From Agathobacter sp. (lineage in GTDB: Bacteria; Bacillota; Clostridia; Lachnospirales; Lachnospiraceae): a DNA stretch of 32,061 nucleotides. The notes below the pieces were generated by a model. It saw nothing but the letters and a program-made list of their open reading frames with translations, searched no databases and had not been told where the DNA came from. The stretch lies in the NCBI GenBank assembly GCA_017623935.1, contig JAGAOC010000003.1, positions 1 to 32,061 on the forward strand, written 5' to 3'. Positions 1 through 32,061 of the stretch are shown piece by piece; position 1 is the first letter of the stretch, and every line of letters begins with the position of its first letter. The translations under genes and the position numbers were made by a program.

Positions 1-27
1 CTGAGCCAGGATCAAACTCTCATGTTA
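1..27 (-). rRNA. rrs: 16S rRNA gene, 5' end only
   Basis: The first 20 bases are the reverse complement of the universal bacterial 16S segment known as primer site 27F, which covers E. coli positions 8-27. The gene is therefore read leftwards and only about 27 bases of its 5' end lie in the window. The exact mature 5' end is inferred by alignment to E. coli numbering. The rest of the rRNA operon should continue beyond position 1. Confidence 0.93.
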
Positions 28-224
28 AAAAGTTGATCTCCAGAATAAATCTGGCTTTTAGTTTCTGTTTTATCAGAATCTACTGTTAAAGGTTGTTAAT
101 CAATTGCTTGATTACCTTGTTCGTCTAACCTTTCGGTTAGTTGAATAATTCTCATTGAATCTTTCAAGGTTATTCACTGTTCAGTTATCAAAGTTCTTTG
201 TTTTTCGACCGCTCTCGCAGTCAG
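28..224 (-). other. 16S rRNA transcribed leader
   Basis: This is the untranslated leader between the rRNA promoter and the 16S gene; no gene fits here. On the transcribed strand it holds a chain of short hairpins. These include CTAACC-GAAA-GGTTAG (127-142), AATCAA-gcaa-TTGATT (about 95-115), a TTCTG/CAGAA stem and a CCAGA/TCTGG stem close to the 16S start. Leaders of this kind carry RNase III processing and antitermination signals. I cannot assign a particular hairpin to either role. Confidence 0.6.
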
Positions 225-231
225 CTTGATT

Positions 232-260
232 ATATTATCATGATGTTGTTCCTTTGTCAA
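232..260 (-). promoter_or_regulatory. rRNA operon promoter
   Basis: On the minus strand there is a perfect -35 TTGACA (255-260), a 17-base spacer and a -10 TAATAT (232-237). Transcription would start about 35 bases before the first leader hairpins and read into the 16S gene. The match to the sigma-A consensus and the position make this the likely rRNA promoter. Confidence 0.85.
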
Positions 261-298
261 GAACTTTTTTCATCTTTTTTAAAATATTTTCAAGTGAG

Positions 299-388
299 CG
301 GAGAAGGAGGGATTTGAACCCTCGCGCCGCTGTTAACGACCTGCACCCTTTCCAGGGGTGTCCCTTCGGCCAGCTTGGGTACTTCTCC
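299..388 (-). tRNA. tRNA-Ser (anticodon GGA)
   Basis: Read on the minus strand this is a class II tRNA with a long variable arm. The acceptor arms GGAGAAG (382-388) and CTTCTCC (300-306) pair over 7 bp, with discriminator G at 299 as expected for serine. The T-loop TTCAAAT lies in the GGGTTCAAATCCC arm. The anticodon loop reads CTGGAAA, giving GGA for UCC/UCU codons. The 3' CCA is not encoded, so it must be added after RNase Z cleavage; an rnz gene lies nearby at 2939-3850. Confidence 0.95.
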
Positions 389-467
389 AAGTTGCTCGAA
401 TCTACAATCCATGATTGCATATATCGAACCATTTTATTCCCATCACCTATTTTTAGGCAAAAAGAAG

Positions 468-553
468 CGGAGAGGATGGGATTCGAACCCATGTGCCCTT
501 GCGGACAAACGGTTTTCAAGACCGCCTCGTTATGACCACTTCGATACCTCTCC
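468..553 (-). tRNA. tRNA-Ser (anticodon UGA)
   Basis: This is a second class II serine tRNA on the minus strand. The acceptor stem is GGAGAGG (547-553) with CCTCTCC (469-475), and the discriminator G is at 468. The anticodon loop reads CTTGAAA, giving UGA for UCA/UCG codons. It has a long variable arm and a GGTTCGAATCC T-arm. No CCA is encoded. It lies 79 bases upstream of the GGA isoacceptor and both are probably made from the promoter at 585-613. Confidence 0.95.
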
Positions 554-584
554 GTATGTTGCGCTCTCATTCAGCGCAGAACCT

Positions 585-613
585 ATATTACCACCATAAA
601 ATGAAATTGTCAA
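585..613 (-). promoter_or_regulatory. Promoter of the tRNA-Ser pair
   Basis: The minus strand shows -35 TTGACA (608-613), a 17-base spacer and -10 TAATAT (585-590). These elements and the spacing are identical to those of the rRNA promoter at 232-260. It sits just after the ispD stop codon. A small hairpin, GCGCTGAATGAGAGCGC (561-577), lies between it and the first tRNA. Confidence 0.85.
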
Positions 614-620
614 CAAAAAA

Positions 621-1334
621 TTACAATTTTTCTAATTTTTTTAAAAATCCTTCTGCAACCCTGATATCTTCTGGGGTTGTGATCTTGATATTCATATAAC
701 TTCCTGGAATCAGTTTTACCTTTTTTCCAAAAATATATTCAGCTACCATAGCATCATCTGTAATAGAAGGAACATTCTGCGGTTCTTTATCCAGCCGCTC
801 CATTAACTCTCTATATGCTTGATCGATCAATGGATACGAAAAACTTTGAGGTGTCTGGATCATCCACAGGGTAGACCGATCCGGAGTCGCAACTGCAAAT
901 CCATTCTCATCAGAAACTTTGATGGTATCCTTTACCGGCATTCCTACTACACAGGCCTCCTCTTCAACTGCAGCCTGTATCGAACGTTCTATCGTGTCGA
1001 TTTCCACACAAGGTCTTGCTCCGTCATGGATCAGCACATAATCATAATCCGATAACTGCTTTAGACCTTCATATACAGAGTGATAACGTTCTTTTCCACC
1101 GGGAACTATGGCAGAAACCTTTGTAATGTTGTATTTTTCTACGATCTCATTCCGACAGAATTCCACATCTTCTTTACCTGTGACCAATATAATAGTGGAA
1201 ACACTGCTGTCTTGAAACGCTTTTAAACTATAATATAATACAGGCTTTTCATTTAAAAGCATATACTGTTTTGGAATATCGCTCTGCATACGGGTTCCTC
1301 TGCCCGCAGATAATACAATAGCTGCTGTTCTCAT
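621..1334 (-). CDS. ispD: 2-C-methyl-D-erythritol 4-phosphate cytidylyltransferase
   Basis: The 237-residue product is a standard-length IspD. It transfers CMP from CTP to methylerythritol phosphate, the third step of the cytosolic MEP route to isoprenoids. The N-terminal nucleotide-binding signature SAGRGTRM (residues 9-16) and the HDGARP motif (103-108) are both present. The C-terminal half carries the expected substrate-binding stretch followed by TTPEDIRVAE. The ATG follows AGGAG, which overlaps the end of tsaD, so it is the last protein gene of the tsaE-to-ispD operon. No terminator hairpin is visible after its stop; the tRNA-Ser promoter begins within ten bases. Confidence 0.95.
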   Translation of the reverse strand: MRTAAIVLSAGRGTRMQSDIPKQYMLLNEKPVLYYSLKAFQDSSVSTIILVTGKEDVEFCRNEIVEKYNITKVSAIVPGGKERYHSVYEGLKQLSDYDYVLIHDGARPCVEIDTIERSIQAAVEEEACVVGMPVKDTIKVSDENGFAVATPDRSTLWMIQTPQSFSYPLIDQAYRELMERLDKEPQNVPSITDDAMVAEYIFGKKVKLIPGSYMNIKITTPEDIRVAEGFLKKLEKL

Positions 1335-1335
1335 A

Positions 1336-2355
1336 TTATTCTCCTAGTTTCAGGTTTGGTATCGCATTTAAATCTAATCCAGCACGTTTTCCTGCCAAAT
1401 AATCATAATAAGCCGCTGCTCCGATCATTGCTGCATTATCAGTACATAAGATTGGGGATGGATGATAGAATTTCACGCCCTTTTTCCGGCACATTTCTTC
1501 CATAGCTTTACGGATCGTTCCATTAGAAGCCACTCCTCCTGCAATTGCAAAACTGTCCATATGATATTCATCTATGGCATGAGCCGCATGATCCACCAAG
1601 ACATCTGTAACTGATTTCTGGAAAGAAGCAGCCACATCAGCCTGGTTGATAGGGATATCTTTCATTTTGCAGCCGTTCAGATAATTCAACACTGCAGATT
1701 TTAAACCGCTAAAGCTGAAATCATAGACTCCATCTGCCACTTTTGCCCGTGGAAATGAGATTGCCTCCGGATTCCCCTCATGAGATACCTTCTCAATCTT
1801 AGGTCCTCCCGGATAGCCCAGTCCGATAGCACGAGCCACTTTATCAAAAGCTTCTCCTGCCGCATCGTCTCTGGTCTTACCAAGGATCTCGTATTTTCCA
1901 TAGTCTGTTACTTTTACTAGGTGGGTATGACCACCGGAAACCACCAGACACAAAAATGGCGGTTCTAATTCCTTATTTTCAATATAATTAGCACTGATAT
2001 GACCTTCAATATGATGCACTCCGATCAACGGAATTCCCGCTGCATAACTGATGGCTTTTGCTTCAGCCACTCCCACTAAAAGAGCACCTACAAGACCTGG
2101 TCCATAGGTCACACCGATAGCGTCAATATCTTTTAAGGTCATATCTGCATCCGATAATGCCTGCTCAATGACCTGATCGATCTTCTCAATATGTTTTCTT
2201 GAAGCAATCTCTGGCACTACTCCGCCATATAAAGTATGCAGATCGATCTGAGATGATATCACATTAGATCTGACATCCCTTCCATTGACCACAACTGCTG
2301 CCGCGGTCTCATCACAGGAGCTTTCGATTGCCAATATTTTAATTTCCTGATTCAT
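1336..2355 (-). CDS. tsaD: tRNA threonylcarbamoyladenosine synthase, catalytic subunit TsaD
   Basis: The 339-residue protein is a Kae1/TsaD/YgjD ASKHA-fold protein. It transfers threonylcarbamoyl to A37 of ANN-decoding tRNAs, making t6A together with TsaB and TsaE. Visible features are the N-terminal [10 protein letters not shown] phosphate loop, the metal ligands H115 and H119 in [28 protein letters not shown] and a C-terminal CTDNAAMIG metal/nucleotide segment. Length is typical. The ATG follows an AGAGGAAGAG ribosome site built from the end of the preceding gene, with one base between that stop and this start. tsaB and tsaE are in the same operon, so the t6A set lacks only tsaC here. Confidence 0.96.
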
Positions 2356-2356
2356 G

Positions 2357-2935
2357 TTACTCTTCCTCTTTCGGAGCCTCGATCTGGTAATATACTTTGA
2401 TCTTCCATTTTCCGTCTTCGTCTTTTACCATGACATACATCTGGTAAGTATTTGTATATTCTTTGTCCTCTCTGACAAAATAAGACGCAGAAACATATGC
2501 CAGATCCTCTCCGGTAGCACTATCTGTCTTATACAATACATCATTACTGTCACAAACATCTGTCTGAACGATTTCCTTCTTACGAGCCTCATACAACTCC
2601 ACATCTGCCTGAACAGAGATCAGATAACTGTCAAACGGGTTATTTGCCTGAAGTTCATCATCCATAAGTTCATAAGCCACCTGGCACATTTTTTCCAGTT
2701 CTTCCTGAGTATATTCCTCCTGGTGGAATGCTGAGATGATCTTGTTATATAATTTCACAACCTCTCTTGGAGTCTCAGGATATTCCTTTTCCAGATCCAA
2801 GGTTGTGATCTTCTGAACTTTCGTCAATGCTTCATTTTCTGAAGCTGCTCCTTCTTTCTTCAAAAAATAATACCCAACACAGATCAACGCGATACAAAGA
2901 ATTGCTACAATCGTAATTCCCACTTTTTTCTTCAT
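2357..2935 (-). CDS. Small membrane-anchored protein (DUF6715-like)
   Basis: The 192-residue protein has one N-terminal hydrophobic segment (about residues 5-25, flanked by KKK and KKEG), so it is probably anchored in the membrane with the rest outside. The exported part is charged and rich in Glu, with a predicted helical region followed by a beta-rich C-terminal half of the SnoaL/NTF2-like kind ([19 protein letters not shown]...). I recall this family from Lachnospiraceae under the label DUF6715, but that is memory and not a search result. The function is unknown. It is translationally packed between rnz and tsaD: its ribosome site GAGGAGG lies inside the end of rnz and its stop is one base from the tsaD start. 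Confidence 0.8.
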
Positions 2936-2938
2936 AGA

Positions 2939-3850
2939 CTAATCCTCCTCAAAAACAAGTTCTACGCTTTTGCCATCTTTCCCCAAATGTGCCTTCGGAA
3001 AAATACTCCTTACTTCATTCATATAACTTTCCCCATGAACGAGAGATGGGGAAAAATGAGTCAGCCACAGTTCATTCACCTGGGCTCTTTTCGCCATTTC
3101 TGCTGCTTCATAGAAAGTCATATGCTTATATTGTTTCGCCTTTGCCAGCTTCTCTTTCTCTGCATACATTCCCTCACAGATAAAAAGATCTGATCCTTCT
3201 GCCGCCTGGACGATGGCATCCACCGGTCGGCTGTCTGTACAATAGGTTACTTTTAAGCCTTTTCTGGCGGCGCCCAACACCATATCCGGTGTATAGGTGA
3301 TTCCATCCTGTTCAATGGTCTCCCCTTTTTGCAGGCGGCTCCATAATTTCATCGGGATCTCATGTTCCTTGGCCTTTTCCACGGAAAATTTACCTGCCCG
3401 CTTGATCTCCACGGAATATCCATAACAAACTACGTTGTGTTTTACCCGAAAAGCATGAATATGATATCCGTTAATCTCTAAATATTCGTCCGCTTCGCTC
3501 AATTCGATACATTGAATCGGAAAAGGCAGCTCCGGTGCGATCATCCGAAGCGCACCTACCACTTTCTCTAGTCCTCTCGGTCCAATGATGGTAAGAGGCT
3601 CTGTCCGTTCTGCATTCCCCATGGTAAGGAGAAGCCCCGGCAGTCCACTGATGTGATCCGCATGAAAATGAGTCACACATAAAATATCGATGGGCTTAAA
3701 ACTATGCCCTGCTTCCTTTATTGCAATCTGGGTTCCCTCTCCACAGTCTACTAAAAGACTGCTTCCATTAAATCGTAACATCATAGATGTCAGCCAACGA
3801 TATGGAAGAGGCATCATTCCTGCTGTTCCCAGCAAACATACATCTAACAT
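2939..3850 (-). CDS. rnz: Ribonuclease Z (tRNA 3' endonuclease)
   Basis: The 303-residue metallo-beta-lactamase-fold nuclease cuts tRNA precursors just after the discriminator base. The Zn motif THFHADH (residues 60-66) is followed by ISGLPGLL. The GTAG start strand, VDCGEGTQ, the later TDSRP, CEGMY and THFSP segments, and the C-terminal metal ligands all fit RNase Z. Length is normal for the short bacterial form. Both tRNA-Ser genes in this window lack an encoded CCA, which is the kind of substrate this enzyme serves. The ATG is preceded by AAGGATG. It lies in the tsa operon, 12 bases after rimI. Confidence 0.95.
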   Translation of the reverse strand: MLDVCLLGTAGMMPLPYRWLTSMMLRFNGSSLLVDCGEGTQIAIKEAGHSFKPIDILCVTHFHADHISGLPGLLLTMGNAERTEPLTIIGPRGLEKVVGALRMIAPELPFPIQCIELSEADEYLEINGYHIHAFRVKHNVVCYGYSVEIKRAGKFSVEKAKEHEIPMKLWSRLQKGETIEQDGITYTPDMVLGAARKGLKVTYCTDSRPVDAIVQAAEGSDLFICEGMYAEKEKLAKAKQYKHMTFYEAAEMAKRAQVNELWLTHFSPSLVHGESYMNEVRSIFPKAHLGKDGKSVELVFEED

Positions 3851-3862
3851 ATTATTACATCC

Positions 3863-4297
3863 TTATAAATCACACATCATTACCCAGGCATCTTCTCTGG
3901 GTTTTTCATAAAAATTCTTGCGACAGCCAACCTGTTCAAAGCCTTGCTTCTCGTATAAACGGATCGCCGGTTCGTTGGATACTCTTACTTCTAAAAATAT
4001 CTTTTCCGTTCCTCTGGCTTGGGCTTCTTTCTTAAGCTGCTCTACAAGTTCGCTTCCTACGCCCTTGTTCCGGCTGGAACTATCTACTGACACATTGGTG
4101 ATCTCCCCTTCTTCAAAAGAAAGACAGATTCCGATATAACCAAGTACTCTGTCTTCTTCCTCTGCCACCAAAAATAAAGCTTCTTCCTGAGACAGGCTGT
4201 CCATAAATGCCTTTTCGCTCCAAGGCATAGAAAAATTCTCCTGCTCGATCCTTGCCACCCCGGAGACATCCCGGGCTTCCATCTTCCTTATCAACAT
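3863..4297 (-). CDS. rimI: Ribosomal protein S18 alanine N-acetyltransferase
   Basis: The 144-residue GNAT-fold protein fits RimI, which acetylates the N-terminal alanine of ribosomal protein S18. The acetyl-CoA loop RNKGVGS (76-82), the NVSV strand before it, LEVRVSN, the NEPAIRLYEKQGF segment and the C-terminal NFYEKPREDAWVM tail are all RimI hallmarks. Its start codon lies inside the end of tsaB, with 7 bases of overlap, so the two are translationally coupled. The order tsaE-tsaB-rimI is a common conserved cluster. Confidence 0.94.
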   Translation of the reverse strand: MLIRKMEARDVSGVARIEQENFSMPWSEKAFMDSLSQEEALFLVAEEEDRVLGYIGICLSFEEGEITNVSVDSSSRNKGVGSELVEQLKKEAQARGTEKIFLEVRVSNEPAIRLYEKQGFEQVGCRKNFYEKPREDAWVMMCDL

Positions 4298-5007
4298 ATA
4301 CGAAAATCCTTCTGATTCTCCTGTCGCTCTCGCTCCGCCTGAGAGGCCCGCAGATAATCCGGCTTATGCTCTGCCGCCGGTTGAGCTTTCCCTTGTCTGC
4401 ATAATTCCATACCCAGTACTGCTACAGAAGAAGCTCTCTGCTTATTCTGATGAGCCGGTGCAAAAGAAAATGGCACCTTACAATTCTCTTCTATATATTC
4501 TTTAAAAACAACCACACCATCTCCTAAGAAGATCACTTTTCTTCCAAGAGAATTAATTTTCTCAATGATATCCTGTATCATGACCACACATTGAGGCTCT
4601 ATTACAGTAAATTCCTCACCCTGAAATTCATATAATCCGGTATAGGTCTGCTGGCGTCTTGCATCCATAAGCGGACAGATCACCTCACTGCTGCCCCACA
4701 GATTATATGCCAAAGCATCTACTGTCGGCACAGACACGATCGGCTTGTTAAGTGCCAACGCCATTCCTTTTGCAGTGGCAGAGCCAATTCTAAGGCCTGT
4801 AAAGGATCCCGGTCCTGCGGATACTGCAATGACATCTATGGAATTTAGATCCAGTTCCACCATGCCTGCCACTTCATCTAACATAGGAAGCAACGTCTGG
4901 GAATGGGTCTTTTTATAGTTAATGGTATATTCCCCTAAAAGGTTATCATCCTCCACCAGTGCCACACTTGCCACCAGCCCGGAGCTGTCTAATGCTAATA
5001 CTTTCAT
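4291..5007 (-). CDS. tsaB: tRNA threonylcarbamoyladenosine biosynthesis protein TsaB
   Basis: The 238-residue protein is the non-catalytic ASKHA partner that binds TsaD in the t6A complex. It begins with VLALDSSG and carries the TsaB signature SAGPGSFTGLRIG (63-75). The C-terminal half is short and variable, as usual for TsaB compared with TsaD. The length fits the family. Its start overlaps the tsaE stop by 4 bases (ATGA) and its end overlaps rimI, so expression of the three is coupled. Confidence 0.95.
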   Translation of the reverse strand: MKVLALDSSGLVASVALVEDDNLLGEYTINYKKTHSQTLLPMLDEVAGMVELDLNSIDVIAVSAGPGSFTGLRIGSATAKGMALALNKPIVSVPTVDALAYNLWGSSEVICPLMDARRQQTYTGLYEFQGEEFTVIEPQCVVMIQDIIEKINSLGRKVIFLGDGVVVFKEYIEENCKVPFSFAPAHQNKQRASSVAVLGMELCRQGKAQPAAEHKPDYLRASQAERERQENQKDFRIC

Positions 5008-5447
5008 TCTGTTACCTCTTTGATCGTAATTCTGCGGTAATCAAAACCTTTTTCTAAATCTTTCTCAATGGTAATATCTTTGCGGACTTCCGGAAGGATC
5101 TCCTCGATAAGATTCGCCCACTCGATCATGGTAAGCCCATCTCCATAGAAATAATCCTCATATCCTATCTCATCCATCTCTTCAATATCGCCAATACGAT
5201 ATACATCAAAATGATAAAAAGGCATTCTGCCCTCTTCATAGACCTGTACAATGGTAAAAGTCGGACTGCACACAGCTTCTTCAATGCCCAATCCTTCGGC
5301 AATCCCCTGGGTCAATACAGTCTTCCCCACACCAAGGTCTCCTACCAGCGTGTAGACCTCCCCTGGTTTTGCTTCTGTGCCAAGGCGCTGCCCCAGTTTT
5401 CTTGTATCTTCTGCTGAAAAACTCTCGTAAATTGTTATCTGTTCCAT
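5004..5447 (-). CDS. tsaE: tRNA threonylcarbamoyladenosine biosynthesis ATPase TsaE
   Basis: The 147-residue P-loop ATPase cycles the TsaB-TsaD complex during t6A synthesis. The Walker A motif GDLGVGKT is at 36-43. SPTFTIVQVYE, HFDVYRI and MIEWANLIEEILP are the standard later motifs. Length is typical. The ribosome site AGGTGAG lies at the very end of the preceding YcxB-like gene. It is the second gene of the operon that starts near 6010. Confidence 0.95.
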   Translation of the reverse strand: MEQITIYESFSAEDTRKLGQRLGTEAKPGEVYTLVGDLGVGKTVLTQGIAEGLGIEEAVCSPTFTIVQVYEEGRMPFYHFDVYRIGDIEEMDEIGYEDYFYGDGLTMIEWANLIEEILPEVRKDITIEKDLEKGFDYRRITIKEVTE

Positions 5448-5461
5448 TTTATTCTCACCTG

Positions 5462-5965
5462 TTAGCGTGACAAGCTCTTTCCTAATCTATAAGAATCCAA
5501 CTGGGCTTTTGCCAGCTTAACCAGTTCGTCCATCTGGCTGATCTGCGCCTTCGGGATAATATAAGCATTCACCCGGTTGCTGTAAATTAAGACATGCTTC
5601 TTAGTTGCGATCATCTTATAAACACTCTCCCAAGGTAAAACCCCTTCTTCTTCTCCCTGAGTAACCGTTACTCCTTTCTCATCGAAGGAATAATGCAACA
5701 CACCTGACAACACGGTATTTACTTTCATGGTGCTCTTCGCCCGAAGCCAAAGTGTCCCTGGAATATACGCTACGATCACGATCGCGATTACAACATACAT
5801 AATTCCATAGCCAATATTTCCTTCCCCAAACTGAGCTCCTGCCATTACCAAACACAGGATCCCAATTAAAATGGAGATGATCCCCTGGCTGCTTAAATAG
5901 GTCTGACGGATATTAAATCCAAACAGATCCTTATGATCGATCTGAACATCAAATTCAATTTTCAT
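5462..5965 (-). CDS. YcxB-like C-terminal domain membrane protein
   Basis: I chose the start at 5965 (MKIEFDVQ) because AAGGAG sits six bases before that ATG; the longer frame to 6070 has no ribosome site and would run through the ribU terminator. The 167-residue product has an N-terminal strand-rich segment, two adjacent hydrophobic helices (about residues 25-75) and a C-terminal soluble half. That half matches the YcxB-like pattern (LHYSFDEKGVTV..., LPWESVYKMIATKKHVLIYSNRVNAYIIPK), a small PH-like fold that follows membrane helices. The function is unknown. It leads the tsaE operon. Confidence 0.75.
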   Translation of the reverse strand: MKIEFDVQIDHKDLFGFNIRQTYLSSQGIISILIGILCLVMAGAQFGEGNIGYGIMYVVIAIVIVAYIPGTLWLRAKSTMKVNTVLSGVLHYSFDEKGVTVTQGEEEGVLPWESVYKMIATKKHVLIYSNRVNAYIIPKAQISQMDELVKLAKAQLDSYRLGKSLSR

Positions 5966-6017
5966 GATACTCTCCTTCATAACTGCTCTTCGGAAAGAGT
6001 CAAGATTTTTATTCTTC

Positions 6018-6026
6018 ATTATAGCA
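6018..6026 (-). promoter_or_regulatory. Extended -10 promoter of the tsa operon
   Basis: On the minus strand the sequence TGCTATAAT gives a perfect -10 (6018-6023) with the TG extension. It lies just downstream of the T-tract of the ribU terminator. The -35 region would fall inside the T-tract and is poor. Transcription would start near 6010, about 45 bases before the ribosome site of the YcxB-like gene. Confidence 0.65.
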
Positions 6027-6032
6027 TTTCTA

Positions 6033-6069
6033 ATAAAAAATGAAAAGGGGAAATCACTTCCCCTTTTCA
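6033..6069 (-). terminator. Rho-independent terminator of ribU
   Basis: A 12-bp inverted repeat (tgaaaaggggaa at 6041-6052 with ttccccttttca at 6058-6069) is followed on the minus strand by TTTTTTATTA. It begins one base beyond the ribU stop codon and separates ribU from the tsa operon promoter. Confidence 0.92.
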
Positions 6070-6720
6070 CTATGACTGACGACCTTTTAAAATTGGTGAT
6101 AATGGTTTGTATACCAACATGGTAATGAATACTGAGAATAATCCTTTCAGCATGGTAAATGGCATATTAAAGCATACCAGACACTGCAGGATGGAATCGA
6201 TCTTTGCCCAAGGCACGATTGCCTGATAAGCAGAAAGAATAGCTTCTTTTGACATGAAATTATAGTAGATCGGATAGGTCAGGAAATAATTAGAAAATAC
6301 GCTGAGTACTCCCATAACTACCATTCCTGTTAATGCACCGATCAATGCGCTCTTGCGGGTCTTTTTGTATTTATAGATCAAACCTGCCGGAAGCACAAAG
6401 GCTACACCTAAGATGAAATTGGAAAGTTCGCCTACACCACCGGTAGAGGTAATGGTCAGATGAATGAGATTCTTGATCAGGCAGACAAAGATTCCGCAAG
6501 AAGGCCCCATAGAAAAGGCTCCGATCAATGCTGGCAATTCTGACAGATCCATCTTAATAAATCCTGGCATAAATGGCACAGAAAAATCCAAGAACATGAG
6601 TACATATGCTACTGCTGATAACATAGCTGTTACCGCTAAAAATCGCACATTGACTCTGCCGCTTGTGCTTGCCTTTGTCCGAGGTTTTGTTTGTGTTGTT
6701 ACTGTGGTTGTGTTGTCCAT
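6070..6720 (-). CDS. ribU: Riboflavin ECF transporter S component
   Basis: The start at 6720 (MDNTTTVT) is chosen because AAAAGGAG precedes it; a longer frame to 6828 would cross a terminator hairpin. The 216-residue membrane protein has about six hydrophobic helices, as in S components of energy-coupling factor transporters, and is expected to capture riboflavin outside the cell. The segment FMLDFSVPFMPG-like (FLDFSVPFMPGFIKMDLSEL) with KMDLSELPALI matches RibU, as does KNLIHLTITSTGGVGELSNF. The ECF energizing module is not in the window. Regulation is by the FMN riboswitch directly upstream, which independently supports the substrate. Confidence 0.93.
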   Translation of the reverse strand: MDNTTTVTTQTKPRTKASTSGRVNVRFLAVTAMLSAVAYVLMFLDFSVPFMPGFIKMDLSELPALIGAFSMGPSCGIFVCLIKNLIHLTITSTGGVGELSNFILGVAFVLPAGLIYKYKKTRKSALIGALTGMVVMGVLSVFSNYFLTYPIYYNFMSKEAILSAYQAIVPWAKIDSILQCLVCFNMPFTMLKGLFSVFITMLVYKPLSPILKGRQS

Positions 6721-6792
6721 AATGATTCTCCTTTTACAATTAGATTTGTAAGTTCGGAACTCTTCATAATTAAAAAAGGTCTTGCTTTGTGC

Positions 6793-6825
6793 AATAAAAA
6801 TCCCCGGACGATAGATCATCCGGGG
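6793..6825 (-). terminator. Riboswitch expression-platform terminator
   Basis: The 7-bp stem CCCCGGA/TCCGGGG (6802-6808 and 6819-6825), extended inwards by further pairing, is followed on the minus strand by ATTTTTATT. It lies between the FMN aptamer and the ribU start codon, so it is most simply the conditional terminator that forms when FMN is bound. A second hairpin (6866-6883) lies between it and the aptamer. Confidence 0.85.
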
Positions 6826-6954
6826 CAATTATGGTTCTAGGTAATATAGGGTTCATATATACATCTGCCTCTTTACAAAGGCACCTCAATGACGTCTCTT
6901 AGAAATGGTTCTTGCACCACTCTCTAAATATGAACACTCATGTTACTTGAATCA

Positions 6955-7115
6955 CTCTTCTCTCATCCAGACTATACTGTCGGTTCCGGATTCTCACCGG
7001 ATCGGCTGCTTTCGCAGTTCACGGACTTACTGATGCAATTTAAAAATTGCTGATTCAGTTCACCGTCGGTCGGGAATTCACAGATACTTCTGTGGCACCC
7101 TGCCCCGAAGAATTC
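6955..7115 (-). ncRNA. FMN riboswitch (RFN element)
   Basis: The minus strand carries the conserved RFN blocks in order: TTCGGGGCAGGGTG, AATTCCCGACCGACGGT, AGTCCGTGA, GATCCGGTGAGAATCCGG, and ACCGACAGTATAGTCTGGAT followed by GAGAGAAGA. Together these form the FMN aptamer. It precedes ribU and a terminator, so FMN should switch the transporter off by early termination. Two peripheral arms are decorated: a 6-bp hairpin (7079-7094) is inserted in the P2 loop region, and the next variable arm is an extended AT-rich hairpin (about 7031-7060). Confidence 0.96.
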
Positions 7116-7133
7116 CTTATTCACTTCTCTGCT

Positions 7134-7162
7134 ATTATATGCTATTTGCATATATTAGTCAA
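7134..7162 (-). promoter_or_regulatory. ribU promoter
   Basis: The minus strand has -35 TTGACT (7157-7162), a 17-base spacer and a perfect -10 TATAAT (7134-7139). Transcription would start near 7127, about 12 bases before the riboswitch. An inverted repeat, ATATGC-tattt-GCATAT (7137-7153), covers the spacer and part of the -10. Confidence 0.85.
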
Positions 7163-7185
7163 CGAAATTTCTTTGTTTTTTGTTT

Positions 7186-8508
7186 CTAATTATTCACCTT
7201 ATGGTGCACCATCTTGGAATCTTCCGTCAACGGTAAAAAGGTATACCCATTGGCAAAGCTCCAGCAAATGATCTGCTCCACTGCTTCTACACTGAACTCT
7301 CTTGTATCGTGTTGCAAAACAACAGAGACCGGTCTCTCTTGTACGCCAAGGATCACGTTGGCTGCCACCTCATCAGCAGTTGTAGCACCATCCACATCTA
7401 AGCTCGCCACATTCCAATCACAGTAGAGATAGCCCTTAGAAGACAGGTCTTTGGTCAAAGAAGACATAATCCCCTCTTTATACTTTCGGCTGACTGTGTT
7501 AGAAGATCCTCCCGGAAAACGCACAATGACCGGGCGGACTCCCGTCTGTTCTAAACAGATATCACTCATTTGTTTCAGATCTGCATAGTATGCCTGCTTG
7601 CTCTCGTAGATCTTACTGTAATCATGACTGTATGAGTGCAGGGCAATAGTATGCCCTCTTTCATATGCCTGACCGATCAGATCCTGATACTCCTCATGCT
7701 GATTCGTTACAAAAAATGTAACCTTTACTCCGTATTTATCCAATATATTCAAGAGTTTTTCTGTATATTTTCCCGGTCCATCGTCAAATGTCAGATATAT
7801 CACTTTGTCATTCGGGATCTCTGTGATATTTTCTTCGGAACCTTCGCCTGATAAGGTTGCCTGCTGCCCTTCATCGGATGAAACATCCTGCTGTTTGTCA
7901 CCTGAGACGTTTTCTCCTGTTGTCTCTCCCGACGGTTCCGCCGGTTGTTCCTCTTTGTATACAATGGTCCTGGTGACCGTTGTCTCATTTCCAGAACTGT
8001 CGGATACGCTGTAGGTCACTACTCCATCCTGTTCCTGACGCACAACCTGCTTTGTAATATCACCATTATAATTATCTACCGCGGAAAACCCTTCTTCCAT
8101 ATATGATTTTCCCGGACTGGTAAAAACATTTTCATTAGATCTTAATGCAATGACCGGTGGGATACTATCTTTGATCACCACCGTTTCTGTTGCAGAGACC
8201 GTATTCTTTTTATATCTGGCAGTATAGGTTACCTGATATTCCCCCAATTTCTGAAAATCGACTTCTCCCTCCATTTCTACATCTACCGGTCTTCCTGCCC
8301 GATTAAAGATCGAACCTTTATAGATTGCTGTTACTTCTGGCACTTCATAATCTATTCCGTATTCAAGATAGATATTTTCCCCATCTGAAATGCTCAGTTC
8401 TAATGAATAGTGATTCATTTTCACAAGAAATAACACTGTCACCAGCGCAAAAACGCTAAAGACCAGCAGAACTTTCAAGGTATTTATTTTTTTCTTTCGT
8501 CGTTTCAT
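7186..8508 (-). CDS. Membrane-anchored polysaccharide deacetylase with Ig-like domain
   Basis: The 440-residue protein starts with a lysine-rich stretch and one hydrophobic helix (about 11-29), so it is anchored with its body outside. Residues about 35-115 and 116-185 look like beta-rich Ig/DUF5011-type segments (DSIPPVIAL..., DNYNGDITKQV..., YSVSDSSGNETTVTRT). A Ser/Glu/Gln-rich linker (186-230) follows. The C-terminal NodB domain (from about 235) has TFDDGP (240-245), metal ligands in HSYSH (291-295), RFPGGSS and LQHD, and so should remove acetyl groups from cell-wall glycan or a related polymer. The ATG lies 12 bases after tex with no good ribosome site, which suggests coupling to tex or a weak start. 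Confidence 0.9.
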   Translation of the reverse strand: MKRRKKKINTLKVLLVFSVFALVTVLFLVKMNHYSLELSISDGENIYLEYGIDYEVPEVTAIYKGSIFNRAGRPVDVEMEGEVDFQKLGEYQVTYTARYKKNTVSATETVVIKDSIPPVIALRSNENVFTSPGKSYMEEGFSAVDNYNGDITKQVVRQEQDGVVTYSVSDSSGNETTVTRTIVYKEEQPAEPSGETTGENVSGDKQQDVSSDEGQQATLSGEGSEENITEIPNDKVIYLTFDDGPGKYTEKLLNILDKYGVKVTFFVTNQHEEYQDLIGQAYERGHTIALHSYSHDYSKIYESKQAYYADLKQMSDICLEQTGVRPVIVRFPGGSSNTVSRKYKEGIMSSLTKDLSSKGYLYCDWNVASLDVDGATTADEVAANVILGVQERPVSVVLQHDTREFSVEAVEQIICWSFANGYTFLPLTEDSKMVHHKVNN

Positions 8509-8520
8509 AATGCCAAATGA

Positions 8521-10671
8521 TTAACCATTAATTCCCTTCATCGTAAGCTGAATTCTCTGTTTTTTCAGATCAACACTCATAACTTTTACTTCTACGATAT
8601 CTCCAACGCTGACAGCTTCTAACGGATGTTTGATAAAGCGGTCACAGATCTGAGAAATATGCACCAGTCCATCCTGATGAACACCGATATCTACGAAAGC
8701 ACCAAAATCAATTACGTTACGGACAGTTCCTTTTAAGATCATGCCCGGTGTTAGATCTTTCATTTCCAGAACGTCACTGCGAAGGATCGGCTTTGGCATA
8801 TCCTCTCGTGGATCCCGGCCTGGTTTCTCTAATTCTTTTACGATATCACGTAAGGTAAGTTCTCCCACCTCTAATTCTGCTGCAAGTTTCTTGTAATCAG
8901 AAACCTTCTTGGAGATTCCTGCCACATTACGGCTCTTTACATCCTCTAATGTGTAGCCCAACTTAGCAAGAAGCTCTTTTGTAGCTGCATAGGATTCCGG
9001 ATGAACTCCTGTAGCATCTAACGGATTTTTTCCGCCGGAAATACGCATAAATCCTGCACACTGCTCGTAAGCTTTTGGTCCTAATTTTGCCACTTTTAAA
9101 AGCTGGGAGCGGGAAGTAAATTCACCATTTTCTTCTCTATAAAGCACGATATTTTTTGCAATTGGTTTACTAATACCGGAAATATATTCTAACAGTGATG
9201 CAGAGGCAGTATTTAAGTCTACACCTACTTTATTTACACAGTCTTCTACTACACCGCCTAATGCTTCGCTTAATTTCTTCTGGTTCATATCATGCTGGTA
9301 CTGACCAACACCAATGGATTTTGGATCGATCTTTACCAATTCTGCCAAAGGATCCTGGAGACGTCTTGCCATAGAAGTTGCACTTCTCTGTCCTACGTCA
9401 AAATTCGGGAACTCTTCTGTTGCCAGTTTGCTGGCAGAATATACGGAAGCTCCTGCCTCATTTACAATAATGTACTGCACCTGAACCGGGATCTCTTTTA
9501 ACAGGGAAACAATGACCTGCTCGGATTCTCGGGAAGCTGTACCATTTCCCAGGGAGATCAAAGTAATGTGGTACTTGGAAATTAATTTCTTTAAAACTGC
9601 TTTTGCTTCTTCCACTTTATTCTGTGGCGCAGTTGGATAGATCACTGTGGTATCTAAAACTTTTCCAGTAGGATCTACTACTGCCAGCTTACATCCGGTT
9701 CTAAAAGCCGGATCCCAGCCTAACACTACCTGGCCAGCGATCGGTGGCTGCATGAGGAGCTGCTCTAAGTTCTTGCCAAAGACTTTGATAGCACCATCTT
9801 CTGCTTTCTCTGTCAATTCATTACGGATCTCTCGCTCAATAGATGGGGCGATAAGACGCTCATATGCATCTGCGATCACTTCTACTAAAACAGGGCTTGT
9901 CTCCTTATTATCACGGGTAATGATCTTCTTCTCTAAATAGCGGATGATATCTTCCGTTGGAGCTTCAATCTTAACATTTAAGATCTTCTCTTTCTCACCA
10001 CGGTTCACTGCCAGCACACGATGTCCTGCTACTTTTGCTACGGCTTCGTCAAATTCATAATACATTTCGTATACGGATTCTGCTTCCGGATCTTTTGCAA
10101 GAGAGATCAGACGACCTTTCTTGAAAGTCAGATCACGAATAGCGGTACGATAAGCAGCATCATCAGAAATAAACTCTGCCAAAATATCCTTAGCTCCTGC
10201 AATGGCTTCTTCTGCGGAATTTACTTCTTTTTCGGCATCTATGTATTTTGCTGCCTCTTCCAAAAGGGAAGTCTCCATCATCTGAAGCATAATGAGATTT
10301 GCTAATGGCTCTAAACCTTTTTCTTTTGCAATCGTCGCTCTTGTTCGACGTTTCGGGCGATATGGTCGATAGAGATCATCTACTGCTACCTGAGTGGTCG
10401 CTGCTAAGATCTGGGCTTTTAACTCTTCTGTCAGTTTGCCCTGTTCTTCGATACTTGCTAATACGGTCTGTTTCTTTTCTTCCAGATTCCGAAGATAAGT
10501 CAAACGATCAAAAAGATTTCTTAACACTTCGTCATTTAATGCCCCGGTAGCTTCCTTTCGGTATCTGGCAATAAATGGAATGGTATTTCCTTCATCTATT
10601 AATTTCACAGCGGCTTCTGCCTGACTGACTTTAATGCCAAGTTCTTCCGCTAAAGTTGCGATAATATCCAT
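8521..10671 (-). CDS. tex: Tex family S1 RNA-binding protein
   Basis: The 716-residue product matches full-length Tex, a conserved nucleic-acid-binding protein linked to transcription; its precise job in Firmicutes is not established. In order it has an N-terminal helical region (ISVSQAEA-type, with PFIARYRKEATG and YRPYRPKRRTRA), a YqgF/RNase H-like domain (about 320-450, GWDPAFRTGCKLAVVD), a helix-hairpin-helix region (about 490-560, VGVDLNTASASLL and LGPKAYEQCAGFMRI) and a C-terminal S1 domain (about 645-716, GTVRNVIDFGAFVDIG, DGLVHIS). The ATG follows AGAGGA. The promoter at 10718-10747 fits this gene. Confidence 0.95.
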   Translation of the reverse strand: MDIIATLAEELGIKVSQAEAAVKLIDEGNTIPFIARYRKEATGALNDEVLRNLFDRLTYLRNLEEKKQTVLASIEEQGKLTEELKAQILAATTQVAVDDLYRPYRPKRRTRATIAKEKGLEPLANLIMLQMMETSLLEEAAKYIDAEKEVNSAEEAIAGAKDILAEFISDDAAYRTAIRDLTFKKGRLISLAKDPEAESVYEMYYEFDEAVAKVAGHRVLAVNRGEKEKILNVKIEAPTEDIIRYLEKKIITRDNKETSPVLVEVIADAYERLIAPSIEREIRNELTEKAEDGAIKVFGKNLEQLLMQPPIAGQVVLGWDPAFRTGCKLAVVDPTGKVLDTTVIYPTAPQNKVEEAKAVLKKLISKYHITLISLGNGTASRESEQVIVSLLKEIPVQVQYIIVNEAGASVYSASKLATEEFPNFDVGQRSATSMARRLQDPLAELVKIDPKSIGVGQYQHDMNQKKLSEALGGVVEDCVNKVGVDLNTASASLLEYISGISKPIAKNIVLYREENGEFTSRSQLLKVAKLGPKAYEQCAGFMRISGGKNPLDATGVHPESYAATKELLAKLGYTLEDVKSRNVAGISKKVSDYKKLAAELEVGELTLRDIVKELEKPGRDPREDMPKPILRSDVLEMKDLTPGMILKGTVRNVIDFGAFVDIGVHQDGLVHISQICDRFIKHPLEAVSVGDIVEVKVMSVDLKKQRIQLTMKGING

Positions 10672-10717
10672 TTTTTAGTCCTCTTTCTTAATAATTTCAT
10701 ACTTTTTTACTTTTCCT

Positions 10718-10747
10718 ATTATATACGAAGTGATACAATGAAATCAA
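10718..10747 (-). promoter_or_regulatory. tex promoter
   Basis: The minus strand has -35 TTGATT (10742-10747), an 18-base spacer and a perfect -10 TATAAT (10718-10723). It lies about 45 bases before the tex start. The same stretch must also hold the promoter of the divergent DUF4190 gene; a possible plus-strand -10 TACAAT is at about 10733-10738. Confidence 0.75.
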
Positions 10748-10771
10748 CAATCCAATCATGGAGGTATTACT

Positions 10772-11158
10772 TTGGATCAACAGTTTTATAATCAACAATA
10801 TAACCCAATGCCCCCACGGGACAAGCGCTCCCGTTCTATGGAGACCGCATCTTTAGTTCTGGGGCTGATCTCATTTACCACCTGCACCTGCTTGTATATA
10901 TCTCTCGCCTGTGGTGCCCTGGCAATCCTGCTGGGAATCTTATCAAAAGGCGGAGAATTGACTATGAGCAATCGTGCACAAGCCGGTGTGATCATGGGTA
11001 TTTTAGGATTGGTATTTACCGTAGTTGTCTATGCGGCATCTTTCGCCATCGCTATTTCCGCTTACGGAAGCATTGAAGGAATCCTTCAGGCCTACTGCGA
11101 AATGTACGGAATCGATTATACGGAATTTTATAACAGCCTTTTCTCTGTTAGCCCATAA
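10772..11158 (+). CDS. DUF4190-like small membrane protein
   Basis: The 128-residue protein starts at a TTG codon; GGAGG at 10760-10764, seven bases before it, decides the start. A short Gln/Asn/Pro-rich cytoplasmic head is followed by two long hydrophobic helices (about 27-53 and 68-95). The pattern METASLVLGLIS...LGILSKGG...RAQAGVIMGILGLVF matches the DUF4190 family of small two-helix proteins of unknown function. The C-terminal tail (IEGILQAYCEMYGIDYTEFY) is acidic and aromatic. It converges on the DUF2752 gene, the two reading frames overlapping by 11 bases at their ends. These two families are often found near each other. Confidence 0.78.
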   Translation: MDQQFYNQQYNPMPPRDKRSRSMETASLVLGLISFTTCTCLYISLACGALAILLGILSKGGELTMSNRAQAGVIMGILGLVFTVVVYAASFAIAISAYGSIEGILQAYCEMYGIDYTEFYNSLFSVSP

Positions 11159-11576
11159 GGGGGATTCCCCAGATTCCTAATACCAAGTTTTTGATCAGAC
11201 AGTTCACGATCACAATTGCCAGAGCAAGCCACAGATAAATATTCCGATAGTGCATTGCGATCCGGATCTTATGTCGGCTGACTCTTTCAATGGTCTGGGA
11301 GATCATGAACCAACCGCCTACTACAACTGCATACAGCACAAAAGGATGATAAAAGAAACTCGTAAGCAGATGTCCGTCTAACAGACTCAATACTGCTCTT
11401 GTTCCTCCACATCCGGGACAATAATACCCGGTCATTACATGAAGAGAACATGCCGGAATATAATGTGCCAGTGAAAAGTCAAAGATTATGGATGCTGCCA
11501 CGTATAAGGCAAAAATTCCACAGACGATCCAGCCTGTCACATAAAAATAAATATCCTGAGATGGTTCTGCTTTCAT
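11148..11576 (-). CDS. DUF2752 domain membrane protein
   Basis: I place the start at 11576 (MKAEPSQD) because GAGAGG lies seven bases before it; an in-frame ATG at 11597 lacks a ribosome site. The 142-residue product has about three or four hydrophobic helices and the DUF2752 signature CPGCGGTRA, in the context YYCPGCGGTRAVLSLLDGHLLTSFFYHPF. The function of the family is unknown, although the paired cysteines suggest metal binding or redox. The promoter at 11623-11652 fits this gene. Its end overlaps that of the convergent DUF4190 gene. Confidence 0.88.
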   Translation of the reverse strand: MKAEPSQDIYFYVTGWIVCGIFALYVAASIIFDFSLAHYIPACSLHVMTGYYCPGCGGTRAVLSLLDGHLLTSFFYHPFVLYAVVVGGWFMISQTIERVSRHKIRIAMHYRNIYLWLALAIVIVNCLIKNLVLGIWGIPLMG

Positions 11577-11622
11577 TCTTTTTCCTCTCTTTTTCATAAG
11601 TGCTTTTTTTCATACAGTGAAC

Positions 11623-11652
11623 AGTATAAGGGTATTCTACATAATTTGTCAA
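11623..11652 (-). promoter_or_regulatory. DUF2752 gene promoter
   Basis: The minus strand has a perfect -35 TTGACA (11647-11652), an 18-base spacer and -10 TATACT (11623-11628). It lies about 45 bases before the chosen start. The -35 is next to the ribosome site of the divergent gene at 11669. Confidence 0.7.
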
Positions 11653-11668
11653 CGAAAGGAGTTTAATT

Positions 11669-12187
11669 ATGACAGGACTTCAGATGAACGTTAATCATTC
11701 ACAAGACAACTGGATGCACAGTGCAGTTCTAAAGCCACAGGACGACCAGATTCAAGCAGATTCTAAGGATCAAAGCACCACGATCTCGCCGGTTTCTGAA
11801 GATTCTAAGTCCATCTCTGACAAAGCAAATGAAGAATGTGAAACTTGCAAGAAGAGAAAATACAAAGACGGATCTGACGAAACAGATGTGTCTTTTAAAT
11901 CTGCTGCCCATGTTTCTCCCGAAGCTGCCGGTGCTGCTGTTCGGGCGCACGAAAATCAGCACGTTAAAAATGCCTATGAGAAGGCCGAAAAAGACAATGG
12001 CGAAGTGCTTTCTGCCTCTGTTACGATCCGCACAGGACGATGTCCGGAATGTGGACGTACCTATGTTGCCGGCGGAACCACCAAGACTATGATCAAATAC
12101 ACCGATGAGACAAATCCTTACCAGCAAAATCAAAAGGTTCTGGATTCTGCTGAGTTTTCAGGAGCAAATATTAATTCAGTTTTATAG
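11669..12187 (+). CDS. Small HExxH protein with two CxxC pairs (SprA/CJM1_0395-like)
   Basis: The 172-residue soluble protein begins after a good AAAGGAG. Residues 1-50 are polar and probably disordered. A conserved-looking core follows: C57/C60 (CETCKKRKYKDGSDE), SFKSAAHVSPEAAGAAVRAHE, the HExxH-type motif HENQH at 94-98, and C125/C128 (CPECGRTYVAGGTT). The SFKS...AAAVRAHENQHV block resembles the SprA-related/CJM1_0395 family of putative zinc metalloproteases, and the two CxxC pairs could bind a second metal. No signal peptide is visible. The resemblance is from memory of the motif, and enzyme activity is not shown. It is likely co-transcribed with the membrane protein gene 12 bases downstream. 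Confidence 0.72.
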   Translation: MTGLQMNVNHSQDNWMHSAVLKPQDDQIQADSKDQSTTISPVSEDSKSISDKANEECETCKKRKYKDGSDETDVSFKSAAHVSPEAAGAAVRAHENQHVKNAYEKAEKDNGEVLSASVTIRTGRCPECGRTYVAGGTTKTMIKYTDETNPYQQNQKVLDSAEFSGANINSVL

Positions 12188-12199
12188 CAAGGAGTCATC

Positions 12200-12946
12200 A
12201 TGAACACAACTCGAAAAGAACTTAAACGTATTGCCCTGGGTAATCTGACCGGGCACTATCTTGTGCCAATTCAGGTTTTTATTTTGGCAACTTTTATTAC
12301 TTCTATTCTAGAACTGCCCTTTTTAATGTTACAGACCACTGAGACATCCACAGTGCAGAATGTAACCTTCTATCTGGCAGAATTTCTGATCGCTTTGGTA
12401 AGCTCAGTCCTTACCATCGGACAACACCGAATGCATCTGTCCATGGCAAGAAAAGAATCTTTTTCCAAGAATCAGATCTTCTATGGATTTAAGAACCACA
12501 CTGACCATTATATCCTGTATGGCCTGATCGTTACGGTATCAACTTATATAACAATGATCCCATATTACATTGCGCAACATCTTCTTAACCAAGCGCTCAC
12601 TGTTAATATGGTACTTCTCTGTATCGGCCTTGCTATCTTAAGCCTGCTGTTACAGATCATTCCTCAGTTGGAATTTTCACTTTTATATTTTGTAGCTTTA
12701 GAAAACGAAGAATTATCTGCAAAACAAGTCTTGCAGAAATCCCACGCTCTGATCAAAGGACACCGGGGAAAACTTTTTGTTCTGCTCCTTAGTTTCTTCG
12801 GAATGGATCTGCTTGCAATGTTATCTATGGGAATCGGTTACTTATGGTTGCATCCATATCAGATGCAAACGTTAAGTAATTTCTACTTAGATCTTAAAGG
12901 AGAACTTCCTGCCCAGGAGACATCAACTTTTAATCAATATGCATAA
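12200..12946 (+). CDS. DUF975-like integral membrane protein
   Basis: The 248-residue protein starts 12 bases after the HExxH gene, with AAGGAG before the ATG. It opens with a short basic amphipathic segment (TTRKELKRIALGNLTGHY) and then has about five hydrophobic helices. The start pattern, the central RKESFSKNQIFYGFKN loop and the late LSAKQVLQKSHALIKGHRGKLFVLLLSF segment are like DUF975 membrane proteins, whose function is unknown. I am fairly sure it is real and less sure of the family. A bidirectional terminator follows directly. Confidence 0.75.
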   Translation: MNTTRKELKRIALGNLTGHYLVPIQVFILATFITSILELPFLMLQTTETSTVQNVTFYLAEFLIALVSSVLTIGQHRMHLSMARKESFSKNQIFYGFKNHTDHYILYGLIVTVSTYITMIPYYIAQHLLNQALTVNMVLLCIGLAILSLLLQIIPQLEFSLLYFVALENEELSAKQVLQKSHALIKGHRGKLFVLLLSFFGMDLLAMLSMGIGYLWLHPYQMQTLSNFYLDLKGELPAQETSTFNQYA

Positions 12947-12947
12947 T

Positions 12948-12994
12948 AAAAAACTGGAAGCCCCTGTTATAACAGATAGGCTTCCAGTTTTTTA
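12948..12994. terminator. Bidirectional rho-independent terminator
   Basis: The stem ACTGGAAG/CTTCCAGT (12953-12960 and 12981-12988) has an inner CTGTTATAACAG palindrome. It is flanked by a run of A on the left and a run of T on the right, so it can end transcripts arriving from both strands. It sits between the convergent DUF975-like and ABC-F genes, and its right edge includes the ABC-F stop codon. Confidence 0.9.
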
Positions 12995-14548
12995 TAATAC
13001 TTTTGTTGTCCACTTGGAGCAGTCCCAAACTTCTCCAACGATATCCTGATAGAATTCCGGTTCGTGGCAGATCAAAAGCACTGTACCACGATATTCTTTT
13101 AAAGCTCTTTTTAACTCATCCTTCGCGTCCACATCTAAATGGTTGGTAGGCTCGTCTAACAATAAGATATTAGTAGTACGGTTCATAAGCTTACATAACC
13201 GCACCTTCGCCTGTTCTCCACCACTTAAGACTCTTACCTGACTTTCAATATGCTTCGTGGTAAGTCCGCATTTTGCCAGGGCGGACCGTACTTCATACTG
13301 GGAAAATGCTGGGAATTCATCCCAGATTTCCTGAATACAAGTATTAGTATTCTCCCCTTTGATCTCCTGTTCAAAGTAACCGATCTCCAGATTCTCTCCT
13401 AAGTCTACTGTTCCTTTCAGAGAAGGGATAAGGCCTAAGATACTTCTCAGCAGTGTGGTCTTTCCAATTCCGTTAGCTCCAACTAACGCCACCTTATGTC
13501 CTCTTTCCAAAGATAAGTTCAGAGGCTTGGATAATGGCTCATCATATCCAATGACAAGGTCTTTTGTCTCAAATACCATCTTGCCAGGCGTTCTTCCTAA
13601 CTTAAAGTTAAACTCCGGCTTTGGACGCTCGGCTGCCAGCTCGATCACATCCATCTTATCTAACTTCTTCTGACGGGACATTGCCATATTACGGGTAGCT
13701 ACCCTAGCTTTGTTTCGCGCCACGAAGTCTTTTAACTCGCTGATCTCCTGCTGCTGTTTCCGGTAAGCCGCCTCTAACTGAGATTTCTTTACTTCATAAA
13801 CTTCCTGGAACTTATCATAATCTCCTACATAACGATCCAGTTTCTGATTTTCCATATGATAAATAATATTAATTACATCATTTAAAAATGGAATATCATG
13901 AGAGATCAGGATAAATGCATTCTCATATTCCTGTAAGTAACGTTTTAACCAGCTGATATGTTCCTCATCCAGATAGTTGGTAGGCTCGTCCAAAAGCAGG
14001 ATATCCGGCTTTTCTAATAAAAGTTTTGCCAAAAGGACTTTCATTCGCTGGCCACCGCTTAAGTCTGTAACATCATGGTCTAAGCCCAGATCTAATAAAC
14101 CTAAGGCTCTTGCCACTTCTTCAACCTTAGCATCAATGACATAGAAATCATGAGTATCCAACATATCCTGAATGGTTCCCAATTCTTCCATCATGGAATC
14201 CATTTCTTCCGGTGAAGCCTCCCCTAAATGATCGCAGATCTGGTTCATCTTCTCTTCCTGTTCAAAAAGCCAGGCAAAAGCAGATTTTAACACGCTTTCT
14301 ATGGTCATGCCTTTGGTCAGGGTAGAGTGCTGGTCTAAGTATCCCACACGGACATTTTTTGACCATTCTACTTTTCCTTCGTCCGGCATTAATTTTCCTG
14401 TGACAATGTTCATGAAGGTCGATTTTCCTTCTCCATTGGCACCTACTAATCCAATATGTTCTCCTTTTAGTAAGCGGAAAGACACATCATCAAAAATAGC
14501 TCTGTCTCCGAATCCATGGGTTAAATGTTCTACGTTTAATATACTCAT
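12992..14548 (-). CDS. ABC-F family ATPase
   Basis: The 518-residue protein has two ABC ATPase domains and no membrane segment, which defines ABC-F proteins that act on ribosomes. Domain 1 has Walker A GANGEGKS (36-43), signature LSGGQRMKVLLAKLLL and Walker B LLLDEPTNYLDEEH. Domain 2 has GANGIGKTTLL, LSGGEQAKVRLCKLM and LLLDEPTNHLDVD. The linker between them (about 240-310) is long, charged and helical, as needed to reach the peptidyl-transferase centre. There is no extended C-terminal tail. It looks most like the YkpA/YbiT type rather than a dedicated resistance protein, but I cannot separate these by eye. It follows coaBC by four bases. Confidence 0.92.
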   Translation of the reverse strand: MSILNVEHLTHGFGDRAIFDDVSFRLLKGEHIGLVGANGEGKSTFMNIVTGKLMPDEGKVEWSKNVRVGYLDQHSTLTKGMTIESVLKSAFAWLFEQEEKMNQICDHLGEASPEEMDSMMEELGTIQDMLDTHDFYVIDAKVEEVARALGLLDLGLDHDVTDLSGGQRMKVLLAKLLLEKPDILLLDEPTNYLDEEHISWLKRYLQEYENAFILISHDIPFLNDVINIIYHMENQKLDRYVGDYDKFQEVYEVKKSQLEAAYRKQQQEISELKDFVARNKARVATRNMAMSRQKKLDKMDVIELAAERPKPEFNFKLGRTPGKMVFETKDLVIGYDEPLSKPLNLSLERGHKVALVGANGIGKTTLLRSILGLIPSLKGTVDLGENLEIGYFEQEIKGENTNTCIQEIWDEFPAFSQYEVRSALAKCGLTTKHIESQVRVLSGGEQAKVRLCKLMNRTTNILLLDEPTNHLDVDAKDELKRALKEYRGTVLLICHEPEFYQDIVGEVWDCSKWTTKVL

Positions 14549-14552
14549 AAAT

Positions 14553-15746
14553 CTATCCTATCCGATCTCGTATTTCTGAAACAATGGCTTCTGCCACATC
14601 CGCTTTGGACATGATTTCTAATTCTTTGCAGTCTTCTTTTGTGATAAGGGTTACCACGTTGGTATCTGTTCCAAATCCTGCACCTGCCACTTTCAAGTTG
14701 TTGGCAACGATCATATCCACTTTCTTCTTTTCCAGTTTAATTCTGGAATTCTCTAACATATTCTCTGTTTCCATGGAAAATCCACAGATGAACTGTCCTT
14801 CTTTCTTATGAGCGCCCAAATAAGATAAGATATCCTCGGTGCGCTCCAGTTCTAACATAGAATCTCCGTCTTTTTTCTTGACTTTCTCTGTGGCAGGATG
14901 AGCCGGTCTATAGTCCGCTACTGCTGCCGTCTTAATGACCACATCCTGTCCTTCAAAGTTTGCCTTTACTGCTTCTGCCATATCTGCTGCAGAAACTACT
15001 GGGATCACCTTAACAAAAGGTGGCGGTGCAATGGATACAGGTCCTGTTACTAAAGTAACCTCTGCTCCTCTTCGCATACAGTTTTCTGCCAAAGAATAAC
15101 CCATTTTTCCAGTGGAATGATTGGTAATAAAGCGTACCGGATCGATCTTCTCCTGAGTCGGTCCTGCTGTGATCAGGACTTTCTTACCGGATAAGTCTTT
15201 CTCGTGGGCTATGGTGCGTAAAATATAAGAAAGCAGAACTTCTGGTTCCGGCATTTTTCCGGCACCTGTATCCCCACAAGCAAGATAACCACTTGCCGGG
15301 TTTATAATTTCAAACCCGTAACGTTCAAGGATCTTCATATTGTCCAAAACGATCGGGTTCTCGTACATATTCGTGTTCATTGCTGGAGACACCAATTTCG
15401 GGCATTTGGCTGCCAAAATGGTGGTAGTCAGCATATCATCAGCAATTCCATGCGCCATTTTTCCGATCACATTGGCAGAGGCAGGAGCTACCATAAAGAT
15501 ATCTGCCCTTTTTGCCAATGCAACATGTTCTACATTGAACTGGAAGTTCCTGTCAAAAGTATCTACCAGACATTTGTTACCGGTTAAGGTCTCAAATGTA
15601 ATTGGATTGATAAAATTTGTTGCGTTCTGTGTCATAATGACATTCACATCTGCATGGAGTTTCACCAGTGCGCTGGCAAGGTTTGCGATCTTGTAAGCAG
15701 CAATACTTCCTGTGACTCCTAATACTACACATTTTCCTTTTAACAT
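14553..15746 (-). CDS. coaBC: Bifunctional phosphopantothenoylcysteine decarboxylase/synthetase
   Basis: The 397-residue protein performs two steps of coenzyme A synthesis: CoaB joins phosphopantothenate to cysteine using CTP, and CoaC decarboxylates the product with FMN. The N-terminal flavoprotein domain starts with GVTGSIAAYK and holds NTNMYENP plus the catalytic-Cys segment SGYLACGDTGAGKMPEP. The C-terminal CoaB domain begins near 195 with VLITAGPTQEKIDPVRFITN and has the HSTGKMGYSLAE, AAVADYRP and GFSMETEN motifs. Length is normal. The ATG follows AGGAGG. It sits between a probable pantothenate transporter and an ABC-F gene, all in the same direction. Confidence 0.96.
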   Translation of the reverse strand: MLKGKCVVLGVTGSIAAYKIANLASALVKLHADVNVIMTQNATNFINPITFETLTGNKCLVDTFDRNFQFNVEHVALAKRADIFMVAPASANVIGKMAHGIADDMLTTTILAAKCPKLVSPAMNTNMYENPIVLDNMKILERYGFEIINPASGYLACGDTGAGKMPEPEVLLSYILRTIAHEKDLSGKKVLITAGPTQEKIDPVRFITNHSTGKMGYSLAENCMRRGAEVTLVTGPVSIAPPPFVKVIPVVSAADMAEAVKANFEGQDVVIKTAAVADYRPAHPATEKVKKKDGDSMLELERTEDILSYLGAHKKEGQFICGFSMETENMLENSRIKLEKKKVDMIVANNLKVAGAGFGTDTNVVTLITKEDCKELEIMSKADVAEAIVSEIRDRIG

Positions 15747-15795
15747 GGAAACCTCCTGTTCTTATTTTTCTTTCTGCGCTTTTTTATTTCTATTC

Positions 15796-16620
15796 TTAAT
15801 TTTCTTTCTTTACTTCGATGGGTTTCAAACGCATCAGCACTAATCCAATGGCTGAAACAATGATGGCAGCTACAATTGCTTCAATGACTCCGTTGAAGCT
15901 GATCACTCCACCGATCACACCTAATACTGCGTTTGGATCAATGGTCAGCGCTTCTGCATAAGCATCTTTATATAAGACGAAAATACTTCCCATTACGAGA
16001 ATGGTATTTACCATAGCGCCTAATACACCAGAGTAGATAAAAGCTACTACGTTGCCATTTTTCTTCAAAGAAACTACTTCTAAAACAACTGCTACAACTA
16101 AAGCAATCACTACTGCTGCTACAGTTGCCCCTGTTGCATTCACTTCAAATCTCTTTACGACAAAGGCACGGATTCCTACTAAAAGGAAAATAGCGATCAA
16201 AGCATTGAGAACTGTTGCCCACACATTCTTTTTCTCCTGTGTTAACAGTTTCTTAACGCCTATGTATACAAAATAAGGTACCACACCTACTAAGATTCTT
16301 GGCACAAAGCAAATGAATGCACTCTTAAAGACTCCTGAAGTTCCGATCATACTCGCTGCCAATACCGGCGAAAATACGAAAGCTGACATAGAACTTGGCA
16401 TAATTGTGTTTTTAATAAAGCTGGTAAGTCCAAAGATAAATCCTAGAAATGCTCCTTTTTTCGGTCCACAAAATAATGAGCCCAGGATTACTGGGATGTG
16501 AATGATAGTTGCATTAATTACCACCAGTGGAATATATCCAAGGGGTGTAAATGCCATGATGATGATGATTGCGGCAAAAAAGCTGGTAAGTACCAGTTCC
16601 GCGGTTTTGTTATTACGCAT
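15796..16620 (-). CDS. panT: ECF transporter S component, probably for pantothenate
   Basis: The start at 16620 (MRNNKTAE) follows AGGAGG by seven bases; a longer frame to 16833 would pass through the promoter and is rejected. The 274-residue protein has about six to eight hydrophobic helices. Its N-terminal half (FFAAIIIIMAFTPLGYIPL, INATIIHIPVILGSLFCGPK, GFIFGLTSFIKN) matches ECF S components. The second half has an unusually long Ala/Val-rich insertion (about 140-205). The substrate is inferred from position: the next gene is coaBC, 49 bases away, and PanT-type S components commonly sit there. Transcription should begin at the promoter at 16754-16782. Confidence 0.8.
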   Translation of the reverse strand: MRNNKTAELVLTSFFAAIIIIMAFTPLGYIPLVVINATIIHIPVILGSLFCGPKKGAFLGFIFGLTSFIKNTIMPSSMSAFVFSPVLAASMIGTSGVFKSAFICFVPRILVGVVPYFVYIGVKKLLTQEKKNVWATVLNALIAIFLLVGIRAFVVKRFEVNATGATVAAVVIALVVAVVLEVVSLKKNGNVVAFIYSGVLGAMVNTILVMGSIFVLYKDAYAEALTIDPNAVLGVIGGVISFNGVIEAIVAAIIVSAIGLVLMRLKPIEVKKEN

Positions 16621-16747
16621 TGCGTTTCCTCCTATTCCAGGTAAGAGCCCTTCGGGTCTCCTCCTCTTTTGCTGCGGCAAATGCTGATGTATTTGCGCTG
16701 TCTGTCCAGCAGCTATTGATCGGTTCCATTTTCTGGTTTCCGTCAAT
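16621..16747 (-). promoter_or_regulatory. Structured leader of panT
   Basis: The untranslated leader is about 127 bases. Reading the minus strand it shows a helix ATTGACGG with CCGATCAAT (16740-16747 with 16715-16723, one bulged A). A GCTG/CAGC stem (16697-16710) comes next. It is followed by GCAAAT/ATTTGC (16691-16696 with 16677-16682) and a CCC-gaa-GGG hairpin flanked by AGAG/CTCT (about 16641-16668). The panT ribosome site follows. I do not recognise a known riboswitch, and no strong terminator lies inside it, so any control would be at translation or by another route. Confidence 0.5.
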
Positions 16748-16753
16748 GTCCTC

Positions 16754-16782
16754 ATACTACCACTACTTTTTTCTAAGGTCAA
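16754..16782 (-). promoter_or_regulatory. panT-coaBC promoter
   Basis: The minus strand has -35 TTGACC (16777-16782), a 17-base spacer and -10 TAGTAT (16754-16759). The -35 overlaps the end of the T-tract of the upstream terminator. Transcription would start near 16747. Confidence 0.78.
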
Positions 16783-16783
16783 G

Positions 16784-16814
16784 AAAAAAAGATTGCGCCT
16801 GGCGCAATCTTTTC
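16784..16814 (-). terminator. Terminator of the GGADGPT-protein gene
   Basis: A strong hairpin, GATTGCGCC/GGCGCAATC (16791-16799 and 16801-16809) with flanking A/T pairs, is followed on the minus strand by TTTTTTTCTTG. It lies 36 bases after the stop of the upstream gene and directly before the panT promoter. Confidence 0.92.
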
Positions 16815-16849
16815 GTGCGGTATAGCGAAGCAATAAACTTCTTCTCTAC

Positions 16850-17512
16850 TTATTTTGAAGTCAAGATCGTCACAAGGGAGCTATAACGTTCACTCTGGTT
16901 CTCAATATCTTCCTGGGTCACTCCATAATATAAGTACACATCCTGGCACAATCTTTCTAAAATCTTGGTTGCTTTTTTACTTCCGCTGAAGGAGCAGGAA
17001 AGATGTGCAAAGTTATGCTCCAAGATAAATTCAATTTCTCCTCCTTCGGGAATCCGAATGATATAAATATGAAAATCCATTGGAATTTCTTCATCCGAAA
17101 CTTCTCTTGCTATCTGACTTCGCTCTTCCATTTTCTCAAGAAAAGTAAGAACTGATTCCTCGCTGGTAGGATCCGGTGGGGCTACTTCCTGTAAATCCCC
17201 CAACAACTCCGGTCTGTGCTCAAGGATCAAAGATTCCTTTAAATTACTCCTCGCTTCTTCATATTGATCAGATCTTGAAGAAAGCTCTTTCGCTCCATAC
17301 TCCTCTATCAGATACGCCGTTACTTCTTCTAAGGTATGAGGATCTGCTTCAATCCCCTTTTCTGCCTTATTCCTTTTTCTTCTATAAGAATTCTTTTTAA
17401 TTCGCTCTATGATTCCCTGATTTTCATTTGGCTCTGCCACAAATACGCTGGTCGGTCCATCTGCTCCACCAATAATGGATACGGAAGAAGTTGCTTTCTT
17501 GGATTTTTTCAT
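16850..17512 (-). CDS. Uncharacterised protein with N-terminal GGADGPT motif
   Basis: The start at 17512 (MKKSKKAT) follows AAGGAG by seven bases; the longer frame to 17572 lacks a ribosome site. The 220-residue protein is soluble and charged. Residues about 10-25 read SVSIIGGADGPTSVFVA. This strongly resembles the conserved GGADGPT segment of the beta subunits of sodium-pumping decarboxylases, but no membrane helices follow. A basic stretch (KKNSYRRKRNKAEKG), an acidic helical middle and a C-terminal alpha/beta region (MDFHIYIIRIPEGGEIEF..., HLSCSFSGSKKATKILERL) come after it. I do not recognise the C-terminal domain. It has its own extended -10 promoter and terminator, so it is a single-gene unit. 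Confidence 0.8.
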   Translation of the reverse strand: MKKSKKATSSVSIIGGADGPTSVFVAEPNENQGIIERIKKNSYRRKRNKAEKGIEADPHTLEEVTAYLIEEYGAKELSSRSDQYEEARSNLKESLILEHRPELLGDLQEVAPPDPTSEESVLTFLEKMEERSQIAREVSDEEIPMDFHIYIIRIPEGGEIEFILEHNFAHLSCSFSGSKKATKILERLCQDVYLYYGVTQEDIENQSERYSSLVTILTSK

Positions 17513-17543
17513 GGTAATCTCCTTACTTGTCATAATGTAAAAC

Positions 17544-17552
17544 ATTATACCA
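17544..17552 (-). promoter_or_regulatory. Extended -10 promoter for the GGADGPT gene
   Basis: The minus strand reads TGGTATAAT, a perfect -10 (17544-17549) with the TG extension. No good -35 is present at 16-18 bases; that region belongs to the degenerate repeat array. Transcription would start about 20 bases before the ribosome site. Confidence 0.65.
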
Positions 17553-17639
17553 CACTTAAACAGCGTCGCCACTCAAAAAAGCCGTCACACTTAAAAAGCT
17601 GCCACTCAGAGAAAGAGCCACCACTCAGAGAAAGAGCTG
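17550..17639 (-). repeat. Degenerate tandem repeat of terminator 3' arms
   Basis: Five head-to-tail units of about 16-19 bases lie directly after the hydA terminator. On the minus strand each begins GTGkGG or GTGTG, continues with a GCAGC-like block and ends in a T-rich run. Plus-strand units start at 17550, 17569, 17586, 17602 and 17621. The last two (17602-17639) are nearly identical 19-mers. The unit resembles the 3' arm plus T-tract of the adjacent terminator. Confidence 0.75.
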
Positions 17640-17664
17640 CCACACAAATTCTGTGTGACAGCCC
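17631..17664 (-). terminator. hydA operon terminator
   Basis: On the minus strand GGCTGTCACAC (17652-17662) pairs with GTGTGGCAGC (17637-17646) around AGAATTT, followed by TCTTTCTCT. It begins seven bases after the hydA stop. The T-tract is imperfect, but further GTG-GCAGC-TTTTT arms follow immediately and could pair with the same 5' arm. Confidence 0.82.
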
Positions 17665-17670
17665 CTTTGA

Positions 17671-19353
17671 TTAATGTTCGTTATGTAACAGCTTATGTTC
17701 TTTTCCTTTTAAGATTCCTTCATACAGTGACTGTACGATTGGGTTCTCATTAGAAAGTTTGATCTGAGCTGCTTTATCAATATTGTACATTCCGTCATAA
17801 CGCGCCTGTTTGGTACGAGGTCCGATTGGAGTCGGCTGACCGCCGCCGGCGATACAACCTCTCTTACAAGCCATGACTTCTACGAAATCATAATGTACTT
17901 CGCCTTTTTCCAGTTTCAAAAGAATCTCTTCTGCAGATTTTAATCCATTTACAATGGCGATCCGCACTTCTCTCTCTCCTAACTGAACAGTACATTCCTT
18001 GACGCCTTCTACACCGCGGACACCGCAGAAACTGATCTGCTCTAAATCTTCAATCTTATTGCTGTTGATCAGTTTTCTAAGGACAGCTTCTGTTACACCA
18101 CCGGTAACACCAAAGATCGCTGCAGAACCGGAAGCCAGACCAAATGGCATATCTAAGGATTCTGATGGCATTCTGGACAGATCGATACCGCCTTCCTGGA
18201 TCATACGGGTAACTTCTGTTGTGGTAAGTACGAAATCTACATCCTGTACTCCATCTGTAAAATGTTCCGGACGAACGATCTCATCCTTCTTAGCGGTACA
18301 AGGCATAATAGAAACCACGATGGTCTCTCTGGTGTCTTCTTTATTCATGCGGGCTTCTTCTTTGATCAAAGCACCAAACATCTGCTGTGGAGAACGGCAG
18401 GTAGAGATATTCTTCCTAAACTGTGGGAATTTCTTCTCACAGAAATTGATCCATCCTGGGCAACAGGAAGTAAATAATGGCAGGTTCTCTCCTGATTCCA
18501 AACGCTCTACTAACTCTTTGGACTCTTCCATTACGGTAAGGTCTGCACCAAAGTTCGTATCGTAGATCTCATCAAATCCCATTCTACGAAGGGCTGCTGC
18601 TAATTTACCTAAAGAATTCTCTCCTTTTGGAATTCCAAACTTATCACCGATCGCTACACGAACTGCTGGAGCGATCTGAACTACGACACGTTTATTCTTA
18701 TCCGCAATTGCTTCCCATACGGAATGAACATTAGATTTAATGGTAATGGCACCTGTTGGACATACCACTCGACACTGTCCACATCCCACACAGTCTGTCT
18801 CGGACATCTGCTTATTAAATGCCGGCATAACTCTCATCTTAGAGCCACGGTATGCAAAATTCAGAACGCCTACCCCCTGGATCTCTTCACAGGTCCGGAC
18901 ACAGTCACCACATAAGATACATTTATTCGGGTCAATGACCACGCAGTTAGAAGAAGTATCCAGTGGCTGAATCTCTTTGGTGTTCTCGAAACGTACCCGA
19001 TCTACTCCTAATTGAGTTGCTAATTTCTGTAATTCACAGGTTCCGTTAGCACGACAGGTAGTACAATCTCTACAGTGAGATGCTAAAAGAAGCTCCAAGA
19101 TCAGCTTTCTATGGTGCTGTAATTTTGGTGTGTTGGTGTAAATGACCATGCCTTCCTTTGGTACTTCGGAACAGGATGCAAACACTTTTCCCCTGTCATC
19201 TTCTACTACACACATACGGCAAGCTCCATAAGTAGAAAGCTCAGAGTGGTAGCAGAAGGTTGGAAGGTCAATTCCTGCTTTACGAATAACAGAAAGCAGA
19301 TTCTTTTCCCCTTCTAAAGGTACTTTTCTATTATTAATTGTAATGTACTTCAT
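17671..19353 (-). CDS. hydA: NADH-dependent [FeFe] hydrogenase, catalytic subunit
   Basis: The 560-residue protein is the H2-forming subunit of a trimeric cytosolic hydrogenase. In order it has an N-terminal [2Fe-2S] domain (C34, C45, C48, C61), a His-Cys3 cluster site (H93, C97, C100, C106), and two [4Fe-4S] sites (C145/148/151/155 and C188/191/194/198). The H-cluster motifs follow: TSCCPGW (295-301), MPCTAKKDE (350-358) and C496/C500 in VMACKRGCIAGGGQP. All ligands are present. It lacks the extra C-terminal [2Fe-2S] domain of the Thermotoga-type HydA, which fits the shorter NADH-linked forms (often labelled group A6). It lies 11 bases after hydB. Confidence 0.95.
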   Translation of the reverse strand: MKYITINNRKVPLEGEKNLLSVIRKAGIDLPTFCYHSELSTYGACRMCVVEDDRGKVFASCSEVPKEGMVIYTNTPKLQHHRKLILELLLASHCRDCTTCRANGTCELQKLATQLGVDRVRFENTKEIQPLDTSSNCVVIDPNKCILCGDCVRTCEEIQGVGVLNFAYRGSKMRVMPAFNKQMSETDCVGCGQCRVVCPTGAITIKSNVHSVWEAIADKNKRVVVQIAPAVRVAIGDKFGIPKGENSLGKLAAALRRMGFDEIYDTNFGADLTVMEESKELVERLESGENLPLFTSCCPGWINFCEKKFPQFRKNISTCRSPQQMFGALIKEEARMNKEDTRETIVVSIMPCTAKKDEIVRPEHFTDGVQDVDFVLTTTEVTRMIQEGGIDLSRMPSESLDMPFGLASGSAAIFGVTGGVTEAVLRKLINSNKIEDLEQISFCGVRGVEGVKECTVQLGEREVRIAIVNGLKSAEEILLKLEKGEVHYDFVEVMACKRGCIAGGGQPTPIGPRTKQARYDGMYNIDKAAQIKLSNENPIVQSLYEGILKGKEHKLLHNEH

Positions 19354-19364
19354 TTTCTTCCCCC

Positions 19365-21251
19365 CTAGCTTTCAATATAAACCGCACCAAATGGGCAGGC
19401 ACTTTCACAGGCACCACACTTGATACATACAGAACTGTTAATAGTAAATGGCTTCTTGATCTCGCCAGAAATCGCTCCCACTGGGCAGTTTCTTGCGCAC
19501 TTAGAACAACCTTTACACACTTCTGGGTTAATTGCGTATTTACGGAGGGCTGAACAGGTGTGAGAAGCGCATTTCTTCTCTACAACGTGTTCTTCATATT
19601 CCTTGCGGAAAAGTTTCAAGGTACTGACAACCGGAAGGGCTGCGCTCTTTCCAAGACCACAAAGGGCTGTTTCAGAAATGGTCTGAGCCAATTCTTCTAA
19701 CATATCCAGATCTTCTAAGGTTCCGTTTCCTTTTACAATGCGCTCGAGGATCTCTAACATTCGTTTTGTTCCTTCACGACATGGAACACATTTTCCACAG
19801 CTCTCGTTCTGAGTAAAATTCATAAAGAAACGGGCAACTTCAACCATACAGGTATTTTCGTCCATAACTACCAGACCACCGGAACCGATCATTGCTCCCA
19901 TCTTCTTCAAGGAGTCAAAATCCAGGTTAATATCCAGATGTGGTGTAATCAGACATCCGCCGGATGGTCCACCGATCTGAACAGCTTTGAACTTAGCGTC
20001 CCCTTTGATTCCGCCACCAATATCATAGATAACTTCTTTTAAGGTGGTTCCCATTGGCACTTCGATCAGACCTGTATTCTTTACGCTTCCTGTTAAAGCG
20101 AAAGCTTTTGTTCCCGGACTCTTCTCTGGTCCAATGGTCTTGTACCAGGCTGCTCCTTTATTAATGATCATTGGAACGTTGGCATAAGTCTCTACGTTAT
20201 TTAAAACTGTAGGTTTTCCAAATAATCCCTGCTCTACAGTACGAGGCGGTTTTACTCGAGGCATTCCTCGACTTCCCTCAATGGAAGCTGTCAGGGCACT
20301 TCCTTCTCCACATACGAAGGCTCCTGCTCCACGGTTAATATGTAACTGGAAAGAGAAATCTGTTCCTAAGATATTATCTCCTAAAAGTCCACAGGCAGTA
20401 GCATCCGCAATGGCTTTTTTCAGACGATTGATAGCCAGTGGATATTCTGCTCTAACATAGACATAACCTTCCTGAGCTCCAACAGCATAGGCGGCGATCA
20501 TCATTCCTTCAATCATCTTATGAGGATCACCTTCCATGATGCTTCGATCCATAAATGCCCCCGGATCTCCTTCATCACCATTACATACGATGTAACGGAT
20601 CTTCTCTGGCTGTCTCGCTACCTGTTTCCATTTATATCCGGTCTGGAATCCTCCGCCCCCACGGCCTCTTAAGTTGGATTCATAGATCTCTTCTACTACT
20701 TCATCCGGTGTCATATCAAATAAAGCTTTTGCTAATGCCTGATATCCACCATGAGCAATAGCATCCTCAATATGCTCTGCATCAATATGTCCGCAGTTCT
20801 CTAAAACAAGTCTGGTCTGCTTCTTATAAAATGGAATCTCTTCCTGTTTTGGATATTCTACTCCATCCTGTTTATAAAGAAGATGGTGAAGGACTTCACC
20901 TTTCTTAATGGTCTGCTCATAGATTGCTTCGCAGTCATCCACAGATACCTTAGTATAGAGGATTCCCATTGGCTCAATCCTTACCAATGGTCCCATTTCA
21001 CAGAAACCATGGCATCCGCTCTTCTTAACTTCGATCGGTCCATCCCCATGGGCGATCTCCGGTCCGAAACACACTTCTACATTTGGATCATTCTCTACCA
21101 TCTTACAGATTTTCTCATAAATCTGTCCGGAACCTCCTGCCAGACAGCCGGTTCCTGCACAAATTAAGATACGGCACTTGCTGTTATCTACGATCTGCTT
21201 CGTGTCTTTCTGCAGTGCCTGCAACTTTCCTCTACTGTCAATTCTTTCCAT
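19365..21251 (-). CDS. hydB: NuoF-like hydrogenase subunit (NADH/FMN)
   Basis: I choose the ATG at 21251 (MERIDSRG) because AGAGG lies eight bases before it; a GTG at 21260 would touch the ribosome site. The 628-residue protein has a thioredoxin-like [2Fe-2S] domain (CAGTGCLAGG..., SGCHGFCEMGP), the NuoF FMN loop GRGGGGFQTGYKW and the NADH-binding YVYVRAEYP region. An N3-type cluster site (SCGKCVPCREGT) and two C-terminal [4Fe-4S] sites (CKGCSKCARNCPVGA and CIKCGACESACPFGA) follow. This is the full HydB layout that carries electrons between NAD(H), ferredoxin and HydA. The start is one base from the hydC stop. Confidence 0.95.
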   Translation of the reverse strand: MERIDSRGKLQALQKDTKQIVDNSKCRILICAGTGCLAGGSGQIYEKICKMVENDPNVEVCFGPEIAHGDGPIEVKKSGCHGFCEMGPLVRIEPMGILYTKVSVDDCEAIYEQTIKKGEVLHHLLYKQDGVEYPKQEEIPFYKKQTRLVLENCGHIDAEHIEDAIAHGGYQALAKALFDMTPDEVVEEIYESNLRGRGGGGFQTGYKWKQVARQPEKIRYIVCNGDEGDPGAFMDRSIMEGDPHKMIEGMMIAAYAVGAQEGYVYVRAEYPLAINRLKKAIADATACGLLGDNILGTDFSFQLHINRGAGAFVCGEGSALTASIEGSRGMPRVKPPRTVEQGLFGKPTVLNNVETYANVPMIINKGAAWYKTIGPEKSPGTKAFALTGSVKNTGLIEVPMGTTLKEVIYDIGGGIKGDAKFKAVQIGGPSGGCLITPHLDINLDFDSLKKMGAMIGSGGLVVMDENTCMVEVARFFMNFTQNESCGKCVPCREGTKRMLEILERIVKGNGTLEDLDMLEELAQTISETALCGLGKSAALPVVSTLKLFRKEYEEHVVEKKCASHTCSALRKYAINPEVCKGCSKCARNCPVGAISGEIKKPFTINSSVCIKCGACESACPFGAVYIES

Positions 21252-21252
21252 C

Positions 21253-21726
21253 CTACGCACCTCTCAATTCCCGAATCAGCTCTGAAGCAGCATCCGGTGT
21301 CATTGCCGGATATACTTTATCGTTTACAGTTAATACCGGAGCCAGTCCGCAGGCTCCCAGACAAGATACGGTCTCCAATGTGAACATCATATCGTCTGTG
21401 GTTGGTTTCTCCTTAGAAACTCCTAATTCTGCATATAACCGTTCCAGGATCGCGGTGGATTTACGTACATGACAAGCTGTTCCATCACATACCTTGATAA
21501 CATATTTTCCTTTTGGTTCAAAAGAAAAATTCTCGTAGAAAGTTGCCACACTAAAGGCTTTTGATTCTGTAATGCCAATCTGTTTTGCAACATACACCAG
21601 AAGTTCCGGTGGTAAATATCGATATTCACTTTGAATATCTTGAATGATTGGAATCAAAGCAGAAGAAGTTGCTCCATGTAGAGCAATGATCTCATCTGCT
21701 TTGTCGTAAAAACTCTTGTCTAACAT
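21253..21726 (-). CDS. hydC: NuoE-like hydrogenase subunit, [2Fe-2S]
   Basis: The 157-residue protein matches HydC/NuoE, a thioredoxin-like [2Fe-2S] subunit of the trimeric hydrogenase. The cluster ligands are visible in CDGTACHVRKS and in SCLGACGLAPV. The N-terminal helical part (LIPIIQDIQSEYRYLPPELLVYVAKQ) is typical. The ATG follows AGGAGG. The upstream EIIC-EAL gene ends only 16 bases before this start with no terminator, so hydCBA probably share its transcript. The gene order hydC-hydB-hydA is the common one. Confidence 0.95.
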   Translation of the reverse strand: MLDKSFYDKADEIIALHGATSSALIPIIQDIQSEYRYLPPELLVYVAKQIGITESKAFSVATFYENFSFEPKGKYVIKVCDGTACHVRKSTAILERLYAELGVSKEKPTTDDMMFTLETVSCLGACGLAPVLTVNDKVYPAMTPDAASELIRELRGA

Positions 21727-21742
21727 ATTTTCCTCCTATACA

Positions 21743-23842
21743 TTATATTTCTTTTGTGCTTTCCCCATTTGTCGTAATGATATATTCGATAAACTCATCC
21801 AAAGAAATTGGTTTACTGAATAAATATCCCTGATACCAGTCACAACCTAATTCTTTGAGCTTATTCCAGTGCTCTTCTGTCTCTACATATTCTGAGATGA
21901 CTTTTATGTTCAATCGATTTGCTAATTCTACGATAGAAGCAACGATCTTCTGGTTGGTCTCACTCTGCAGGATATTTCTAACCAGTGATCCATCTAATTT
22001 TACTACCCCAAAATAATTACTCTGCAGATAGATCAATGATGTGTGTCCCATTCCAAAATCATCAATAAGTAAGGTATGACCACAGTCTTTTAACTCCCGG
22101 ATCTTACTTACTACAGATTCCTTATTAGAAAGTACATCCTGTTCCGTGATCTCTACCCAAAGATACTCTGGTGCTACCTGATATTTTTCTAGAGATGCTC
22201 TAATACTCGGAACCACATCCCACTGAAGAGATTTGGCGGTAATATTTACAGAGATCTTGAATTTTCCATCATATGCACTAGAAATCTGATTAATGCTTCT
22301 AACTGCCATTTCAAAGATCCGCTTCTCCAATTCCGGCAGCAATTCTCCCTGTTTTGCCAGATAAATGGTCAGTGGTGGATAGATACATCCATATAACGGA
22401 TGGGTCCATCTGAGTAATGCTTCTGCTCCGACGCATCTTCCTTCATTATCCACCTGCGGCTGGTAGACCAGATAGAGGTCATCATTCTTAATGGCTTTCT
22501 CTAAGTCTTCCAATAACATACGGGACATCATTCCCAGACTGTCGCCTCTATTCAAGAATTTTGGCTCTTCGTTTGCCTCTTCCTTCTCCTGCAATTTCTC
22601 TACCAAAACTCTTAATCGTTCTTTTGCATAATTCTCCTGCACTCTCTTATTCAACCGAATAAATGGATAATAAATTCCCATACCAACAAGAATACAGACT
22701 AACTGCAGGATCGTTCCCCTTATGGAGCCGGTTGCCATATATCCACTGAGCAGGATCGGTGTAGACCACGGGATCTCCTGCACCAAATGAGGCACCAGTC
22801 CCAAGGCTGTTGCAGCATAAGCAATGCTATATGACACCATTGGAGTCAGCAAAAATGGAACTGCCATTACTGGATTTAAAACGATTGGAATTCCAAAATT
22901 CAATACTTCATTAATGTTAAAAACTACTGCAAAAGAGCCAATCTTTGCTAACCGTCCCATTCGCTCTTTTCTAAAGAATAACAACAATACAAGCAGAACA
23001 CAGATAGTGGTTCCACAGCCACCCATTACAACATATATATCAAAAAAGCTCTTACTAAAAACAAACTCTTCTGAAACTGTTGCAAAAGTTGTCTGTGCTA
23101 CCGGCTCTAATAAATGGCTTCCATGGAAACCGCATACCCATAATAGATGCAATAAAAACGTATATAACAAACCCGAACCATAATTATTCTCCAAGCGGTC
23201 AAAAAGATTGCAGACTACTGTAGAGAACAGATCATTGATACTATGTACTCCAAAACCATACCATAAAACCTGGGTGCTCAGGATCACTACACCAATGACT
23301 ACCATCATTGGAAAAATCGTTGCAACCGCTGTTACACAAATATTCTCCATTCCCATGGTATACTTCTTCAATGATATCGTGGTATTTTTCTTGATCTTCT
23401 CGTAGATAAAACATGACAGCAATGTAACTACGATTGCTGAAAAACTTCCCGTTATTCCCAGATCTGATATATCAAAATACTCACTGCCAATATTCAGTTG
23501 AGTTCCGTAGGCCCCCAAAGCTACAACCACGTACATCGCAGCTTTCTCCACCATCTGGTTTTGTTCCATGCCATAACATAAACTTAGTGTAATAACAAGT
23601 GCCAATGAAAAAAGACCAAATGTGCCTTGGTAGATCATATTCAATATCACTTGCACCTTCCCTAAGATTCCTCCCATAAATGGTGCCGAATAATCTACAT
23701 AAGGCAGGCTCATCAGCGCACAGGCTACTCCTCCAATCAAAAGCATCGGAATCATCATTGTCAATCCATGACGAATAACCGTAAAGAAGAAGTTATCTTC
23801 TATCCAATATGTTATCTTCTTTAATTTCTCTTTTACCCCCAT
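21743..23842 (-). CDS. PTS EIIC (lactose/cellobiose type)-EAL domain fusion
   Basis: I place the start at 23842 (MGVKEKLK), preceded by GAGGG; the longer frame begins at a GTG with no ribosome site. The 699-residue product joins an N-terminal membrane region of about ten helices (1-400) resembling the CelB/LacE sugar-permease family (GFHGSHLLEP, FNINEVLNFGIPIVLNP) to a charged coiled linker. The linker leads to a C-terminal EAL domain (about 450-690). EAL residues needed for c-di-GMP cleavage are all present: EAL at 474, N533, E564, D594/D595, K615, E651 and Q671. No EIIB or EIIA is fused or adjacent, so it may sense a sugar rather than phosphorylate it. It leads into hydC-hydB-hydA. Confidence 0.92.
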   Translation of the reverse strand: MGVKEKLKKITYWIEDNFFFTVIRHGLTMMIPMLLIGGVACALMSLPYVDYSAPFMGGILGKVQVILNMIYQGTFGLFSLALVITLSLCYGMEQNQMVEKAAMYVVVALGAYGTQLNIGSEYFDISDLGITGSFSAIVVTLLSCFIYEKIKKNTTISLKKYTMGMENICVTAVATIFPMMVVIGVVILSTQVLWYGFGVHSINDLFSTVVCNLFDRLENNYGSGLLYTFLLHLLWVCGFHGSHLLEPVAQTTFATVSEEFVFSKSFFDIYVVMGGCGTTICVLLVLLLFFRKERMGRLAKIGSFAVVFNINEVLNFGIPIVLNPVMAVPFLLTPMVSYSIAYAATALGLVPHLVQEIPWSTPILLSGYMATGSIRGTILQLVCILVGMGIYYPFIRLNKRVQENYAKERLRVLVEKLQEKEEANEEPKFLNRGDSLGMMSRMLLEDLEKAIKNDDLYLVYQPQVDNEGRCVGAEALLRWTHPLYGCIYPPLTIYLAKQGELLPELEKRIFEMAVRSINQISSAYDGKFKISVNITAKSLQWDVVPSIRASLEKYQVAPEYLWVEITEQDVLSNKESVVSKIRELKDCGHTLLIDDFGMGHTSLIYLQSNYFGVVKLDGSLVRNILQSETNQKIVASIVELANRLNIKVISEYVETEEHWNKLKELGCDWYQGYLFSKPISLDEFIEYIITTNGESTKEI

Positions 23843-23914
23843 AATACCCTCACATCTATTCACGTTCTACAAATAAAATAACCCTTATAAGTAATAATAA
23901 CACAAGTTTTCCTT

Positions 23915-23943
23915 TTTGTACATTATTGGCATAAATTTATCAA
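23915..23943 (-). promoter_or_regulatory. Possible promoter of the EIIC-EAL/hyd unit
   Basis: The minus strand has -35 TTGATA (23938-23943), a 17-base spacer and a -10 TACAAA (23915-23920) that matches four of six consensus bases. The region is very AT-rich and other weak pairs are possible. The leader would be about 65 bases. Confidence 0.4.
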
Positions 23944-24005
23944 CTATTTTCTTTCAAGTGTATATAACTTACAAATTTATTTTATCATTCTCGGAACCAA
24001 GATCA

Positions 24006-24032
24006 CCAGGAAATTCCAGAGGAATTTCCTGG
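24006..24032. repeat. Perfect 12-bp inverted repeat
   Basis: The arms ccaggaaattcc (24006-24017) and ggaatttcctgg (24021-24032) are perfect complements around a 3-base loop. No T-tract follows on either strand, so it is not a plain terminator. It lies between the etfA terminator and the promoter region of the EIIC-EAL gene. Confidence 0.7.
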
Positions 24033-24039
24033 CACACGC

Positions 24040-24070
24040 AAAAAAAGGCATGACCCACTGGGTCATGCCT
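24040..24070 (-). terminator. Terminator of the butyrate operon
   Basis: On the minus strand AGGCATGACCCA pairs with TGGGTCATGCCT and is followed by TTTTTTT. It starts 16 bases after the etfA stop and ends the thl-hbd-bcd-etfB-etfA transcript. Confidence 0.95.
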
Positions 24071-24086
24071 CTTGATTCAGCAATGA

Positions 24087-25127
24087 TTATTTGCCAAGTT
24101 CTGCTTTTAATGCTGCTGTTAAAGCTGGAACTACTTTATTTAAGTCTCCAACGATACCGTAATCAGCTACATCAAAGATTGGAGCATCTTCATCTTTATT
24201 GATCGCAATGATAAGATCAGATTCTTCCATACCTGCAACGTGCTGGATCGCTCCAGAAATACCAATTGCGAAGTATACGTTTGGACGAACTGTTTTACCA
24301 GTCTGTCCTACCTGGTAATCTACTGGTAACCAACCGTTTTCTACAACGGCACGAGAACAGCTTACCATTCCGCCTAACACGTCAGCAAGTTCTTTGATCA
24401 TCTCAAAGTTCTCTTTGCTTCCAACTCCACGTCCACCAGATACTAAGATCTTAGCGTCCATGATGTTCTCTACGGAGCCAACTGCTTTTACTACGTTTAA
24501 GATTTCAACATATCTGTTGTTTGGAGTAAATCCTGGATTGTATTCAATCACTTCTGCTTTTCTTCCAGCTTCTTTAGGAAGTTTCTGCATAACACCTGGA
24601 CGAACAGTTGCCATCTGTGGGCGGTTGTCAGGACAAGCGATTGTTGCGATTGTATTTCCACCGAATGCTGGACGAGTCATCAGTAACTGATTGTGTTTCT
24701 GTTCCTGTCCTGCTACTGGATTCAGTGGGAAATCACCGATCTCAAGTACTGTACAGTCAGCTGTAAGACCAGTTGCTACTCTTGCAGAAACTGTTGGTCC
24801 TAAATCACGACCGATAGCTGTTGCACCTACTAACATGATTTCTGGTTTGTATTCATTGATTACAGAAGCTAATGCATGAGCATATGGCTCAGTTCTGTAT
24901 GTCTCTAATTCTGGATCATCCACAACGATTACTTTGTCTGCGCCGTATTCAGCTAATTCATCAACTAATCCTTTTACGTTAGATCCAAGAAGTACTGCTG
25001 TTACATCAGTATTTAAATCTGCAGCTAATTCTTTCGCTTTTCCGATTAATTCAAAAGCGATTGAGCTGATTTCATTGTCTACCTGCTGTGCGTAGATATA
25101 TACGCCCTTATATTCTTCTAAACCCAT
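24087..25127 (-). CDS. etfA: Electron transfer flavoprotein alpha subunit
   Basis: The start at 25127 (MGLEEYKG) is preceded by GGTGA; a GTG four codons earlier is less likely. The 346-residue protein has the N-terminal alpha/beta domain (VYIYAQQ, VTAVLLGS, GADKVIVVDD, LVGATAIGRDLGPTVSAR) and the C-terminal FAD-binding domain. The latter carries ILVSGGRGVGSKENF, VGQTGKTVRPNVYFAIGISGAIQH and DLIIAINKDEDAPIFDVADYGIVGD. With EtfB and Bcd it should form the complex that uses NADH to reduce crotonyl-CoA and ferredoxin together. It is the last gene of the operon, 28 bases after etfB. Confidence 0.96.
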   Translation of the reverse strand: MGLEEYKGVYIYAQQVDNEISSIAFELIGKAKELAADLNTDVTAVLLGSNVKGLVDELAEYGADKVIVVDDPELETYRTEPYAHALASVINEYKPEIMLVGATAIGRDLGPTVSARVATGLTADCTVLEIGDFPLNPVAGQEQKHNQLLMTRPAFGGNTIATIACPDNRPQMATVRPGVMQKLPKEAGRKAEVIEYNPGFTPNNRYVEILNVVKAVGSVENIMDAKILVSGGRGVGSKENFEMIKELADVLGGMVSCSRAVVENGWLPVDYQVGQTGKTVRPNVYFAIGISGAIQHVAGMEESDLIIAINKDEDAPIFDVADYGIVGDLNKVVPALTAALKAELGK

Positions 25128-25155
25128 TTTGTTCACCACTTTTCTTAATATAATA

Positions 25156-25938
25156 TTAGATTACGTGTTTCTCTTTTAACTTATCCATTAAATATGTAAC
25201 GGATTCTGCTGCGTCAAGTGTTACTTTCTCGCCAGCACCTTTACGAACTTTATCAGATGCTTTTGCAATCTTGGTAGGAGATCCCTTTAATCCAAGGTTA
25301 GAATCATCAACATCCTTTAAGTCTGCTCTGCCCCAAACGGTAACTTCTTTGTCATATGCATCGAAGATTCCACCTGGAGTCATGTATCTTGGCTCGTTTA
25401 ATTCAGAAAGTGCTGTGATCAGACATGGCATCTGAGCTTTTACTTCATGATATCTGTCTTCATACTGACGTTTAACGATTACAGAATTTCCATCAACCTT
25501 AATGTCTTCAGCATAAGAGATTACTGGAAGTCCAAGATGTTCCGCGATCTGTGGTCCTACCTGAGCGGTATCACCGTCGATAGCCTGACGTCCTGTGATG
25601 ATCAGATCATAATCAATATTTCTTAATGCACCAGCGATTGTTGTAGAAGTTGCCCATGTATCAGCTCCTCCTAAAACTCTGTCAGTAACAAGGATTGCAT
25701 TGTCTGCACCCATTGCTAATGCTTCACGAAGTACATCATCAGCTTTTGGAAGACCCATTGTAAGAACGGTTACTTCTGCGCCGATTTCGTCTTTAATTCT
25801 AAGTGCTGCTTCAAGACCAGCTTTATCGTCTGGGTTCATGATTGCAAGCATAGCTGCTCTATCAAGAGTTCCGTCTGGGTTGAACTTAACGCCGCCCTTT
25901 GTATCAGGAACCTGTTTAATACATACTACGATTTTCAT
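25156..25938 (-). CDS. etfB: Electron transfer flavoprotein beta subunit
   Basis: The start at 25938 (MKIVVCIKQVPD) follows AAGGAG by nine bases; the longer frame runs back into bcd and is rejected. The 260-residue protein carries the EtfB signature VLREALAMGADNAILV and the GRQAIDGDTAQVGPQIAEHLGLP segment typical of bifurcating Etf, which binds a second FAD. The C-terminal tail ends in LKEKHVI. Its genetic position with bcd and etfA fits the butyryl-CoA dehydrogenase/Etf complex. It begins 40 bases after the bcd stop. Confidence 0.96.
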   Translation of the reverse strand: MKIVVCIKQVPDTKGGVKFNPDGTLDRAAMLAIMNPDDKAGLEAALRIKDEIGAEVTVLTMGLPKADDVLREALAMGADNAILVTDRVLGGADTWATSTTIAGALRNIDYDLIITGRQAIDGDTAQVGPQIAEHLGLPVISYAEDIKVDGNSVIVKRQYEDRYHEVKAQMPCLITALSELNEPRYMTPGGIFDAYDKEVTVWGRADLKDVDDSNLGLKGSPTKIAKASDKVRKGAGEKVTLDAAESVTYLMDKLKEKHVI

Positions 25939-25978
25939 GTATTTGTTCTCCTTCATAATTTTTAATCTTGTATCGCGA

Positions 25979-27133
25979 CTATTTAAGAACTGCGCCAGAG
26001 ATAACCATACGCTGAACTTCTGAAGTTCCTTCGTAGATCTCTGTGATCTTAGCGTCACGCATCATACGCTCTACATCGTATTCTCTGATATATCCGTATC
26101 CACCGAATAACTGAACAACTTCTGTTGTTACAGCCATTGCTGTTTCAGCTGCGAATAATTTAGCTTTAGCTGCTTCTACAGAGTATACTTTCTGAGTAGC
26201 TTTAGCCATAGCTGCTTTGTAAACTAAAAGCTGAGCTGCTTCAATTCTTGTTGCCATATCAGCAAGTTTGAACTGAGTATTCTGCTGAGCTGCGATAGAA
26301 CGTCCGAACTGTTTTCTTTCTTTTGTATAAGCAACTGCTCTCTCGAAAGCACCTTCTGCAATACCAAGTGCCTGAGCTGCGATACCGATACGTCCACCAT
26401 CAAGAGTGTGCATAGCGATTGGGAATCCTTTTCCTTCTGGTCCGAGAAGGTTTTCCTTTGGAATTCTGCAATCTTCAAAGATTAATTCATATGTAGAAGA
26501 TCCGCGGATACCCATTTTCTTTTCTTTTGTTCCGAAGGAGAATCCTGGAGCATCTTTGTCTACGATAAATGCAGAGAAGTTCTTTTTCTTTCTGCCTCTC
26601 TTATCTTCTACAACGCTTGTGATAGCGATTACGATATAAACGTCTGCAACTTTACCATTGGTAATGAAACATTTAGATCCGTTTAATACCCATTCGTCAC
26701 CATCTAATACAGCTTTTGTCTGAGCTCCCTGAGCATCAGTACCAGCACCTGGCTCTGTTAATGCGAAAGCACCTAACTTCTCGCCAGTAGCAAGTGGTCT
26801 AACATATTTCTGTTTCTGTTCTTCTGTTCCGTAGGTTAAGATTGGATCTACGCAAAGAGAAGTATGTGCGGAAACAACAACACCTGTTGTAGCGCAAACT
26901 TTAGATAACTCTTCAACACACATTGTGTATGTTAAAGGATCACAGCCCTGTCCGCCATATTCCTTTGGAACTGGGATTCCCATGAATCCGTATTTCTGCA
27001 TCTTCTTAACTGTTTCCATAGGAAACTCTTCTGTTTCGTCAGTTTCCTGTGCAAGCGGTTTTACTTCTGTTTCCGCAAACTCTTTGAAGAGGTTACGGGC
27101 CATCTCATGTTTTTTGTCTAAAGTAAAATCCAT
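25979..27133 (-). CDS. bcd: Butyryl-CoA dehydrogenase (acyl-CoA dehydrogenase)
   Basis: The start at 27133 (MDFTLDKK) follows GGAGG by nine bases. The 384-residue flavoprotein has the short-chain acyl-CoA dehydrogenase fold. The FAD/substrate loop [16 protein letters not shown], the [10 protein letters not shown] segment, [13 protein letters not shown], the [23 protein letters not shown] helix region and the catalytic Glu in IYEGTSEVQ are all present. In this operon it reduces crotonyl-CoA to butyryl-CoA with EtfAB. A hairpin lies between it and hbd. Confidence 0.95.
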
Positions 27134-27192
27134 GATATAATCCTCCAAATTGATTGTTTTATTTTTTATAAATGATACCTTCAAACGAATTT

Positions 27193-27224
27193 AGCAATAC
27201 ATTCCCCAAAGGGAACGTATTGCT
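27193..27224 (-). other. Intercistronic hairpin, hbd-bcd
   Basis: Arms agcaatacattccc (27193-27206) and gggaacgtattgct (27211-27224) form a 14-bp stem around CAAA. In the minus-strand RNA the only non-Watson-Crick pair is G-U, a pattern expected of an RNA structure. No T-tract follows, so it is unlikely to terminate. A role in transcript processing or protection is inferred. Confidence 0.75.
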
Positions 27225-27244
27225 CAAATTACTTTTCAGGTTTC

Positions 27245-28084
27245 TTATTTAGAATAATCGTAGAATCCGATTCCTGTCTTACGTCCTAATTTGCCAGCAC
27301 GTACCATCTTCTTAAGAAGTGGATGTGGACGATACTTAGGATCTCCTGTCTCATCATATAATACGTTCATGATTGCAAGACAGATATCAAGACCAACTAA
27401 ATCACCTAACTCTAATGGTCCCATTGGATGGTTAGCACCAAGTTTCATAGCTGTGTCAACACCTTCAACAGTTGCAACACCGTCTGCTACGATTCCGATA
27501 CCTTCGTTGATCATTGGGATTAAGATTCTGTTTACTACGAAACCAGCAGCTTCATTAACTTCTACTGGAGTCTTTCCGATCTCTTTAGAGATCTCAACGA
27601 TCTTATCTCTTAATTCATCTGGTGTATTCTCACCTTTGATAACCTCGATCAGTTTCATTACAGGTGCTGGATTGAAGAAATGCATACCGATAACTGGTCT
27701 GTCAAGTCCTGCTCCGATCTCTGTAATAGAAAGGGAAGAAGTATTTGTTGCGAACATACAGGTAGATGGAACGATGTCCTGTAACTCTTTGAATGTCTGT
27801 TTCTTAATATCCATAACTTCAAGAGCTGCTTCTACAACTAAATCTGCATCTGTACAGATATTCTTAACACCTGTTGTGATCTTGTTCAGGATCTTGTCTG
27901 CATCTTCCTGAGCCATTTTGCCTTTTTCTACTCTTTTTGCAAAGCCTTTTGCAATTCTAGCTTTACCATTTGCAGCAAATTCTTCGTTAATATCACACAG
28001 ATATACTTCATATCCTTCTGTCTGCGCAAATGCCTGTGCGATTCCGGAACCCATTGTTCCTGCACCAATTACACCAACCTTCAT
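27245..28084 (-). CDS. hbd: 3-hydroxybutyryl-CoA dehydrogenase
   Basis: The 279-residue enzyme reduces acetoacetyl-CoA to 3-hydroxybutyryl-CoA with NAD(P)H. The Rossmann motif [14 protein letters not shown] is at the N terminus. [11 protein letters not shown], the catalytic-His segment [16 protein letters not shown], the [17 protein letters not shown] segment and the C-terminal [18 protein letters not shown] are all standard. Length is typical. The ATG follows AGGAGG. It is the second gene of the operon, and in many butyrate-forming clusters a crotonase gene would stand between it and thl; here there is only a hairpin. Confidence 0.96.
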
Positions 28085-28118
28085 TATTAGATCCTCCTGA
28101 TAAATTTTATTATTTTTA

Positions 28119-28149
28119 GAACGAACAGCAGCTTTTCCGCTGTCCGTTC
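28119..28149 (-). other. Intercistronic hairpin, thl-hbd
   Basis: Arms gaacgaacagc (28119-28129) and gctgtccgttc (28139-28149) form an 11-bp stem with a 9-base loop; the single mismatch in DNA becomes G-U in the minus-strand RNA. A smaller 7-bp hairpin, attctat-gta-atagaat (28154-28170), precedes it in the transcript. No T-tract follows, so termination is unlikely. Confidence 0.72.
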
Positions 28150-28189
28150 ATGGATTCTATGTAATAGAATAATGACAACTCAGTTCGGA

Positions 28190-29374
28190 TTAGTACTTCT
28201 CAACGATTGTAGAGCAGCCCATTCCACCACCGATACATAATGTAGCAAGTCCGCGGTTAGCTCCGCTCTTCTGCATCTCATGTAATAAGGTAACAAGGAT
28301 ACGGCATCCGGATGCTCCTACTGGATGTCCAAGAGCGATTGCTCCACCGTTAACATTAACTTTGGACATATCGAAGTTCAAGTCTCTTGCAACTGCGATA
28401 GACTGAGCAGCAAATGCTTCGTTTGCTTCGATCAGATCGATATCATCAATTGTAAGTCCTGTTCTCTCTAATACTTTTCTTGTAGAAGCTACAGGTCCAA
28501 CACCCATGATCTCTGGCTCTACTCCGCCAAGTGCTCCTGCTACCCATGTTGCCATTGGAGTAACACCGAGTTCTTTTGCTTTCTCTTCGCTCATTACAAC
28601 GATTGCTGCTGCACCATCGTTGATACCAGAAGCGTTACCAGCTGTGATAAGTCCGCCTTCTTTTCCAGAGCAGCATTTTAATTTAGCTAAAGACTCAACT
28701 GTTGTACCAGCTCTTGGTCCTTCATCAGTTGCGAAATCTACGATATCTTTCTTAACTTTAACTGGTACTGGAACGATCTCATCGTTGAATTTGCCTGCAG
28801 CGATCGCAGCTTCGCATTTCTGCTGGCTGTTTGCTGAGAACTCGTCTAATTCTTCACGAGTGATTCCGTATTTATCACATACGTTCTCAGCTGTGATCAT
28901 CATATGGTAGTGATTGAATGCATCTGTTAATGCATCGTTAACCATAGTATCGATGATTGTTGCGTTGTTCATACGGTATCCGAAACGAGCTTTTGTCATA
29001 GCATATGGAGCCATAGACATGTTCTCCATACCACCTGCTACTACGATATCAGCCTGTCCAGCAAGGATCTGTGTAGCTGCTTCGTTTACACATTTCAGAC
29101 CAGAACCACAAACTACATTCAGAGTAACTGCTGGTACTTCGATTGGTAAACCAGCTTTGATAGATGCCTGACGAGCAACGTTCTGTCCCTGTGCAGCCTG
29201 GATTACGCATCCCATTAATACTTCATCAACCATCTCAGGCTTAACACCTGCTCTGTTTAATGCTTCTTTAATAACGATTGCACCAAGATCTGCAGCTGGA
29301 GTATTGCTTAATGCTCCGCCCATTCTGCCGATTGCAGTACGGCAAGCGCCTGCTAAAACAACTTTCTTTGCCAT
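28190..29374 (-). CDS. thlA: Acetyl-CoA C-acetyltransferase (thiolase)
   Basis: The 394-residue enzyme joins two acetyl-CoA into acetoacetyl-CoA, the entry to the butyrate route. It has the acyl-enzyme Cys in [26 protein letters not shown], the [13 protein letters not shown] segment, the His motif [17 protein letters not shown] and the C-terminal active-site Cys in [13 protein letters not shown]. Length is normal. The ATG follows AAAGGAGAT. It is the first gene of the operon, with a promoter at 29440-29468 and a Rex-like operator between promoter and start. Confidence 0.97.
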
Positions 29375-29416
29375 ATTCCTATCTCCTTTAAAATTTAATA
29401 TTGTACAAATATATTG

Positions 29417-29434
29417 CTGTTAATTTTTTAACAA
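29417..29434 (-). promoter_or_regulatory. Rex-like operator
   Basis: On the minus strand the site reads TTGTTAAAAAATTAACAG, matching the Rex consensus TTGTTAAnnnnTTAACAA in all but the last base. It lies five bases downstream of the -10, over the expected transcription start. Rex is the NADH/NAD+-sensing repressor known to control butyrate genes in clostridia, so this would release the operon when NADH is high. Confidence 0.85.
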
Positions 29435-29439
29435 AGTCT

Positions 29440-29468
29440 ATTCTACCACAAATTGCTTATAAAATCAA
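29440..29468 (-). promoter_or_regulatory. thl operon promoter
   Basis: The minus strand has -35 TTGATT (29463-29468), a 17-base spacer and -10 TAGAAT (29440-29445) with a TGG extension. Transcription would start near 29433, inside the Rex-like operator. Confidence 0.85.
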
Positions 29469-29534
29469 TCAGTTTTCCTGTGATTTATACATTTTTCACA
29501 GATAATGATGTATTTTCTCAAAGACATACTTCTC

Positions 29535-30767
29535 TTAGTAAAATACCTGCTTTCCAATGATCGTTCCGTCGATCATTCCGTTATCCAGTCTAAAGTACAG
29601 CCAGTTGCCGGTAATGTTGCCAGCAAGCACTTCTTTGGCGGCTTTACGGCAGCTATCTGTGGTAAGTCCATTCTCTAAGACTAGGGCAAGCTTGCCGCTT
29701 CCTGCAGGAGAAAACTGGTTCTTCTGATAGATCACTTCAGTGATGGTATTCGGAAAATAACTGCTGTTGACTCGGTTTAACACTACACTTCCCACTGCCA
29801 GCTGAGAAACATAGGGTTCTCCTCCTGACTCACAGTAGATGATCGCTGCCAGCAGTTCTTCTTCTGAGACGGTAGCAGATACCGGCTTTCGATTGGCAGC
29901 TGCTTCTTCTTCCTGTTTCTTGATCTCCTCAAGGCGCGCTTGCTCTTTTAACTGGATTGCCTCTTCTCTGGCTCTTTTTTCTTCTAACTGCTTTTCATAG
30001 GCTTCCATTTTTGCGATCTGGTCTTTTAATTTCTGCTGTGCCGCTTCCTGTTCTTCCATGGAATTCTCATTCTCATCAAGCTGGCTGTTGGCAGTATCAA
30101 TCTTTTCTTTTGCTTCCTGAATAGATGACAGGATACTCTGCTCTTTTTCTTTTAAGGACTCTTTTGCCTCCTGTAAAGCAGTCGACTGCTGCTCCAATTC
30201 TTCCTTAGTCGCCACCACTTCTGCCAAAGTGTTCTGATAAGTGACTAACATTTCCCGATCATAGGAATTGATCTGGGCTATATATTCCAACCGGTTCAAA
30301 AATTCGGCAAAATTTCCCGCCTCAAATAACATGGTAAGGGGACTTTCCTTACTGTTTTCGTACATATACTGAATTCGCAGTTTCATGTCTTCATATTGGC
30401 GTTCTACCTGCTGTTCGGTCTCTTCCAACAAAAGAGTTGTCTCCTGAATTTCCAGTTCTAAGGTTTCTGTCTGACTCTGAATCTCTTCTAGAGAAGAAGA
30501 AAGATCATAGAGATTAGAGTTCAGATTTCCTAGAGAATTCTCCAGTTCTTTCTTGGCCTGTGATAATTCTTCGTTCTCTTTGGAAAGTTCCTGTTGTTTT
30601 TTCTTGATCGCTTCCTGCTGCTTTTTGATTTCTTCCTGTTGTTTTTGTATTTCCTGCTGTTCTTTCTTAATATCTTCCAGGGAAGTTGCCGATATATAAG
30701 TCGTAGAGAACAAAATTGCCGCAAAAGCAAATATTGCCAGGGCACCTTTGATTCTTTTTCTTATCAT
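29535..30767 (-). CDS. Coiled-coil cell wall hydrolase with SleB-type domain
   Basis: The 410-residue protein has a basic start and a hydrophobic signal segment (about 8-27) ending STTYISA, so it is exported. Residues about 30-285 form a long Glu/Gln/Lys coiled coil, beginning with short EEIKKQQ repeats. Near its middle, SPLTMLFEAGNFAEFLNRLEYI resembles the PcsB/EnvC-type coiled coil that FtsEX uses to control wall hydrolases. The C-terminal domain (about 295-410) matches the SleB/Hydrolase_2 family: IYCESGGEPYVSQLAVGSVV with its catalytic-type Glu, LNRVNSSYFPNTITEVIYQ and QFSP. SleB domains are lytic transglycosylases on peptidoglycan. The ATG follows AGAGGA. Confidence 0.88.
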   Translation of the reverse strand: MIRKRIKGALAIFAFAAILFSTTYISATSLEDIKKEQQEIQKQQEEIKKQQEAIKKKQQELSKENEELSQAKKELENSLGNLNSNLYDLSSSLEEIQSQTETLELEIQETTLLLEETEQQVERQYEDMKLRIQYMYENSKESPLTMLFEAGNFAEFLNRLEYIAQINSYDREMLVTYQNTLAEVVATKEELEQQSTALQEAKESLKEKEQSILSSIQEAKEKIDTANSQLDENENSMEEQEAAQQKLKDQIAKMEAYEKQLEEKRAREEAIQLKEQARLEEIKKQEEEAAANRKPVSATVSEEELLAAIIYCESGGEPYVSQLAVGSVVLNRVNSSYFPNTITEVIYQKNQFSPAGSGKLALVLENGLTTDSCRKAAKEVLAGNITGNWLYFRLDNGMIDGTIIGKQVFY

Positions 30768-30857
30768 AGGGTTCCTCTTCTTTCTGTAACACTGCGTTTC
30801 CTATGAAAATCCTTTTTTCGATAGGCTCGCTTTTTCGGGGAATCTTTTTTAACTTTT

Positions 30858-30886
30858 ATTTTATCAGATTGTTTTTCAACCTTCAA
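30858..30886 (-). promoter_or_regulatory. Promoter of the wall hydrolase gene
   Basis: The minus strand has -35 TTGAAG (30881-30886), a 17-base spacer and -10 TAAAAT (30858-30863). It overlaps the plus-strand promoter at 30869-30897 almost completely, so the two probably compete. Confidence 0.65.
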
Positions 30887-30897
30887 TATGTTATCAT
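30869..30897 (+). promoter_or_regulatory. Promoter of the HD-GYP-like gene
   Basis: The plus strand has -35 TTGTTT (30869-30874), a 17-base spacer and -10 TATCAT (30892-30897). The leader would be about 70 bases. It interlocks with the minus-strand promoter at 30858-30886. Confidence 0.6.
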
Positions 30898-30975
30898 ATT
30901 AGAAGATAATGCCAATAAGGCACAATTTTACTGAACTTATTTCGTGAATTTTTACTACATCAGGGGGGCATTGCT

Positions 30976-32061
30976 ATGAAATTTGTCAAAACAGAAGATT
31001 TAAAACCCGGTATGCGATTAGCAAAACCAATTTATAATAAGAACGGAGTCCTGCTCTATGACCGCAATTCATTATTATCTGCGCCTGGAATCGCCAGCGT
31101 GAAAAATTTCGGTCTCTTTGGAATCTATATCTTGGAGCCGGCAGAACCGGCACCTCCATTTTCACAGGAAGATCTGGAATTCGAGCAGAGACAGACCATT
31201 TACATGTTCAAGGTTCGTGATATTTTTAATCAACTTACCCAGAGGGAAGATATTGACAACCTTCCGAATCTGATCCGTGACATTATGCGTTCTTATGGGT
31301 CTTTTGACCATCGCGTTAATTTCAATCAGAACCTCCGAAGCGCGGACGATTTTACATACAAACACGCCATCAGTACTGCTATTTTGATCGCACTGATGAC
31401 TCCACATTTGAACCTTGCCGCACTGAATCAGGATGCATTAGTCTGCGCCGCATTATTATATGGTCTGGGTTATGAATTCGCACCGAAGACCATCCTTGAC
31501 AAAGAAGATGAACTTACCGCCGGAGACAAGGATGTGTTACAGCAATCTCTGGAAAAGGGATTGATCTACCTTGGAAATTACCGTAATGAATTTGCTTTTT
31601 TCCCAAAAGCATTGCGAGTGATGGAATACTATATTTACACTTATCACTCCAATAAACCAGTGAATAACACAGATCCAGAAGTCCAGACCATGGCTTCTAT
31701 TCTCCATGTAGCAACTTCTTTTGACCGAAGCACTGCTATGAGCCTTGGACATGAACCTGAATCTGAGATCATGGCTATGAAACATATGTTAGACGCACCT
31801 GATCTGTTCAGCCGACCGGTTGTGACCGCTCTTGCAAAATGCATTCACATCTGTCCTACTGGTGCCAGCGTGGATCTTTCCACCGGAGACAAAGGAATCG
31901 TTCTGGAAGAGAATCCGGAAGACTTCATGCATCCACTAGTGCTTCGTCTGAGCGATAACCAGCTTTATGACCTCAGCAAAGCCTCTGTCCGCAAAGACAT
32001 AGAGATCATTGATATCATGAAGACAATGGATAACCGTGTAGTTATTGATGAACGAACCTTA
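30976..32061 (+). CDS. Degenerate HD-GYP domain protein (partial, runs off window)
   Basis: The frame is open from ATG at 30976, after GGGGGG with seven-base spacing, to the window end: 362 codons without a stop. The N terminus (MKFVKTEDLKPGMRLAKPIY, YDRNSLLS) is the usual opening of HD-GYP c-di-GMP phosphodiesterases. The core aligns as well: FTYKHAISTAILIAL around H130, then AALLYGLGYEFAPKTILDK where an active enzyme has LLHDIGK, so the HD pair is replaced by Tyr-Gly at 162-163. The GYP segment is also absent. The tail CPTGASVDLSTGDKGIVLEENPEDFMHP is typical of the family. It is probably a sensor or scaffold without phosphodiesterase activity. Confidence 0.85.
   Translation, partial: MKFVKTEDLKPGMRLAKPIYNKNGVLLYDRNSLLSAPGIASVKNFGLFGIYILEPAEPAPPFSQEDLEFEQRQTIYMFKVRDIFNQLTQREDIDNLPNLIRDIMRSYGSFDHRVNFNQNLRSADDFTYKHAISTAILIALMTPHLNLAALNQDALVCAALLYGLGYEFAPKTILDKEDELTAGDKDVLQQSLEKGLIYLGNYRNEFAFFPKALRVMEYYIYTYHSNKPVNNTDPEVQTMASILHVATSFDRSTAMSLGHEPESEIMAMKHMLDAPDLFSRPVVTALAKCIHICPTGASVDLSTGDKGIVLEENPEDFMHPLVLRLSDNQLYDLSKASVRKDIEIIDIMKTMDNRVVIDERTL

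Follow-up and report, generated by a model that had tools for sequence, protein, structure and literature searches.

The locus raises the question of whether a gene that joins a PTS sugar-permease domain (EIIC) to an EAL domain for c-di-GMP hydrolysis belongs functionally with the hydrogenase genes hydCBA that follow it, or whether the two became neighbours by chance in a single lineage. The window, i.e., the whole stretch of 32,061 nucleotides that was analysed, holds these genes as follows:

21743..23842, minus strand: EIIC-EAL fusion, 699 aa, with EIIC at residues about 19–400, a linker at 401–445 and EAL at 446–685
21253..21726, minus strand: hydC, [2Fe-2S] thioredoxin-like subunit, 157 aa (PF01257, 167.5 bits)
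19365..21251, minus strand: hydB, NADH/FMN subunit carrying 4Fe-4S domains (its start is probably the ATG at 21251; in the ORF list it begins at a GTG, 21260)
17671..19353, minus strand: hydA, [FeFe] hydrogenase catalytic subunit (TIGR02512, 469.8 bits, cut-off 405.95)

EIIC-EAL is a single open frame on the minus strand that ends at 21743 and starts with GTG at 23863 or, likelier, with ATG at 23842. Together with hydC (21253–21726) it makes up the range 21253–23842 given in the first-pass annotation, and the sequence is as described there. Both domains were recovered complete with Pfam, PTS_EIIC (PF02378) at 106.3 bits (cut-off 30.7) and EAL (PF00563) at 202.6 bits (cut-off 31.3). Conservation of the linker was 0.51 compared with 0.59 and 0.68 for the two domains in an alignment of 19 fusion proteins (A2), from which G002, whose frame is shorter, and L009, regarded as a duplicate of G034, were left out. 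The genes hydC, hydB and hydA were assigned to the trimeric [FeFe] hydrogenase HydABC, as all three are present with the expected domains and the hydA translation contains TSCCPGW, MPCTAKKDE and MACKRGCIAGGGQP, which we take to be the three H-cluster motifs; the NF040763 match in the hydrogenase (699.6 bits) was below the cut-off of 765.

Transcription of the fusion and hydrogenase genes

The stop codon of EIIC-EAL and the ATG of hydC are separated by 16 bp (21727–21742), which contain AGGAGG and no terminator, so that the junction was correctly described in the first-pass annotation as a 16-base gap on one strand. The following signals were found around the four genes:

24040..24070, minus strand: intrinsic terminator downstream of etfA, with an 11-bp stem and a 3-base loop followed by 7 T, read in the sequence and not listed by the scan
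23926..23943, minus strand: weak Rex-like operator TTGATAAATTTATGCCAA beside the EIIC-EAL promoter (matrix score 9.1 vs 16–23 for the training sites)
23894..23922, minus strand: promoter-like TGTACA-17-TATTAT, its second hexamer preceded by TG, upstream of EIIC-EAL (consensus scan)
17636..17662, minus strand: hairpin with a weak T tract after hydA, read in the sequence, the probable end of the unit

The scanner listed another hairpin, at 24034–24004, and not the one at 24070–24040. Single promoter-like hits carry little weight, since 33 were found and 39.1 expected. A riboswitch ahead of EIIC-EAL was considered and rejected: at gathering score the whole window yielded an FMN riboswitch and two tRNAs only, and the leader searched alone gave one chance-level match. 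The simplest reading is that EIIC-EAL, hydC, hydB and hydA form one transcript. The co-production of EIIC-EAL with hydCBA proposed earlier is in this sense probable, judging from the 16-bp gap without terminator in this one genome (G000).

The upstream regions of hydC in other genomes were compared with this arrangement. At 36 other hydC loci, an ORF was present upstream within the available bases in 33 cases, and the gap measured 85–300 bp in 25 of these 33, which indicates that hydC usually begins its own unit. These nearest upstream ORFs are mutually unrelated (33 singletons, many of them short and doubtful), genus mates share genes somewhat further upstream, and in one genome (G262) a same-strand ORF lies only 12 bp before hydC. 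A Rex-like operator, lying no more than 300 bp away and matching the consensus at 12 or more of its 14 bases, was detected at 13 of the 36 loci. In the window, the usual place of hydC's own upstream region is occupied by EIIC-EAL coding sequence. A Rex operator before the window's hydC itself was searched for by consensus and by matrix, and none was found.

It is conceivable, if unlikely, that hydC keeps an independent promoter in the 3' part of EIIC-EAL, so that the two neighbours would not be controlled together. The spacer found in most relatives suggests that hydC starts its own unit, and consensus scans miss many real promoters; however, no other minus-strand promoter-like match was listed between 23894 and 18261 in the consensus scan, and over the 600 bp that precede hydC the Rex model scored −4.3 at most. 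As hydC has no separate upstream region, hydCBA would probably be read from the promoter ahead of EIIC-EAL.

The Rex-like site beside that promoter was assessed in two ways. By plain consensus, TTGATAAATTTATGCCAA matches 10 of 14 bases, which is not significant (reached by 36% of shuffles); by the matrix derived from relatives' hydC sites, its score of 9.1 was reached by 9 of 500 shuffles. In total, the matrix gave two matches of at least 9 in the window, where ten Markov copies averaged 0.4, and the other, much stronger one lies before thl (29417–29434). The site is suggestive only, because the matrix sites had been chosen by consensus match and five stretches were scored. No Rex-like site was found in 16 other EIIC-EAL leaders (best score 4.7; G033 and G002 were left out as their starts are unclear), and comparison by eye revealed no further likeness of the window's EIIC-EAL leader to the hydC leaders of relatives. 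Contig C97 of the window's genome encodes a protein whose N-terminal domain is of the Rex family. In a study of Caldicellulosiruptor bescii, gel shifts showed binding of Rex upstream of hydrogenase genes, and expression of the Hyd operon changed little upon rex deletion (log2 −0.13 to −0.38) (PMC6391272). Insertion of EIIC-EAL between a Rex-controlled promoter and hydC would be consistent with the arrangement in the window.

The EIIC domain and its possible PTS partners

The EIIC half could be aligned almost end to end with the cellobiose-type EIIC of known structure, 3qnq (E 4.5e-38). In alignment A2, H240 of the HG motif is kept in 18/19 rows and E312 of the NINE motif in 19/19, and the residues matching them presumably touch the sugar in the 3qnq structure. 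The domain scored below the family cut-offs, with 187.7 bits vs 434.45 and 236 (TIGR00359/TIGR00410; the cut-off of TIGR00410 is 236).

Neither EIIA nor EIIB was seen among the 15 proteins scanned in the window. Lactose-type EIIA (PF02255) was matched in none of the 18 fusion-bearing genus genomes, the window's own included, and in 3 of 14 control genomes. EIIB (PF02302) was matched in 14 of the 18 and was absent from four fusion carriers (G033, G029, G028, and G055) with assemblies 78–90% complete. The single PF02302 match of the window's genome lies on contig C71 in a 746-aa EIIB-EIIC frame, i.e., together with another EIIC, about 1.3 kb before a match to the EI C-terminal domain; an EIIB partner for EIIC-EAL itself was not found in this genome, where any single absence is weakened since the assembly (101 contigs) is only 80% complete. 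Completeness was at least 90% with at most 5% contamination in 9 of the 18 genomes. The EI model PF02896, a family that also covers pyruvate phosphate dikinase, matched in 17 of the 18, and the match was EI-like by score and frame in 16, while that in G056 was weaker and lay in a longer frame. The general PTS is therefore present, but no cognate soluble partners could be found for the EIIC of the fusion, which bears out the view that this EIIC lacks EIIA and EIIB of its own class.

Given the lack of lactose-type EIIA in all 18 genomes, the EIIC domain is most likely a receptor and not a full PTS permease. Its fold and motifs suggest that sugar binding, or the transport state of an EIIC dimer, would determine how active the paired EAL domains are, via the short linker. 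Borrowed phosphorylation is possible, as some EIIB occurs in 14/18 genomes. We nevertheless think it rather improbable that the domain still moves sugar after phosphorylation via the EIIB of another system, with EAL reporting transporter flux instead of simple binding. The EI-like and EIIB matches and the kept sugar-site residues would fit such a transporter, whereas the missing EIIA, the four carriers without an EIIB match, and the position of the sole EIIB of G000, in one frame with another EIIC and near the EI match, argue against it.

Distribution, linkage and predicted phosphodiesterase activity

Nearly full-length matches to EIIC-EAL were found in 18 of 62 genus genomes and, by profile search, matches in 47 of 397 family genomes, both counts including the window's. 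Of the family matches, 45 cover at least 670 of 692 positions, one covers 173–689 (G310), and one is cut at a contig end (G411); seven of the 47 contain one internal stop. The class sample gave 17 matches in 391 genomes, again with the window's genome among them, 15 of which extend over both domains, the remaining two being cut at a contig end (G479) or an EIIC without EAL (G783). Further full-length relatives were found in records of Clostridioides difficile and Acetoanaerobium from the plasmid collection, a weaker one occurs there in Vibrio, and a Succinatimonas assembly holds three tandem full-length copies. In six other genus genomes, EIIC-EAL lies in a shared, different neighbourhood with crt (6/6), serS and glyA (5/6), and secDF (5/6), the proteins having been named from one of the six.

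PTS_EIIC has been counted among the domains paired with GGDEF, EAL or HD, where it is called rare and described as a phosphoreceiver domain and not as a sugar receptor (PMC8846402). The surmise that the fusion type may be known agrees with this count and with the matches in 47/397 family genomes. No experimental study of an EIIC-EAL fusion was recognised in the open-licence literature. EIIC-EAL is a new member of a known and widespread fusion type and most likely acts as a sensory phosphodiesterase whose permease domain has been repurposed.

The linkage to hydC was examined at three taxonomic levels. Within the genus, a close hydC (at least 70% identity) was present in 8 of 62 genomes, with more distant matches in four more. 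Fusion and close hydC occurred together in 2/62 (G000 and G027) and were adjacent in one, the window's own; in G027, the sole one of the 17 other fusion-bearing genus genomes with a close hydC, the two genes lie on different contigs. Within the family, hydC (E ≤ 1e-45) was found in 82/397 genomes, both genes co-occurred in 9 where 9.7 were expected by chance, and they were adjacent in 1/397, the window itself. The 46 other fusion carriers of the family comprise 38 without hydC at this threshold and 8 with hydC elsewhere, on different contigs in 6 and at least 118 kb away in 2. Direct viewing of 20 neighbourhoods, 29 family loci, and 16 class loci revealed no hydC beside the fusion; some genomes are represented more than once among these loci, and in a few cases the sequence stops shortly after the fusion (G019, G023, G580, and G479). 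G019 and G023 have no hydC anywhere in the genome; of the 16 class loci, two end within 100 bases downstream (G580 and G479) and one encodes an EIIC that lacks EAL. Across the genus, family, and class samples the adjacency occurs only in the window, and a conserved module of EIIC-EAL and hydCBA was rejected on that basis.

The first-pass annotation had named the linkage to hydCBA as the point deserving attention and had proposed a search for the same fusion beside hydCBA in related genomes, with a lack of conservation as the outcome that would speak against it. The linkage proved not to be conserved, with one adjacency in the family and one in the genus, both of them the window, and co-occurrence at chance level. 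What stands of that reading is the intact fusion, the partnerless EIIC, and the probable co-transcription; what falls is the importance of the linkage. A functional module under selection, in which a c-di-GMP-lowering sugar sensor is made with HydABC and switches hydrogen formation and lifestyle together, is very unlikely. It would account for the 16-bp same-strand gap without terminator and for a hydC without its own upstream region, and the weak Rex-like site at the shared promoter, absent from the 16 other leaders, is as redox co-control would look; against it stand the single adjacency in 397 family and 62 genus genomes, the co-occurrence of 9 vs 9.7 expected, and the nine other genomes in which the two genes lie apart (G027 and eight of the family sample). 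We give similarly little credence to a scenario in which the acquired hydrogenase forms the tail of a sensory phosphodiesterase transcript with a Rex operator, so that rising NADH would lead to H2 and to lower c-di-GMP (leaving the surface or fibre), fine-tuned by the orphan EIIC as a sugar receptor.

As to the EAL domain, E474, N533, E564, D594, D595, K615, E651, and Q671, which we take to be the metal-binding or catalytic positions, are invariant in 19/19 rows of alignment A2, as is E567. It was thus right to describe the lactose/cellobiose-type EIIC as joined to an EAL domain that retains the catalytic residues, both domains being above their Pfam cut-offs. That the EAL domain serves as a c-di-GMP receptor instead of an active enzyme is highly improbable: its loop 6 reads DDFGMGHTSL in place of DDFGTGYSSL, which we assume to be the more usual form, but the checked metal and catalytic positions are all invariant, and the LapD receptor model scored 52 bits compared with up to 156 for phosphodiesterase models.

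Origin of the locus and comparison with known systems

The genes upstream of EIIC-EAL encode, by domain matches, a thiolase, a 3-hydroxyacyl-CoA dehydrogenase, an acyl-CoA dehydrogenase, and two ETF subunits, and by their order we take them to be thl-hbd-bcd-etfB-etfA. The genus mate G007 has thl-hbd-bcd-etfB-etfA, 223 bp, an ECF gene, and coaBC, with no genes between. DNA similarity between the window and G007 (blastn) stops at 24086 and resumes at 16670, with 7415 bp in the window vs 170 bp in G007, and delimits the following feature:

16671..24085, no strand assigned: stretch without counterpart in G007, holding EIIC-EAL, hydCBA, and one small gene (blastn flanks and gene orders)

The small gene (16850–17572) has, by eye, a promoter-like sequence of its own. 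At this position, five other ORFs occur in G002; in G044 there are four or five, and no ECF match. Because G007 has the same locus without them, EIIC-EAL and hydCBA are most simply regarded as part of a 7.4-kb insert between etfA and the ECF-coaBC genes. Most simply, this block would have been gained in the lineage of the window; alternatively, it may have been lost in G007, or hydCBA lost repeatedly in near relatives.

In a tree of hydC and hydB (loci of 29 of the 81 other hydC-bearing family genomes, together with 7 close-hydC genus mates of 11 with any match), the window grouped with G261 and G453 of other genera (support 95/95) and not with the seven genus mates, and monophyly of the genus was rejected (p-AU 0.00026). 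In the coaBC tree (29 of 36 genomes searched, 7 without match), the window fell into a 100/100 clade with the genus mates G002, G044, G007, G008, and G031, and hydC was matched in none of these five at E ≤ 1e-15; the genus was not one clade in this tree, and its deep forks are weak. The placement of hydC and hydB with other genera suggests lateral arrival, and lateral gain of hydCBA is our best reading. For EIIC-EAL, trees paired the window with G092 of another genus (94/94; 91/95), the first tree being based on 21 of the 29 other family loci, without G340 and seven with an internal stop. A clear lateral origin of the fusion was not upheld, as p-AU was 0.119 for grouping with six genus mates and 0.092 and 0.038 for the two other groupings tested.

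An assembly artefact at the EIIC-EAL/hydC junction, which the fragmented metagenome assembly and the single occurrence of the arrangement might suggest, is scarcely credible in view of definite block ends at flanks common to G007 and G002, of genes that are intact across the junction with a fitting ribosome-binding site, and of a GC content of 0.39–0.45 in the 14 locus genes (third-position GC varies more, 0.28–0.56).

We consider it probable that the locus combines a membrane c-di-GMP phosphodiesterase with EIIC input and a laterally acquired hydCBA on a shared, lineage-specific transcript, and that it represents no conserved module. EIIC-EAL lies in the 7.4-kb block between the butyrate (etf) operon and the ECF-coaBC pair, followed by hydCBA of probable lateral origin without its usual separate upstream region. 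The best reading is that an accident of insertion placed the phosphodiesterase and the acquired hydrogenase on one transcript in this lineage. The linkage would be an example of an acquired operon that has been left without a control region of its own and is driven by the promoter of an adjacent gene. It shows no partnership of signalling and hydrogen metabolism, and significance beyond the lineage is unsupported. Independent of the hydrogenase, the EIIC-EAL family offers an example, open to testing, of a transporter domain that has become a c-di-GMP input, as it is spread across many genera in the window's family and across other families of the class and as the lactose-type EIIA required for transport is lacking in the 18 genus genomes checked.

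Compared with other EIIC-EAL proteins (Pfam PTS_EIIC and EAL), that of the window has the same domain order and length, but only in the window was the fusion found directly upstream of hydCBA. With cellobiose/diacetylchitobiose EIIC proteins of the 3qnq type (TIGR00359/TIGR00410) it shares the nearly full-length alignment and the HG and NINE motifs; unlike them, it has a C-terminal EAL domain, scores below the cut-offs, and has no EIIA or EIIB partners of that class. In Vibrio cholerae, a PTS component likewise controls an EAL phosphodiesterase by sugar supply (PdeS-EIIAGlc); there, a separate EIIA binds PdeS, whereas in the window a permease domain is covalently fused (PMC6877527). The hydrogenase genes resemble those of trimeric bifurcating-type HydABC in the order hydC-hydB-hydA, the cofactor domains, and the H-cluster motifs, and they differ in that HydABC relatives mostly have an upstream spacer, with a Rex-like site in 13/36, where the window has EIIC-EAL.

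Butyrate operon and its predicted Rex site

24087-29374, butyrate cluster thl-hbd-bcd-etfB-etfA
29417-29434, predicted strong Rex-like operator (score 20.3)

The operator was predicted with a matrix made with the hydC sites of relatives (training sites score 16-23). It is located 60 bp upstream of thl, which suggests that the entire butyrate operon is under redox control. The crt gene is absent from the cluster, whereas in six genus mates crt was found near the gene for EIIC-EAL, the fusion of a PTS EIIC and an EAL domain.

Variable site, leader and riboswitch

16671-24085, variable site separating etfA from the ECF-coaBC pair
16850-17572, small gene, containing the peptide SIIGGADGPTSVF
16621-16670, ECF-coaBC leader
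6951-7116, FMN riboswitch, upstream of minus-strand ORFs at 5462-6828

The contents of the etfA/ECF-coaBC interval differ among the genomes of the genus: G007 has an empty site, G002 carries five other ORFs there, and G044 has four or five. The small gene matched Na+-transporting decarboxylase beta subunits weakly (26.4 bits, below the 31.6 cut-off), and its tail could be assigned to no family. The ECF-coaBC leader is conserved with G007, with similarity extending to 16670; an Rfam search of this leader returned no match above chance, and it is possibly a cis-regulatory RNA of unlisted type.

EIIC-EAL relatives in other genomes

In G002 (L053:7703-9893), the EIIC-EAL gene occupies two separate frames, of 98 and 627 aa, and may therefore be broken or misassembled. 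In G023 (L043:7036-8484), a 482-aa [FeFe]-hydrogenase-like protein adjoins EIIC-EAL and is divergently transcribed. Three EIIC-EAL genes were found in tandem in a Succinatimonas assembly (L010:7941-15600), in which the histidine of the HG motif (H240 in the window's protein) is replaced by asparagine. A full-length relative (36% identity) is encoded at NZ_CP149720.1:45159-47234, the record of a 163-kb plasmid from Clostridioides difficile.
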